Positions 1 to 64,000 of a stretch of 64,000 nt of DNA are shown here, piece after piece. Numbering within the stretch: position 1 is the first letter of the stretch; each line of letters opens with the position of its first letter. The stretch comes from Brasilonema angustatum HA4187-MV1 (lineage in GTDB: Bacteria > Cyanobacteriota > Cyanobacteriia > Cyanobacteriales > Nostocaceae): positions 140,570 to 204,569 of the forward strand of contig JAHHGV010000008.1 of assembly GCA_019359695.1 (NCBI GenBank). Reading direction: 5' to 3'. A model generated the notes under the pieces. That model saw only the letters and a list, made by a program, of their open reading frames with translations, made no database searches and had not been told where the DNA came from. Made by a program: the position numbers and the translations under genes.

Positions 1-197
1 CTCCACGTTTTCAAATGGTGAGTGAGGGTATGGAAGCTCAGTCAGAAAGTGCTCAACAAATCAATGAAGCGATGGTGCAGCTCAGTGAAGCTTCCTCTCA
101 AACCGCTGATTCCCTGCGTGGAATTAACATGGCGATCGCCCAATTGAATGAGGCGTCAGTTGGCTTACGCCAAGAAGTTTCTCGCTTTAAAGTCTAG
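1..197 (+). CDS. Methyl-accepting chemotaxis protein, C-terminal end (partial)
   Basis: Only the last 65 or so residues are present; the gene starts before the window. The visible part is an alpha-helical, Gln/Ser/Ala-rich heptad pattern (ending RQEVSRFKV) that is typical of the membrane-distal end of an MCP signalling coiled coil. It ends 16 bases before a CheW-like gene on the same strand, followed by cheA and cheB, so it is probably the receptor of this chemosensory cluster. Ligand and membrane topology cannot be judged. The family call rests on composition plus context. Confidence 0.8.
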   Translation, partial: PRFQMVSEGMEAQSESAQQINEAMVQLSEASSQTADSLRGINMAIAQLNEASVGLRQEVSRFKV

Positions 198-213
198 TTC
201 TAGGAGCACCGGG

Positions 214-924
214 ATGCGTGTAGAAGAAGTTCCCAATTCAAAAGTGCACAATTGCTGGAATCAAATCGGCATTTGGGGCGATCACTCTTGTCCCGAACTA
301 AAAAAGCATATTCACTGCCAAAACTGTCCAGTTTATTCTTCAATGGGACGGAGTTTATTAGAACGCGAAGTCCCTCAAGCATATGTGGATGAGTGGACTG
401 ATTTGCTCTCTAAGGAAAAATTAGAAAAATCTGTAGAGGCAACCGACCGAGTAGCTTCAATTGAGACGATAACGGTGGGCATCTTTAGACTAGGACAAGA
501 ATGGCTGGCATTATCGGCGCAATTAATTCAAGAAGTGATGCCGACATCTACAATTCACATTCTACCACATCGCAGCAACAATATTTTCTTGGGACTGGTG
601 AATCTTCGGGGTGAAGTCCAGATTTGCGTCTCACTTAAACAGTTCCTGGGAATAGAAACAGCAGATGACAATCAGCAGAATATCAGCCCTGTCATCTATA
701 ACCGGATGGTAGTTGTGGAGAAATTTGGCAATCGTTGGGTATTTCCTGTTGATGAAATTTCTGGTATACACCGCATCCACCCGATGCAACTAACAAATGT
801 GCCTGCAACTTTATCCAAAATGCCAGAAAATTATACACAAGGAATATTTAACTGGAAGAATCAAAAGGTTAGTTACTTAGATGATGAATTATTATTTTAC
901 GCACTCAATAAGAAAGTTATATGA
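214..924 (+). CDS. CheW-domain protein with N-terminal four-cysteine cluster
   Basis: A 236-residue adaptor. Residues from about 85 to the end form a CheW fold (a run through GLVNLRGEV) that would link receptor to CheA. The first 45 residues carry Cys14, Cys26, Cys35 and Cys38 around CWNQIGIWGD and HCQNCPVY, which looks like a metal or Fe-S site and is not part of the normal CheW fold. The ATG at 214 is chosen over an upstream in-frame ATG at 148 because the latter lies inside the MCP gene, and AGGAG at 202-206 sits 7 bases before 214. The gene is co-directional with the MCP and cheA. CheW identity is sure; the role of the cysteines is inference. Confidence 0.88.
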   Translation: MRVEEVPNSKVHNCWNQIGIWGDHSCPELKKHIHCQNCPVYSSMGRSLLEREVPQAYVDEWTDLLSKEKLEKSVEATDRVASIETITVGIFRLGQEWLALSAQLIQEVMPTSTIHILPHRSNNIFLGLVNLRGEVQICVSLKQFLGIETADDNQQNISPVIYNRMVVVEKFGNRWVFPVDEISGIHRIHPMQLTNVPATLSKMPENYTQGIFNWKNQKVSYLDDELLFYALNKKVI

Positions 925-928
925 CCAA

Positions 929-1165
929 GAAGGGGTGTAGGGGTGTAGGGGTATAGGGGAGCCAGTACTGCAGGAGGGTCTCCCTCCGTAGGTATCTGGC
1001 GTGAAAAGAAGAATCGTATTTTTTGTACAGCCTACACCCGGAGCCAAACTGGGTAAGATCCCCACCAAATCGTAGATTTTGGTGGTCTCCAATCAGTGCA
1101 CCGGGTAAGGCCCCCACTGATTTTATCCCTTACACCCTTACACCCTCATACCCCTACACCCCTAA
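929..1165. repeat. Inverted octamer arrays around a palindromic element
   Basis: The left arm (931-958) is an AGGGGTGT-type tandem array. The right arm (1126-1163) is the complementary ACACCCCT-type array, so the two face each other. Between them, 959-1002 is a copy of a dispersed palindromic element that begins GAGCCAGT and ends ATCTGGCGTG with a GGAGGGTCTCCCTCC centre. Other copies are at 37681 and, inverted, at 41857. No gene is visible in 925-1346. The rest (1166-1346) holds the leader of cheA with no recognisable site. Confidence 0.8.
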
Positions 1166-1346
1166 TTTTTGACAACATTTATGACGAACAAGCAAAACTG
1201 CACATTTGTCAAGTAAGAATACAAAATATAGCAGATCAATAGTTTGTCAGCAGCAAGTAGATAAATATTCTCGATTCCATTGCATGCCCCTAATCCCCAT
1301 TCCGTGGGAATCTTGATCTTCCTAGTTCCCTAGATCCAATCATCAA

Positions 1347-4300
1347 ATGACAAATCATGATATGAGCAATTTCTCCATGCTGGATTTATTCCGCATGGAG
1401 GTGGAAGCCCAGGCAACAATAATAAACGACAATCTCTTAGCGTTGGAAGGTAACCCCAACGCCAGCAAAGAACTTGAAAGTTTGATGCGTGCATCTCATT
1501 CGATCAAGGGTGCTGCTCGTACTGTGCAACTTGATGCCGCAGTCAGAATAGCTCACGTTATGGAAGATTGCTTTGTAGCTGCACAAAAAGGAGCAATCAC
1601 AATTGACTCGGGTGACCAAGTCGATGTGCTACTGCAAGGAGTTGATATGATTGAGCGCCTCTCTCAACTTAAAGAGAGCGAAGCGCTCAATTGGTTAGCC
1701 GCTCATCAAGGAGAAATTGAAAGCTTAATAGCAGCCATCTCTGCTATTTTGACACCAAACCAGCAAGCACAAGACACGGTTCAGCGCTTAAGCGCCGACG
1801 CGGTTAATGAACAGAACACGGCGGATGTTAGCGCAGCGTTAACGAAGTGGACCGTAGGTCGCCGTAGGCTGGAGGAGGAGGATGAGGAGGATGAGGAGGA
1901 TGAGGAGGAGGATGAGGAGGAGGATGAGGAGGAGGATGAGGAAGAAATTCCCACTTCCTTGTCTCCCTCTGCCTCCCCTGCCTTCCCTGCTCCCCCGACT
2001 CCCCCTGTGGACGTCTTTGCCTTTCCCTCCATCTCCCAAGATGACGAAAATTTAACCATGCTGGATTTATTTCGGCAGGAAGTGGTAAATTTATCAGCAA
2101 TATTTAAGTCGAGTTTACAAGAGCGCAAAAATAATTCAAATCCAGGCTATACCAAAGCACAAATCGAATCCCTGATTCAGGCAGCCCATAGCGTTGGTGG
2201 GGCGGCGCGGATTGTCGAAATTGATGCTGCGTTCCGAATCTCCGACGCAATCAAGCATTGCTTAATCGCTGCTAAGGAAGGAAAAGTTTCCTTAGTCGGC
2301 TCGCCAATCGATAATTGCCTCCAAGGCATTGATGTGCTCCTACGCATCGCGCAAGTCCCGGAAACTGATTTAGAAAACTGGTCAACCCAACATCTGTCAG
2401 AAATTGAAACTCTAGTTTCTGCTATCTCTGCTATTCCAACACAGGAAACCAAAAAGCCAGAAAGCCCGAAATCAAACATCAGCAAGAAGACAAAGAAAAA
2501 AGCAGACAAAGAGAAAACAGAGCAGGAAAGCAGGAAAGCAGGGGAGCAGGGGAGCAGGGGAGCAGGGGAGCAGGAAAGCAGGGGAGCAGAGGAAGCAGGG
2601 GAGCAGGGGAGCCAGCGCCGTGCGGAGGTTCCCTCCGTTGAGGCGACTGGCGTGAGCAGAGGAAGCAGAGGAGTAGGGGAGCAGGAGAGCAGGGGAGCAG
2701 CTCAGACAGCGAGCAGTTCCCAGGAGGTTCTGCCTCGTGCCGGCTCTACGTTTGTCGAAGCTGTGCCGTTCAGCGTTAGCGAAGCGCGCCCTTCGGCGCT
2801 AGCTGTGCCGAAGACTCAGGCATACCCGAAGGGGGGAGAAATGACTGCCTCATCTCCCCAACCCCTAGCTGCAACTGCCACATCTTCCATTACCTCATCA
2901 CCCAAAACCCCCATTACACCATCACCAAAAACTCCACCCCCAACGACCACATCCAAATCTCCCAAGGAAATAGCAGAGATCCAAAATGCAAAGAGTGTAG
3001 ACCGCGTGGTGCGGGTGAGTGCGGATAACCTCAATCGCATTATGGGACTCGCTGGAGAAACTCTCGTAGAAGCAAACTGGCTACAACCGTTTGCTACTTC
3101 TTTGCTAAGGCTCAAGAAAAGCCAAGTTGAACTGTCTAACCTTCTAGAAAAGCTGCAGGAATCCCTGGTAGGGGAAAACCTGAACGAGCGTGCTGCTGAC
3201 TCGCTCTCTACTTCAAGAGCAAAGGCAAACGAATGTCGCCAAATTTTATCTGATCGCCTGAATGAACTGGAATTATTTGCCCGTCGTTCTGGGAATCTTT
3301 CAGATCGTCTTTATCGGGAAGTCATTGCCAGTAATATGCGTCCTTTCGTAGATGGCGCTCAGGGGTTTCCCCGAATGATGCGGGATTTAGCCAGACGTTT
3401 GGGAAAGCAAGTCAAATTTGAAATTATCGGCAAATCCACCCAAGTGGATCGCGATATTTTAGAAAAGCTAGAAGCTCCCCTAACTCATATCTTACGTAAC
3501 TCCGTTGATCACGGTCTTGAGCCGCCCGAAGCTCGGCAGGCTGTGGGGAAACCTCCTGAAGGTACAGTGCGATTGGAAGCTGCTCATCGAGCCGGAATGT
3601 TATCGATTACAGTTTCCGATGATGGTGGTGGAATAGACTTAGAGCGCCTGCGCCAAAAAATTGTCACCAAGGGCATGATTAATGCTGACATGGCGGAGCA
3701 GTTAAGCGAACCCGAATTGATGGAGTTTCTATTTCTGCCAGGTTTTTCCACAGCAAAGGCAGTTACCGAGGTTTCAGGTCGCGGTGTTGGTTTGGATGTC
3801 GTACAAAGCATGGTGCAGGAGGTAGGGGGCATTGTGCGAGCTGCATCTCAGTTAGGGAAGGGAACAAGTTTTCACTTACAATTGCCACTGACCTTGTCTG
3901 TGATTCGCACGCTGTTGGTGGAAATATCAGGAGAACCTTATGCTTTTCCGCTGACGCGCATTGACCGGATTATCATGATTCATCCCTCTTCTATTTCCGT
4001 TGTGGAAAATCGCCAGTATTTTGTTTTGGATGGGCAAAACATAGGATTGGTGGCGGCTCATGAAGTGTTGGAATTGAACAACTCTGCTGACAACTCAGAA
4101 GAATTACCATGCGTTATCATCAGCGATCGCCTGAGTCGTTATGGCTTAGTAGTCGATAAATTTCTGGGTGAGCGGGATTTGGTTGTCAAACCTTTAGTTA
4201 AGAGTTTGGGAAAAGTACCAGATATTAGCGCAGTCGCACTGATGGATGATGGTTCTCCCGTTCTGATTGTTGATGTTGAAGATTTGCTACGTTCGATTGA

Positions 4301-4739
4301 CAAATTGCTCAATGTCGGTTTGATTAGCAAAATTAACAAAGGAATTGACAGCAGCGGATCTAGACAACACAAGCGGATTCTTGTCGTAGATGATTCCATT
4401 ACTGTGCGCGAAATGGAGCGGCAGTTGCTAGAAAATAATGGTTATGAAGTTGAAGTCAGTATGGATGGAATGGATGGTTGGAATGCTGTGCGCACGGGTG
4501 TTTATGATTTAGTTATTAGCGACATTGATATGCCGAGAATGAATGGGATAGAACTAGTCGGCAATATTAAAAATCATCCGAATTTGAATTCTTTACCTGT
4601 GATTATTGTTTCTTACAAAGACAGTCAAGAAGACAGAATACGTGGTTTAGAAGTTGGCGCTAATTATTACTTAACTAAGAGCAGTTTCCATGATAATAGT
4701 TTGTTAAATGCCGTTCTTGATTTGATTGGCGATCCCTGA
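1347..4739 (+). CDS. cheA: Hybrid chemotaxis histidine kinase CheA (Hpt-Hpt-kinase-CheW-REC)
   Basis: An 1130-residue cytoplasmic kinase. Order: Hpt1 (about 5-120, His51 in HSIKGAAR), an acidic Glu/Asp run (about 175-200), Hpt2 (about 230-355, His281 in HSVGGAAR), a repeat-derived linker (about 365-560), dimerisation and HATPase (NSVDHGLEPP, SDDGGGID, GRGVGLDVV), CheW (about 850-988) and a receiver (about 1010-1130, phosphoacceptor Asp1059 in ISDIDMPRMNG). Hpt2 has Gly where the Hpt motif usually has Lys. The linker is translated from (GGGGAGCA)n and from palindromic elements found elsewhere between genes, so it was probably built by repeat insertion. cheB starts 30 bases downstream. It would phosphorylate its own receiver, CheB and perhaps the receiver-phosphatase that follows. 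Confidence 0.95.
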   Translation: MTNHDMSNFSMLDLFRMEVEAQATIINDNLLALEGNPNASKELESLMRASHSIKGAARTVQLDAAVRIAHVMEDCFVAAQKGAITIDSGDQVDVLLQGVDMIERLSQLKESEALNWLAAHQGEIESLIAAISAILTPNQQAQDTVQRLSADAVNEQNTADVSAALTKWTVGRRRLEEEDEEDEEDEEEDEEEDEEEDEEEIPTSLSPSASPAFPAPPTPPVDVFAFPSISQDDENLTMLDLFRQEVVNLSAIFKSSLQERKNNSNPGYTKAQIESLIQAAHSVGGAARIVEIDAAFRISDAIKHCLIAAKEGKVSLVGSPIDNCLQGIDVLLRIAQVPETDLENWSTQHLSEIETLVSAISAIPTQETKKPESPKSNISKKTKKKADKEKTEQESRKAGEQGSRGAGEQESRGAEEAGEQGSQRRAEVPSVEATGVSRGSRGVGEQESRGAAQTASSSQEVLPRAGSTFVEAVPFSVSEARPSALAVPKTQAYPKGGEMTASSPQPLAATATSSITSSPKTPITPSPKTPPPTTTSKSPKEIAEIQNAKSVDRVVRVSADNLNRIMGLAGETLVEANWLQPFATSLLRLKKSQVELSNLLEKLQESLVGENLNERAADSLSTSRAKANECRQILSDRLNELELFARRSGNLSDRLYREVIASNMRPFVDGAQGFPRMMRDLARRLGKQVKFEIIGKSTQVDRDILEKLEAPLTHILRNSVDHGLEPPEARQAVGKPPEGTVRLEAAHRAGMLSITVSDDGGGIDLERLRQKIVTKGMINADMAEQLSEPELMEFLFLPGFSTAKAVTEVSGRGVGLDVVQSMVQEVGGIVRAASQLGKGTSFHLQLPLTLSVIRTLLVEISGEPYAFPLTRIDRIIMIHPSSISVVENRQYFVLDGQNIGLVAAHEVLELNNSADNSEELPCVIISDRLSRYGLVVDKFLGERDLVVKPLVKSLGKVPDISAVALMDDGSPVLIVDVEDLLRSIDKLLNVGLISKINKGIDSSGSRQHKRILVVDDSITVREMERQLLENNGYEVEVSMDGMDGWNAVRTGVYDLVISDIDMPRMNGIELVGNIKNHPNLNSLPVIIVSYKDSQEDRIRGLEVGANYYLTKSSFHDNSLLNAVLDLIGDP
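2521..2840 (+). repeat. Octamer array and palindromic elements inside the cheA reading frame
   Basis: 2521-2608 and 2654-2700 are (GGGGAGCA)-type octamers. Three octamers equal 24 bases, so all three frames are read in turn and yield the 8-residue unit GEQGSRGA. At 2609-2653 lies an element running from GAGCCAGCG to CGACTGGCGTG with centre GGAGGTTCCCTCC, the same family as the intergenic copy at 17451. At 2730-2835 comes another stretch with TTAGCGAAGCGCGCCC, like those at 16990-17070. All stay open in the cheA frame. Confidence 0.85.
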
Positions 4740-4769
4740 TAAAGTTGCAAATACTTTTATGAATTTGTT

Positions 4770-5801
4770 ATGAGAATAGCCATTGTAAATGATATGCCAA
4801 CCGCAATAGAAGCGCTACGGTGTGTCTTGGCGCAAGTCCCAAATTATGAAATACTTTGGATTGCTCATGATGGTAGCCAAGCAGTGGCAAAATGTGCAGC
4901 AGATACCCCAGACTTAATTTTGATGGATTTACTCATACCAATTATCGATGGGGTGGAAGCAACGCGTCAAATTATGACCAATTCCCCTTGCGCAATTATT
5001 TTGGTAACAGCGACTGTCAGCGGTAATGCATCCAAAGTCTTTACGGCAATGGGATATGGCGCACTGGATGCTATAGATACACCTGTTTTGGGTAGGAGCG
5101 GGCAAATCCAAGGCGGTGTAGAGATATTAGAAAAAATCGCTACGATAGGCAAATTAATTGGCAAAACCAGCAAGTCATCTCAAAGAATTGGAGAGCGTAG
5201 AGGTTACCAATCAAAGCTAAGTCCCCCCCTAATTGCAATTGGTTCTTCCACGGGTGGTCCCCAAGCGTTGGCAGTGATCCTTTCTCAGTTACCAGCAAAT
5301 TTCTCAGCAGCTGTCGTTATTGTGCAGCATGTAGATGAACAATTTACCCCAGGTTTAGCACAATGGTTGAATACTCAAACACCATTGCCAGTTAAACTAG
5401 CGATCGCAGGCTCGCATATAGAAGTTGGGCAAGTCTTGATTGCTGCTACCAATGACCACCTAGTTTTGCAATCTAATCTCAGCCTCAAGTACACTCAGGA
5501 ACCGCGTGATTATCCTTACCGTCCGTCTGTGGACGTCTTTTTTGAAAGTTTAGTTAAAAACTGGCCAACAAAGGGAGTAGCGGTGCTATTGACTGGTATG
5601 GGCAGGGATGGGGCACAAGGACTCTTATCCTTGCGCTCTGTTGGTTGGCATACTATCGCTCAGGATCAAGCTACTTGTGTCGTTTATGGTATGCCAAAAG
5701 CAGCAGCCCAGTTGGGAGCGGCTGTGGAGATTTTACCGATTGAGGCGATCGCAAAAGCTTGTGCTAAGCAACTCTTACGCCTACCGTTTACGCAAGCGTA
5801 A
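4770..5801 (+). CDS. cheB: Chemotaxis response regulator / protein-glutamate methylesterase CheB
   Basis: A 343-residue two-domain enzyme that demethylates or deamidates MCP glutamates when phosphorylated. The receiver (about 1-120) has the acceptor Asp53 in ILMDLLIP; the usual acidic pair near the N terminus is reduced to Asn-Asp (IVNDMP). The esterase domain (about 150-335) has the triad Ser160 (GSSTGGPQ), His187 (VQHVD) and Asp280 (GMGRDGA). It follows cheA by 30 bases and is likely co-transcribed. No cheR is inside the window; it is probably upstream of the MCP. CheB plus MCP marks an adapting array. Confidence 0.95.
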
Positions 5802-5921
5802 GAGAATACGCATGTCTATAAAGTATTATTTAACACCAAATTTTTCTCACTTTTCTTATTAAATTAAGATACACCCCCCACTCCTGATTTGAAAAAAACG
5901 TCTCGCAAGGAGGCTATACCA

Positions 5922-7238
5922 GTGGCAGAAGACCCAATTACAGTTCTGCTGATCGACGATCAACCAATGATTGGCGAAGCCGTTCGTCGAATGTTACTCA
6001 CAGAAGAAGATATCACCTTTCATTACTGTAGTGACCCAACCTTGGCTTTTAAAGTCGCTAAGTCATGTCAGCCAACGATCATCTTACAAGACTTGGTGAT
6101 GCCAGAGATGGATGGACTGGTTTTAGTGCGCTTTTTACGCGCCCACAACGCCCCCACCAAAGACGTTCCGCTGATCGTTCTCTCTAGTAAAGAAGAACCG
6201 GTTATCAAAGCAAAAGCTTTTGCATTAGGAGCCAACGATTATATAGTCAAACTCCCAGACAAGGCAGAACTAATCGCTCGCATCCGCTACCATTCTAAAG
6301 CATACGCCAACCTTCTCAAGCGACAAGAAGCGGAAGCCATCCTCCAGGCTGATAACCTCCGCATGCGTAAAGAACTGGAGATGTTGCGCCAAATGCAACG
6401 GATGATTCTGCCTACATCCGAAGAACTAAATGCCATAGAAGGTTTAGAAATTGCCGGCTATATGGAACCAGCCGACGAAGTAGGCGGCGACTACTATGAC
6501 GTTCTGTACACAGATGGTCTCGTCACAATTGCCATCGGTGATGTCACTGGTCACGGTCTTGAAAGTGGCATCGTCATGGTAATGACGCAAACAGCAGTCC
6601 GTACTCTTAAAGAAATTCGAGAACTCGATCCAGTTAAATTTTTAGATGCGCTCAATCGGACTATTTATAAAAATGTCCGACGGATGAATTCTGAGAAGAA
6701 TTTGACGTTAGTGGTTCTTACTTATTCAGAAGGCAAAATCAGTATCAGTGGTCAGCATGAAGAAATAATTGTAGTGCGCAATGGGGGTGATATTGAGCGC
6801 GTTAACACAATCAATCTGGGGTTCCCGATTGGGTTAGATGAGGAAATTACTGATTTTATTGATCATACCATGATCGAATTAAATTCGGGTGATGGAGTTG
6901 TGCTTTATACCGATGGAATTCCGGAAGCGTACAATATTGAGAAAAAACAATATGGAATTGAGCGATTATGCGAAGTTATTAGTCAAAACTGGCATGATTC
7001 TGCCGAACAAATTAAGCAAGCGATCGTTGATGATGTGAAGCAATTTATTGGTACACAAAAGGTTTTTGATGACATTACTTTAGTAGTTATTAAACAGAAA
7101 AAAATTGAAAATAAGCAAATGTTTGAAAATCAGGAATCATTTGAGGAGGAAGAACCGTTTGAAGAAGAAGAACTATTTGAGGAAATTAAGCAGAATGTGA
7201 ATAAAAGGAAAAAGTTGGGGTTTTTTCGTCGCAAATGA
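5922..7238 (+). CDS. Receiver-PP2C (SpoIIE/RsbU-type) serine phosphatase
   Basis: A 438-residue regulator. The receiver (about 1-125) has Asp57 in LQDLVMPEMDG and the conserved Lys in YIVKLP. A coiled linker (about 130-170) leads to a SpoIIE-type PP2C domain (about 175-390) with GGDYYDV, IGDVTGHG, LYTDGIPE and FDDITLVV, the metal-binding aspartates of the family. The tail is acidic (FEEEEPFEEEE) and ends in a basic patch. The GTG at 5922 is chosen because AAGGAGG lies at 5907-5913, 8 bases upstream; a TTG at 5889 would add 11 residues without such a site. By family knowledge it dephosphorylates a STAS antagonist, which is encoded two genes on. CheA is the likely phosphodonor (inference). Confidence 0.9.
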   Translation: MAEDPITVLLIDDQPMIGEAVRRMLLTEEDITFHYCSDPTLAFKVAKSCQPTIILQDLVMPEMDGLVLVRFLRAHNAPTKDVPLIVLSSKEEPVIKAKAFALGANDYIVKLPDKAELIARIRYHSKAYANLLKRQEAEAILQADNLRMRKELEMLRQMQRMILPTSEELNAIEGLEIAGYMEPADEVGGDYYDVLYTDGLVTIAIGDVTGHGLESGIVMVMTQTAVRTLKEIRELDPVKFLDALNRTIYKNVRRMNSEKNLTLVVLTYSEGKISISGQHEEIIVVRNGGDIERVNTINLGFPIGLDEEITDFIDHTMIELNSGDGVVLYTDGIPEAYNIEKKQYGIERLCEVISQNWHDSAEQIKQAIVDDVKQFIGTQKVFDDITLVVIKQKKIENKQMFENQESFEEEEPFEEEELFEEIKQNVNKRKKLGFFRRK

Positions 7239-7311
7239 TCTGCTAATAAAATTTACTATTAATAGTAAAAACTCAAAAAAAATGATTGCGTTAATGAGAT
7301 AACTTTAAGAA

Positions 7312-7929
7312 ATGACAAACATGAACCAAGTTTTTGGAGAATTTCTTGAGGACTTAAGCCGAGAACATAATTCTTTAGAACTGAGCTTTACCTCTCCTTC
7401 TCAAATAATTAAACAACAATGGCGCAATATCCGTTTATCAGCTTATTTTGTTGCTGACTATTTTTCGACTTTTCTACCTGATGAACCGGATAGCGATGTC
7501 TTACGACAAGCCGCTTCGCGTCTACGCATTAAAGCAATTAAAAACAATGTGAGTTATATCAGCAACGAACTTTTAGAAAATGCCATTAAATTTAACGAAA
7601 AAATCAATAATTATCCAGTTAAGTTTGGAATTCATTTTCTGGAAGACATTGAGAAAGTCACTGCAGTAATTTTTACTCAGAACAGTATGACTACTCAAAA
7701 AGTTGATAAATTTCAAGCCTTGATTAAGGAACTACTCTCTGCTGATACTTATGAGTTATATATTCAGCAGATTGAAAAAACATCTGAAGACGAACAAAGT
7801 GAAGCCTCTGGCTTAGGTTTACTGACCATAATCAATGATTATTCAGCAAAATTAGGCTGGAAATTTGAGTCTGATCCCAGTCATCCACAAATTATCACTG
7901 TGACTACAATGGCTCAAGTCGTTGTATAA
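7312..7929 (+). CDS. HATPase-fold serine kinase-like protein (partner-switch component, RsbW-like)
   Basis: A 205-residue protein with the block YISNELLENAIKF, an N-box-like ATP-binding helix, and a later GLGLLTI Gly-rich segment, both as in GHKL ATPases of the anti-sigma/serine-kinase type and in the SiaB/DUF6272-like group. It stands between the PP2C regulator (73 bases upstream) and the STAS gene (52 bases downstream). It is expected to phosphorylate the STAS serine or to bind it. An alternative start is Met4 at 7321. The fold call is moderate; the kinase role comes from the three-gene context. Confidence 0.75.
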   Translation: MTNMNQVFGEFLEDLSREHNSLELSFTSPSQIIKQQWRNIRLSAYFVADYFSTFLPDEPDSDVLRQAASRLRIKAIKNNVSYISNELLENAIKFNEKINNYPVKFGIHFLEDIEKVTAVIFTQNSMTTQKVDKFQALIKELLSADTYELYIQQIEKTSEDEQSEASGLGLLTIINDYSAKLGWKFESDPSHPQIITVTTMAQVVV

Positions 7930-7981
7930 TTTATCTATAATTAATGATTTGGATAACTGAATAAAAAAGTACGAATAACCT

Positions 7982-8335
7982 ATGACAGGTCAAGAAGTTA
8001 AAAGCGATGACTATCAGGTTCAATACGATCCAGCATCCACAACAGTTTATTTTAAAGGGCAAATCGCGCTAGGAGGTCCCAAAGATTACGCTCCTATTGT
8101 TAATTTGCTCAATGAAGTGGCTGGTTTAGAACCTAAAACCATCACAATAAATGTGAAAGAATTAGCATTCCTCAACAGTTCGGGCATTAGTATGTTATCT
8201 AAGTTTGTTCTTGGAATGCGGAAAAAGAAAGGAGTTCAATTGGTAGTGTTAGGTTCAAAAAAAATACCTTGGCAAGGAAAATCATTGAAAAATTTAGAGC
8301 GATTGCTTCCAGGTTTAAAACTAGTAGTGCAATAA
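7982..8335 (+). CDS. STAS-domain anti-sigma-factor-antagonist-like protein
   Basis: A 117-residue single STAS domain. The segment FLNSSGISML carries the acceptor serine (Ser66 or Ser67) at the position used by SpoIIAA/RsbV-type proteins. It follows the HATPase gene by 52 bases and precedes a mechanosensitive-channel gene by 35. It completes a phosphatase/kinase/STAS partner-switching set. No sigma factor or anti-sigma gene is adjacent, so its downstream target is unknown. The neighbouring channel is the simplest local candidate, but that is inference. Confidence 0.85.
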   Translation: MTGQEVKSDDYQVQYDPASTTVYFKGQIALGGPKDYAPIVNLLNEVAGLEPKTITINVKELAFLNSSGISMLSKFVLGMRKKKGVQLVVLGSKKIPWQGKSLKNLERLLPGLKLVVQ

Positions 8336-8370
8336 GCTAAAAATGTGATTGATTTCATGGAGAAAGTAAT

Positions 8371-10041
8371 ATGTTAGAAAACCTATTGCATCAATTTCAT
8401 AAAATGAATACAGGGGGCTTGATCCTAACAAGTTTGCTAATTACGGCTTTAGGAACTGGGTTGTTATATTTATTTTTCTCTTATATCTTGCGCCCCATAT
8501 TTCGCAAGTTTGAACGGGACATCGCAATCGTTACCTTAAAAGTTTCCACTTATCCTGTCCTAATTATCTTCGCTATCCTCAGCTTAAAAATCACTTTTTG
8601 GAAGTTAGCCAAGATTCACATTCTTCCAGTGATAGAACATATCTTGATAGCAAGTATAGTTATAGTTATTACTTATTGGTCTGTCCAAATATTTACCCAA
8701 GTTTTCATCTATTACCTTAAAGAGTACACTCAACAAAGCGAAGCGATGTGGGATGACGTACTTCTTCCCATTCTCTCAGGCGTTGTTCCTTTGCTTCTGT
8801 TCACACTTGGTGGAGTTGTTGTTATCAGTTCCTTTGGGGTTGATTTAACTGGAATTTGGGTAACGCTAGGTGGTGCTACTTTTGTGCTTGGTTTTGCACT
8901 TCAGGATATTTTGGCTAATTTCTTTAGTGGGATTGTTTTACTCATTGATACTCCTTTTCGATTTGGTGACATCCTGCTGCTTGAAGATGGTTCAATCGGA
9001 ATGCTACGCCGAATAGGTATTAGAGTGACTGAGCTATATATATTTAGTACTCATTGTGATGTTTATATTCCTAACAGTCTATTACAAGGTCAGAAAATCA
9101 CTAATTTGAGCCGTCCCACCTCTTTATACTATCACTCGATTTCGCTAGAAATACCCTCTGAATGTAATATTGATGAATCTAATAAACTCATAGAAGAAAT
9201 CGTGTTAGCTCATCCCGATACTCTCGGGGATATGGATATTAAATTGGAAGTGATAGATGAATACTATAATTCGGAAGAAAGTGACCTTAATCTCATTAAA
9301 CAACAAAAAATTGGTAAATTACGATTACTAGCTGAACAAGAGGTCATTTTAAAACTAGAGGAAGTTGAACAAGCCCTTGAAGCTTTAGTTGTGACAATGC
9401 AGTTTGTAGAAAAAGGAGGGATGACGCCAGAAGAAATAGAAAATGTTCAACAGGAATATCAAGGTGTTTTAGAACTCATAGGTTTCCAAGTAATTGAGGA
9501 TAGTAATAATAATAACCGCACTGTAGTTAATTTTGAGGAAACCAATCAAGAGGGACTGATTGAGTTAATTAGGGAGTGGTATCGATTTGGGATTAAAGAT
9601 CCTAATTTGCTGGATGAAGATGAATCCTTCATTTCGGATGAGTGGGAGCGAAAGATTAATTTGTTAAAGCGAAGGGTGCAACGTTTGTCTCAAAAAATAT
9701 CTAATCCTCAAGTTGACGAAACTCGTTTAGATGATGATGTCATGGACTTGCTTAAGTGGGTGAAACATAAGTTAAAAGCGCCGCGCAAGAAGTGGCAAGA
9801 ACCGCAAATCAAGATGATAGGAATGAAACATGATGGCTCTGACTATTATATTGAATTGGAACTGACATTTTTTGTGGATGAGATAAAATTGGAAGATGGA
9901 AAACGAGGCGATCGCGTCAGGAGCCAAATTTATCAAGAAATCTTCCGCCACTTCAAAAACACCTATCTTGATTGGGATGGCATTAAACAGAAAGAAGCGG
10001 GAGATAATATTGGAAATACCCTTGATGTCAGCATTAATTAA
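8371..10041 (+). CDS. MscS-family mechanosensitive ion channel with long C-terminal domain
   Basis: A 556-residue membrane protein. Four hydrophobic segments lie at about 15-40, 55-75, 92-115 and 135-160, followed by the pore-lining/TM3-like Gly/Ala-rich stretch (about 160-195, GGATFVLGFALQDILANF) and the MscS beta domain (about 197-275). Residues 280-556 are charged and helical, far longer than in minimal MscS (about 286 residues), with clusters of Glu/Asp and a coiled-coil-like stretch near 440. It probably opens on membrane tension or in response to the preceding partner-switch proteins. It is the last gene of the co-directional run and ends 7 bases from a convergent cheW. Confidence 0.88.
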   Translation: MLENLLHQFHKMNTGGLILTSLLITALGTGLLYLFFSYILRPIFRKFERDIAIVTLKVSTYPVLIIFAILSLKITFWKLAKIHILPVIEHILIASIVIVITYWSVQIFTQVFIYYLKEYTQQSEAMWDDVLLPILSGVVPLLLFTLGGVVVISSFGVDLTGIWVTLGGATFVLGFALQDILANFFSGIVLLIDTPFRFGDILLLEDGSIGMLRRIGIRVTELYIFSTHCDVYIPNSLLQGQKITNLSRPTSLYYHSISLEIPSECNIDESNKLIEEIVLAHPDTLGDMDIKLEVIDEYYNSEESDLNLIKQQKIGKLRLLAEQEVILKLEEVEQALEALVVTMQFVEKGGMTPEEIENVQQEYQGVLELIGFQVIEDSNNNNRTVVNFEETNQEGLIELIREWYRFGIKDPNLLDEDESFISDEWERKINLLKRRVQRLSQKISNPQVDETRLDDDVMDLLKWVKHKLKAPRKKWQEPQIKMIGMKHDGSDYYIELELTFFVDEIKLEDGKRGDRVRSQIYQEIFRHFKNTYLDWDGIKQKEAGDNIGNTLDVSIN

Positions 10042-10048
10042 AATCCTG

Positions 10049-10546
10049 TCAATAACTTTGCTGTTCAGGTAACAAGAATATTCGCTCTCGTTCTGGCAAA
10101 ATGTAGTCTAACTGAAGGCATTGAATCATTCCTTGTCCATCAGTAATCATTTCTCCCAAATAAGGAGCAGTATCGACTTTCATTCCTGGAACAAAATGCT
10201 GTGTTTCTTGCTTGCGGAATGTGTCGGTAACACGTTCTGCCATCAATCCTAAAATATGCGATTTTGGTTGAGAACCAAAGCTATTTCCCGTAGGTGAATC
10301 ATCATTGTGAATTTGGTAATTCACCAAGATAATCCGACTACTAAATAGAGGACGACAAGGAGTACCCTGAATTAAACGGCATAAATCAATTACTGGTACA
10401 AGACGATTTCGGTAGTTAAATAAACCAGCGATCAAATCAGGTCCATGATGTAGAGTTTTCAGTGCTACCTTAGGCACTACTTCTACAACTCGCTTAGTTT
10501 CCAAGGCATAACGCTCATTGTTTACATAGAAAAGCAACATTAACAT
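10049..10546 (-). CDS. CheW-like chemotaxis adaptor
   Basis: A 165-residue single CheW domain. It opens MLMLLFYVNNERYALE and has the family segment GLFNYRNRLVPVIDL at about 63-77. It lacks the cysteine cluster of the first CheW. It faces the MscS gene tail to tail, so it is transcribed separately from the chemosensory run, and it may bring a second receptor class to the same CheA. Its promoter region contains a nested repeat complex. Confidence 0.88.
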   Translation of the reverse strand: MLMLLFYVNNERYALETKRVVEVVPKVALKTLHHGPDLIAGLFNYRNRLVPVIDLCRLIQGTPCRPLFSSRIILVNYQIHNDDSPTGNSFGSQPKSHILGLMAERVTDTFRKQETQHFVPGMKVDTAPYLGEMITDGQGMIQCLQLDYILPERERIFLLPEQQSY

Positions 10547-10588
10547 ATAGGAATCCGGTTTTATTAATGAACTTACTCGTTAGGGCGC

Positions 10589-10810
10589 TTAACAGGCAAC
10601 AGGGAACAGTCAACAGTTACCAGTTACCAGTGATATCGTGTTCGGTTAAAGACTTATCATTAAGACCGCAGGGGGGGCAGAGGTGCAGAGGGGCAGAGGG
10701 GAAGGGTTTTTAAGCTTAATGCATAGATTCGGGAATTATAACTAATTAGCCGAACTTGATATGAACAATTGATCACTGGTAACTGGTAACTGGTAACTGA
10801 TAACTGATAA
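10589..10810. repeat. MITE-like palindrome flanked by inverted heptamer arrays
   Basis: (CAGTTAC)n-type heptamers at 10605-10630 face (GTAACTG)-type heptamers at 10774-10808. Inside them, 10632-10763 has inverted ends: GATATCGTGTTCGGTTA at the left and TTAGCCGAACTTGATAT at the right. The interior (about 10661-10710) is a purine-rich GGGGCAGAG tract. The heptamers are of the STRR type known from Nostoc/Anabaena. Confidence 0.75.
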
Positions 10811-10943
10811 AAGTCTACCTAGCTTCGTCAAAAATCAAATATGAGTCCTATAGAATAGATAAAAAATCGTATTTAATTCTAGTCAAGACTGGATTTGCGT
10901 TCCCGTGTCAATTTTCAGGTTTTCCGCAAATTGGTATTTTTTG

Positions 10944-11104
10944 TAATACCAAGTTGCGTTCTGTTGTAGTAATTTGTGGTTGGGGGAGATTGCTGAGTCC
11001 CAAGGGGACACGCTGCGCGAACGCTCCACTTCGTTTCGTATGCCCTTCGGGCACGCTACGCTAACGCAATGACAGATGCTACGTTTGATTGCAACTTGGT
11101 ATAA
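10944..11104. repeat. MITE-like element, TIR TATACCAAGTTGC
   Basis: The left end TAATACCAAGTTGC and the right end GCAACTTGGTATAA are inverted copies with one mismatch over 14 bases; the span is 161 bases. The interior is a palindromic-repeat mosaic (CACGCTGCGCGAACG, GCCCTTCGGGC). No coding capacity. An open frame over it is a chance product. Confidence 0.75.
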
Positions 11105-11143
11105 GATAGATTTTTGTCCAGTATCCTTTGTCCAAAGCACTAC

Positions 11144-11256
11144 AAATGACAGATGACAAATGATAAGTAGATAGGTGGAAATAAACAGAACTATGTTAAT
11201 AAATGTAAAAACAGCTCAAACCCTTACTAATGACTAATGACCAATGACTAATGACT
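11144..11256. repeat. STRR heptamers (AATGACT/AATGACC)
   Basis: Short runs at 11144-11165 and 11226-11256 of the heptamer family ACTAATG / CCAATGA. The same family forms the arrays around the four-helix-bundle gene at 55535-56006. Nothing else is recognised between here and the kinase gene. Confidence 0.75.
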
Positions 11257-11348
11257 GCCTTTACTAGTTAACTTTATTTGTACCGACCTACTTAAAAGAC
11301 TAGTTTCACAAGTTTGCAGTGCATTTTGAATGCACCGCAGCCTATGAG

Positions 11349-13118
11349 CTAATTATTACCAGTTTCTGAATTATCCAAAGCCTTGTCTTGTGTAGGAACA
11401 ACAATATCAGGAGAATCAAATTGCTTTGGTTGCGCAATTGATGGCTGTTCTGGTACAACAACAGGAGAATTCTTTGACTGGTTAACTGGTTGCGATGATT
11501 CAGACGCACCATGATAAGATGGTCGGTTATTTCCTGAAGATTGTGAAGAGGTATTGCGAGACTCGCGGATTGCTCGTAGTCTCTCTCTGAGTGAAGGTGA
11601 TGAACTAGTCTTAGGCTCAGTTTTAGTAGATCCAGAAGCTTCCTGCTGTGAGTCTTGTTGGTATCGGCGACGTTGGGATTTTCTTGAGTCGGTTTGAGGC
11701 GATTCTTTGCTCGCATCGCTGTTATCGTCCGATTCGTTTGTGACATTCCTCCTATAGGATCTCCTATAAGATTCTCTTGTCACATTGCTGTTATCAGGAG
11801 TATCGTCAGTTGAAACGCGACGCAGACGCCGACGGCGTGTTGAAGTTGAAGTTGAAGTAGATGCAGATTTCACTTGCGAGGAAGTATTATCTTCTTTCTG
11901 TTGAGTATTAGTTTCTTTTGTAGTAGTGTTAGTTTCTTTAATAACAGGCGATGGTGTTAGGATGACTGTAGGTTTTGCCTCGTTAGGATCATTCTTTTCG
12001 ACAACAGATTGTGGTTGTGGGACTGATGAGGTTGGTCGGGTTTTAGTCAACAAACTTGTGATACCAAAACCACCTGTAACACCCAAAAGAGCTATACCCG
12101 TTGCTATCAGTGCTTTAGGTGATGAGATAATTTTCTTGAATATGGTATTACCTGAAGGTGGTGCGGTTGGCGTGCTCACAGATCGTACTTGTTGTGGCAC
12201 ATTTGGCACATTTGGCACATTTGGCACATCTGGCACGTCTGGGTATGGCTGATTAGATAAATTGATAGTTGGCACTACTGATGTCACAAGTAATTGCTGT
12301 GCACCACTTTGAATGTCAGGTAATAGCAGTAACCATTCTCCTACTGTTTGCGGACGAAAGCGAGCGTCAGTAGCCATACCACGAATGATTGCTTGATTGA
12401 CAGCAGCACTCAAATGGGGTTGTAAGTCTCGGGGGGAAGGCATTTGCTCGCGATCGCGCAGAAGTGCTGGTATAGGCACTTGTGCTGTCAATAAGGCATA
12501 CAGTGTTGCTGCTAAACCATAAACATCAGTTGCAGGACTACGGGTTGCTTGCGACAGATACTGCTCAATTGGTGAATAACCCTCAGAAACAATACCCGTG
12601 TGAGTTTGCCTGACGCCATTGTGAAATTCCCGTGCAATCCCAAAATCGATCAGTATTACCTCTTGCGTTCCTTCACGAAGAATGATGTTATCTGGTTTCA
12701 CATCCCTATGAAGCAAACCATTTTGGTGTACGACCTGCAATGCACCTGCTATTTGCCTAATGTAATGAATTGCTTTATCCTCTGGCAAAGGTATCCCTGG
12801 CATGACATATGCCTCAGCCAAAGTTTCACCAGGAATATATTCCATCACCATGTAGGGTAGTCTGTCTTCGACAAAAAAGTCGCTTACCCGGACAATATTC
12901 GGATGGATACAAGTAGCTAATCGTCTTGCTTCGTCTTGAAATTGACGCTCAAACTTAACATAATCAGGATGCTGTCGCAGCTTTTCATTGAGAGTTTTAA
13001 TCACCACGACCTGATTGAGGAAATTGTGAGTTGCTTTGAACGTAATGCCAAAGCCACCTCGACCGATTTCCTGGTTAATGGTGTACTTACCACTCTGCAA
13101 AGTTTTAGTAACTAGCAT
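11349..13118 (-). CDS. Serine/threonine protein kinase with membrane anchor and Ser/Arg-rich tail
   Basis: 589 residues. The Hanks-type kinase domain (about 10-270) has a Gly loop (IGRGGFGITF), catalytic loop HRDVKPDN, DFGIA and the APE-like region; it is complete. A Pro-Asp/Asn-Val linker (about 290-310) is coded by a 9-base tandem repeat (12197-12245). One membrane helix lies at about 335-357 (ALIATGIALLGVTGGFG). The remaining 230 residues are rich in Ser, Thr, Arg and Asn with no fold seen, and would be outside the cytoplasm. The gene is monocistronic, head to tail with the Omp85 gene upstream on the same strand. Substrates are unknown. Confidence 0.92.
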   Translation of the reverse strand: MLVTKTLQSGKYTINQEIGRGGFGITFKATHNFLNQVVVIKTLNEKLRQHPDYVKFERQFQDEARRLATCIHPNIVRVSDFFVEDRLPYMVMEYIPGETLAEAYVMPGIPLPEDKAIHYIRQIAGALQVVHQNGLLHRDVKPDNIILREGTQEVILIDFGIAREFHNGVRQTHTGIVSEGYSPIEQYLSQATRSPATDVYGLAATLYALLTAQVPIPALLRDREQMPSPRDLQPHLSAAVNQAIIRGMATDARFRPQTVGEWLLLLPDIQSGAQQLLVTSVVPTINLSNQPYPDVPDVPNVPNVPNVPQQVRSVSTPTAPPSGNTIFKKIISSPKALIATGIALLGVTGGFGITSLLTKTRPTSSVPQPQSVVEKNDPNEAKPTVILTPSPVIKETNTTTKETNTQQKEDNTSSQVKSASTSTSTSTRRRRLRRVSTDDTPDNSNVTRESYRRSYRRNVTNESDDNSDASKESPQTDSRKSQRRRYQQDSQQEASGSTKTEPKTSSSPSLRERLRAIRESRNTSSQSSGNNRPSYHGASESSQPVNQSKNSPVVVPEQPSIAQPKQFDSPDIVVPTQDKALDNSETGNN

Positions 13119-13318
13119 AGAGAGTCCTGATTAGTAAATATGATTAGTACTACTTTTTTTAAAGATAACCGGGAACTGTAAAAGCTCTGGTTTTGAATCC
13201 TGAGTCTAACCCGAATTTTGAGGAATATCAAACCATGTTCAATACTTAACCCACGCAACAGTTTTATTTTTCTTTCGTTATTCCTTATAGTATACTTATC
13301 ACTTCAAATTATCCACTT

Positions 13319-15379
13319 TTAAAAGCGCTGACCAATACCAAAATGAACGCGGCTTTCTCCCTGGTCATTCAGCCCAAAGTCAGCCCTAATTAAGCCTAGA
13401 GGTGAGTCAAAGCGGACTCCCGCACCGTAACCGAAACCAGTTCCAGGTTTATCACGAACTCCTGCAGGGTTACCCAACACAGACTCACCAGAACCTAAGT
13501 CTGAGGCAAAATCAGCAAAGAAAACTCCTCCCAATGCTTGGACAATCGGAAAGCGATATTCTGCCGACGCTAACACATAAGTGCGACCACTACCAACATC
13601 ACCCTCACCATAACCGCGTACTGAATTGACACCACCCAAGTTGAAACTTTCATAAGGTGGTAAATCACCAAGGACTGTACCAGCTTGGACATTCAAGGCG
13701 AAGACTTGTGGTTTTTTGGATTCAAATAACTTTACGGGCATAAACTGGCTATAGTCTGCCTTTATGCGGTTCATAGAAATTTGTCCTTCCCCAAGAGGGA
13801 TGGATTGTTCGGCACTGAGTTTAAGAATAGAACCATTGGTTGGATTGAAGGGATTATCTCGCTGGTCTTTGGTGGCAGTTAAGGATACAGTCGTCAGGTC
13901 ATCAATACCAGTCCCGCTAAAAGATAGAGGATTTCCCTTTTCATCAGTAGGGGTCACTTTACCATCGCGATCGCGAAGACTAACACGAGTATAGTTTAAG
14001 CCTAAAGAAGTATTCCAACCATCAATCGGGCGCTGCAAGCTAACACCACCCCCAACTCGACCTTCCCGGATTCTATCGCCATTTGCAAATTTGACGTCAC
14101 CATCAAAAGTTTCAGAAAGTCCCCGCTTGCGGAACGCACTCACACTATAACCAAAGGCGTCTGGATTAGTTTCCCGGTAGGGACTTGTAAATTTAGTATC
14201 AAATTGAAAGTCACGCGCACCAACTTCAAGATTAAAACCGAAAATATCGTTAACGCCACCAACATTTTGATCTCGGTAAGTTAATGTACCAACTATCCCT
14301 TGATCGGCGTTATAATTACCGCCCACATTAATAGAACGCGCCCCTATTTCCTTAAGTTCGTAAACGACATCCAGTTTTGTCGCATCTCCTTCAAAAGCAA
14401 CATTGACATTCTGAAATAACCCTGTCTTATAAAGTTGCTGTAAATCTTGTTTAACTAAGTTTTCTTGATAAACTTGTCCTGGCTTAAACTTAAGCTGTTG
14501 CTGCAAGAAATCTGTTTTTGTACGTCCTTGGACTGGTTTACCCTTGTTATCAACTGTTTTGCCTTCTTCGTTCACAAAACGAAACTTGATATTGTTGACA
14601 ACACCTTCAGCAACATTCAAAGTCAGGATTCCTTCAGCACTGGGTCTAATCGATATAACTCTTGCAACTTTATAACCTTTGTCAGCGTACCATTTATTAA
14701 TATCTTGGACTACTTGTTTGAGACCACTGGGACTGATAACTTTTCCTATTTGAGGTTGAAAGCGTTCCCTGGCGACTTCATAACTCAACACGTTTGCCCC
14801 GGAAAGTTGTAGAGAACGCACAACAACTGGTTGTACTTGGTATTCTACATTTAAGCCAGTTGGCGTAGAACGGCTATTAACACGAGCATCCGTAAATAAA
14901 CCAGTCTCCAAAATTGCTTTAACATCTTTTTGTAACTGACTTTGACTGGTTTTTGCACCGACTTGAGTGTTGATGACACTGCGAATCGCCTGCTGCAATT
15001 CCTCATTAGCCCCGACTATGTTCACTTGTGTAGCAGTGACTTTATCACCATTACCACTAGCTGGAGATGAGCCAGATGAGGGAGATGAAAAAGTTATTTC
15101 CTTTGTCTGGTCCTCCTTTTCAGTAGTTATCACCACCGGTTTACCACCAGTACTACTTTGCACGCTGCCAGATTTCTGAGAGAATTGTCCAATAACTACT
15201 GTCTCTGGGGGTGCGATCGTTTCTATCTTAGCTGGCGCTTCTTCGGTCACTGGCACCACTACGTTATCAGGTTTTTCAGCTTGCTCAGAAGTATTAGAGG
15301 GTGCAGCAAATGCTTGCTGATTAGCATTGCCAGCTGCCAAAGTCACTAGAGTAAAAATTGCCGCAGAAGAAACTCGCAT
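13319..15379 (-). CDS. Omp85/BamA-family outer-membrane assembly protein
   Basis: 686 residues. An N-terminal signal peptide (about 1-25, ending QAFA) is followed by a low-complexity Pro/Glu/Ser stretch, three POTRA-like repeats (about 115-340, first at TATQVNIVGANEELQ) and a 16-strand-type beta barrel (about 350-686). The sequence ends with the C-terminal aromatic signature HFGIGQRF. Motifs GGVNSVRGYGEG and GFGYGAGVRFDSPLG are those of the Omp85 barrel. Cyanobacterial members insert outer-membrane proteins and are the relatives of chloroplast Toc75. It lies divergently from the LpxB-like gene. Confidence 0.93.
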   Translation of the reverse strand: MRVSSAAIFTLVTLAAGNANQQAFAAPSNTSEQAEKPDNVVVPVTEEAPAKIETIAPPETVVIGQFSQKSGSVQSSTGGKPVVITTEKEDQTKEITFSSPSSGSSPASGNGDKVTATQVNIVGANEELQQAIRSVINTQVGAKTSQSQLQKDVKAILETGLFTDARVNSRSTPTGLNVEYQVQPVVVRSLQLSGANVLSYEVARERFQPQIGKVISPSGLKQVVQDINKWYADKGYKVARVISIRPSAEGILTLNVAEGVVNNIKFRFVNEEGKTVDNKGKPVQGRTKTDFLQQQLKFKPGQVYQENLVKQDLQQLYKTGLFQNVNVAFEGDATKLDVVYELKEIGARSINVGGNYNADQGIVGTLTYRDQNVGGVNDIFGFNLEVGARDFQFDTKFTSPYRETNPDAFGYSVSAFRKRGLSETFDGDVKFANGDRIREGRVGGGVSLQRPIDGWNTSLGLNYTRVSLRDRDGKVTPTDEKGNPLSFSGTGIDDLTTVSLTATKDQRDNPFNPTNGSILKLSAEQSIPLGEGQISMNRIKADYSQFMPVKLFESKKPQVFALNVQAGTVLGDLPPYESFNLGGVNSVRGYGEGDVGSGRTYVLASAEYRFPIVQALGGVFFADFASDLGSGESVLGNPAGVRDKPGTGFGYGAGVRFDSPLGLIRADFGLNDQGESRVHFGIGQRF

Positions 15380-15538
15380 AATGATAGTAGCCTTATAAAC
15401 TGGGAGTTAGTTCGTACTTTCGTACTGAGGTTTAGTAATGGGGACAGTACTAACTTCCAGCTGCATCGCCGATTTATTTATACCCCCATTCAATTCCTCT
15501 TGCGGCAAACGACAGTTATTTTGAAGTTTTTGTTTCTC

Positions 15539-16909
15539 ATGAGTGATTTATCACCATCATCGCTAACCTCTGATATCGAAAAAAATACTCCAGGCTTACG
15601 GTTACTTGTTTTAAGCAACGGACATGGCGAGGATATTATTGCAGTCCGTATTTTGCAAGAACTTCAGCAACAACCCAACCCACCCGAAATCTTTGCTTTG
15701 CCCTTGGTGGGACAAGGATACGCTTACCACGGGTTGGATATTCGCCTCATCGGTTCGGTACGCACAATGCCTTCGGGCGGTTTTATTTACATGGATGGAC
15801 GCCAATTTGTACGCGATGTACAAGGTGGTTTGTTACAACTCACCGCCAGTCAAATGAACTCCATACGTCATTGGGTAAATACTCAGAAAAAATCAGGCCA
15901 CAAGATAGCTATATTAGCAGTGGGCGATATTGTACCACTGATATTTGCGCGGTTGAGTGGTGCTAACTACGGCTTCGTAGGCACAGCGAAATCTGAGTAT
16001 TATGTGCGAGATGACGTGAATTTCTTAAAACGCAAAAATAAAGGAGCATGGTGGGAAAGTTTTTCTGGCTCAATTTACCATCCTTGGGAACGTTGGTTGA
16101 TGAATCAGCAGCGTTGCAAAGCTGTGTTTCCCAGAGACTCGTTAACAGCAGAGATATTGAAAAAGTGGGCGATTCCGGCTTTTGATTTGGGTAACCCGAT
16201 GATGGATGCTTTGGAACCAACAATTCCACGTCCAAGATTTTATGGTACTCATATAGAAAAGCAAGAATTAGCTCGACCTTTAGTTGTCACTCTGCTTCCC
16301 GGTTCTCGTCCGCCAGAAGCATACGCTAACTGGCAGCAAATGATGATTGCTGTCTCTGCATTGATGGCGCTTTGGGAAGAAGAAAAGTTTGTGGGATATA
16401 CTTGTGAAACTGTTGTGTTCTTGGGTGCGATCGCCCCCAGTTTACACTTTGACAGTATACGCTTAATTCTCGAATCTCAAGGCTGGCAGCCCCACGCTCA
16501 ACCTCCAATCAAAATCCCCGACAAAGATTGCTTGACATTTAAGCAGAAAAATGCATTTTTTATTTTATCGCAGAATGCTTATAACGACTGTTTGGATCAG
16601 GGAGATTTGGCGATCGCAATGGCAGGGACAGCAACAGAGCAATTTGTGGGTTTAGGCAAACCTGCGATTACTATCCCTGGACATGGTCCCCAATTTACCT
16701 ATACCTTTGCTGAAGCACAAAGCCGTCACTTGGGGTCATCTGTAATTTTAGTAGAAGAACCAGCAGAAGTTGCTAAGGTGGTGAAGTCACTGTTTGCCAA
16801 TCCAGACAAATTGCAAGCAATAGCAGAAAATGGCGTACGACGAATGGGTAAACCAGGTGCAGCCAAACGAATCGCTGAGTATTCGATGAAGCTGTTGTGG
16901 CAAGAATGA
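15539..16909 (+). CDS. Lipid-A-disaccharide synthase-related protein (LpxB-like glycosyltransferase)
   Basis: 456 residues from the ATG at 15539; a TTG at 15500 would add 13. It begins a GT-B-like fold with LLVLSNGHGEDIIAV and later shows VTLLPGSRPPEA and GTATEQFVGLGKPAITIPGHGPQF, the nucleotide-sugar-binding face seen in LpxB-related proteins of cyanobacteria. True LpxB is shorter and differs in the N-terminal part, so the acceptor may not be lipid A. It is divergent from the Omp85 gene, suggesting an envelope function. Confidence 0.85.
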   Translation: MSDLSPSSLTSDIEKNTPGLRLLVLSNGHGEDIIAVRILQELQQQPNPPEIFALPLVGQGYAYHGLDIRLIGSVRTMPSGGFIYMDGRQFVRDVQGGLLQLTASQMNSIRHWVNTQKKSGHKIAILAVGDIVPLIFARLSGANYGFVGTAKSEYYVRDDVNFLKRKNKGAWWESFSGSIYHPWERWLMNQQRCKAVFPRDSLTAEILKKWAIPAFDLGNPMMDALEPTIPRPRFYGTHIEKQELARPLVVTLLPGSRPPEAYANWQQMMIAVSALMALWEEEKFVGYTCETVVFLGAIAPSLHFDSIRLILESQGWQPHAQPPIKIPDKDCLTFKQKNAFFILSQNAYNDCLDQGDLAIAMAGTATEQFVGLGKPAITIPGHGPQFTYTFAEAQSRHLGSSVILVEEPAEVAKVVKSLFANPDKLQAIAENGVRRMGKPGAAKRIAEYSMKLLWQE

Positions 16910-16989
16910 ACTCGCTTGTTGGAAGTGAGTTCATTTCTACATGGTGCTGCACAATAAAGTACCGCTCGTTATGCCTGTACAACCCGACG

Positions 16990-17275
16990 GACGATGGATG
17001 GAGCCAACTTTATTGTTAACGTTAAGCGTTTGCGTAGCGCCCCCTTAGGGGCTAGCTCTGCCGTAGGCAATCGCCTACATCAATGTTTCGGTTCGATACA
17101 CATCTACTTCTCCATGTCAACTCCTACAACTGGACTCTTCCTTTACAACCCTACTCCCACCTGCTTTCGGTGAAATGTTAAGAAAGATCCGGGTAATGGA
17201 TAGCTCTGGGACGGGGGAGGCTAACGCCAATGGAGAGAATGTAAGACCAACTCGGGGGCGCAAGCTTAAGATGAG
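16990..17275. other. Non-coding segment with palindromic repeat and an unassigned G-rich stretch
   Basis: 17010-17075 is a palindromic-repeat mosaic (TTAGGGGCTAGC, CCGTAGGCAATCGCCTAC). 17160-17275 is a GC-rich, purine-rich sequence (GATCCGGGTAATGGATAG, GACGGGGGAGGCTAACGCC, CAACTCGGGGGCGCAAGC) without an open frame. It reads like structured RNA and might be a decayed group II intron piece, but I cannot match it to a consensus. Confidence 0.4.
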
Positions 17276-17278
17276 GTA

Positions 17279-17450
17279 ATATCATGTCCGGTTGATTACT
17301 TATAATTCCTGCTTGACCTCACCCCAACCCTCTCCTTATTAAGGAGAGCCAGTGCGTTGGGCGGCTTTGCCGACTTGAAGCACCTGGCGTGAGGGTGCCG
17401 GAGGCGGGTGAGGTTCCTCGTTTTTATAAGTGTTTATCCGGACATGATAT
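17279..17450. mobile_element. MITE-like element, TIR ATATCATGTCCGG, with an inner palindrome
   Basis: The left end ATATCATGTCCGG (17279-17291) and ACTTATAA (17298-17305) are mirrored by TTATAAGT (17424-17431) and CCGGACATGATAT (17438-17450). The interior starts ACCTCACCCC and ends GGGTGAGGT, a second nested palindrome. Within that, 17346-17393 is the GAGCCAGT...CTGGCGTG element. This gives three layers of insertion. Confidence 0.75.
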
Positions 17451-17600
17451 AAGACCAGCGCAGCAGGAGGGTTTCCCTCCGCAGGCGACTGGCGTTAGCG
17501 CAGCGAGACCGGAGGTCTTCCTTCCCCGGAGGGCATTCCTCCGTGAAGTTGGAAGCCCCCACCATACCCACAAGGGTTGGTGGTGGGTAGTTCACAGCCG
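17451..17600. repeat. Palindromic repeat and possible IS200/IS605-type right-end hairpin
   Basis: 17451-17495 is another ACCAGCG...GACTGGCG element with centre GGAGGGTTTCCCTCC. 17553-17588 folds as CCCACCA/TGGTGGG with a short loop and is followed by TAGTTCAC, which resembles the 3' end hairpin found after tnpB genes in cyanobacteria. No tnpA or tnpB remains nearby, so if real it is a solo end. The assignment is from memory of such ends. Confidence 0.4.
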
Positions 17601-17616
17601 ATTCCTATATCACTGA

Positions 17617-18603
17617 TCAAACTAGTTGATCGAATAGCCGTAAAAACCGTTCGGTATCCACCTCTAAGCAAGCCTCTACGTTGGGCGGATTGGTTTTCTC
17701 ATTTGTGCGATCGCGCCGATCAGCTAGTGACATTCCAGTGGTGAATCTTCCTTCGGTTTCAACCATCATATATAGCGATTTTGTAGTTACCAAACTCGGA
17801 TCAATCGCAACCGCCATAGCTAAAGGATCGTGTAGATAACATCCGTGAAAGTTTTCGTTGTCACGGTGGAAAGCCATATACATTCCAGTGCAATCGGCAA
17901 TAAACTGGGTAACTTTAGAAGGACGACGCTGTAAATTATCTTCAACAACTTGACGTGCTAGAGGGGCTTTCATCGTCACATCTAAACCAACCAGGGTGAG
18001 GGGAATTCCTGATTCCATCACAATCCCCGCTGCATGGGGATCGACAAAAAAGTTAAATTCAGCAGCAGCTGTAATATTTCCGGGTACAGTCACAGCCCCA
18101 CCCATGATCACAATCCGTCCGATTTTTTTCATGGTTGCGCCATCTTTCTGAATCGCTGTTGCCAGATTCGTGAGTGGTCCTAAAGCAATAATGATCAAAC
18201 TATCGCCGTATTCTTGAGCTGTTTTGAGAAGCAGCTCAATTGCATTCTCTGTAGATGGCTCAATAGTAAGTTTAGGATAGCGAGGTGTACCATCAGCTTC
18301 CAAGAACCGATCTAATTCACCCAAACCGTCTGCACCATGAATCCCCGCTGCATTGAACGGAGGTTTCACCAATGGTTTTTCACAGCCTTTGGCAACGATG
18401 GGCGAAGTATCGGGTTCAACAATACTCAGTACACGCAACACATTATTAGTAGCCAGATCTACGTTAACATTGCCAGCGACAACGGTGACTGCTTTCAGGT
18501 CTAATTGAGGTGAATTCAATGCCATAATCAGAGCTAAGGCATCATCAACACCACCGTCTGTATCTACTATTACTGGGACGGGCTGATTTGCAAGGGCTAT
18601 CAT
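17617..18603 (-). CDS. Inosine/uridine-type nucleoside hydrolase
   Basis: 328 residues from the ATG at 18603. It hydrolyses N-glycosidic bonds of nucleosides for salvage. The calcium-binding N-terminal signature DTDGGVDDALAL, the central VIMGGAV and the late HDPLAMAVAID are all present, so the active site is complete. A GTG at 18654 would add 17 residues but has no ribosome-binding site, whereas GGAG precedes the ATG by 11 bases. It is single-gene and divergent from chlB. The exact substrate is not predictable. Confidence 0.92.
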   Translation of the reverse strand: MIALANQPVPVIVDTDGGVDDALALIMALNSPQLDLKAVTVVAGNVNVDLATNNVLRVLSIVEPDTSPIVAKGCEKPLVKPPFNAAGIHGADGLGELDRFLEADGTPRYPKLTIEPSTENAIELLLKTAQEYGDSLIIIALGPLTNLATAIQKDGATMKKIGRIVIMGGAVTVPGNITAAAEFNFFVDPHAAGIVMESGIPLTLVGLDVTMKAPLARQVVEDNLQRRPSKVTQFIADCTGMYMAFHRDNENFHGCYLHDPLAMAVAIDPSLVTTKSLYMMVETEGRFTTGMSLADRRDRTNEKTNPPNVEACLEVDTERFLRLFDQLV

Positions 18604-18863
18604 GTGAATTGTTGCTCCATAAGAAATTTGCTTAAAAGTTAAGATTCGTATCACTTTTACAACAGAAATGTTGTTTAAATCAGAAGCTCAATCCCAATTA
18701 GCCAGCAGGTTTGAGCGATCGCACCTCTATTACAATTCTGTTAAATCCCATTTCTTGGGGCTACAAGTTCTGCGAAAATCAGAAACGATTTAAAAAACAA
18801 GCACGCTATAAGTCCACCTATTATCGGATATAGTTCGTTTCAATAAAAGGGAGAACACTAAAG

Positions 18864-20390
18864 ATGAAATTGGCTTACTGGATGTATGCAGGTCCTGCCC
18901 ATATTGGAACTCTGCGGGTTGCCAGTTCCTTTAAAAATGTTCATGCGATAATGCACGCGCCCTTGGGTGATGACTACTTTAACGTTATGCGCTCTATGCT
19001 AGAACGGGAGAGGAATTTCACGCCAGTGACAGCCAGTATTGTTGATCGCAACGTATTGGCACGGGGTTCGCAAGAAAAAGTGGTGGACAATATCACCCGC
19101 AAAGACGCGGAAGAACACCCAGATTTGATTGTATTAACTCCCACCTGCACTTCCAGCATTTTACAAGAAGACTTAGCAAACTTTGTGGAAAGGGCATCTC
19201 TGGAGGCGAAAGCGGATGTGCTGCTGGCAGACGTGAACCACTACCGCGTTAATGAACTCCAAGCTGCCGATCGCACTCTGCAACAAATCGTCCAATACTA
19301 CATCGAGAAAGCCCGCAAAAAGGGCCAACTGCCCGAAGGTAAAACCGAAAAGCCCTCTGTCAACATCATCGGTATTTCTACCCTCGGTTTCCATAACCAG
19401 CACGACTGCACAGAACTCAAGCGGTTAATGGCTGACTTGGGTATTGAGGTGAATGCTGTGATTCCTGAAGGTGCTTCCGTCCACGAGTTGAAGAACCTGC
19501 CCCGCGCCTGGTTTAACCTTGTCCCTTACCGGGAACTTGGTGTTATGGCAGCTCGTTACCTTGAAGAACAATTCGGAACCCCAACCGTAGATATTACACC
19601 TATGGGTGTAGTTGAAACTGCTCGTTGTATCCGTAAAATTCAGCAGATAATTAACGCTCAAGGCGCGGATGTTGATTACGAAGAGTTTATCAACCAGCAA
19701 ACTCTGTATGTATCACAGGCTGCATGGTTTTCTCGTTCGATTGACTGTCAAAACTTGACTGGTAAGAAAGCCGTTGTGTTTGGTGATAGCACTCACGCCG
19801 CTGCTATGACTAAGATTCTGGCACGAGAAATGGGCATTCACGTTGTCTGGGCTGGAACTTACTGCAAGTACGATGCGGAGTGGTTCAGCCAGCAGGTGAG
19901 CGAGTATTGTGATGAAGTGCTGATCACCGAGGATCATGGGGCAATTGGGGATGCGATCGCCCGCGTCGAACCTTCTGCTATCTTCGGTACCCAAATGGAA
20001 CGCCACGTTGGTAAGCGTCTGGATATCCCCTGCGGTGTGATTGCTGCACCCATTCACATCCAGAACTTCCCCATTGGTTACAAACCATTCATGGGTTACG
20101 AAGGAACAAATCAGATTGCGGATTTGGTCTACAATTCCTTTACCTTAGGAATGGAAGACCACCTGTTGGAAATCTTTGGCGGACATGATACCAAGGAAGT
20201 CATTACCAAGGGCATTTCTGCTGATTCTGATTTGGGATGGACTAAGGATGCTCAAGCAGAATTGAACAAGGTTCCTGGCTTTGTGCGTGGTAAAGTCAAG
20301 CGCAACACCGAGAAATTTGCTCGCGAGCGCAATTTCAGTCAAATTACTCTGGAAGTGATGTACGCTGCCAAAGAAGCTGTGGGCGCTTAG
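18864..20390 (+). CDS. chlB: Light-independent protochlorophyllide reductase subunit B
   Basis: 508 residues, the usual length. ChlB forms the NB component with ChlN and reduces protochlorophyllide to chlorophyllide in the dark using electrons from ChlL. The start [15 protein letters not shown], the [13 protein letters not shown] segment with its cluster cysteine, and the nitrogenase-like body are intact. GGGAG at 18850-18854 lies 9 bases before the ATG. The 260-base region upstream, shared with the divergent nucleoside hydrolase, holds its promoter, but no operator is recognised. chlL and chlN are not in this window, as is common in cyanobacteria. Confidence 0.98.
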
Positions 20391-20915
20391 TTTTTAGAAG
20401 CGTGAATTCTCAATTGGGTACAATACACGTTATTTGTAGGGGTAAAGGCTAGCCCATTGGTGTCAACTTAAGCTGAAACTCTTGTTCTTATACCAATTTG
20501 AAAAAAGAATGCGACAGATGGAATGCTAAAAGCAATTACCAGTAAGTCTTTTACAATCCAAAATCTAAAATCCAAAATCCAAAATGGTATTAGGTTACCG
20601 AGATGCTTTATTCTACTTGCCCACAATTGTCGCGTAACCTCACCCCGGTTTTGTCTTACGCCAAAACTGCCCCTCTCCTTACTAAGGAGAGGGGACGTTA
20701 AGCGTAGCTTAACGGGGGTGAGGTTAAATCAACGTGGAATTAAGGCTTGAACGTTAAGTTGACACGTATGGGCAATGCCGTGCCCCTACCGCGTGCGTGT
20801 GTGTAGTATGCAAGTAAGAATCGCTATATTTTGTCCTCAAAAACTTCTTCCAACATCAACAACAACCTTTCCAGTGTTAGAAATTGGAAAGAAGCACTTC
20901 TGAGGTCGAGCGACA
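20391..20915. repeat. Intergenic palindrome (AACCTCACCCC ends) and short STRR
   Basis: 20636-20725 starts AACCTCACCCC and ends GGGGTGAGGTT, with an inner CTCTCCTT/AAGGAGAG stem. 20560-20584 has (ATCCAAA)n-type heptamers. 20487-20500 carries TTATACCAATTTG, the end sequence of another dispersed element. No gene is visible between chlB and the DUF4336 gene. Confidence 0.7.
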
Positions 20916-22169
20916 ATGAACTCACAGCAACCTCACTCAAGAGTACAGCCGCAAGAGGAATGGATGCATCCAAGTACCAATCCGAAAGATTGGTCATGGT
21001 CCTTTTGGGCTGTTGTACCACTTTACCCCTACGGTAAGCGGCGGACAGTGTGTAGAGAAATAGTTAAGGACACTATCTGGACATTCGACCAGCTTCAAGG
21101 CATCCTCTACACCATCGTACCGATTCGTATGACCGTCGTAAAGCTCTGGGCAGGGGGTCTACTTGTCTATGCGCCTGTTGCTCCGACGACCGAGTGTGTC
21201 CGCCTAGTGAACCAGTTGGTAGCAAAGCACGGTGAAGTTAAGTATATCATTCTGCCAACGAGTTCTGGTTTGGAGCACAAAGTTTTCGTTGGTCCCTTTG
21301 CCAGACGCTTTCCAAACGCACAGGTTTTCATTGCCCCGCATCAGTGGAGTTTGCCGTTCAACCTGCCATTGAGTTGGCTTGGCTTTCCCCAAAAACGAAC
21401 CCAAGTGCTTCCAGAGGACAGCAGACAAGCGCCCTTTGGTAATGAGTTTGATTATGCAGTGTTGGACATTAACTTGGGACGGGGTTCTTTTGCGGAAGTA
21501 GCGGTTTTCCACAGGCGATCGCGCACTCTGCTTGTAACTGATTCTGTTCTATCTGTGCCAGAAGAACCACCAGCGATCGCCCAATTAGATCCATATCCCT
21601 TGCTGTTTCATGCTAGAGACAATGCCTTCGAGGCGATCGAGGACAACGAAGCAAACCGCCGCAAAGGATGGCAACGCATCTGTTTATTTGCAGTTTACTT
21701 TCGTCCAAGTGTGCTAGAGGTAACTGGAATGGTGCAGACGTTTCGCGATACTTTTCAAGCACCAAATCACTCACCAAAGGCGTACTTTGGTTTGTTTCCA
21801 TTTCGCTGGAAACAGAACTGGAAGCAGTCATTCGATATCCTACGAGAAAATGGGGGTCCTTTTGTAGCACCAATTCTGCAAATCCTCATTCTTCCCCAAG
21901 CACCGAAACAAGTGCTCAACTGGGCTGACAAAGTTGCAACTTGGGATTTTGGGCGAATTATTTCCTGTCACTTTGACTCGCCAATGGAAGCTGTTCCACG
22001 TCAATTTCGGCAGGCATTTGCTTTTCTTGAGAAGAAACCTTTGGCAAGTGAGAACTCATTTGGAAGCTCAAATGAGCCTCTGGTGGAGGAAGACTTTAAA
22101 TTCATCAAAGAACTTGAGGCTAATCTGGTTAGGGGCGGAATCGCCACACCAGCTAAAGAGAAGGTGTAA
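20916..22169 (+). CDS. DUF4336 family protein (metallo-beta-lactamase-like fold)
   Basis: 417 residues, close to other cyanobacterial and algal DUF4336 proteins. It begins with a hydrophilic leader ending NPKDWSWSFWAVVPLYPYGK and continues with GGLLVYAPVAPT, VKYIILPTSSGLEHKVF and FAEVAVFHRRSRTLLVTD. This order is that of MBL-fold hydrolases, but the HxHxDH metal site is reduced to a single Glu-His (GLEHK). The reaction is unknown. It stands alone between repeat-rich spacers. Confidence 0.85.
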   Translation: MNSQQPHSRVQPQEEWMHPSTNPKDWSWSFWAVVPLYPYGKRRTVCREIVKDTIWTFDQLQGILYTIVPIRMTVVKLWAGGLLVYAPVAPTTECVRLVNQLVAKHGEVKYIILPTSSGLEHKVFVGPFARRFPNAQVFIAPHQWSLPFNLPLSWLGFPQKRTQVLPEDSRQAPFGNEFDYAVLDINLGRGSFAEVAVFHRRSRTLLVTDSVLSVPEEPPAIAQLDPYPLLFHARDNAFEAIEDNEANRRKGWQRICLFAVYFRPSVLEVTGMVQTFRDTFQAPNHSPKAYFGLFPFRWKQNWKQSFDILRENGGPFVAPILQILILPQAPKQVLNWADKVATWDFGRIISCHFDSPMEAVPRQFRQAFAFLEKKPLASENSFGSSNEPLVEEDFKFIKELEANLVRGGIATPAKEKV

Positions 22170-22261
22170 AACATTAGCTACTCTATCCCCTGTCAGCTTT
22201 TGTGAGTCAATAGCAGATCCCACTCCTAATTAGCGCACCCTACGCCTAAATTCTATTCTGG

Positions 22262-22687
22262 TCAATCATCAGGAGGATGCCAACCAATAATTGTCCAACG
22301 TCGTCGGGCAACAACTATTACTGGATTATTCATTCGCAGGCAAACAATTGTAGCCCTACCAATAGTAGTTAAACCTTCTACTTTTGTAGCATCAGAACTC
22401 CAAGTAAAATGCTCAGACCATCTCTGTGTACGCGGATTAAATAGAGGTGCTATTTCCCCAGTTAAAGGGTCTATAACTTCGATTGAATCAGCTTTAAATT
22501 CATTGCAAGAGCGACAGGCTAAACAAATATTTTCAAAGGTCGTTTCTCCACCTTTTGATCGGGGTTGAATATGGTCATGGCTCATCGGAATACCGCTATT
22601 CGCTTCTGTTGTTAAGCAATAACAGCAACGTCCTTTATCGCTAACAGCTATTTGATTTCGTAAGCTTTCAGAAATATATTTAGACAC
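22262..22687 (-). CDS. HNH endonuclease
   Basis: 141 residues with a compact HNH domain at about 18-65: CCYC zinc pair, HDHIQPRSKGG catalytic motif, ENICLAC and the second zinc pair in CRSCNEFK. The C-terminal half (RRWTIIGWHPPDD) has no recognised fold. It follows a ribbon-helix-helix-like gene by 6 bases on the same strand, so the two are surely co-transcribed. Such pairs are frequent in cyanobacterial genomes. Whether the target is phage DNA or self DNA, or whether this is a domesticated homing nuclease, is not known. Confidence 0.88.
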   Translation of the reverse strand: MSKYISESLRNQIAVSDKGRCCYCLTTEANSGIPMSHDHIQPRSKGGETTFENICLACRSCNEFKADSIEVIDPLTGEIAPLFNPRTQRWSEHFTWSSDATKVEGLTTIGRATIVCLRMNNPVIVVARRRWTIIGWHPPDD

Positions 22688-22693
22688 AACAAT

Positions 22694-23098
22694 TTAAGGA
22701 GTCGGCACATGATGTCCTCGCCAACGGAGTAACACAGCAGCTTGGGCTTTACATAGGATAAAACAGTCAGCTTCGTGACGCAGTTTTATTAGTTCCAATT
22801 GTTCTGCATCTGTAATGTTACCACTAGAGTTACGCAAAAGCAGAAAGTTGTATCGCTCCATTTGGTCTGCTGTTTTGCAACTGCGGACTATTTGCCACAA
22901 ACTATTGTCATTTAGTTTATCTAAAGCCGCGAGGTCAGCTTGGAATTCCTCTGGTACATCATCCCATTCCGGAGGACTACCCACCTGTAAAGCATGAACT
23001 ATTACCTCTTCAATGGGGCGACGTTGCGCGTGGGCAGTGTTGACTAAACGCTGATAGAGTATTTCTGGGATTTGAAGAGTTAGTGTCTGTGTTGTCAT
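22694..23098 (-). CDS. Small RHH-like protein paired with HNH nuclease
   Basis: 134 residues. The first 37 (TLTLQIPEILYQRLVNTAHA, then PIEEVIVHAL) match the strand-helix-helix pattern of a ribbon-helix-helix DNA-binding protein. The remainder is helical, with ITDAEQLELIKLRHEADCF and a basic end (LLRWRGHHVP). It is upstream of and 6 bases from the HNH gene. It could be the repressor or antitoxin of the nuclease, but no family with known function is recognised. Confidence 0.7.
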   Translation of the reverse strand: MTTQTLTLQIPEILYQRLVNTAHAQRRPIEEVIVHALQVGSPPEWDDVPEEFQADLAALDKLNDNSLWQIVRSCKTADQMERYNFLLLRNSSGNITDAEQLELIKLRHEADCFILCKAQAAVLLRWRGHHVPTP

Positions 23099-23295
23099 TG
23101 TTCAATTCTCTACCCATGCCTTGATTGAACCGTCTTAATTTTAGCGTAGTTCAAACAAGGATAATTATGGCAAAATGCTTTCTTTATTCTATGCAGCTAG
23201 AGCGTCTAACGCAGCAGTAATAAAAGCTCTGCTACAGCCAGATACCGATGGTGATTTGAAGACTAACAAATCAACAAATCAATAAAAGCAAGACT

Positions 23296-24435
23296 TTAAA
23301 CCTTGAAAAACCATCGCCGCTGATACATCACATAAGCAACTGCCACCCAAAGTAACACAGTGACTATCGCGAACAATAAAGAACCATTCATCGCACCAGC
23401 CCAAGACGCAAAGACATTCTGGTAAATCCAATCATAAGTGCTGGGAGCATTTTCCCCAGAACCGATTTTAGTTCTCACCAAGATTTTAATTAGTAATACA
23501 GAAGCAACAAAAAGGGAAATGGCATTTAATCCCAGCACTTCAAAAGCTTTATCCCAACGCCGTACCCGCCGCACTTCAATAAGTTCATAACAAGCTGCAA
23601 GTAACAATAATGCCCAACCACTAGTGAAAATTACATAAGAACTCGTCCATAGCTTTTTGTTAATCGGGAATGTCCAGCCCCATGCCCAACCAATAATTAA
23701 GCAACCAATACCAAATAAGACTAAACCTATGCTTGTACGAGATTTCACTGGCTGAGCGCGTATCCATTGTCCAGCGAAATATCCAGCCAATACACTCACA
23801 ATAGCAGGAATAGTGCCAAAAAGTCCCTCTGGATCTCCTAAATTCTTAAAACCATCGCCCTTGTAAAGATGTGCTTGAGGAATAATTAAGCGGTCTATAT
23901 AAGCACCGATATTTCCCTCCCGCGTCGTCAGCACTCCAGCACCATAACCGGGAACGGGCACATACATCATTGCTAACCAATAGCCGATGAGTAACACTCC
24001 TGCTAATATCCATTGTCCTTTACGTGGGAGTTTAAGGACGGCAATAGAAGCAAGGAGATATGTCAAGCTAATGCGTTGCAACACTCCCATAATGCGGATA
24101 GTACTCAAATCAAAAGTCCAAGGACCTTTATTCCAAAAACCATTGAGTAATAATCCTAAAGCGAATAAAATCGCAGCGCGACGCAAAATACGCAAGTAAA
24201 CAGGCGCTGTGGGTTTATTGTCGCCAGTGTACTTTGACAAGGAGAAAGTCATCGCCACACCAACAATAAACAGAAAGAAAGGAAAGACTAAATCAGTTGG
24301 GGTACAGCCGTGCCAATCTGCATGGAGTAGTGGAGGGTAGACATTAGGAGGTTCGGTAACACCCGCCATGTTAACAAGAATCATGGCTGCAATAGTTATG
24401 CCGCGAAAAACATCAAGCGAAGTAAGACGACCCAT
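23296..24435 (-). CDS. Membrane acyltransferase-like protein (HGSNAT/YeiB-related, DUF5009 type)
   Basis: 379 residues with about ten membrane helices. It begins MGRLTSLDVFRGITIAAMI, the N-terminal signature of heparan-alpha-glucosaminide N-acetyltransferase-like and DUF1624/DUF5009 proteins, followed by HADWHGCTPTDLVFPFFLF with the catalytic-type His. It presumably transfers an acyl group from acyl-CoA across the membrane to a sugar. It is single-gene. The substrate is unknown. Confidence 0.88.
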   Translation of the reverse strand: MGRLTSLDVFRGITIAAMILVNMAGVTEPPNVYPPLLHADWHGCTPTDLVFPFFLFIVGVAMTFSLSKYTGDNKPTAPVYLRILRRAAILFALGLLLNGFWNKGPWTFDLSTIRIMGVLQRISLTYLLASIAVLKLPRKGQWILAGVLLIGYWLAMMYVPVPGYGAGVLTTREGNIGAYIDRLIIPQAHLYKGDGFKNLGDPEGLFGTIPAIVSVLAGYFAGQWIRAQPVKSRTSIGLVLFGIGCLIIGWAWGWTFPINKKLWTSSYVIFTSGWALLLLAACYELIEVRRVRRWDKAFEVLGLNAISLFVASVLLIKILVRTKIGSGENAPSTYDWIYQNVFASWAGAMNGSLLFAIVTVLLWVAVAYVMYQRRWFFKV

Positions 24436-24750
24436 AAGCGGAGTTTTGGATGAAGTACTATAAAATACTCCGCTTTGTACAGATAATCAAGATAAATTTG
24501 TACAATGAAATACAAGTTAAAATTTTATTCAACACCTGCCAGTGTAGGAACGCCCCAGGACAACTCCTGTCAAAATCTCAGAGGTCGTTCTTTTAATGGA
24601 TTTATTTCTAGTAGTTTTACTACCAATATTGTTCTATTTTTTGAGTATTCTCTTGATTTTATACCGGGATACTTTGGAAACAATACATAATTTACTATTT
24701 GAGCCTTCAGTGAACCGTATGGCGCTAGAATTCCACTGGGATTAGTAAAC

Positions 24751-24872
24751 TCAGATCTTGCAGCAGTATCAATAACGAGGCAGAGCCTCGACATCTCGTT
24801 CCCAGGCTCAGCCTGGGAACGAGGGTTGGGAGGCTCCGCCTCCTAATTATTGAGAATGGGTGCAAGATCTCA
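24751..24872. mobile_element. MITE of the ATCTTGCA family with GTAAAC direct flanks
   Basis: The ends are TCAGATCTTGCA and TGCAAGATCTCA (inverted, one mismatch in 12). GTAAAC is present directly on both sides (24745-24750 and 24873-24878), which reads as a 6-base target duplication. The interior has two strong hairpins (CGTTCCCAGGCT/AGCCTGGGAACG and GGAGGC/GCCTCC). It ends 32 bases before the YcaO start codon, so it makes up most of that gene's upstream region. Confidence 0.8.
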
Positions 24873-24904
24873 GTAAACAAACAACTAATAACGAGCAACG
24901 AGCA

Positions 24905-27211
24905 ATGCAACCTAAACCCCAATTCAATCCTTGTTACTCAGTTGAAACTATAGAAACAGACAATGTATTTTTGTTGTCTGAGAGAGAAAAAGTTTGGTTA
25001 AGCGATCGCCTTTCTTGTAGTTTAGCTGCTTTGATAGATGGCGATCGCAATATTGACGAAATTATAGATACCATTCAACAGTCGCTACTGCAAGACCCAA
25101 AATCTTTACAGTCAGCTACCACCTTCTTCCAAGAAGTTCTCAATATAAGTATTAAAGCCCAATATGCTTTATTCCAAATGCAACAAAAGGGCTATCTTGT
25201 TCAAGAAGATAACTCTGTTCCATCGCACTTAAGCATATTCTGCCATCATCTCAATGTTGCTCCCACAGTAGCCCATCAAAGATTGCGATCGACTAAAGTA
25301 GCAGTAAAAGCTAATGGTTCAGTTGCGGCATCTGACTTGATTGCTGTGCTTGAGTCTCTCCAAATTCAAGTAGCAGACGAAGGTGATTTGACAGTAGTTT
25401 TAACTGATGATTATCTCAATCCTGAGCTAGATAAATTTAATCAACAAGCCTTAAAATCCCAATCTCCCTGGATGCTGGTTAAGCCATTAGGGACAATAGT
25501 TTGGATTGGTCCTTTATTTCATCCTCAGAAAACAGGTTGTTGGAACTGTTTAGCCAAGCGTTTGCGAGATAATAGACCAATTGAAGGGTTTATTCAGAGA
25601 CAAAAGCGCATTTCTTCCCCTTTAACTTCTCCTTTGGGATTTTTGCCATCTACAGTACAAACTGCATTAGGAATGGTAGCCACAGAGGTGTTTAAGTGGA
25701 TTGTCCAAGGAGAAAATAAACAATTAGAAAGTAATTTGATTGCTTACGATGCGATCGCACTGCAAACTCAAAATCATACCTGGGTGAAGCGTCCTCAATG
25801 TTCTAGCTGTGGAGAGATGGTAAATGGGTTAACCAACAACCCCCTGCCTGTTGTTTTAGAACACCGCCAGAAAACCTTTACCGTCGATGGAGGACACCGT
25901 ATTTGTTCGCCACAAGAAACTCTCAAGAAATATCAGCATCATATTAGCCCCATTACTGGCGTTGTGCGAGAACTAAATAAAATTCCTGGGAATGGATTAA
26001 CTCATAATTACATTGCCAAACATCATTTTCTCAGTATTTTCGACGATTGCGCTAGTTTGCGCCAAAATTTGGGGGGTAGAAGTGCAGGGAAAGGTAGGAC
26101 TGACTCTCAAGCTATGGCTAGCGGTTTCTGCGAAGCGATCGAGCGATATTCTGGGGTGTTTCAAGGGTATGAAATTAGAGAAAAAGGCATTTACCAACAA
26201 ATGGGGGACAAGGCGATCCATCCCAATGTTTGTATGAACTTCAGCCAACAGCAATATCAGAATAGAGAGCAATGGAATGCTGAGTGTCAAGGCTGGTTTC
26301 AAAAAGTCCCCGAACTTTTTGATGAAGAAAGAGAAATTGACTGGACTCCCGTTTGGTCTTTAACCCATCAAGAATTTAAGTATCTGCCAACGGCTTACTG
26401 TTATTATGGCTATCAACCGTCTTATAAACCCGACTGTTGGGCTGATTCTAATGGATGTGCGGCGGGTAATACTCTTGAAGAAGCAATTCTGCAAGGGTTT
26501 ATGGAGTTAGTAGAGCGCGATGCTGTCGCGTTATGGTGGTATAACTCCCTGCAAAAGCCTCAAGTGGATTTAGATAGTTTCGACGAGCCTTATTTTCAAA
26601 GCCTGAAGCAATATTATCAAACTATTAATCGGGAACTTTGGGTTTTAGATATTACCAGCGATCTCAACATTCCTGTCTTTGCTGCTATTAGTCGCAGAAG
26701 CGATCGCCAAGTAGAAGATATTGTTTTGGGTTATGGCGCTCATTTCGATGCCAAGATTGCTATTAGTCGAGCCTTGACTGAAGTTAACCAAATTTTACCT
26801 AATGTTTTATTAACGCAAGCCGATGGCAATACCCAATATCCTCCATCAGCAGATCGCTTGGCGGTAGATTGGTGGACAACTGCGACTTTGACAAATCAAT
26901 CTTATCTAGTTCCCGATAATCGAGTTGCTGCTAAAGTCGCAGTAGATTATCCTCAAATTGCCAGTGACAATCTTTTAGAAGATATTAAGCTGTGTCAACA
27001 AATCGTCGAGAAAAACGGTATGGAAATGCTGGTTTTAGATCAGACTCGTCCTGATATCGAACTGAAGGTAGCTAAGGTAATTGTTCCGGGGATGAGGCAC
27101 TGGTGGAGTCGGTTAGGTGGAGGGAGATTATATAAGGTTCCGGTCAAAATGGGTTGGTTGAAAGAAACCTTGACGGAGGAGGAACTTAATCCTTTCCCGA
27201 TGTGGATGTAA
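24905..27211 (+). CDS. TOMM/azoline cyclodehydratase fusion (leader-binding E1-like domain + YcaO)
   Basis: 768 residues. The N-terminal 100 residues resemble a PqqD-like leader-recognition domain. The next 200 are an ocin-ThiF/E1-like part with structural zinc cysteines CWNC (about 218) and CSSC (about 300). The rest is a YcaO ATPase with the nucleotide motifs SGFCEAIER and QGFMELVER, and it ends PFPMWM, a short form of the Pro-rich catalytic C terminus. It would convert Cys/Ser/Thr of a precursor peptide to azolines using ATP. ATG 24905 is preferred to the GTG at 24860, which lies inside the MITE. No precursor peptide or dehydrogenase is visible nearby. A broken partial copy lies at 42395-42750. 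Confidence 0.88.
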   Translation: MQPKPQFNPCYSVETIETDNVFLLSEREKVWLSDRLSCSLAALIDGDRNIDEIIDTIQQSLLQDPKSLQSATTFFQEVLNISIKAQYALFQMQQKGYLVQEDNSVPSHLSIFCHHLNVAPTVAHQRLRSTKVAVKANGSVAASDLIAVLESLQIQVADEGDLTVVLTDDYLNPELDKFNQQALKSQSPWMLVKPLGTIVWIGPLFHPQKTGCWNCLAKRLRDNRPIEGFIQRQKRISSPLTSPLGFLPSTVQTALGMVATEVFKWIVQGENKQLESNLIAYDAIALQTQNHTWVKRPQCSSCGEMVNGLTNNPLPVVLEHRQKTFTVDGGHRICSPQETLKKYQHHISPITGVVRELNKIPGNGLTHNYIAKHHFLSIFDDCASLRQNLGGRSAGKGRTDSQAMASGFCEAIERYSGVFQGYEIREKGIYQQMGDKAIHPNVCMNFSQQQYQNREQWNAECQGWFQKVPELFDEEREIDWTPVWSLTHQEFKYLPTAYCYYGYQPSYKPDCWADSNGCAAGNTLEEAILQGFMELVERDAVALWWYNSLQKPQVDLDSFDEPYFQSLKQYYQTINRELWVLDITSDLNIPVFAAISRRSDRQVEDIVLGYGAHFDAKIAISRALTEVNQILPNVLLTQADGNTQYPPSADRLAVDWWTTATLTNQSYLVPDNRVAAKVAVDYPQIASDNLLEDIKLCQQIVEKNGMEMLVLDQTRPDIELKVAKVIVPGMRHWWSRLGGGRLYKVPVKMGWLKETLTEEELNPFPMWM

Positions 27212-27239
27212 AAATTAATTAAACTAAACTTACCCCAGA

Positions 27240-28091
27240 TTAGAAATTCATACGTCTCGCAGTAACGAGATAGTGATTAAAAACACTTGAAGTTGGACTC
27301 GATACAGGGGAAGTCCAACGACCGTAGTTTGCTTCTGCTTCTCCCAGAACTACAATCCTTGGTTGCCTTGGCTGCCATCCATAGTGCAAAATGAATTGCT
27401 CAGGATTGGAGACACCAAAATGCCAAGGACATCCCAGTTTTCTGAGCTTAGAGAGAAATGGTTGTGCATAGGGAGAGTTTAGAAGCTGTGCTTCAACGAA
27501 GTCCATTCCAAGCCAGCTACCTGGACAGGCAAGACTTTGTAGTGTCTCAAGCACAGTCGCTACAGTCGCGGGTTTTAGGTAAAACATCAGTCCCTCGAAC
27601 AGAAATGCTGCGGGTTTATGTCGGTCAAAGCCAAAGTCGGTAAGAGCAGTTGCCCAATCCTGTTCCAAGTCTGTTACTACGACCTTTCGTACACACTGTG
27701 CTCTAGCATTCAAATTTAGAAGGATAGGCTCCTTGTATTGAAATATTTCTTGACGATCTACTTCAAATAGTTGAACGCCATCCATCCAGGGCAAGCGGAA
27801 AGCACGGGCATCCATTCCGGATGCTACCAGAACAACCTGCTTGAGAGATAATTCATGGACAGCCATCAGTAAAGCATCATCAAAAAAACGAGTCCGAATA
27901 GAAATACCAGGATGTGGATCATTAGCTGACAATCCCGGGGAAAATGCCCTCAAATCTGAGAACAGTGCAAACCCCCTGTCACTGGCAAAAGCCCGAGCAT
28001 ATGTATCTACAAACAACCGTTGTCGATACTCAGTTTCATATGCTCGTGCTGCTGCAACATATAGCGATGTAACGCCGACAGAACTCAACAT
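27240..28091 (-). CDS. Class I SAM methyltransferase, LCMT/TIGR00027 family
   Basis: 283 residues. SAM-binding motif I VLVASGMDARAFRLPW and the following acidic pair (LFEVDRQEI) are as in the leucine-carboxyl-methyltransferase-like family, with AFLFEGLMFYL as motif III. Members methylate small molecules or carboxyl groups; the substrate is unknown. It is tail to tail with the YcaO gene (28 bases apart), so it may or may not belong to the same pathway. A second member of the family lies at 53773. Confidence 0.88.
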   Translation of the reverse strand: MLSSVGVTSLYVAAARAYETEYRQRLFVDTYARAFASDRGFALFSDLRAFSPGLSANDPHPGISIRTRFFDDALLMAVHELSLKQVVLVASGMDARAFRLPWMDGVQLFEVDRQEIFQYKEPILLNLNARAQCVRKVVVTDLEQDWATALTDFGFDRHKPAAFLFEGLMFYLKPATVATVLETLQSLACPGSWLGMDFVEAQLLNSPYAQPFLSKLRKLGCPWHFGVSNPEQFILHYGWQPRQPRIVVLGEAEANYGRWTSPVSSPTSSVFNHYLVTARRMNF

Positions 28092-28349
28092 AAATACATT
28101 GATAAAATTAGTTCATCATGGTAATATCAGGGCAATACAACAAAGCAATTTACTCTTTATTGCTCATTATTTTAACGAGTCACTAGCGAGAATGAATATT
28201 TTACTCTCTCTAACTGATAGTTAAAAGCCTGATTCTTTCATAATTGCCTAGTCGTGTATTAACTCTCTCCTAAGAAATCGCAAGGTTTCCTTACATCCAT
28301 AAGGCGAGATCGCGCTTAAACAGCTTTTAAGAAATATTTCTGTTTCTTT

Positions 28350-28525
28350 GTATCGATTTTGAATGTGATCGCTTTCCTTGAACGCTCTTGTCAGGCTGGG
28401 TTATCAAATTTGAAAATGCAGCCAATTAAAGAGCATCACTGGTTATGGTTTTCCTGTGAGATGAGTGATTTCAAGATTTTTCATCACATCAACATTTAGT
28501 GAATTTATGAAAATAGGAGATTGAA
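28350..28525 (+). promoter_or_regulatory. Conserved 176-nt leader, copy 1
   Basis: This stretch matches 29219-29394 with 4 substitutions and no gaps, and each copy ends exactly at the start codon of a paralogous gene. It contains ATCACT (28435-28440) and AGTGAT (28464-28469), able to pair, and AGGAG at 28515-28519, 6 bases before the ATG. It probably holds promoter plus 5' untranslated region. Confidence 0.75.
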
Positions 28526-29191
28526 ATGGAATCCCAAGATTTACGTGATACATTTTTCGATCGTTTTTTATTACAAGCTAAGCTAATTTCTCAGCTCGTT
28601 ACATTTTGGTGGACATATAGTGAGGAGGATGAGGAGGATGATAATAATGATCAAGATAAAACAAAGGCAGCAAATATTCTAGGACAATGTTTCTTTCCAG
28701 GTTTTTCTGAAGTAGATCCTTTCATAGCTCCCCCGAAATTACGTTATCTATTTTCAGCCGACCCCAGACAACACCTTCAGGATATTAATAATGGTTCTCC
28801 TACTGATTCATTTGGCAATACTGATGAAAACCCTCTGGGACTACATGTTAGTACGCTTATTACAGTCTTTGGTTCAGACCGTATTAACAACCAAGAAAAA
28901 TATCTTTCTCCTATATTCACTTCTACTGAACTAGGGTTAGACAAAGACAAAAATAATTCTCCGTATTACGAATTTAGAATTGATAATAGCGGTACAAAAT
29001 TTGGCCGACTTACTGATCCTGAACTGGTTCCAACGGACGAAAATTTAACAATAAAATATATATATACTATTCCAATTCCTCCACGCCATCTAGATCCACA
29101 CTATCCAAAACATAAGCGGATCTATGAAAAATGGATCTCAGATCAAGAAAATACATATCCTCCTAGTATGCATATACCCTTTACTACTTAA
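28526..29191 (+). CDS. Unknown protein, tandem paralogue 1 (FWW/IPFTT family)
   Basis: 221 residues, cytoplasmic by composition, and no known domain recognised. The conserved N-terminal block (MESQD, then FLLQAKLISQLVTFWW) is followed by an acidic, Asn-rich variable region. The conserved C-terminal block has YLSPIFTSTELGL, GTKFGRLTDPEL, KYIYTIPIPPR and the end IPFTT. One cysteine only. The start is fixed by AGGAG at 28515. The next gene is a paralogue that keeps the two end blocks but differs in the middle. A radical SAM gene follows both on the same strand. Function unknown. Confidence 0.85.
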   Translation: MESQDLRDTFFDRFLLQAKLISQLVTFWWTYSEEDEEDDNNDQDKTKAANILGQCFFPGFSEVDPFIAPPKLRYLFSADPRQHLQDINNGSPTDSFGNTDENPLGLHVSTLITVFGSDRINNQEKYLSPIFTSTELGLDKDKNNSPYYEFRIDNSGTKFGRLTDPELVPTDENLTIKYIYTIPIPPRHLDPHYPKHKRIYEKWISDQENTYPPSMHIPFTT

Positions 29192-29218
29192 TGAAGGCGT
29201 TAGAAGCCAATAATCCTA

Positions 29219-29394
29219 GTATCGATTTTGAATGTGATCGCTTTCCTTGAACGCTCTTGTCACGCTGGGTTATCAAATTTGAAAATGCAGCCAATTAAAG
29301 AGCATCACTGGTTATGGTTTTCATGTAAGATGAGTGATCTCAAGATTTTTCATCACATCAACATTTAGTGAATTTATGAAAATAGGAGATTGAA
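29219..29394 (+). promoter_or_regulatory. Conserved 176-nt leader, copy 2
   Basis: Second copy of the leader at 28350, offset by exactly 869 bases. The differences are one base near 29264, two near 29334-29338 and one near 29339-29340. The ribosome-binding site and hairpin arms are unchanged. It starts 28 bases after the stop of paralogue 1. Confidence 0.75.
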
Positions 29395-30051
29395 ATGGAA
29401 TCCCAAGATTCAATATGTGATGATTTTTTAAAGCGTTTTTTATTACAAGGTAAGATAATTTCTCAGATCATTACGTTTTGGTGGCGATATGATGATAACG
29501 AGAAAGCAACAGGAGATGATCCAAAGAAAATAGAGATAGCAAAGCTTTTAGGAGAATATTTCTTTCCAAACGAGCCCGCTAGTTCACCAGGTAGGCTTTC
29601 CCCCTCTCAATTTTTAATTGAGCTATTTAAAACCGAAAGTAGGCTTTCCCCGTCTCCATCTTTAATTGACCTATTTAAAGCTGATCCCAGATTACATATT
29701 AATGAAGAAAATCCGGAAAAATCTGTTGAGGTGCTAATAACGATCTTTGGCCGAGATCGTATTTCTAACAAAGAAACATATCTTTCTCCTATATTCAATT
29801 CTACTGAACTGGGCTTAAACAACAGAAATAATCTTGCACGTTACGAATTTGAAATTGATATTAACGGTACAAGATTTGGCAAGCTTACTGACCCTAGAAT
29901 AATAATAGAGAATGACAATTCACTGTTGAAATATATATATATTATTCCAATTCCTCCACGCCCTAGAATAGATAATATGATCTATGAACAATGGATCTCA
30001 AATGAAAATGACAATTATCCTCCTAACCAATTAATACCCTTTACCACTTAA
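29395..30051 (+). CDS. Unknown protein, tandem paralogue 2 (FWW/IPFTT family)
   Basis: 218 residues, the same architecture as the gene before it: MESQD, FLLQGKIISQIITFWW, then a variable middle holding an internal duplication (RLSPSQFLIELF and RLSPSPSLIDLF), then YLSPIFNSTELGL, GTRFGKLTDPRI, KYIYIIPIPPR and IPFTT. The coding identity to paralogue 1 is visibly much lower than that of the leaders. No signal peptide, no membrane span, no catalytic motif recognised. A factor-independent terminator follows at 30218. Confidence 0.85.
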   Translation: MESQDSICDDFLKRFLLQGKIISQIITFWWRYDDNEKATGDDPKKIEIAKLLGEYFFPNEPASSPGRLSPSQFLIELFKTESRLSPSPSLIDLFKADPRLHINEENPEKSVEVLITIFGRDRISNKETYLSPIFNSTELGLNNRNNLARYEFEIDINGTRFGKLTDPRIIIENDNSLLKYIYIIPIPPRPRIDNMIYEQWISNENDNYPPNQLIPFTT

Positions 30052-30217
30052 TAAAGGTATTAGAAACCGATAGCTTTAAGCTGGAATAATTATTATTCAG
30101 CACTATTATAGGGTTTCTTAAGCAACTTAGACACACCTAAATCTTTTCTAGCAAAAGAAGCAGCTTTAAAAACATACCTCACCAGGTTGGGAATCGTTAT
30201 AAGTTAAATATTGATTG

Positions 30218-30248
30218 ACCCACAGCTAGGAACTGCTTGTGGGTTTTT
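30218..30248 (+). terminator. Rho-independent terminator after the tandem paralogues
   Basis: ACCCACA and TGTGGGT form the stem, with a loop of about 14 bases, followed by TTTTT. It separates the paralogue transcript from the radical SAM gene, although read-through is possible. Confidence 0.75.
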
Positions 30249-30304
30249 ATATAGATATTGCCACTAAAAAACGTAGAGATAGATAATATCAATAGGTAAT
30301 AATT

Positions 30305-31735
30305 ATGATTATTAAAGATCCCCAAAAAATGTTACCAAGTCAAATTAAAGTCGAGGGGGAAATGCGGGACATGATACTGGAAATTCCTCCCCATAATATT
30401 CCCTTACATCCCAAAAGTATAGAAAAACTTTTTGCCGCCATCAAATTTGGAGAGCAAGCGGTAGCTTTCAGACCTTTCATACCAATTGCATCAGACTTAG
30501 GTTTATGTCCACCCTATCCTACGTTAGCCTACTTATATCCTCAAAAGTTAAATCATAACGAAGATATTGAGAAGCAGTTGTTACAGAAATCTGGCAAGAT
30601 AGCACAGAATACCCTTGATGCTTTAAATCAATTTACCCTGATTTCCCAAATTGATATTGAGGAGCAGCTACATTACTTTGGTGATTTCTATGGAATAGCG
30701 GCAAAGCCATCCTATATAAGAGTTGTCGTGAGCAATACCTGTAATCTCAAATGCGTCATGTGTCCTTATCACAGCACTTCGCTGAAATTAACTCATACAA
30801 CAGACTTCTTTAAGAGCAACAAAACAATGTCTTGGGAAATGATGGAGCGTCTCGCCAAAGATTGTGGAGAAGCAAAAATCATGATTATTCTTGGGAACGT
30901 CGAAGAACCAATGCTACACCCCAACCTTGTCAAATTTGTCGAACTTTGTCGGCAGCAAGGGGTTCCTGGGGTTCATCTGACGACCAATGGTCAACTCCTA
31001 GATGAAAATCGAGCTAGGTCTTTACTGAAAGCGGGCTTAACCAGTATTGATATTAGCATTGATGCCGCAGATCCAGATACCTATCTCAAGATTCGGGGTG
31101 CTGACCTCAAGCGAGTTGAAACAAATGTCTTCAATTTTTTGAAGCTGCGGGATGAATTAGATATTCCCTGTTATGTAAGAACATCTTTTGTGAGAAATCA
31201 AAATGTTACACTGGATGAAGAAGAAAGATTCCGAGAACGTTGGCTTGCAAAAGCTGATGGCGTATTTATCAATAACGTAGCTCAATATAAAGAAACTAAT
31301 ACGCGCCTCGGTAAAACTAACCAGACTGTACAAGCTTTACTAAAACACTATCTGAAAAAAGCTCAGGGACGTTGGCCATGCCTGTTTCCCTTTACTGAAA
31401 TGGCTGTTTTACCCGATGGCAGAATTTATTACTGTGTTGAAACTTTATTTAGATTGGGCTTTGATCAGACTCTTGAAAGTTTAGGAGATTATAATCAACA
31501 AACATTACAAGAGATTTGGCATGGGGAGCTATTCAAGCAGCTTCGACGAGATTTGCTCCTTAATCAGTTAGAACATAGATCAGCCTGTAAAAGTTGTGAA
31601 CTATGGATGGCACAGGTTTTGTCTAGAGAGTCTAAAAATGGGTTTGAGGTTACGACAACCACAATAACCGAGATTTATCAGTCTGGTTTTAGGCAACAGA
31701 GAACGGAAAACGGGGAACATAAATCTTCAAATTAA
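30305..31735 (+). CDS. Radical SAM/SPASM protein
   Basis: 476 residues. The radical SAM domain (about 135-340) has the cluster motif CNLKCVMC (CxxxCxxC) and a GNVEEPMLHPN segment for SAM binding. The SPASM-like C terminus (about 355-460) carries CLF, YYCVE and CKSCELW, ligands for an auxiliary Fe-S cluster. SPASM enzymes modify ribosomal peptides or proteins, or act on small molecules. The 135-residue N-terminal region is unassigned. Context: two unknown paralogues upstream, a giant kinase downstream, a YcaO gene 3 kb away. Confidence 0.88.
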   Translation: MIIKDPQKMLPSQIKVEGEMRDMILEIPPHNIPLHPKSIEKLFAAIKFGEQAVAFRPFIPIASDLGLCPPYPTLAYLYPQKLNHNEDIEKQLLQKSGKIAQNTLDALNQFTLISQIDIEEQLHYFGDFYGIAAKPSYIRVVVSNTCNLKCVMCPYHSTSLKLTHTTDFFKSNKTMSWEMMERLAKDCGEAKIMIILGNVEEPMLHPNLVKFVELCRQQGVPGVHLTTNGQLLDENRARSLLKAGLTSIDISIDAADPDTYLKIRGADLKRVETNVFNFLKLRDELDIPCYVRTSFVRNQNVTLDEEERFRERWLAKADGVFINNVAQYKETNTRLGKTNQTVQALLKHYLKKAQGRWPCLFPFTEMAVLPDGRIYYCVETLFRLGFDQTLESLGDYNQQTLQEIWHGELFKQLRRDLLLNQLEHRSACKSCELWMAQVLSRESKNGFEVTTTTITEIYQSGFRQQRTENGEHKSSN

Positions 31736-31831
31736 GTGCAATATCTAAGATCAAACTGTAACTTCATGACTCCAAGAAACGCTATACCATACAATCAGAA
31801 ATAAAGAGATTGGTGAGTTAGGAGTGTTAGT

Positions 31832-34800
31832 ATGAGAGCGATGGCAGAATATCACATTAGTCAGAAGATATATGAAAGTTATAATTCGCTAGTCTATCGG
31901 GCTAATCTCAAGCGAGATAATCAACCAATTATTCTTAAAATTCTTAAAGAGAACTATCCAACTCCCTCAGAATTGACTCGATATAAACAGGAATATGAAA
32001 TCACACGACATCTGAACGTAGATAGCATTATCAAAGCCTACGACTTACAGCGATATGACAATAGCCTAGTCATGTTCTTAGAGGATTTTGGCGGGAAATC
32101 CCTAAAACTGTTAATGTCTGAACGCAGGTTCAGTATAGAAGAAATTTTCATCATTGCCATTAAGACCTCTGAAAGTTTAGCTGCTATTCATGCAGCCAAT
32201 ATTATCCATAAAGACATTAATCCCTCCAATATTGTCTATAATCCAGAAACTAAACAACTGAAGATTATTGATTTTGGCATTTCTACCCGTTTATTCCAAG
32301 AAAACCAAATCCTTTGTAACTTAAATCAACTAGAAGGTACTTTAGCCTACATTGCACCAGAGCAAACTGGCAGAATGAATCGAGGAATAGATTACCGCAG
32401 TGACTTTTATTCCCTTGGTGCAACCTTGTATGAACTCCTAACGCATCAACTCCCCTTTGCAACCACTGATCCAATAGAACTGGTTCATTGCCATCTTGCA
32501 CAACAAGCAAACCCGCCTCATGCACTCATCCCTACTATTCCCTTGACGGTATCCAAGATCGTTATGAAATTGTTAGCTAAAACCCCAGAGGAACGATACC
32601 AAAGTGCTTGGGGGCTAAAAGCTGATTGGGAAATTTGTTTTAAACAGTGGCAGACTCAGGGACAAATCCTGCCCTTTCCACTAGGACAGCAAGATATTTC
32701 CGATAAGTTTCACATTCCCAAAAAACTCTACGGACGGGAACAAGAAGTTTCTCAAGTGCTAAGCACCTTTGAGCGAGTTAGCCAAGGTACCACTGAGATG
32801 ATATTGGTTGCTGGCTATTCAGGGATTGGTAAATCTGTCTTAGTTCAGGAAATTCACAAACCAATTGTAAGGCAGCGAGGTTATTTTATAACTGGAAAAT
32901 TTGACCAATTCAAGCGAGATATTCCCTACGCTGCTATTAGCACAGCTTTCCAGGACTTAATCCGTCAACTCTTGAGTGAATCTGACACAGATATCGAAAT
33001 TTGGAAAGCACAAATTTTGGAACTCTTGGAACCTAATGGGCAGGTCATAATTGACGTAATCCCTGAACTAGAAAAAATTATTGGTAAACAGCCGTCTGTT
33101 GAAAAACTTGGAGCTAATGAAGCCCAAAATCGATTTAACTTATCTTTTCAAAGATTTATTAGCGTTTTCAGTCAACAAGAACATCCTTTAGTCATTTTTC
33201 TTGATGATTTACAGTGGGCAGATTTGCCTTCACTGAAGTTAATTGAACAGCTAATTACCGATTTTGATAGTAAATATTTATTGATTATAGGAGCTTATAG
33301 AGATAATGAAGTCAACCCCACTCATGCTTTAATTCTGACGTTAGAATTAGTTAAAAAAGCAGGTGTTAGGGTCAATGAAGTCATCCTAACTTCCTTGAGA
33401 TTAGAGCACATAAATCAATTACTTGCTGATACACTACTTTGTTCTACAGAGATGTCAAAACCGCTAGCAGAGTTACTAACAAACAGAACTCAGGGCAATC
33501 CCTTTTTCTTAACTCAACTGCTAAAATCTCTGTACGATGAAAACCTTATATCGTTTGATTATAATGGACAATCATGGTGTTGGAACATTGAGCAGATTTT
33601 AAAAACAGGCATTACTGATAATGTCATAGATTTGATGGTTAGTAAAATTAATAAACTCAGTGAGAATACCCGGAATGCTTTAAAGTTAGCAGCATGTATT
33701 GGTAATAGATTTAACCTAGAACTACTCTCCGGCATTAGAGACAAATCTAAAACCTCCATAGCTCAAGATATTCAACCAGCTCTTCAGGAAGGGTTAATTG
33801 TCCCACTGAGTTATGATTACAAAATTCCCTTGCTTTGGGAACAAGGAGAAATTTCAAGTGATTCTTCAGCCGTCTCTTCTAATTTTATTCCTAGTTTTCC
33901 TTCAGTTATTCCCTACAAATTTTTACATGACCGAATTCAGCAAGCGGCTTATACTCTAATTGCAGAAGGAGAAAAGAAGCTCATTCATCTGCAAGTCGGA
34001 AGACTTCTGCTGAAGAATATGAGAAAAGATAAAAGTGAGGAAAATATTTTTGATGTTGTCAATCAACTTAATGAAGCAGCATCTCTCATCACTGATCAAT
34101 TAGAAAGAGATGAGCTAGCTCAATTAAATCTTTACGTAGGTAAAAAAGCTAAGGCATCAGCTGCTTATGAACCAGCATTGAAATATTTAGAGACTGGATT
34201 AGAACTTCTAACAAAAAATAGTTGGGAAAGCCAATATGAATTGACTATAGAGCTTTATTTGGAAACACTTGAGGTGCTGTACTTCAACACCAAATTTGAG
34301 AAAGTAGAAGAGCTTTCTATATTTATTCTGCAACACACTCAAGAAATTCTTGATAAAGTAAAAGTGTATCAAGTAAATATACTAGTATACAATTCTAAAT
34401 CCCAGGAGCAACAAGCAATAAATACTGCTCTTAAAGCTTTAGCAGAACTAGGTATAGAAATATCTCAAGAGCCTAGCGAAATAGAAGAGAGAATCAAGCA
34501 AGAACAAATATTTCTAGATATATTTTTGAAAGAAGTACCAGTTCAAAGTTTAGCGAATCTCTCTCCAATGACTGATCCATATAAATTAAAGGCTATACCA
34601 TTATTGCAACAAATTATAGCCTCTACAATAATCACTAATTTCCTCTTGCATATTGAAGTTGTTTTAATTCAACTTAATCTTTGCCTAAAATATGGTAACC
34701 CTCCTCAAGCACCCTGTCCTTATATATTTTATGGAACGTTTCTCTGCAAGGGAATAGAAAATATTGGTTTAATGAGAGATATTCATTTAGGCAATGAATT

Positions 34801-37600
34801 TGGAGAATTGTCTATTAGTTTACTATCCGAATCTCAACTTCCTGAACTAGAGACTCTAGTTATTCATATTTACTATGCATTTATATATCAATGGAAGAAC
34901 TCCCTCAGAAATAATATTGCATTAGAAAGATTAATCAAGGCTTTTCAAAGGGGATTAGAGACTGGGGATTATCAATATGCTTGTTTTGCATCTGCAAGCA
35001 TTTGTCTTATTAAATTCTTCGGAGGGTATCATCTAGAAGAAGTTTCTCAGGAGCTTGCAAAATATACTAGGCTAATGAAGAAATTAAAACAAGAATATAC
35101 TTACTCTTCTGTAACTATATATGAAAAAACCACGATTAATTTAATTGAAGGATATGAAAACAACTTTTGCTTGGTAATTGGTCGTAATCAAGAAGAAGAA
35201 GAGGAATGTATAAAAACTGCTAATATTTGGCTTTTATGTTGGTTGTGTATTGCCAAAATAATCACACATTATATCTTTAAGGAAAATAACTTTGCTATTG
35301 GTAATGTATTGAAAATTGAAAACTATGTTGAATATCTTAGTTCACATTTAAATTTATCACAATACAATTTTTTCTCTTCTCTATCACTGCTTGCTAATTA
35401 TGAGATTATAGATGTATACTCACAAAATAAGTTTTTGAAGCTAGTAGAAAAAAACCAGGAAGATATGAAAACCTGGTCTAGCTACTGCCCAGAAAATTTT
35501 CAGCACAAATCTGATTTAGTAGAAGCAGAAAAAGCTAGAGTATTAGGACAAAATTGGCAAGCAGAAGAATTGTATGAAAAAGCAATTCAAGGTGCTAAAA
35601 AACATGAGTTCATCCACGAAGAAGCCATAGCTTACGAACGTGCAGCAGAATTTTATCTTGCCTTGGGTAGAGAAGAAATAGGGAAACTATACTTAAAAAA
35701 TGCCCATCATTGTTATAGTCGCTGGGGCGCAAAAGCCAAAGTTCAAGCCCTAGAATCGGAGTATCCACAGTTTCTAATGGATATAAACAACCGAAAAGAA
35801 GACCAAACCATTAATACAACTGAATCTACTGATGGTACAAATCCCCAAGTACTCGATCTCATCACAGTCACAAAAGCATCTCAAGTATTAGCTAGCGAAA
35901 TAAAACTAGACCAACTGCTGGCTAAGTTAATGAAAACTGTAATTGAAAATGGAGGTGCTCAAAAAGGCTTTCTGATATTGGAAAAAGATCATCAATGGGC
36001 GATCGCAGCTGAAAGTACAGTAGATTCTGATGAGGTTACTTTACCGCGATCGCTTCCCATTGATTCTATAGATGGCGATACGCAGACACCTATCTTACCA
36101 GTTGCGATCGTTAACTATGTTGTCCGTACTCAAGAAAATGTAGTTCTTAATAACGCTACTGAAGAAAAACAGTTTATCCGCGATCCCTATGTCGTCGCCA
36201 CTCAACCAAAATCGATTCTCTGTACTCCTTTGTTAAATCAAGGCAAACTAAGCGGTATTTTATATTTAGAAAACAATTTAGCCACAGGCGCATTTACCAG
36301 CGATCGCATTGAAGTTTTAAGAATTCTTTCTGCTCAAGCTGCTATCTCCATTGAAAATGCCCGTCTCTACGGACAGTTAGAAGATTATAACCGAAATCTA
36401 GAGCTGAGAGTCGAAGAGCGCACTCATGAACTCTCACAAACCCTAGAAGTTCTTAAAGCCACCCAAGCCGAACTGCTGTTTGAAAACGAGTTACTCAAAA
36501 GCGCCGAACAACCGTCTACCTTTGACTATCAAGTGGGAGGAAGTTTGCCGATGGATGCTCCCACTTATGTTGTACGTTCAGCAGACCGTTATCTCTATAA
36601 GGCGTTGAAGCGCGGAGAATTTTGTTACACTCTCAATCCTCGGCAGATGGGCAAGTCAAGTCTGATGGTACGCATGATACATCACCTCCGGCATGAGGGA
36701 TTTAGCTGTGGGGCGATCGATCTGACTCGGATTGGTAGCGAAAACGTCACGCCTGATCAATGGTACAAAGGCTTAACAGTAGAGCTATGCCGAAGTTTTG
36801 GTTTACTAAGAAAGATTAATTTAAAAACTTGGTGGCAAGAGCAAGGAGATATTTCTCCGGTTCAGAGGTTGAGTCAATTTATTGAAGAAGTTTTGCTAGT
36901 TGAAGTTGCTAAAAATGATAATACTATCTCTAAAAACCTGATAATTTTTATTGATGAAATTGATAGCTTCTTAAGTTTAAATTTTCCAGTTAATGACTTT
37001 TTTGCGTTAATTCGCTCTTGCTATAATCAGCGTAGTATTAATCCAGAGTATCGACGTTTAACCTTTGCTCTTTTTGGAGTAGCTACCCCTGGTGACTTAA
37101 TTACTGACCACCAAAGAACGCCTTTTAACATCGGTCAGACTATTCAATTGGAAGGGTTTAAAGAGCATGAAGCCCAGCCTCTACTTCAGGGATTGGCAGA
37201 GAAAGTGAGCAATCCTCAAACAGTTTTAAAAGAATTGTTAGCCTGGACTAATGGTCAGCCCTTTTTGACCCAAAAACTCTGTAAAGTCATCCGCAATTCT
37301 TCATCTCCTATTCCTACCAACAGAGAAGCCGAATGGATTGAAAATTTGGTGCGAACTCAGGTAATAGAAAATTGGGAATCACAGGATGAACCAGAACATT
37401 TAAGAACTATTCGCGATCGCCTCCTTAATAGCAAACAATCCGTTCGGCTACTAGAACTTTATCGACACATTTTGCATCAAGGAGAGATTGTTGCAGTTGA
37501 TAGTTCAGAGGAAAGAGAATTGCTTTTATCGGGTCTAGTAGTCAAGCAACAGGGAAAATTGAGAGTTCAGAACCGTATTTATGAATCTATTTTTGTTTGA
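31832..37600 (+). CDS. Multidomain Ser/Thr kinase - AAA ATPase - GAF - AAA_35-like ATPase
   Basis: 1922 residues, one open frame. Order: Hanks-type kinase (about 8-270; [13 protein letters not shown]), AAA_16 ATPase (Walker A GYSGIGKS near 330, Walker [11 protein letters not shown] near 456), a long TPR-like helical region (about 700-1310), GAF (about 1345-1520), a coiled coil, then a second ATPase (about 1565-1922; Walker [10 protein letters not shown] near 1603, Walker B FIDEIDSF near 1706). Known cyanobacterial relatives carry a histidine kinase after the GAF; here it is replaced by an AAA_35-type ATPase like that of the next gene. AGGAG at 31820-31824 fixes the start. It is probably a signal-integrating regulator. 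Confidence 0.9.
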
Positions 37601-37849
37601 TTTACGAAAACATTTGTTTGATCTGGAAAGTGAAAGAAGAGGTCTACTCCTAAGAAACACAGGGGTGTAGGGGTGTAAGGGAGCCAGTACTTGATGAGGG
37701 TCTCCCGACCTAGGTATCTGGCGTGAAAAAGGTGTTTCTTTCATATTTTGCTGGCTGCGAAGCCGCTAGTCAGAGGCTCAGATCTTGCACCATACTTTTC
37801 GTCCGCCAAGAAATAAATTTCTTGGCTCAAAGTCCAAGTCCGTTAAAAC

Positions 37850-37969
37850 TGACATCTTGCACCATTCTCAACAAGACCTAAAAAAACCGGGTTTCTGAAC
37901 GGTAAATTAAGGTTTGCAAATGTCATCATTCTCAAGAAACCCGGTTTTTGACCCTGGTGCAAGATCTGA
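37850..37969. mobile_element. MITE of the ATCTTGCACC family, GTTAAAAC flanks
   Basis: The ends are TGACATCTTGCACC and GGTGCAAGATCTGA. GTTAAAAC is present on both sides (37842-37849 and 37970-37977). The interior carries AAACCGGGTTTCT and AGAAACCCGGTTT, an inverted pair. Length 120. Confidence 0.8.
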
Positions 37970-37977
37970 GTTAAAAC

Positions 37978-38107
37978 TGAGATCTTGCACCATTCTCAAT
38001 TACTGTAGGGTGGGCACTGCCCACAACGTAAAAATAAGGTTTTGAGCGAACTATAGGCAGTGCCCACCTTACAAAAATTGCAATAACGCAACTGGTGCAA
38101 GATGTAA
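37978..38107. mobile_element. MITE of the ATCTTGCACC family, copy A of a near-identical pair
   Basis: 130 bases, ends TGAGATCTTGCACC and GGTGCAAGATGTAA. The interior holds GGTGGGCACTGCC and GGCAGTGCCCACC, a 13-base perfect inverted pair. The copy at 41915-42044 has the same length and only a few substitutions. Confidence 0.8.
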
Positions 38108-38441
38108 GATAAACCTTAATTTCTGGTTCAGAAACCCGGTTTTTTGGGTCTTGTTGAGAATGGTGAGCCAGCGCGTTGCGGTGAATCCAGCGCGAATGAC
38201 GGCTTTCCCGACAGAGGCGACTGGTGTTAGCGCAGCGAGACCGGAGGTCTTCCCCGAAGGGGGGTTCCCGAGCCACTGCGTTGGGCGGCTGTGCCGACTT
38301 GTAGCATGTGGCGTCCCGTTGAAGCACCTGGCGTGGTTTCCCCGATGAGCGACGCAATACTTTTGTACTAATAAATGGCAGATATTGTGTTACTTGCGCA
38401 ACTCCTGTTATCTTAATTAGTAGCATTTGTCTGTAATCTCT

Positions 38442-39797
38442 ATGAACCTTGATTGTCTCTTTGAGATTGTTGACCGCCAATTAATTGAGAGCCACAATCG
38501 CCCCCTTAATTCCGCAGAAAACCTGATTCTGCATGGCATTTGGCAATATAGAACTTATAACCAAATGGCGATAGAGGCAGGTTATAGTCCCGGCTACTTT
38601 ACCAATGTCGTTGCCCCAGAGTTGTTTGGGCGACTCTCCGAGGTCATTGGTCAGCGCGTGACCAAAAAAAACTGTCGGGTGTTGCTGGAGTCTTATGCCA
38701 TCACCAAAGAAGCCCCAAAAACAATACCAAAAAGACAAGACCTGACGCAATTTCCCCCCATACTTAACCAGGATACGTCACCTTGCTACCCCAGCGGCTC
38801 AGTTCCTCTTGACTCTCCTTTTTACCTCAAACGTTCTTACCTTGAGGAGCAAGTTTATCAAGAAATTAAGAAACCAGGAGCGTTAGTCAGGATCAAAGCT
38901 CCCAGAGAAATGGGCAAAACTTCACTGCTGCTGAGAATTCTTGATTATGCGAACCTCCAGGGCTACCACATTATCCGCTTGAATCTAGAACAAGTCGAGC
39001 AGACAATTCTGAGCGACTTGAATCAACTTTTGCGCTGGTTGTGTGCCAATATCGCCCGCCAGCTTCAGCTTCAACCAATGTTAGACGAGTATTGGGATGA
39101 AGATTTGGGAAGTAAAGTTAGCTGCACCGTCTACTTTGAAGAATATCTACTAGAGTCAATTCATACTCCCCTGATCTTGGCGTTGGATGACGTGAACCAT
39201 ATTTTCGAGCATCCCCAAGTAGCGAAGGATTTTCTACCTCTGTTGCGTTCTTGGTACGAAGAAGCGAAAAGACTGCCCATTTGGCAAAAGCTTCGTCTAC
39301 TCGTGGTTCACTCAACAGATATTTATGTTCCTCTCGAACTTAATCAGTCTCCTTTCAATATAGGGTTACCGATTCAGTTAGACAGCTTTAGCCAAGAAGA
39401 GGTAGAGCAGTTAGCCCAACGCTATGGACTCAATTGGACAGATGGGGAAGGAGCCAGACAATTAATGACAATGGTCGGGGGACATCCGGCACTAGTACAC
39501 TTAGCACTCTATCATCTAGCTCGAAAGGAGATAACTCTGTCGCAACTGCTAGAAACTGCTCCCACTGCTAGCGGAATTTATTTTCATCATTTGCAGCGTC
39601 ACTGGGCAACCTTGCGAAAACAGCCTGAGTTAGCACAAGCTTTTGATATCGTTGTGAATGCCAATGAAGCTGTTTCTTTAGATCCCATTTTAACTCACAA
39701 GTTAAGCAGTATGGGGCTGATAAAACTTTCTGGAACTCAAGCGATCGCAGGTTGTGAATTGTATCGGCGATTTTTTACGAAAAAGGGAGAGTTATAG
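38442..39797 (+). CDS. HTH plus AAA_35-like ATPase (vWA-MoxR-associated N-terminal type)
   Basis: 451 residues from the ATG at 38442; a TTG at 38427 would add five. The N-terminal 90 residues (LNSAENLILHGIWQYRTYN, QMAIEAGYSPGYFTNVVAP) form the winged HTH found at the start of vWA-MoxR-associated proteins of cyanobacteria. The ATPase part has Walker A APREMGKTS (about 158-166), Walker B LILALDDVNHIF, and TPT/HPAL-type sensor segments near the end. Families of this build are proposed, from comparative genomics, to be NTP-driven conflict or signalling switches. The ATPase is homologous to the C terminus of the kinase upstream. The gene lies between repeat complexes. Confidence 0.8.
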   Translation: MNLDCLFEIVDRQLIESHNRPLNSAENLILHGIWQYRTYNQMAIEAGYSPGYFTNVVAPELFGRLSEVIGQRVTKKNCRVLLESYAITKEAPKTIPKRQDLTQFPPILNQDTSPCYPSGSVPLDSPFYLKRSYLEEQVYQEIKKPGALVRIKAPREMGKTSLLLRILDYANLQGYHIIRLNLEQVEQTILSDLNQLLRWLCANIARQLQLQPMLDEYWDEDLGSKVSCTVYFEEYLLESIHTPLILALDDVNHIFEHPQVAKDFLPLLRSWYEEAKRLPIWQKLRLLVVHSTDIYVPLELNQSPFNIGLPIQLDSFSQEEVEQLAQRYGLNWTDGEGARQLMTMVGGHPALVHLALYHLARKEITLSQLLETAPTASGIYFHHLQRHWATLRKQPELAQAFDIVVNANEAVSLDPILTHKLSSMGLIKLSGTQAIAGCELYRRFFTKKGEL

Positions 39798-39854
39798 TTT
39801 AGCAAAATTTCATTTACACGACGCACTGCTGTATCGATACCTTCTCCACGCTTC

Positions 39855-41417
39855 TCAAAACGTGTGTTGGATCACTTCTCCCATCTCGTTTAATTTTTGG
39901 CGAACTATTTGTGCATAGGGACTGGTCATCAAACGATTTGTACCTGCTTGAATTTCATTGCTTGCTGCTTGAAAAACCTTATCATCTACAAATACTTCGA
40001 TTTGTTCAACAAGATTTTTGAGAGAATTTGGTTCAAGAGGTATTTTAATTAAATCTTCTTTTTGTGCTTTGCTTAAAATACGTTCTAGTAAGTTTTGCAC
40101 AGTCTTTTGGCGGACTTTTGCTAGGAGTTCCCCGGGATTTAACACCCTTCGAGCTTGATCCCAACTGGACATTTTGAGAATTTCCGTGATTTCTCTCAAA
40201 GATTTTCCTTGCTCGTAGTAAAGTTGCAATGCAGGAATACATTTTCCTGCTAAAGGTGCATACTTCCTGCTCGTTTTTAATTTGCTGATATGATTTTGAA
40301 GTTCTTGTTCGATAACTTGATTAAAAGTAAGCTGAAATTGGAAGTGTAAAAATTCCAAGAGTTCGCTTTCTTCGATATCAACTTTGCTCATTGATTTAGA
40401 GAGTAAATCACCTTTCAATGAATACTCTCCAATCTCTAAGTCTTGAAATTCTAGAGATCCGCGATAACTCCAAATGTCGTATTGTCTCAGTTGTTCTGCT
40501 ACGTATTTGAGAGCTATCATCAACTCAGTAGTGTTGTTGATAGCTATACCCCGTTCCAGAAGTAGCGCTAGCATTTCTTGCAGTTGAGCATTGGTAGGAT
40601 CGGGACATTGCTTTGCTGTTTGTCGTTGTTTTAATCGATCGCGACGGTAAACTGCATGAAATATTTCGACTAAATTACTATCGTGTGTTGATAACTGTTT
40701 GATTTGGTTGTGTCGAGTCCGATTCAATAATGCCCAATCGCTGAAATGTTTAAATCCAAACTCTGATAAAAATTTTCTCAGTTCTGGATGCTGCTTAGTT
40801 TGTAAATATGCCCAGTTTTCCAAACTCATTAATTCTGGTTTAAATGTTTGCAGCACTCTCACTGTAAAGTATTGATACGCCGCCTCCGTTGTCTGAGCAT
40901 CGTGATTGACAACAAGCTGTTTTTTACGCTCTCTATCTAAAATTATCAAATTTTGACCATCATCATTCAAAACCAACCCTAATAAATCTTGATATCTAAA
41001 ACTTTCACCACCAAAAAGATGGGTGATTTTTTTACAAGCTTTTAATATTGCTTCGCTAACATAGCATCGCAAACAAAGTCCTGCATAAGCTTTCACTAAG
41101 TTATCAACAGAATTATCGCCATAAAAGTAATTTAATAGAGTAACTTGTAAGCTGTCACCGGAAAAAGCATCAAGTTGCTGAGTGAAGAAATTTTGTGCAG
41201 TTTCCACAGGATGAAGTTTGTATCCAAGTCCTTCACTACTAAAATCAATTAGCCACATATTTCCATATCTAGAGAATGGATATATTGGCGATAGCCTTTG
41301 TGGAAATTTAGAATTTGGATTTTCTTGAATTATACTAGATGTCTCAAAACATCTTTTTATTTGTTCTGTGTATTGCTGTTCATAGTTTTGAGTTTGATTT
41401 TGTCTATCTTTAGCCAT
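39855..41417 (-). CDS. Conserved cyanobacterial protein of unknown function with sigma-like HTH
   Basis: 520 residues, soluble. It is recognisable as a protein widespread in cyanobacteria (YPFSRYGNMWLIDF, LNYFYGDNSVDNLVKAYAGL, HPELRKFLSEFGFKHFSDWA), without an assigned role. The C-terminal part contains LQLYYEQGKSLREITEILK, then WDQARRVLNPGELL, a helix-turn-helix arrangement like sigma-70 region 4. It could bind nucleic acid. It converges on the HTH-ATPase gene (57 bases apart). Confidence 0.75.
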   Translation of the reverse strand: MAKDRQNQTQNYEQQYTEQIKRCFETSSIIQENPNSKFPQRLSPIYPFSRYGNMWLIDFSSEGLGYKLHPVETAQNFFTQQLDAFSGDSLQVTLLNYFYGDNSVDNLVKAYAGLCLRCYVSEAILKACKKITHLFGGESFRYQDLLGLVLNDDGQNLIILDRERKKQLVVNHDAQTTEAAYQYFTVRVLQTFKPELMSLENWAYLQTKQHPELRKFLSEFGFKHFSDWALLNRTRHNQIKQLSTHDSNLVEIFHAVYRRDRLKQRQTAKQCPDPTNAQLQEMLALLLERGIAINNTTELMIALKYVAEQLRQYDIWSYRGSLEFQDLEIGEYSLKGDLLSKSMSKVDIEESELLEFLHFQFQLTFNQVIEQELQNHISKLKTSRKYAPLAGKCIPALQLYYEQGKSLREITEILKMSSWDQARRVLNPGELLAKVRQKTVQNLLERILSKAQKEDLIKIPLEPNSLKNLVEQIEVFVDDKVFQAASNEIQAGTNRLMTSPYAQIVRQKLNEMGEVIQHTF

Positions 41418-41637
41418 AATTAGTCTCCACTCATTCTTGTGTATTGAATATAAGGTTGGCTTCTTTGTTTTATTTTCAAACAGATTTACAGTGTTGAAAA
41501 TACAGCTAAGATTGATAAAAGGGTTAATTTTTAGAGCATTCCAAATATGTTTTCACCATCACTATTTTTGTCTATTTTGAGTTGTCAATTGTCTCATGAG
41601 GGCTCTTAACAGGGAACAGGGAACGCTTAACAGGAAT

Positions 41638-41897
41638 TGTTTATAAATGATTTAGGATTGCCATATCAGTTTTTCTTGGTGCAAGATGTGAGCGCCCAAG
41701 GGGCGCGATTACACGCCCGCAACGAATGAAAGAAACACCTTTTTCACGCCCTTCGGGGAAGACCTTCGGTCTCGCTGCGCTTTAGACCTCTGGGCGTGCG
41801 CTTTGCGCATACGCCAGTCGCCTACGGAGGGAAACCCTCCTGCAGCGCTGGTCTCACCAGATACCTAGGTCGGGAGACCCTCATCAAGTACTGGCTC
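41638..41897. repeat. Nested repeat complex, inverted counterpart of 37681-37744
   Basis: 41640-41665 is a half copy of the TATAGCAATCCTA element (full copy at 53494). 41726-41750 and 41857-41897 are the inverted copies of the two parts of 37681-37744; the 106 bases between them are an extra palindromic mosaic inserted at the GGCGTG junction. The region continues with a MITE (41915). Confidence 0.8.
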
Positions 41898-41914
41898 ACG
41901 CCACATGCCTCAAC

Positions 41915-42044
41915 TGAGATCTTGCACCATTATCAATCACCGTAGGGTGGGCACTGCCCACAACGTAAAAATAAGGTTTTGAGCGAACTCTAGGCAGTGC
42001 CCACCTTACAAAAATTGCAATAACGCAACTGCTGCAAGATGTGA
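41915..42044. mobile_element. MITE of the ATCTTGCACC family, copy B, flanks CTCAAC/GTCAAC
   Basis: 130 bases, near-identical to 37978-38107 and in the same orientation. The ends are TGAGATCTTGCACC and TGCAAGATGTGA. The flanking hexamers differ by one base, consistent with an aged 6-base target duplication. It is followed by ACACCC-type octamers (42080-42125). Confidence 0.8.
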
Positions 42045-42394
42045 GTCAACGCGCTTAACCCTCGCACGGCAGTGGCTCCCCTACACCCGTGACCCCCCTA
42101 CACCCCTACACCCGTGACCCCCCTGTGTTTCTTGAGAGAAGATCTATTTTGACTTTCCACTTTTTGACTTACGTTTTGATATTAGCTTTGCTCTTAGTCT
42201 CTTAATCTCATAAAACTTATTTCATAACTCATTAACAATCTCATACAAAAACTCATGAAAAAATATAAAAAATAAATCAATGTATCAATTGAGGTTATTT
42301 AGTACCTTTTATGCTGAGAATTCCACTGAAGAAGGACTTACGAAGACAAAATTCAGAATATGTCCTACGGACACGCTACGCGAACAGAATCGAA

Positions 42395-42750
42395 TCGATG
42401 GTACTTGCAATATTGACGAAATTATTGATACCATTCAATAGTAGCTACTGCAAGATTCTAAATCTTTACAATCAGCTACTACCTTCTTCCAAGAAGTTCT
42501 CAATGCGAGTATTAAAGCCCAATATGCTTTATTACAAATGCAACAAAAGGGTTATATCACATCTTGCACCAAGAAAAGTTAATTAACTTTTAACACTCAC
42601 CTGCGTTGCCTCAAGCCTTTATTCTTACGAAAAAAGACAAGAAAAACCGTGTCACTTTCTTGCGCTGCTTTTCACTAAGTCTGGGCTTATACGGAAAGGT
42701 GCAAGATTTAAGTTATCTTGTTCAAGAAGATAACTCTGTTCCATTGCACT
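42395..42750 (+). pseudogene. Broken partial duplicate of the YcaO/TOMM gene
   Basis: 42395-42555 and 42712-42750 align with 25037-25230 of the intact gene (INIDEIIDTIQ through the LVQEDNSVP region). The codon for Gln after IDTIQ-type sequence is TAG here, and a 155-base MITE interrupts the copy. Nothing upstream or downstream of this stretch of the gene remains. It is a dead fragment, roughly 200 bases of homologous sequence. Confidence 0.85.
42557..42711. mobile_element. MITE of the ATCTTGCACC family inserted in the YcaO pseudogene
   Basis: The ends are TCACATCTTGCACC and GGTGCAAGATTTAA. The flanks are GTTATA (42551-42556) and GTTATC (42712-42717); the uninterrupted homologue at 25190 reads GCTATC once. 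This shows the empty and filled site and dates the insertion after the duplication. Confidence 0.85.
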
Positions 42751-42775
42751 GAGAGACCATTTATAAAGTAAATCT

Positions 42776-42973
42776 TTAGACGACAAGGCGACGCAGCATG
42801 ATAGGAGTCATAACAGCATATATGGCAGCTTGACTCGTTTGTAGAAGACGTTCGTAATCTTTACTGAGACGATGGTACTGGGTGAACTACCCAAATGTTC
42901 TTTCTACTACCCAACGCTTGGGTAAAATCTCAAACTCTTTTTCTGTACGGCGCATCACTTCAACATCAGCTAA
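42776..42973 (-). pseudogene. IS5-family transposase C-terminal remnant
   Basis: The reverse strand reads NLADVEVMRRTEKEFE, ILPKRWVVERTFG, then a stop where relatives have Trp, then RLSKDYERLLQTSQAA and MLRRLVV before a stop. WVVERTF plus RLSKDYE is the DDE C-terminal signature of IS5-type transposases. About 65 codons remain; no terminal repeats found. Confidence 0.85.
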
Positions 42974-43038
42974 ATTAATTCACACTCACAAATAATTCCG
43001 TTAATTTGTACATATAGTTAATTCTGAACTTTAAATCT

Positions 43039-43500
43039 ATGCCAGTTAAAGTAGGAGACACAGCCCCCAATTTCACATTACCGTCCCAAAACGGTACACC
43101 TGTGAGCCTGCAAGATTTTCGCGGTAAACCAGTCGTCCTGTACTTTTACCCCAAAGACGACACACCAGGATGTACGGCGGAATCGTGTGCTTTTCGCGAT
43201 CAATACGAAGTTTTTAAAACAGCAGGTGCAGAAGTCATTGGTGTGAGTGGTGACTCACCCGAGTCTCACCAGAAATTTGCCGCCAAGTACCAACTGCCTT
43301 TTACCCTTTTAAGCGATAAAGGCGACCAAGTGCGCAAGCAATACGGCGCAACTACAGCCTTCGGTTTGATTCCGGGTCGGGTGAGTTATGTTATTGATAA
43401 CCAAGGAGTTGTACAGTATGTCTTTGACTCAATGTTTAACTTCAAAGGTCACGTCGAGGAAGCAATCAAAACATTGCAACAACTGCAAACAGCCTCATAG
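43039..43500 (+). CDS. Peroxiredoxin Q/BCP (thiol peroxidase)
   Basis: 153 residues, normal length. It reduces H2O2 and organic peroxides with thioredoxin. The peroxidatic cysteine is in DDTPGCTAESCAFRD, with the resolving cysteine five residues later as in PrxQ, and GVSGDSPESHQKF and the C-terminal ILQ-type helix are complete. It converges on hpf. The 15-base hairpin at 43538-43580 separates them. Confidence 0.95.
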   Translation: MPVKVGDTAPNFTLPSQNGTPVSLQDFRGKPVVLYFYPKDDTPGCTAESCAFRDQYEVFKTAGAEVIGVSGDSPESHQKFAAKYQLPFTLLSDKGDQVRKQYGATTAFGLIPGRVSYVIDNQGVVQYVFDSMFNFKGHVEEAIKTLQQLQTAS

Positions 43501-43537
43501 CAGCGATGTTAAAGAGTGAATAAAGTTTTTTAAATAG

Positions 43538-43580
43538 GGTAAGTGGAGCGATCGCCTAAAGTGCAATCGCTCCACTTACC
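43538..43580. terminator. Perfect 15-bp hairpin between convergent prxQ and hpf
   Basis: GGTAAGTGGAGCGAT (43538-43552) and ATCGCTCCACTTACC (43566-43580) are exact inverted copies with a 13-base loop. It lacks a clear T tract on either side, so it may act as a bidirectional terminator or mRNA-end stabiliser. Confidence 0.6.
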
Positions 43581-43590
43581 TTACTTGCTC

Positions 43591-44247
43591 CTACATCTTA
43601 TTCTGGAAAGTCTTCTCCGGCATAGCAACGTGACCATTGGTTGTCTTGCCGTTCTTGCCGTTAGTATCACCATTATTGGTATGACGTGGTTGAATCACGC
43701 CATAACCACCGTGATTGCGTTCATAAATAACATTGATTTCGCCAGTATCCACATTGTGGAACATATAAAAGTCGTGTCCTACCAATTGCAGATGTTCTAA
43801 AGCTTCTGCCATCGTCATCGGAGGCATGGCAAAATATTTACAACGGACTACTTCTTCAGGTAGTTCTGGAGTGCGATCGCCAATTAAATCTGTGACTACT
43901 GCCTCTTGAACAACTCCTTCAATTGTTTCTTGCGCGTGTGTTTTCTTCTCTTGACGGCGCTCTTTATATTTACGCAGCCGACGGGCTATTTTGTCTGATA
44001 CCAAATCTATACTGGCGTAGAGGTTCTCGCTACTCTCCTCAGCACGAATAACACTGCCATTAGCATAAATCGTGACTTCAGCCGACTGCCTGGGATTAAT
44101 TCGGGGATTACGAGCTACGCTCAGATGCACATCTACTTCATGGGTGATGTTTTGATAATGACTTGCCGCCTTTTCAATTTTTTGATGCACATAATCCCTA
44201 ATTGCATCGGTGATTTCAATATTTTTGCCGTGGATGACAAGCTTCAT
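43591..44247 (-). CDS. hpf: Long ribosome hibernation-promoting factor (HPF/LrtA)
   Basis: 218 residues. The N-terminal YfiA/HPF domain (about 1-105, [20 protein letters not shown], basic [14 protein letters not shown]) binds the decoding centre. The C-terminal domain (about 140-198, [20 protein letters not shown]) dimerises 70S into 100S. The cyanobacterial homologue is LrtA, named for a light-repressed transcript. The 440 bases upstream are a long AT-rich leader in which no specific element is recognised. Confidence 0.93.
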
Positions 44248-44785
44248 GCAAACTCTCCCGCTCTATATTTTTTGTGAATTTTGTTTCGGATGACAAGGAA
44301 ATGCGGTAAGGTCTATGACTGCCGCCAGAATCTATCGTGAACGGATTTAGACTGACTACATCTAAGTTTTTGTGAGGTTTGGCTCATCTTTACCTTACGA
44401 ACCTCTGCTGTGATTCCAATCGGTTGAAAAGCAATCAGAGATTACGCAGACTTCTTTGGTTTTCTGCTTGGTGAAGGCTTAATCGTTTTTCCTAAAATAC
44501 ACAAGTCTTTTTGCTATTCTTAATTTTGTATTTTCTGTCAACCATTGTTTAGGCGTCATCAGCCAGTAGACTTATTACTCTGTTGTTGGCGTGACAGTTC
44601 TTGCAGAAAATTCCTCCCAACTCCATTGAGGTTATATATTCAAAATTAGCATCTTGTATTTTGGAAAACCAATTCCTTGACTTTCCTTTAAAATCCTTTG
44701 CATAGCTTGACATTTTTCACCCCATATTGGTTACAAGAGATACATTTTGCTCTGTATTCTCGTTGATTTTTTCTTTGTTTGTAAT
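44248..44785. other. Intergenic region between divergent hpf and lipB
   Basis: 538 bases holding both promoters. No repeat element or convincing RNA structure is seen. A small open frame on the minus strand (44688-44894) overlaps lipB and has no support. Confidence 0.5.
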
Positions 44786-45472
44786 ATGTCTTTGCACAAA
44801 AATCGATGTTTGCTATATAACCAAGTAGTGATACCATACTCAGATGCGCTGATGTGGCAGCGCACGCTTCTAGGTGAGCGCATTCAAAACCCAAGCCTGG
44901 AAGATGTGCTAATCTTGCTAGAACATCGGCCTGTCTACACTTTGGGGCAAGGAGCCAATTCAGAATTTCTGAAATTTGACCAGACTAACAGTACCTATGA
45001 AGTGCATCGAGTTGAACGAGGTGGCGAAGTCACATACCATTGTCCTGGTCAACTGGTAGGATACCCAATTTTAAATTTGCAACATTACCATAAAGACCTC
45101 CACTGGTACTTGCGTCAACTAGAAGAAGTCTTAATTCGCACACTCAAAATGTATGGCTTACAAGGAGAACGCAATCCTGGTTTTACAGGTGTTTGGTTAG
45201 AAGGGCACAAAGTTGCTGCGATCGGGATTAAAGTCAGCCGTTGGATAACCATGCACGGCTTTGCATTAAATGTCTGTCCTGACATGAGCGGATTTGAGCG
45301 CATTGTACCTTGTGGTATTGCTGATAAACCTGTGGGCAGTTTAGCTCAGTGGATTCCGGACATTTCTTTGTTGGAGGTGCGCGCCCATGTGGCAAAGTGC
45401 TTTGCGGAAGTTTTTGAGGTTGAATTGGTTATTGGTGATGTGAATGCAAGTTCCATTCTATACAATAGCTGA
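44786..45472 (+). CDS. lipB: Octanoyltransferase LipB
   Basis: 228 residues from the ATG at 44786; an upstream TTG at 44747 is not needed. It moves octanoyl from acyl-ACP to lipoyl domains, the first step of lipoate synthesis. Signature [19 protein letters not shown], the catalytic Lys in GIKVSRW and the Cys in [10 protein letters not shown] are all present. It is single-gene; no lipA next to it. Confidence 0.95.
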
Positions 45473-45889
45473 AGAGAATTTAGCGATTTTTTGGAAGACG
45501 AAAAAGCTGCTGGTAACGGAGGCAGCAAAAATGAACGTGGAGATTTTACTTATCAAGAACTTAGCTCGACTTTATCCATTGAAAAATAGCTTATTGTATG
45601 TGTAAGATACAGTTTACCAGTAGTAAATAGCAACTAACATGATGTAAAGAATTAGCCCAGTAGAATGCCTAAATCAGTAGCGTTAGTGTAGATGAAATCA
45701 AAGCAGAATCTCTAAGGACTTGCAGAGAAATAAGATACCAGATAATGTAAAGGGTTAACGACCCAAAATGGGTCTAAATAAATAAACAGGGTCATCAAAG
45801 CAGAGCTATTTCATTCATGGATTATTGTTTTATGGTTTATCTTGCCAATAATTTTGCCTTGCAAATCTCCAAACTTCATTTACCGAAAC
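45473..45889. other. Region upstream of the guanidine hydrolase operon
   Basis: 417 bases. Two small hairpins are seen: GCTGC/GCAGC at 45506-45526 and GACCCA/TGGGTC at 45759-45774. The conserved core of a guanidine-I riboswitch was looked for and not seen, nor a clean GTA-N8-TAC NtcA site. Confidence 0.5.
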
Positions 45890-47083
45890 ATGACTGAACA
45901 ATCTTTTACTGATCCTAATTCTCATTTTCAGCCAAGTTCTACGCAAGCAGGACGTGCGCTGGAAAAAGAAGCCCGTTTACCACTAACAGGCTGGCAGCAG
46001 GAAGTTTCTAGAGGACTAGAATTTGGGTTAGAGGCAGCAGACAGTATACGCGATCGCTCGATTCCTACCTTTTCTCGTGGAGAACTTCCTCACTTTGCCG
46101 GGATTAATACTTTCTTAAAAGCACCCTATTTAGAAGATGTGCGGAAAGTTGGTGAATACGACGTTGCGATCGTCGGCGTACCGCACGATTCGGGAACTAC
46201 GTATCGACCTGGAACGCGTTTTGGTCCTCAAGGAATCCGCCGAATCTCCGCATTATATACCCCTTATAACTTTGAATTGGGTGTAGACCTGCGCGAGCAG
46301 ATTACTTTATGTGATGTAGGTGACATTTTCACCATTCCAGCTAATAATGAAAAGTCCTTTGACCAGATTTCCAAAGGCATTGCACATATTTTTAATTCAG
46401 GTGCATTCCCCATAATTTTAGGAGGCGATCACTCAATAGGCTTTCCCACTGTTCGTGGTGTTTGTCGTCATTTAGGCGATAAAAAAGTCGGGATTATTCA
46501 CTTTGATCGTCATGTGGATACCCAGGAAACAGATCTAGATGAAAGAATGCATACTTGTCCCTGGTTTCATGCCACAAATATCAAAAATGCTCCAGCAAAA
46601 AATTTGGTGCAATTGGGAATTGGTGGTTGGCAAGTACCGCGTCAAGGTGTTAAAGTTTGTCGAGAAAGAGCCACAAATATCTTAACAGTGACAGACATCA
46701 CTGAAATGGGACTAGATGCAGCCGTCAACTTTGCCCTAGAGAGAGCATTAGACGGTACAGATTGCGTTTATATCAGTTTCGATATTGACTGTATTGATGC
46801 AGGATTTGTGCCTGGAACTGGTTGGCCCGAACCTGGTGGATTATTACCGCGTGAGGCACTATATTTGCTGGGTAAGATTGTCCAAAACACACCTGTTTGT
46901 GGATTGGAAGTTGTAGAAGTTTCACCACCTTATGATATTAGTGATATGACATCATTAATGGCGGCGCGAGTAATTTGTGATACTATGGCACATTTAGTTG
47001 TATCAGGTCAATTACCGCGCAAAGAAAAACCTGCATATATTCATCCCGCAACACAACCAGAGTTAGTGGAGGAATGGAGGTAA
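45890..47083 (+). CDS. gdmH: Nickel-dependent guanidine hydrolase (ureohydrolase family)
   Basis: 397 residues from the ATG at 45890; a TTG at 45842 would add 16. Ureohydrolase metal motifs GGDHSIG, FDRHVDTQ and FDIDCIDAGFVPGT are intact. The long N-terminal extension (first 80 residues) and the DRHVD form fit the Sll1077-type enzymes, shown in Synechocystis to hydrolyse guanidine to urea and ammonia with Ni2+, rather than agmatinase. The neighbours are decisive: hypA- and hypB-like genes follow at once, as in the sll1077-sll1079 locus. The stop overlaps the ribosome-binding site of hypA. Confidence 0.88.
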   Translation: MTEQSFTDPNSHFQPSSTQAGRALEKEARLPLTGWQQEVSRGLEFGLEAADSIRDRSIPTFSRGELPHFAGINTFLKAPYLEDVRKVGEYDVAIVGVPHDSGTTYRPGTRFGPQGIRRISALYTPYNFELGVDLREQITLCDVGDIFTIPANNEKSFDQISKGIAHIFNSGAFPIILGGDHSIGFPTVRGVCRHLGDKKVGIIHFDRHVDTQETDLDERMHTCPWFHATNIKNAPAKNLVQLGIGGWQVPRQGVKVCRERATNILTVTDITEMGLDAAVNFALERALDGTDCVYISFDIDCIDAGFVPGTGWPEPGGLLPREALYLLGKIVQNTPVCGLEVVEVSPPYDISDMTSLMAARVICDTMAHLVVSGQLPRKEKPAYIHPATQPELVEEWR

Positions 47084-47086
47084 AGT

Positions 47087-47449
47087 TTGCACGAAACTGA
47101 TATGACAAAGGCACTAATTTTAACAGTAAAAGATTGGTGGGAATCCCAACCTGAGCGCCCAGTAATTTCTCAAGTTCACTTAATTGTTGGTAAATTCACT
47201 TGCGTTGAACCTGCAAGTTTGCAATTTGCTTTTGAAGTACAAACGCGCAATACTTTTTTAGAAAAAGTCAAATTGATAATTCAAGAAACACCACTAATTG
47301 CCTTTTGTCATCGTTGTCAACAAGAATATTCACCTCAAATTGGTTTACAGTACGCTTGTCCTGAGTGTAATACCTCAATGGAGGATATTCGCTCAGGTAG
47401 AGAATTAAAAATTGACAGAATTGAGTACGCTTATGCATCAAACATTTGA
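47087..47449 (+). CDS. hypA: HypA-like nickel chaperone of guanidine hydrolase
   Basis: 120 residues. The TTG at 47087 is chosen because GGAGG at 47076-47080 lies 6 bases upstream and because it restores Met-His-Glu, whose His2 is the nickel ligand of HypA proteins; starting at the later ATG would lose it. The zinc site is FCHRC and CPEC. By analogy with sll1078 it serves nickel insertion into the hydrolase and not hydrogenase. It is 3 bases after gdmH and overlaps hypB by 17 bases. Confidence 0.88.
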
Positions 47450-48173
47450 CGCGGCATTAGGAATTAACTTGCTCCATGCTAATCAACAAGGCGCGGATCA
47501 CAATCGAGCGCATTTTGACGAATGGGGAATTACTTGTTTCAACATCATGAGTAGTCCTGGTGCTGGGAAAACAGCTCTACTAGAGCGTACCCTTGCGGTT
47601 TTAAGTAATGAGCTAAAAATCGCTGTCATTGAAGGGGATATGACAACTGATTTAGATGCAGAACGGCTGCGCAAATATGGTGTTCCTGTAATTGCAATTA
47701 ATACGGGTCGTTCTTGTCATTTAGATTCCAAAATGGTAGCAGGTGGAATTCATCTGTTGCAACACGAATACAATCCTTCAGACTTTGATTTAGTGCTGGT
47801 GGAGAACGTTGGAAATTTAGTTTGTCCTGCTGAGTTTGAAGTGGGAGAACACGCCAAAGTGGCTTTACTAAGTATTACTGAAGGCGAAGATAAACCACTG
47901 AAGTATCCGATTATGTTTCAAGAAGCGGATTGCTTGCTGATTACAAAAATAGATTTGGCTCCCTATCTAGATATTGATATTAGCCGCATTGAGGCAAATG
48001 TCCGTCAGATGAATTCCGATGTTGAGATTATTCCTATTTCTACTAAAGCAGATCAGGGATTAGAAGTTTGGTTTAATTGGGTGCGTAGACGCGTAGCGGC
48101 TTATCAACAGACATCGGAAGTTTTAAAGCCACAGCCAAATTCTATATCTACAGCATCAATTCTAAATGTTTAA
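47433..48173 (+). CDS. hypB: HypB-like GTPase for nickel insertion
   Basis: 246 residues from the ATG at 47433, inside the end of hypA. A G3E-type GTPase: P-loop [26 protein letters not shown], the metal-binding Cys-His pair [21 protein letters not shown] and the guanine-specificity motif TKIDL. The N-terminal His/Cys nickel-storage tail of some HypB proteins is absent. It is the last gene before a structured gap of 246 bases. Confidence 0.9.
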
Positions 48174-48212
48174 TCTACTCTTGATAAATTAGTAGCATTT
48201 CTGAACTTCAAC

Positions 48213-48276
48213 AATAGGTCGCTGTATATAAATAAACTGTATTTATATACGCTATTTGTTAACCCTGCGACCTATT
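48213..48276. promoter_or_regulatory. Compound hairpin between hypB and the ABC importer
   Basis: Outer arms AATAGGTCGC (48213-48222) and GCGACCTATT (48267-48276) are exact. An inner hairpin GTATATAAATA (48224-48234) / TATTTATATAC (48240-48250) is also exact. The two nest with a 16-base single-stranded part (48251-48266). It has no T tract. It may be a regulatory RNA fold or a small mobile palindrome. Confidence 0.65.
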
Positions 48277-48419
48277 ATTAAAAACGATTTACTATAAGTT
48301 TTTATCATTTCTATTTCCTAACTTTATAAGTCGATTTTACTTAACTCTATAAAAACGTCAACGCAATTTTCTCAGAGTTTAACTTATTTCCAAAAAAACT
48401 GAAGTCCAAGTTAAATACA

Positions 48420-49457
48420 ATGAATATTCGCAAGTTATCATCTTTATTTGCAGTTTTTTTTCTCAGTCTTGTTATCGCCGTCAGTTGTACTCCCAACCAG
48501 CAAACTTCTACGCAGCAAAATTCTACTACCCCAGTTAGCACTGTACCAATTCAGCTTGGCTTTAGTGCTTGGCCAGGTTGGTTTCCTTGGCAAGTTTCTC
48601 AAGAACAAAAGTTATTTGAGAGCAACAAAGTTAATGTAGAGTTGAAGTGGTTTGATGGCTATTTAGATTCTATCAATGCTCTACGAGCAGGTCAACTTAA
48701 TGCCAATACCCAAACATTAAATGATACGATTAGCTCTATAGGGGCAGGTTCTGATCAAGTCATTGTTTTAGTAAACGATAATTCAACTGGTAACGACAAA
48801 ATTATTGTCCGGGAAGGAATTAAGAGCATTGCTGACCTCAAAGGTAAAAAAGTTGCTGCTGAAGAAGGAACAGTTGACCATTTTCTGTTATTGCTGGGTT
48901 TGAAAAAAGCAGGTTTAACTCAAGCTGATATTCAGTTTCAGCCACTAGAAACAGGTGCCGCAGCAGCAGCTTTTGTTGCTGGTAAAGTTGATGCAGTCGG
49001 AGTTTTTGCACCTTTCACTACAAAAGCTTTATCACGTTCTGGCAGCAAAGAATTATTCAGTTCCAAAGACTTTCCTGGTGCAATTCCTGACCATTTAGTC
49101 GTTAGCCGCAAACTCATTAATGAACGTGCGCAAGATGTACAAGCTTTAGTGAACACTTGGTTTGCTACTTTAGATTTTATCAAAGCAAATCGAGACAAAG
49201 CTTACGAAATTATGGCGAAACGCGCTGGTGTGTCAGTTTCAGAATATAAAGCATATGACGCAGGCACTAAAATTTTTTCAATAGAAGAAAATTTGAAAGC
49301 GTTTAGTCCTGGTAAAGACATGACATCCCTTAGTTACGCTGCTGGAGAAATTAGTAAATTTCTTGTTGAATCTGGTTTATCAAAACAAGCGCCTAACCTT
49401 AACCAAATCTTTGACGATCGCTTTGTCAAAGCCTACGCTGCGAACCATAAATCATGA
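48420..49457 (+). CDS. ABC transporter substrate-binding lipoprotein (guanidine locus)
   Basis: 345 residues. A lipoprotein signal ends at Cys23 (VIAVSCTP). The mature part is an SsuA/TauA-type binding protein (PIQLGFSAWPGWFPW, GTVDHFLLLLGLKKAGL, KVDAVGVFAPF). It corresponds in position to sll1080 of Synechocystis. Guanidinium is the inferred ligand, because the operon hydrolyses guanidine; the family itself includes nitrate, taurine and sulfonate binders. It overlaps the permease gene by 4 bases (ATGA). Confidence 0.88.
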   Translation: MNIRKLSSLFAVFFLSLVIAVSCTPNQQTSTQQNSTTPVSTVPIQLGFSAWPGWFPWQVSQEQKLFESNKVNVELKWFDGYLDSINALRAGQLNANTQTLNDTISSIGAGSDQVIVLVNDNSTGNDKIIVREGIKSIADLKGKKVAAEEGTVDHFLLLLGLKKAGLTQADIQFQPLETGAAAAAFVAGKVDAVGVFAPFTTKALSRSGSKELFSSKDFPGAIPDHLVVSRKLINERAQDVQALVNTWFATLDFIKANRDKAYEIMAKRAGVSVSEYKAYDAGTKIFSIEENLKAFSPGKDMTSLSYAAGEISKFLVESGLSKQAPNLNQIFDDRFVKAYAANHKS

Positions 49458-50308
49458 ACCAATACGCTGAAGACTCGCAGGAAGTAAACTTTAAGCACCC
49501 TCATAAAATATTACCACAAACCGTTTTTTGGCGCATTGCTGAGGATATCCCTCAAAACTTGGCTTGGACTTTAATGTTCTTATCCATTACTGTGCCTATA
49601 CTTCTGTGGTGGGTTATTTCTAATACTGGATTAATCCCATCTTTATTTCTTCCTACTCCCAATCAAGTATGGGGTGCATTTCAAAGGCTTTTAGCAAGTG
49701 GCGATTTGCAAAAAGATATTGCCTTTAGCTTGTTTCGCGTTGTGGCTGGGTTTTTACTAGCGGCAATAATTTCTATTCCTTTAGGCACTTTAATGGGGAC
49801 TTTTGCCAGCTTTCGGGCATTGCTAGAACCAATTATTGGTATTGTGCGCTATATGCCAGCCCCGGCTTTTATCCCCTTACTAATTTTATATCTGGGACTG
49901 GGAGAAACTCCAAAAATTATGCTGATTTTTATCGGCACGCTGTTTTTTAACACCTTAATGGTAATGGATGCAGTGAAATTTGTCCCTAAGCACTTATTGG
50001 AAACTACTTATACTTTAGGAGGTCAAAGAAAACAAGTTTTACTGCAAGTCATTTTTCCATTTATTCTGCCTAATATTATTGATGCTTGTCGGATTAATAT
50101 GGCAGCATCTTGGAACTTAGTGATTGTTTCTGAATTAGTAGCAGCTACAGAAGGTTTAGGTCGTAGGATTAGTGTTGCCCAAAGATATCTCAAAACTGAT
50201 GAAATATTTGCTGGGTTGATTGTTATTGGCTTGATTGGTTTAACAATTGACCTTTTGTTTCGGTTGTTACTACGCGTTTTTTGTAAGTGGGCTGAGGATA
50301 GAGTATAA
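49454..50308 (+). CDS. ABC transporter permease (guanidine locus)
   Basis: 284 residues, six membrane helices, with the EAA-like loop TTYTLGGQRKQVLLQVIFPFILPNI that docks the ATPase. SsuC/TauC family. Translationally coupled to the binding protein. The ATPase gene follows after 107 bases. Confidence 0.9.
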   Translation: MNQYAEDSQEVNFKHPHKILPQTVFWRIAEDIPQNLAWTLMFLSITVPILLWWVISNTGLIPSLFLPTPNQVWGAFQRLLASGDLQKDIAFSLFRVVAGFLLAAIISIPLGTLMGTFASFRALLEPIIGIVRYMPAPAFIPLLILYLGLGETPKIMLIFIGTLFFNTLMVMDAVKFVPKHLLETTYTLGGQRKQVLLQVIFPFILPNIIDACRINMAASWNLVIVSELVAATEGLGRRISVAQRYLKTDEIFAGLIVIGLIGLTIDLLFRLLLRVFCKWAEDRV

Positions 50309-50415
50309 AGACAGTAAGAAAGACTAGTAAAGGGGAGACTAAGCTTATGCACCTTCTTAGCCTGCAGTGAGAAATTGAAAATATAGATTTGACATTCATC
50401 TCAAATTAGTTCTTT

Positions 50416-51186
50416 ATGCATTTAGAAGTTAATCAACTCCATAAACAATTTAAAACTAAACACGGTTTGTTGACTGTACTTAAAAACATCAAATTGCATG
50501 TAGAACAGGGTGAGTTTGTCTGTGCAGTAGGAGTCAGTGGTTGTGGTAAGTCAACATTGCTACGATTAATTGCGGGGCTAGATACTCCAACAGCAGGGGA
50601 TATTCTGGTTGATGGAGTACCCGTGACTGGACCAGGGTCTGATCGGGGGATGATATTTCAAAGTTACACTCTCTATCCGTGGATGAGTGTGATGGAAAAC
50701 GTAGAGTTTGGCTTAAAGTTGCAAGGTGTGCCTAAAGTACTAAGAAGACAACAAGCCGCTTATTATTTAGAAGTTGTGGGGTTATTGGGATTTGCTAAAG
50801 CCTTACCGCAGGAACTTTCTGGTGGGATGAAGCAACGGGTAGCGATCGCCCGTGCATTAGCATCAAAACCCAAAATTTTACTCATGGATGAACCCTTTGG
50901 TGCGTTGGATGTGCAAACCAAAGAAGCAATGCAGCAATTTCTACTAGAAATTTGGCGTAGCACAAACACCACAATTTTTCTGATTACTCACGATTTTGAG
51001 GAAGCAATTTTTCTATCTCAACGCATCTACGTATTAAGCGCACGACCAGGCACAATTAAGCAAGAATTGCAAATCCAATTGCCAAGCAAATCTGATCCTC
51101 AAGTCAAACGTCATCCCATATTTCAGAAATATAAGGATAAACTGACGAGTATATTACGTAATGATGGAGAGCAGTTATACGGCTAG
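50416..51186 (+). CDS. ABC transporter ATPase (guanidine locus)
   Basis: 256 residues. Walker A GVSGCGKST, Q loop FQSYTLYPW, signature LSGGMKQR, Walker B LLMDEPFGALD and switch His in LITHDFEEA are complete. SsuB/TauB/NrtD family. It is the last gene of the run. A short pyrimidine-rich stretch with GGCGTCTTGGCGG separates it from the convergent ligA. Confidence 0.92.
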   Translation: MHLEVNQLHKQFKTKHGLLTVLKNIKLHVEQGEFVCAVGVSGCGKSTLLRLIAGLDTPTAGDILVDGVPVTGPGSDRGMIFQSYTLYPWMSVMENVEFGLKLQGVPKVLRRQQAAYYLEVVGLLGFAKALPQELSGGMKQRVAIARALASKPKILLMDEPFGALDVQTKEAMQQFLLEIWRSTNTTIFLITHDFEEAIFLSQRIYVLSARPGTIKQELQIQLPSKSDPQVKRHPIFQKYKDKLTSILRNDGEQLYG

Positions 51187-51260
51187 AATTTGCGTCAACG
51201 AATGTTTACTCTGCTCCTCTTCTCCTCCTCTGCGTCCTTGGCGTCTTGGCGGTTCGTTAG

Positions 51261-53324
<2,064 letters not shown>

Positions 53325-53493
53325 TTAATCGCTACTAGCTTGCAGCTTTCAGCATTCTGCCTTTTGAGGGATGGAGTAGGTTGGCTATTTATCCTAACAC
53401 CCAAAGAGCACCAAAGCTACAGCTTATAGCTTAATCAAATTCACCAAGCCTTGCCCTCTACTTCTTAGTAGAAGTACGTTCTGTCAGAACTGC

Positions 53494-53624
53494 TATAGCA
53501 ATCCTATTTGAGTTGTAAAAAGATCGAACCGCCAAGACGCCTTAGACGCGCAGCGGCGTGCCGCAGGCTAGAACGCCAAGAAAAGAGAGAAAAGAGAATT
53601 TTACAAATGATTTAGGATTGCTAT
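53494..53624. mobile_element. MITE-like element, TIR TATAGCAATCCTA
   Basis: The left end TATAGCAATCCTA and the right end TAGGATTGCTATA are inverted copies, extended inward by TTGTAAAA/TTTTACAA. 131 bases. The interior has an AACCGCCAAGACGCC stretch and a CGCAGCGGCGTGCCGC palindrome. The rest of 53325-53772 holds a palindromic tract (CCCACCC/GGGTGGG near 53678-53702) and no gene. Confidence 0.75.
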
Positions 53625-53772
53625 ATCTTTGCCCTTGTGTCAACTTGAAATATTTTGAACGTATTTCGCGGCAGTCCCCACCCTCAGCAAAGCGGGGTGG
53701 GGAAGGATAGCTACCCAGAAGAAGTGTCAGAAACCGCTACCTCAGCCGCAGGCGGGTAGCGTGTAGTTCATT

Positions 53773-54591
53773 TCAACCTAATTTCACTAAAGCCAAGCGA
53801 TAAGAATTTCCTAGAAAAGCAACATACGAAAATAGCAGGCGAAATATTAAGGGAAAACGCTGAAAATATTTTGCTGGCAGATCTGCAAACCCACAAGCTT
53901 CCATCACTTGATATCGGGAATCCCAATGTTGAATCTGGCGAATATCTGAGATACCCCAAACCATCTTTGCCGAAGTGTACTTAAGCGCTCCATGTCTATT
54001 TTGATTCTTAATCCAAAACGGCGACACAGAATCAAAGGCAAACCAAGAACCAGGAAAATGCTGTAAAAGATTAGTAAATAACTGTTTGACTTGCTGTTCG
54101 TTAAAATACATCAAAACTCCTTCTGCTACAAACAAGCAAGGTTCTGTACTAACTGCTTTTACACTTTCTATCCAGTCTGTCTCTAAAGCAGAAGCAGTGA
54201 TAAACTTACGGCGTTCAGTTTCCTGAAAAAACTGCTTGCGCAGTAACATTGAATCTGGTAAATCTAAATCAAACCAACGCACTTCACCGTTATCCACTCG
54301 TTCAAAGCGCGTGTTCAGTCCAGCACCAATCTCGACAACCGAACCTTGGGGATGCTGCTTGAGGTAGGTACGTACCCAATTGTCAAGAATCATCCCTCGC
54401 AGACAAACACCTATCTGAGAGTTTTTAGCAGGAGCAAATTTATTAAAGTTGTAATCAATTGCCTCAAGTATTTCAGCCGATTTGGGATCACAAATGATAG
54501 GCTCGGTTTGCTGTAGTTCAGCAGCTCTTGCCCAAAGAGGGATGAATAGTGTTTCTTGTACGATACCTAAGTCAACTTTGGTTTTAGTCAT
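53773..54591 (-). CDS. Class I SAM methyltransferase, LCMT-like (Tcmp type)
   Basis: 272 residues. SAM motif I VVEIGAGLNTRFERVD, acidic motif WFDLDLPDS, and LFVAEGVLMYF are present. These proteins are related to leucine carboxyl methyltransferases and to TcmP; the substrate is unknown. It is not close to the other member at 27240 in detail. Single-gene. Confidence 0.88.
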   Translation of the reverse strand: MTKTKVDLGIVQETLFIPLWARAAELQQTEPIICDPKSAEILEAIDYNFNKFAPAKNSQIGVCLRGMILDNWVRTYLKQHPQGSVVEIGAGLNTRFERVDNGEVRWFDLDLPDSMLLRKQFFQETERRKFITASALETDWIESVKAVSTEPCLFVAEGVLMYFNEQQVKQLFTNLLQHFPGSWFAFDSVSPFWIKNQNRHGALKYTSAKMVWGISDIRQIQHWDSRYQVMEACGFADLPAKYFQRFPLIFRLLFSYVAFLGNSYRLALVKLG

Positions 54592-54847
54592 TCACACCTC
54601 GACTAGTTGGCTTAATTGTTTGTTTGATTAGTAGAAATTTTTATCAATGATTTTTTGTAAATGATTGTAGCGCAAGATAATGCCGAGTGCGGAGTACTAA
54701 GTAGTAAAGTACAAAAATGATCGAAAAATTACTCAGAACGGCATTACCCAGCAATCAAGACTCTAAAAAGTTTTCCCAACAAGCACCATACTTTGTCATC
54801 TAACCACAAGTTAGTATAGACTTGAGAGTTGCTTAAGGCGTCGGTTT

Positions 54848-55537
54848 ATGACAAGTGCTGTGAAATCTCCTTATACCAGCGAACAAATTGCCGCTTGGCT
54901 GCGTGGACTCCTCACTATTGCTTGGGCTGATGGTGACTTCGATGCCCAAGAACAGGAATTAATTACCACCATCACTGAGGATGAACTCGCTCCTGGCATC
55001 AAGATAGAGCCATTTGATCCAATAGAACCAGAGGAATTAGCTGCAATTTTGGGCAAAGGTACAAAAACAGCAGAAAATTTCTTACGGACAGCAGTGTTAG
55101 TTGCGATCGCAGACGGTATATATTCCCCCAGCGAAGACTATCTGCTGCACCAGTTATGCAAAGCCCTAGAACAACCAGAGGATCTCTTAGAAGCCCTCCG
55201 CCACACACTCGAACACCCACAGCAGCTCAGTTCTACAACAACTCCAGTTCCTTTACAAGCTGCACCCACAAAGCGTCAAATTGATGCACTGCGCCCCATG
55301 CGCAACTGGCTTGACAAGCTAGATATCCATGACCCCAGAGTGGCTCGTTTTCTATGTAAAATGATACCTTCACAGTGTCCTTTTGAGCGTGATGTCAAGC
55401 TGTTTAAACGTAAAGTTGTTCACATTCCGCCATTGTGCAAACTCAACCCACTTTATGAACAACTTGTAGGCTTGCGTTTTCGCGCTCTATCTTATCTTGC
55501 TGATGAGTGTGGTGAGGACGTTTCGCCGTATATTTAG
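54848..55537 (+). CDS. TerB-like / Mo-dependent nitrogenase C-terminal domain protein
   Basis: 229 residues. The N-terminal half (LRGLLTIAWADGDFDAQEQE, AVLVAIADGIYSPSEDYLL) is a TerB-like acidic helical repeat. The C-terminal 85 residues (RPMRNWLDKLDIHDPRVARF, CKMIPSQCPFERDV, PPLCKLNPLYEQLVGLRFRA) match the domain named for nitrogenase-associated proteins of cyanobacteria; three cysteines are conserved in it. The exact role is unknown. Its stop codon TAG is the first heptamer of an STRR array. Confidence 0.85.
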   Translation: MTSAVKSPYTSEQIAAWLRGLLTIAWADGDFDAQEQELITTITEDELAPGIKIEPFDPIEPEELAAILGKGTKTAENFLRTAVLVAIADGIYSPSEDYLLHQLCKALEQPEDLLEALRHTLEHPQQLSSTTTPVPLQAAPTKRQIDALRPMRNWLDKLDIHDPRVARFLCKMIPSQCPFERDVKLFKRKVVHIPPLCKLNPLYEQLVGLRFRALSYLADECGEDVSPYI

Positions 55538-55573
55538 TCATTAGTCATTGGTCATTAGTCATTAGTCATTGGT
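55535..55573. repeat. STRR array, TAGTCAT/TGGTCAT heptamers
   Basis: Five to six heptamers beginning at the stop codon of the preceding gene. Inverted with respect to the array at 55951. Confidence 0.9.
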
Positions 55574-55584
55574 AAAGATGAAAA

Positions 55585-55956
55585 ATGTCAAGTAGGAGGT
55601 TTCAGGAATTGCGGGTTTATCAATTGGCAGAACGATTGGCTGATGACATCTGGAAAATTGTTGAGCAATGGCAGTCATTGCCCAAAGATACAGTCGGTAA
55701 ACAAATTATCCGTGCAGCAGATAGTATTGGCGCAAACATAGCAGAGGGTGTAGGAAGAGGCTCTTATCAAGACAATCGACGATTTGTAAAAATAGCAAGA
55801 GGATCTTTATACGAAACCCAACACTGGCTTAGACGAGCATATAGTCGTAACCTGTTAACAGGTGAACAGGTAAATGCACTAAAGCTAATCATCAATGACC
55901 TAGCACCCCAATTAAATTCCTACCTGAAGTCAATAGGCAATATTCCAGAAGACTAA
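55585..55956 (+). CDS. Four-helix bundle protein (S23/IVP type)
   Basis: 123 residues, the usual length. RFQELRVYQLAERLADDIW, KQIIRAADSIGANIAEGVGR and GSLYETQHWLRRAYSR are the family's signature blocks. Relatives are coded inside 23S rRNA intervening sequences and, as a distinct branch, as Avd of diversity-generating retroelements; no reverse transcriptase is here. The gene fills almost the entire space between two inverted STRR arrays, and its stop codon TAA lies in the second array. Confidence 0.92.
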   Translation: MSSRRFQELRVYQLAERLADDIWKIVEQWQSLPKDTVGKQIIRAADSIGANIAEGVGRGSYQDNRRFVKIARGSLYETQHWLRRAYSRNLLTGEQVNALKLIINDLAPQLNSYLKSIGNIPED

Positions 55957-56006
55957 TGACTAATGACTAATGACTAATGACTAATGACTAATAACTAATG
56001 ACTAAC
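55951..56006. repeat. STRR array, GACTAAT heptamers, up to the obgE start
   Basis: Eight heptamers (one AACTAAT, the last GACTAAC), 56 bases, complementary to the array at 55535. Only 5 bases separate it from the ATG of obgE, so the normal ribosome-binding-site position is repeat sequence. Confidence 0.92.
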
Positions 56007-56011
56007 TAACT

Positions 56012-57046
56012 ATGCAATTTATTGATCAAGCAAAAATTGAAGTAGAAGCAGGAAACGGAGGCGATGGTATTGTCGCCTTCCGCAGGGAAAAGTATGTGCC
56101 AGCAGGTGGTCCGTCTGGTGGAAATGGGGGAAAAGGCGGAAGCGTGTTGTTCGTTGCTAAAGAAAACCTGCAAACGTTGCTTGACTTTAGATACAACCAC
56201 CTCTTTAAGGCAGAAAACGGTTCTCGTGGTGGACCAAATAATTGTACAGGGGCAAATGGCAAGGATTTGATTATCGAAGTTCCCTGCGGAACCGTTGCTT
56301 ATAATGCAGAAACTGATGATATCATCGGAGACTTAGTTGAACCAGGACAAACTTTGCTCGTTGCTCAAGGTGGTAAGGGTGGACTGGGAAATAAGTATTT
56401 CTTGAGTAACCGTAACCGCGCCCCCGAATACGCCCTTCCTGGATTAGCAGGGGAAATCAAATCACTTCGTCTGGAGTTGAAACTTTTGGCCCAAGTCGGG
56501 ATTATTGGGTTACCAAACGCCGGAAAATCGACTTTGATTTCAGCTTTATCCGCTGCACGCCCGAAAATTGCCGACTACCCCTTCACAACTTTGATTCCAA
56601 ATTTGGGTGTGGTGCGCAAACCCACTGGAGATGGCACAGTTTTTGCTGATATTCCCGGACTTATTGAAGGTGCTTCTCAAGGAGCCGGTCTGGGACACGA
56701 TTTTTTACGTCACATTGAGCGCACACGTGTATTACTACACCTTATTGATGCAACCAGTGAGGATGTGATTGCTGATTTTAACATAATTCAACAAGAATTG
56801 CAAGTATACGGACGGGGTTTAGCAGAACGTCCCCAAGTTTTGGCGCTGAACAAAATTGATGCGGTTGATAGGGAAACAAAGGATTTGGAAGCGCTGGCAA
56901 CGCAATTAAATCACCTTTGTTACTCTCCTGTTTTCCTGATCTCGGCTGTTACCGGTAGTGGTTTAGAAGCAATGTTACAGTACATTTGGTCAATACTCGA
57001 TCAACTCAATGCTCTTGAAGTTAGCGAGAAGATTAGTACAGAATGA
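56012..57046 (+). CDS. obgE: GTPase ObgE/CgtA
   Basis: 344 residues. The Gly-rich OBG fold (about 1-158; [25 protein letters not shown]) is followed by a G domain with [26 protein letters not shown] and NKID. The extra OCT domain of some bacteria is absent. It acts in 50S assembly and stress response. No Shine-Dalgarno sequence precedes it; the heptamer array fills that place. It may be read from a promoter in front of the four-helix-bundle gene or within the array. Confidence 0.96.
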
Positions 57047-57313
57047 ACAAAATACGTAATCTTGCTTATTTTTTCTGAAAAAGAAATAATTTGCTTATTC
57101 CTTGCTCACTTAAAATTAACTATAAAATTTACATTCTTTACTTAAGAGTAGAGATGTGGACTATAAAATGAGCTAAAGATTGTAGCTTGTGGATCTGACT
57201 CATTTGCTTCTTTGAAGGCATGTTGCTGCATCTTTCGAGAGTTGCAGTATTGTACTTTATAAAAAAGAGTCAGTTCACATTTGAGTAGTCTGTTGGGTAG
57301 ACGCAGAAAAAAT

Positions 57314-60300
57314 ATGTATAGCGAATTAACAGGCACATATAAATTAGAATTAGTCGGACTTTCTTTTGCGATCGCAGTTATTTCTTCATACACAGCCTTA
57401 GACTTATCAAAAAGAGTCCAGCTTGGTTGCAACAGGCGTTTGCTTTGGCTGTTGGGGGGAGCGAGCGCAATGGGAATGGGCATTTGGTCAATGCACTTTA
57501 TTGCCATGATCGCTTTTGAATTACCTGTGCCTGTGAGTTACGATGTGTGGATGACCCTGCTGTCTCTGCTGTTTGCAGTGCTTGCTTCTAGCATCGCTTT
57601 ATCGTTGTTGAGCCGTTCTATGTCAACAGCAGTTTTAATTGGTGGTGGGGTTTCCATGGGACTAGCCATTGCTTCAATGCACTACATGGGCATGGCAGCT
57701 ATGCGACTTCAAGCAAAGCTCGACTATAACTTAAAGTTAGTCAGTTCATCGGTGATGATTGCCATCATTGCCTCTTTCGCGGCTCTTTGCCTGGCGTTTA
57801 GACTGAAAAAAAATCAAGAGTTGAAAGGGGTGAAATGGCAGAAAGTTGGCAGTGCCTTTTTAATGGGAATTGCCATCAGTGGAATGCACTACACAGGAAT
57901 GTGGGCAACTCACTTTATGCCCTACAAACATTTATCAAAACTGCAATCTCCGGTAATTAATCAGTTGTGGCTAGCTGTTGTTATCGGAATTGCGACATTA
58001 TTCATCTTAATTTTAGCCTTATTAACTTCTTTTTTCGACCAATCTTTAACAGAGCAGTTATTACAACAAAAAGCTTTAGAAGAAAGTGAAAAACGCTTTC
58101 GGATGCTGATCAAACAGATGCAAGTGGGAGTTTTATTGTTAAATTCCAATGCTGAAATCCTGATGAGCAATCAAGCAGCAGACAATCTCCTGAATCTAAA
58201 CTCCGACAACAAACAGCGTGGAGTACTTGGTGTTGACTGGTTCTTCTTGCGTGAAGATGGTACACGTTTTTCAGAAGAAGAATTTCCCGTACAACAAGCA
58301 ATAGCTCTACAAAAACCCATTCACAATATAGTCATGGGATTTGAGTATCTACCACCAAGCCAAAATCAACGCTGGCTACTAGTTAATGCAGAGCCCCAGA
58401 TCGGAAATGATAATCGTGTAGAGAGGGTTGTCTGCACTTTTAGTGATATCACTCAAAGAAAGCAAGTTGAAGCCACACTGCAATTAATTGTTGAGGGAAC
58501 AGCTTATACAACTGGTGATGAATTCTTTCGCTCATGCGTACGCTATCTTGCCAAACTGTTACAAGTTCCTTATGCCTTTGTTTGTGAATTTAGGAATGAT
58601 AGCAAAACTCAACTTGGTACTCTAGCATTCTGGAATGATGTTGATTTTGGTGAAAACTTTGAGTACGACATAACTGCTATTACCCACGAACACTGTAAAG
58701 TCGTCTTTGGCGGAACATGCTGCTGCCATTTTAACGATGAATTATCAATACTTTTACTTAGAAACCAAGATGTCGCCCACTTGAATCTTCAAAGCTATGT
58801 GCTTCCCCTAGTCAACTCAAACAGCGAGACTATCGGTTATTTGGTGGTGATGGATGTTAAGCCTCTAGAGATTGATTTGGGCAAAGAGTCAATTTTGAAA
58901 ATTTTTGCTGATCGTGCAGGGGCTGAACTAGAACGTAAACTAGCAGAAGAATTGCTTGCTAAGAGTGCAGAACGAGAAAGAGCAATTTCCTTTGTGATTC
59001 AACGTATGCGTCAAACTTTGGAAATTGACCAAATTTTCAGTGCGACAACACAAGAGTTGCGACAAGTCTTAAGCTGCGATCGCGTCCTGGTTTATCGCTT
59101 TCATCCTGACTGGAGTGGAGAAATTATCTCTGAGTCAGTAGCAGAAGGTTGGAAAGCACTTATTAGGTTACAAAATAATCAATACCAATTCACACAAGTC
59201 GCGGTTAACCAAAGCGATTGTGTGATTAAAGAATTAGAAGAAGATATAGATCAGATAATACAAGACACCTATCTGTACGACACCCAGGGCGGTGATTTCC
59301 ATTCTGGTACCAATTATCGGTGCGTTCCGGATATTTACAAAGCTGGATTTGACTCTTGTTACGTTGAATTGTTAGAACAATTTCAAGCACGCGCATATAT
59401 CATAGTTCCAATCTTTTGCAGCAATAAACTTTGGGGCTTGCTAGCAACGTATGAAAATTCTGCTCCTCGTCAATGGAAAGAAGCAGAAATCAAAATCGTC
59501 CTTCAGATTGGAGCACAGTTGGGAGTAGCAATCCAACAGGCAGAATTGTTAGTAAAAACACAAAAGCAATCTAGCGAACTCAAACAAGCTAAGGAAGCCG
59601 CTGATAAAGCAAATAATGCTAAAAGCCAATTTTTAGCAAATATGACTCACGAGCTGAGAACACCACTCAACGCGATTCTTGGCTTTACCCAACTGATGAA
59701 CCGCGACACTTCCCTCAATGCAGAGCATCATAAATACCTGAGTATTATTAATCGTAGCGGCGAAAATCTGTTGGAGTTAATTAACGACGTTTTAGAGATG
59801 TCTAAAATTGAAGCAGGAGGTATCACATTTAATAAAAATAAATTTGATTTATATCACCTGCTTGAGACTTTAGAGGCAATGCTCAAACTCAAAGCTCAAT
59901 CCAAGGGCTTAAACCTGGTATTTGAGCGTACGCCTCAAGTCCCGCAATATATCACAACTGACGAAAGTAAATTGCGTCAAGTTTTAATTAACTTACTAGA
60001 CAATGCCACTAAATTTACCGAAAAAGGAAGTGTCACTCTTCGGGTGTCAGTGGAGCAACACAGCCCACTATCGCATCTCCTGTTTGAGGTAACAGACACT
60101 GGTCCTGGGATTCATCCCAATGAATTCGATAAATTATTTCAAGCCTTTGAACAAACTGCAACAGGGTTAAAATCTGGTCAGGGCAGTGGCTTGGGTTTAT
60201 CCATCAGTCATAAGTTTGTGCGAATGATGGGAGGACAAATCAAGGTTAGCAGTACTTTGGGGGTTGGAACTCAGTTTAGCTTTTCTATCCCTATCGAGGA

Positions 60301-61063
60301 GGCAATAGAAACGAAAACACAAACTCCTGAGTTCAGCACTCACAAAGTCATTCGCTTAGCTTCTGGGCAACCTGCTTATCGAATTTTAGTTGTCGATAAC
60401 CAGCCAACCAATCGTATGCTATTAGTCAAGCTGTTAGATAACCAAGGCTTTCAAGTACACGAAGCCAGCAATGGTCAAGATGCTCTCACTCTCTGGGAAA
60501 TATGGCACCCGCACTTAATTTTTATGGATCTACGCATGCCGTTGATGGATGGCTATGAGGCTACTAGCTTGATCAAGGAAATGGAAAGGAACACACCCCA
60601 GCATTCTCATCAAACCATCATCATTGCTACAACAGCAAACGTTTTTGAAGAAGAAGAAGAAAAAGACAAAATTTTGAGTGCTGGCTGTGATGATATCTTA
60701 AGTAAACCCCTTCAAGAACAAGATATTTTCGGAAAAATAAGCAAATATTTGGGCGTACAATTTCTTTATCAAGAAAATACCACAAATACAAATATGACTT
60801 CGCCCATTCGTAAGGTCGTTACCAATTCTTCTAACTTGGCTTCTGTGATGGAAACTATGCCTACCGAGTGGATAAAACAGCTTCACAATGCTGCTTCTGG
60901 TGGCAACGATTTGCTAATTCTTCAAATTATGGAACAAATTCCAGCAGACAAAGTAGATTTGATTGAGACTTTGAAAGTTTTGGTTGAAGATTTCGACTTT
61001 GAACAAGTCATAGAACTGACCGAACAGAGAACTCAGAACGGGCTGCGCCCTTCCACTCTGTAG
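57314..61063 (+). CDS. Hybrid histidine kinase: MHYT - PAS - GAF - CBCR-like GAF - HK - REC
   Basis: 1249 residues from the ATG at 57314; a TTG at 57281 would add 11. The MHYT sensor (about 1-240) shows MHFIAM, MHYMGM and MHYTGM in seven membrane helices, proposed to bind copper and sense O2, CO or NO. PAS about 255-385, GAF about 390-540. The second GAF (about 555-745) looks like a cyanobacteriochrome: SVAEGWKAL, VPDIYKAGF and Cys682 in SCYVELLEQF. Then HisKA (ANMTHELRTPLN), HATPase (DTGPGIHP, GSGLGLSISH), and a receiver with Asp near 1071 (IFMDLRMPLMDG). It would be a dual gas/light sensor. Confidence 0.9.
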   Translation: MYSELTGTYKLELVGLSFAIAVISSYTALDLSKRVQLGCNRRLLWLLGGASAMGMGIWSMHFIAMIAFELPVPVSYDVWMTLLSLLFAVLASSIALSLLSRSMSTAVLIGGGVSMGLAIASMHYMGMAAMRLQAKLDYNLKLVSSSVMIAIIASFAALCLAFRLKKNQELKGVKWQKVGSAFLMGIAISGMHYTGMWATHFMPYKHLSKLQSPVINQLWLAVVIGIATLFILILALLTSFFDQSLTEQLLQQKALEESEKRFRMLIKQMQVGVLLLNSNAEILMSNQAADNLLNLNSDNKQRGVLGVDWFFLREDGTRFSEEEFPVQQAIALQKPIHNIVMGFEYLPPSQNQRWLLVNAEPQIGNDNRVERVVCTFSDITQRKQVEATLQLIVEGTAYTTGDEFFRSCVRYLAKLLQVPYAFVCEFRNDSKTQLGTLAFWNDVDFGENFEYDITAITHEHCKVVFGGTCCCHFNDELSILLLRNQDVAHLNLQSYVLPLVNSNSETIGYLVVMDVKPLEIDLGKESILKIFADRAGAELERKLAEELLAKSAERERAISFVIQRMRQTLEIDQIFSATTQELRQVLSCDRVLVYRFHPDWSGEIISESVAEGWKALIRLQNNQYQFTQVAVNQSDCVIKELEEDIDQIIQDTYLYDTQGGDFHSGTNYRCVPDIYKAGFDSCYVELLEQFQARAYIIVPIFCSNKLWGLLATYENSAPRQWKEAEIKIVLQIGAQLGVAIQQAELLVKTQKQSSELKQAKEAADKANNAKSQFLANMTHELRTPLNAILGFTQLMNRDTSLNAEHHKYLSIINRSGENLLELINDVLEMSKIEAGGITFNKNKFDLYHLLETLEAMLKLKAQSKGLNLVFERTPQVPQYITTDESKLRQVLINLLDNATKFTEKGSVTLRVSVEQHSPLSHLLFEVTDTGPGIHPNEFDKLFQAFEQTATGLKSGQGSGLGLSISHKFVRMMGGQIKVSSTLGVGTQFSFSIPIEEAIETKTQTPEFSTHKVIRLASGQPAYRILVVDNQPTNRMLLVKLLDNQGFQVHEASNGQDALTLWEIWHPHLIFMDLRMPLMDGYEATSLIKEMERNTPQHSHQTIIIATTANVFEEEEEKDKILSAGCDDILSKPLQEQDIFGKISKYLGVQFLYQENTTNTNMTSPIRKVVTNSSNLASVMETMPTEWIKQLHNAASGGNDLLILQIMEQIPADKVDLIETLKVLVEDFDFEQVIELTEQRTQNGLRPSTL

Positions 61064-61119
61064 AACGCAGAACTCAGTAATTATAAAAGGATACAAATTC
61101 CCAACTTGTGGTATCATAA

Positions 61120-62250
61120 CTAACCCCACAATCGCCGTCCTGATGATCCATTTAGCCTACTATGAGTATCTTGTAACAAAGCTGGTATATCCAACTCTTG
61201 GGGACAGCGGGGGAGACAGTCGCCGCATTCTGTACAACGGCTAGCTTTCATTCCACCGAACCAGTGACCAGCATTTTCAAACATTCTGTAGCGATATTGC
61301 CCAAAATCATCCATGTCATATGCAACTGCAAGATTGCGTAGTCGCAACACTTCTGGAATGTTGATATTTTCTGGACACGGTAAGCACGCATAGCACTGGC
61401 TGCATTTGTCTGTTCCTAAAACAGTCTTTTGATGATTTTCCAAACGTTGAAAGATTGTTATTTCCTCTGGAGTTAGCTTGTGATCACAATCTGCAACCTG
61501 CAAAGGTTCTGTTAATTCATCTGGGTTTGCCGGTCCCACACTGAGAGTCGTGATTCGAGAATCACTTAGTAAAAACCGATAGTTTAACTCTAAGGGTGAA
61601 AGAGGATAACATAAATCTTTCAAAGTTTGGGGTGGCGTGTACAGGCGTCCTCCCTTATCAGCAGGAGAAATAATAAACACACCCATATCTTTCTCAAATG
61701 CTTTCTGAATTGCCTCTGCGTTGCGTTGAAAGAAATAGTAATAATGCAGATTGACAAATTCAAATAAATCTGTATCTATTGCCGCCAAGATAATCTCTAA
61801 AGGCGCGTGGGTAGAAAAACCAACGTGTCGTACCCGACCATCAGCAATAGCTTCCTGCACCGCCTGCATACAGCCACCCTTGGCTTTTACCAAGTCAAGA
61901 TGTTCCCATGTGTTTAAACCGTGAATCCCCAGGCAATCTAGATAATCCAATTTTAATCGTTCCAGAGATTCATCGATATACCGACGCATAGTGTCAGCAT
62001 CCGCTGTTGGTGGAATTTTGCTGGTGATGTAAACTTGGCAACGCTTAACTGGTAACCCAACGGAAATTGCTTCACCAAGATACTGCTCACTCTTTCCGTA
62101 TCCTCTAGCAGTTTCTAAATGATTAATCCCCAACACTATAGCTTTGTGGATGGTTTGCCATGCATTTTCCTCTGAAGCTAAGTAGCGCATTGTCCCCAAG
62201 GAAAAGACAGACAAGCCTAGATTTGTTTTCCCAAAACGTCGGTATTTCAT
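61120..62250 (-). CDS. Aldo/keto reductase with ferredoxin-type Fe-S domain
   Basis: 376 residues from the ATG at 62250 (MKYRRFGKTNLGLSVFSLG); an ATG at 62286 would add 12 residues. The AKR barrel has the tetrad Tyr in ARGYGKSEQYLG, the Lys in YITSKIPP, and the His in LGIHGL. The C-terminal 100 residues carry CSQCYACLPCP and CTECGDCLPRCP, two 4Fe-4S sites. Substrate unknown. It is 58 bases downstream of the bifunctional nuclease gene on the same strand. Confidence 0.9.
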   Translation of the reverse strand: MKYRRFGKTNLGLSVFSLGTMRYLASEENAWQTIHKAIVLGINHLETARGYGKSEQYLGEAISVGLPVKRCQVYITSKIPPTADADTMRRYIDESLERLKLDYLDCLGIHGLNTWEHLDLVKAKGGCMQAVQEAIADGRVRHVGFSTHAPLEIILAAIDTDLFEFVNLHYYYFFQRNAEAIQKAFEKDMGVFIISPADKGGRLYTPPQTLKDLCYPLSPLELNYRFLLSDSRITTLSVGPANPDELTEPLQVADCDHKLTPEEITIFQRLENHQKTVLGTDKCSQCYACLPCPENINIPEVLRLRNLAVAYDMDDFGQYRYRMFENAGHWFGGMKASRCTECGDCLPRCPQELDIPALLQDTHSRLNGSSGRRLWG

Positions 62251-62307
62251 TTTTAACAGAGTTAAGAGTTTAAGCAAGTCACTCATAACTCATTGTTTAT
62301 ATCTCAT

Positions 62308-62805
62308 TTATGTTTCGCTACCACCAAAACGCTTAATCAAATCTTCAGGTCGGAGATTAGAGATAAATTCCCGAAAGGCTTGCTGTTCGGCTTCATCTGC
62401 ATCCCGATCTACAGGGATAGAAGCATCCGCAATCACTTCTTCCATGACCCAAATAGGAGTATTTGTACGGAGGGCGATCGCGATCGCATCACTAGGACGC
62501 GCGTCTATTTCTTTCTTGACTTCGCCTTGCTTCACAATTAAAGCTGCATAAAATGTATCTTTTTGTAACGAATGAATGATGATCCGTTCCAAAACTATGT
62601 TCCATGCATCCAGCATATTCACAATCAGGTCATGGGTTAAGGGTCTTGGAGGTTTTTGATTCTCCAGTGCGCCCATAATTGCCCTAGCTTGTTCTTGACC
62701 AATGTAAATTGGTAATGCACGGCGGTCTGAAGCATCTTTCAACAGTACAATCGGGCTACGGGTTATGGCATCTAATGCTATGCCAGCGACTTTCATTTCA
62801 AGCAT
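62308..62805 (-). CDS. Bifunctional nuclease family protein (DUF151)
   Basis: 165 residues, full length. MLEMKVAGIALDAITRSPIV, DRRALPIYIGQEQARAI and RPSDAIAIALR are the family blocks. Plant homologues have DNase and RNase activity. A charged C-terminal tail ends EDLIKRFGG. Probably co-transcribed with the aldo/keto reductase downstream. Confidence 0.9.
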   Translation of the reverse strand: MLEMKVAGIALDAITRSPIVLLKDASDRRALPIYIGQEQARAIMGALENQKPPRPLTHDLIVNMLDAWNIVLERIIIHSLQKDTFYAALIVKQGEVKKEIDARPSDAIAIALRTNTPIWVMEEVIADASIPVDRDADEAEQQAFREFISNLRPEDLIKRFGGSET

Positions 62806-63145
62806 TGGCTAAGCCTCTAAAATCCTTTGATCGCTAAAGTAACGTGTAACAAATAGTACTTGTATTGTCATGATTTTGGGGTTAAGATAAACATAAGTCT
62901 TCATTCTCTATAATTGCTTCTATTAAACTCCTAAATGGATGTGAACACCAGAGTAAGTCAAACAAGCCTAATTCGACAATAATCTACTTTCCTAAAGGTG
63001 CGCTGTCATAAATATAAAATTTTTGAACTTTTGACATAACGTGTGGTCTGAAATTATACTTAATTTAAATCAAATTTTGTGAGAATTACTGGCTGTTTTT
63101 GGGCAAAAATAAGCAATAGAATAGAGTTAGTTTTGCAAAAAAGCC
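62806..63145. other. Intergenic region upstream of ribE and the nuclease gene
   Basis: 340 bases, AT-rich, divergent promoters. The conserved boxes of an FMN riboswitch were not seen before the riboflavin synthase gene. No repeat element. Confidence 0.45.
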
Positions 63146-63826
63146 GTGTTTACAGGAATAATCCAAGCATTAGGAACAGTAAAACCTCTGGATGGGGATT
63201 CTTGGCAAATCACTTGTGTGACTCAGCCATCTAATGTCATTATGCAAGATTTAGCGACGGGTGACAGCGTCGCTGTAGATGGCATCTGCCTAACGGTAGA
63301 AAAAATTTTAAAAGATGGATTTATTGCTACGGCTTCACCAGAAACCTTGCGCCGTACAACACTAGGACAAGAAGAAACACAACAGAGGTACGTTAACTTA
63401 GAAGCATCCCTAAAAGTGGGGGGTAAAGTCGGCGGTCATTTCGTTATGGGACACGTGGATGGTATTGGTCAACTTGTGTCAGCACAAGCGACACAAACCT
63501 CTTGGGAATTGATTTTTACCGCTCCAGGTGCGATCGCCCGCTATATGGTCTCCAAAGGAAGTATTGCTATAAATGGCATCAGCCTGACAGTAGCCGATTA
63601 TCAGCCTGAACTATCGCAGTTTAAAGTAGCAGTGATTCCTGTCACTTACGCCGAAACCAATCTCCAACACATCAGTCCGGGTAATTGGGTGAATTTAGAG
63701 GGAGATATTCTTGGCAAATACGTCGAAAAATTCCTTTGTTTTGGCAATCCGGATCTGGAAGAAGCTACACAGACAATTCCAAATGACATAACACCCGGAT
63801 TCTTAGTTGAACATGGGTATTTGTAA
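63146..63826 (+). CDS. ribE: Riboflavin synthase alpha chain
   Basis: 226 residues. The GTG at 63146 gives the universal start MFTGIIQ. It dismutates two dimethylribityllumazines to riboflavin. Duplicated lumazine-binding halves: GDSVAVDGICLTV at about 34-46 and GSIAINGISLTV at about 131-142, with GHFVMGHVDG. Complete. A probable intron starts 51 bases after its stop. Confidence 0.96.
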   Translation: MFTGIIQALGTVKPLDGDSWQITCVTQPSNVIMQDLATGDSVAVDGICLTVEKILKDGFIATASPETLRRTTLGQEETQQRYVNLEASLKVGGKVGGHFVMGHVDGIGQLVSAQATQTSWELIFTAPGAIARYMVSKGSIAINGISLTVADYQPELSQFKVAVIPVTYAETNLQHISPGNWVNLEGDILGKYVEKFLCFGNPDLEEATQTIPNDITPGFLVEHGYL

Positions 63827-63877
63827 GTAAAAACTAGACAAGGAGAAAGAGGAGCGAGGGACAAAGCAAGATAAAAG

Positions 63878-64000
63878 GTGCGATTCGTTGTTAGCTGAAT
63901 CACGGCAACCAGTCCGTACATAAGCTAACCAGTCAGAAATGGCTGAACTCTGGATGGGATGGAGGTGAAAGCCCTCCCCCTCAAGCTCAGAGGTGACCCC
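63878..64000 (+). mobile_element. Group II intron, 5' end (partial, runs off the window)
   Basis: It begins GTGCGATTCGTTG, the GUGYG-type 5' boundary, followed by CTGAATCACGGCAACCAGTC, CCAGTCAGAAATGGCTGAAC and GGATGGAGGTGAAAGCCCTC, which read like domain I of cyanobacterial group II introns. The reverse transcriptase and domains V-VI would lie beyond 64000. The call rests on resemblance to known intron starts. Confidence 0.7.

What the first reader, a model, noticed from the sequence alone, without database searches (positions are those of the whole stretch)
28350..30051. Tandem paralogues whose leaders are nearly identical while the proteins differ
The 176 bases before each start codon differ at only 4 positions with no gap (offset 869), whereas the two proteins have diverged clearly, with indels in the middle and conserved end blocks (FWW, STELGL, IPIPPR, IPFTT). 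Normally coding sequence is the better conserved part. Either the leader is under strong selection (shared regulator or RNA element), or leader gene conversion keeps it uniform, or the unit leader-plus-variable-gene is a cassette exchanged as a module. I recognise no family for the proteins.
Basis: seen in the sequence. Interest (0 to 1): 0.8.

Follow-up and report, generated by a model that had tools for sequence, protein, structure and literature searches.

The report
Swappable precursor genes sharing copied leader
In a cyanobacterium of the Nostoc family, two neighbouring genes share an almost identical upstream stretch although their proteins differ at nearly half of the aligned positions; they are likely two alternative versions of a protein that nearby enzymes are predicted to modify at its constant tail, and the upstream stretch was likely copied by recombination rather than kept by selection.

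Summary
In detail: the 176 bp before genes A and B differ at 4 sites without gaps, while the proteins are 54% identical. A regulatory leader held by selection is not supported: between strains the leader diverges 10-15%, like the adjacent spacer, with no Rfam match and no favourable covariation. A and B are old lineages that occur singly at the same locus elsewhere, each with its own 3' flank; in three of four P347 tandems elsewhere the repeated upstream piece is a stub of the upstream gene. The leader is best read as a recently copied recombination flank. The proteins lie among a fused YcaO cyclodehydratase, a methyltransferase, a radical SAM enzyme and a giant kinase; short relatives in the same slot link them to NHLP (proteusin) RiPP precursors, although A and B match no family model. 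The usual logic looks inverted: the C-terminal tail [ILV]-P-x-[STC] is nearly constant (67 of 68; control 1 of 519), while the A-type body evolves at omega about 0.8-1.3, against 0.12-0.32 for neighbouring enzymes. The cluster is a mosaic with an imported cassette of about 9 kb. Tail modification and function are inferred. Closest known: NHLP-Burk TOMM clusters.

The parts
24860..27211 (+). fused E1-like/YcaO cyclodehydratase, 783 aa, with a winged-helix N-terminal stretch
   Evidence: Pfam YcaO 6e-105 and DUF4423_like 2e-8; NCBIfam TIGR03604 and TIGR03882 above cut-off
27240..28091 (-). LCM-family (leucine carboxyl methyltransferase-like) SAM methyltransferase, 283 aa
   Evidence: Pfam LCM 2e-46; TIGR00027
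28345..28541 (+). leader repeat, copy 1 (176 bp non-coding part 28350-28525)
28526..29191 (+). gene A, 221 aa, predicted NHLP-derived precursor protein
   Evidence: no Pfam/NCBIfam match; profile link to the short NHLP-like group; AlphaFold2 model pLDDT 80, pTM 0.82
29174..29188 (+). codons of the constant tail IPFTT of A
   Evidence: alignment; tail count 67 of 68 family members
29192..29213 (+). remnant of the A-type 3' flank, then junction to leader copy 2
   Evidence: alignment with L007/L008; in-register comparison
29214..29410 (+). leader repeat, copy 2
29395..30051 (+). gene B, 218 aa, second version of the precursor protein
   Evidence: B clade with three other sources, support 100/100
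29591..29684 (+). internal tandem duplication in B (46 nt, spacing 48, 87% identical)
   Evidence: family D7
30034..30048 (+). codons of the constant tail IPFTT of B
30052..30304 (+). B-type 3' flank (253 nt between B and the rSAM gene; A-type flank in L007/L008 is about 360 nt)
30305..31735 (+). radical SAM/SPASM enzyme, 476 aa
   Evidence: Pfam Radical_SAM and SPASM
31832..37600 (+). 1922-aa Ser/Thr kinase - AAA_16 - GAF - AAA_35 protein
   Evidence: sub-threshold match to TIGR03903 TOMM kinase/cyclase
38427..39797 (+). separate AAA_35 NTPase, 456 aa; its relatives lie upstream of the YcaO in many other loci
26700..35700 (.). stretch nearest to the LCM-type clusters (L007, L008, L023), flanked by DNA nearest to amidohydrolase-type clusters: likely imported cassette
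   Evidence: borders good to about 400 bases

Best explanation
Genes A and B are two old, fast-diverging versions of one predicted RiPP-type precursor protein, and their near-identical leaders are likely a recently copied recombination flank, not an RNA element under strong selection. Shown: the leader pair is far more alike than the gene pair; A or B occurs alone at the same locus in other genomes; the 3' flank changes with the version; the cluster is a mosaic. Inferred: strains exchange precursor cassettes by recombination in conserved flanks, and here a second version was added beside the first with a copy of the flank. The proteins are inferred to be highly derived nitrile-hydratase-like leader (NHLP/proteusin) precursors whose constant C-terminal tail (IPFTT; family rule [ILV]-P-x-[STC]) would be changed by the fused YcaO cyclodehydratase, with further steps by the methyltransferase and the radical SAM enzyme. 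The variable body would be the part under diversifying selection. No dedicated protease or exporter recurs beside these genes and A and B lack a Gly-Gly site, so the modified protein may act whole inside the cell, possibly read out by the giant kinase; this last step is the least certain.
For: Leader p 0.023 against A-B dS 0.52; between-strain leaders 0.097-0.149, spacer 0.068-0.151, rSAM and LCM dS 0.07-0.16. A alone in L007 and L008, B alone in L023, same gene order; 3' flanks by type; B clade 100/100. Upstream-gene stubs between the copies in 3 of 4 P347 tandems. Mosaic. NHLP link: L111, L095, L096 hit TIGR03793; A/B profile against the short-group profile 99.0%, and 99.1% without L111; short-group profile finds the solved proteusin 8tb1 at 3.7e-6. 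Tail 67 of 68 against 1 of 519. Precursor superfamily in 53 and YcaO in 57 of 59 loci. A-type omega 0.89-1.27 by counting, flanks 0.12-0.32; M2a over M1a 2dlnL 36.6, 0 of 100 null simulations as high.
Against: A and B themselves match no family model, and 5 of the 8 short-group members do not hit TIGR03793 either. A's model has no PDB match at E 0.001. No Gly-Gly site before the tail, by inspection. ML whole-gene omega is 0.83 and omega 1 is not rejected; the site test rests on three sequences, many codons differ at several bases (160 single, 76 double, 27 triple differences over three pairs), and it weakens to 10.1 with A and B together and gap margins removed. 13 C39 peptidase matches exist elsewhere in the genome, none on this contig, so cleavage and export in trans is open. 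Four loci with two precursors, and L088, show only background upstream identity.
Confidence: 0.65

Rival explanations
1. The leader is a conserved regulatory or RNA element (shared promoter, operator, riboswitch or attenuator) held by purifying selection in both copies.
For: A stretch of the leader next to the start codon is well kept in all five sequences; the same promoter-like hexamers occur in both copies.
Against: Leaders diverge 10-15% between strains, like the spacer; Rfam 0 matches up to E 1; covariation term +1.88; z -1.25; promoter-like sites at shuffle level, 13 against 9.6 with sd 2.9.
Confidence: 0.1
2. Ordinary recent tandem duplication of one gene followed by very fast divergence of one copy.
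For: One leader pair, recent copy; bodies evolve fast.
Against: B is closest to B genes of other genomes (dS 0.18 to L023, against 0.52 to A) and carries the B-type 3' flank; A-B synonymous sites have diverged as well.
Confidence: 0.05
3. A and B are an obligate two-component pair, as proposed for the tandem NHLP-Burk precursors, with leaders kept alike for balanced expression.
For: Tandem arrangement with a large kinase, as in NHLP-Burk clusters (PMC2887384 passages).
Against: L007, L008 and L023 have one version each, although the L007 and L008 contigs end about 1.4 and 1.9 kb after the gene and the rSAM gene follows directly.
Confidence: 0.1
4. Assembly artefact: two strains or gene copies joined at the shared leader.
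For: Two related contigs end within about 2 kb of the gene, so the locus can be hard to assemble.
Against: A mis-join at a shared leader would give leader-A or leader-B, not the non-homologous junction between the A-type flank and leader 2; completeness 99.73%, contamination 0.4, contig 204,569 bases.
Confidence: 0.05

Closest known systems
NHLP-Burk TOMM clusters (TIGR03795; Haft et al. 2010, PMC2887384, passages seen)
   Same: Nitrile-hydratase-related precursors, tandem pairs, cyclodehydratase, large Ser/Thr kinase, none of the NHLP transport genes with a close homologue.
   Different: Cyanobacterial; fused YcaO; 200-aa diversifying bodies; constant short tail; methyltransferase or amidohydrolase and radical SAM partners; A and B do not match TIGR03795.
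NHLP/proteusin precursors (TIGR03793; structure 8tb1; PMC2887384 passages, PMC10858898 abstract, PMC12455567 section 4 part 1)
   Same: Folded leader-like body beside a YcaO; short relatives in the same slot hit TIGR03793.
   Different: No Gly-Gly cleavage site, no hypervariable core; here the body varies and the tail is constant.
Nostatin A, azole-containing proteusin of Nostoc (PMC11583998, abstract seen)
   Same: Same bacterial family, NHLP-type precursor with azole formation.
   Different: A 30-residue modified core with known toxicity; here the constant tail is about five residues and no product is known.
TOMM system kinase/cyclase fusion protein (TIGR03903)
   Same: Kinase plus AAA region beside a TOMM-type cyclodehydratase; 129.9 bits.
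   Different: Far below its cut-off of 705.75 bits; GAF and AAA_35 follow, and no cyclase was listed by Pfam.

Membership tests
NHLP leader peptide family (TIGR03793) | match to the curated model above cut-off | tested here: not met
   A and B no match; of 8 short relatives 3 match below the 50.9-bit cut-off: L111 48.4, L095 31.3, L096 30.5
NHLP leader peptide family (TIGR03793) | homology of the body to the NHLP/nitrile hydratase alpha fold | tested here: inconclusive
   Only through the short group: profile match 99.0-99.1%; short-group profile to 8tb1 3.7e-6; model of L095, made with two canonical NHLPs among its rows, has 8tb1 as best Foldseek row at E 0.014. A's own model: no match
NHLP leader peptide family (TIGR03793) | Gly-Gly cleavage motif before the core | tested here: not met
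   absent in A and B by inspection of the sequences
NHLP leader peptide family (TIGR03793) | hypervariable C-terminal core rich in Cys, Ser, Thr | tested here: not met
   tail nearly constant, 67 of 68; Ser/Thr/Cys present
NHLP leader peptide family (TIGR03793) | neighbouring peptidase/ABC export genes | tested here: not met
   no such family recurs in 59 loci; a single-domain ABC ATPase in 6 and an S9 peptidase in 3; none of 13 C39 matches of the genome lies on this contig
NHLP-Burk TOMM (TIGR03795) | match to the model | tested here: not met
   A and B no match; L111 22.3 bits, cut-off 41
NHLP-Burk TOMM (TIGR03795) | large Ser/Thr kinase in the cluster | tested here: met
   31832-37600; AAA_35/kinase family in 45 of 59 loci
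NHLP-Burk TOMM (TIGR03795) | precursors always in tandem pairs | tested here: not met
   single precursors in many loci
TOMM/azoline RiPP pathway | E1-like plus YcaO cyclodehydratase | tested here: met
   TIGR03604 262.8 bits (cut-off 219.25) and TIGR03882 176.5 (cut-off 36.9)
TOMM/azoline RiPP pathway | azoline formed on the precursor | not testable with these tools
   needs expression and mass spectrometry
cis-regulatory RNA leader | known family or covarying structure | tested here: not met
   Rfam 0 matches; covariation term +1.88 over 5 sequences; z -1.25; low power

The most novel reading that the evidence does not exclude
A RiPP machinery turned into a protein-tagging recognition system: YcaO, radical SAM and methyltransferase put a constant chemical mark on the tail of an intracellular protein whose folded body is the diversifying part, kept as competing versions that strains swap as cassettes, with a giant kinase and an AAA_35 NTPase as read-out, as in self/non-self or phage conflict.
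Probability: 0.22. Interest if true: 0.88.

Novelty: new variant of a known kind. Interest (0 to 1): 0.58.

Why it matters
In published NHLP systems the leader is kept and the core varies (PMC2887384, passages). Here the likely modified tail is kept and the leader-like body varies, with signs of diversifying selection, while genomes differ in which version they hold. That points to a RiPP-derived pathway whose product could be a tagged protein rather than a small secreted peptide. YcaO relatives occur in 87 of 217 genomes of the family at E 1e-60 (this includes a second YcaO type near 50% identity), so the question is open in many strains. The constant tail gives one short prediction that a single mass-spectrometry experiment can test.

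Tried and rejected

Weak points kept in view. Alignment A4 holds two canonical NHLPs (L109) and L111, so its PDB hits and the model made from it lean towards NHLP; A2 (with L111) and A6 (without) were used for the main argument, but A6 was not run against the PDB. IQ-TREE: omega 1 not rejected for A-type, B-type or A+B precursors (2dlnL 0.86, 0.01, 1.97), rejected for rSAM 67, LCM 31, YcaO 245. Counting omega: 1.27, 1.27, 0.89 for A-type pairs and 0.96 for the B pair; other rSAM-associated precursors 0.49, 0.89 and 1.39, the last with dS 0.02; precursors without rSAM are slow: P347 0.21-0.33, L028-type 0.06-0.19, short type 0.16-0.30, 297-aa type 0.19-0.23. The tail count leaves out slot proteins that BLAST did not join to the family: L068 ends YIPVYTS, L100 ILPLGCV, L103 IFLIGS; two of these three break the rule. 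Membership was set by homology to which the tail itself contributes. The first claim that no protease or exporter family recurs was checked again: an ABC ATPase (PF00005) is found in 6 of 59 loci at differing distances and an S9 peptidase in 3 of 59 related loci, and the genome has 13 C39 matches elsewhere; the claim was narrowed and the odds of the novel reading lowered slightly.

Full report
OBSERVATION. The 176 bases before A (28526-29191) and B (29395-30051) differ at 4 sites with no gap at offset 869. The repeat runs into the first five codons and ends abruptly on both sides. The proteins are 54.5% identical over 198 aligned codons, with indels, dS 0.52. Leader and protein each occur twice in the 8.5-Mb genome, only here. 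So the leaders (p 0.023) are much younger as a pair than the bodies.

SETTING. The genome is of the same family as the Nostoc contigs found; its own name is not given. Around A and B lie a fused E1-like/YcaO cyclodehydratase, an LCM-family methyltransferase on the other strand, a radical SAM/SPASM enzyme, a 1922-aa Ser/Thr kinase-AAA-GAF-AAA_35 protein and a separate AAA_35 NTPase. A and B match nothing in Pfam or NCBIfam at E 1.

THE LEADER. Three other genomes hold the same order with one gene: L007 and L008 carry A, L023 carries B. Leader distances between strains are 0.097-0.149, those of the adjacent spacer 0.068-0.151, and synonymous distances of rSAM and LCM 0.07-0.16. The leader is thus not unusually constrained, and the pair inside the window shares a recent copying event. 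No RNA element was found (five leaders, low power).

A AND B ARE OLD LINEAGES. The window's B groups with B proteins of three other sources with support 100/100; it is the only one of seven inner branches that meets the strict criterion. dS is 0.18 for W2-L023 and 0.19 for W1-L007, against 0.52 for W1-W2. The 3' flank also differs by version: about 360 nt after A in L007 and L008, about 254 nt after B in L023 and in the window, and a short A-type remnant after A in the window. After this remnant leader 2 begins without shared sequence. Of the 4 leader differences, by inspection, three look new in copy 2, and at the fourth copy 2 agrees with L023. Duplication followed by replacement of the body, fusion of two alleles with like flanks, and later conversion of the leader all remain possible.

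THE SAME THING ELSEWHERE. Of four loci with two P347-type precursors in tandem, three (L076, L079, L081) carry between the copies a stub matching the 3' end of the upstream amidohydrolase gene (64-118 aa, 59-81% identity); L088 does not. Upstream identity in those three is 67-77% against 33-36% for the proteins; L088 and four further two-precursor loci (L024, L025, L026, L031) show background, 41-48% (the L025 value is not a fair one, since its second entry is a piece of a broken gene). So a duplicated upstream flank can accompany the addition of a precursor, and there it is a gene fragment and not a leader.

MOSAIC. In 400-base steps against all loci held, the first 1.8 kb of the YcaO gene is nearest to amidohydrolase-type clusters (94-97%; LCM-type 82-93%), the stretch from about 26.7 to 35.7 kb is nearest to LCM-type clusters (91-98% outside the precursor region, 78-89% within it), and the C-terminal part of the kinase returns to the other type (91-96%; L023 74-83%). 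The loci come from one family, so nearer sources may exist.

TAIL. 67 of 68 family sequences end in [ILV]-P-x-[STC] plus one to three residues (position 4: S 35, T 30, C 2); the exception ends YMPLSTS. Of 519 other ORFs of 100-450 aa in the same loci, overlapping frames included, 1 matches. Three slot proteins that BLAST did not join were not counted, and two of them break the rule. Ser, Thr and Cys are the residues that YcaO cyclodehydratases turn into azolines (PMC12455567, section 4 part 1). That this happens here is inference.

BODY. Flanking enzymes have omega 0.12-0.32 and A-type genes 0.89-1.27 by counting. Site models favour a class above 1 (16-18% of codons) for the three A-type genes, also with gap neighbours removed, beyond all of 100 null simulations; the rSAM control shows none. 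The whole-gene ML value is 0.83, and the caveats are in Tried and rejected. The fast class goes with the rSAM gene: all 10 rSAM loci carry such precursors, 0 of the 59 other loci with a YcaO do (these 59 include loci of the second YcaO type and are not the 59).

HOW IT LIKELY WORKS. Inferred: the YcaO binds the folded body and changes the constant tail; LCM or amidohydrolase and, where present, rSAM add further steps; strains swap versions of the body by recombination in conserved flanks. Whether the protein stays whole in the cell is open: the cluster brings no C39 peptidase and A and B lack a Gly-Gly site, but 13 C39 matches lie on other contigs. Kinase and AAA_35 as read-out is the least certain step.

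KNOWN RELATIVES. NHLP-Burk clusters have tandem precursors, a large Ser/Thr kinase and no close homologue of the NHLP transport genes (PMC2887384 passages). The kinase here hits TIGR03903, TOMM kinase/cyclase, at 8e-38 but far below its cut-off; generic kinase and AAA similarity may explain that. The present system differs in the fused YcaO, long diversifying bodies, constant tail and partner enzymes, hence new variant of a known kind.

Noticed in passing
L024 (G172 contig C7) and L082 (G172 contig C37): One genome has the cluster split: AAA_35, P347, precursor, rSAM and kinase on one contig without a YcaO in the stretch, and a YcaO plus amidohydrolase without a recognised precursor on another, which suggests that they work in trans.
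   Followed up: no
L100:10362-12396 and L103:7964-8578: Other protein types (about 186-204 aa, starting with a WSRV.AFAW helix) occupy the precursor slot beside the same YcaO, amidohydrolase and kinase; no Pfam relative of a known precursor family and no NCBIfam match.
   Followed up: partly
L104-L107, precursors of 297-316 aa: Long precursors with two SQLIA.SWL-like segments, as if two bodies were fused; tails EWIPYTC or RWIPLTC.
   Followed up: no
window 29591-29684: A 46-nt unit repeated at spacing 48 inside gene B, in its length-variable region.
   Followed up: no
window 53773-54591 (-): A second LCM-family methyltransferase gene lies 26 kb away from the first.
   Followed up: no
G000 contig C62:94552-96849 (L110): The genome has a second YcaO of a different type, about 50% identical to the first.
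   Followed up: no
L109:6790-7107 and L109:7940-8257: Two nearly identical canonical-looking NHLP genes (Gly-Gly, short core) in tandem near a YcaO 55-57% identical to the window's.
   Followed up: partly
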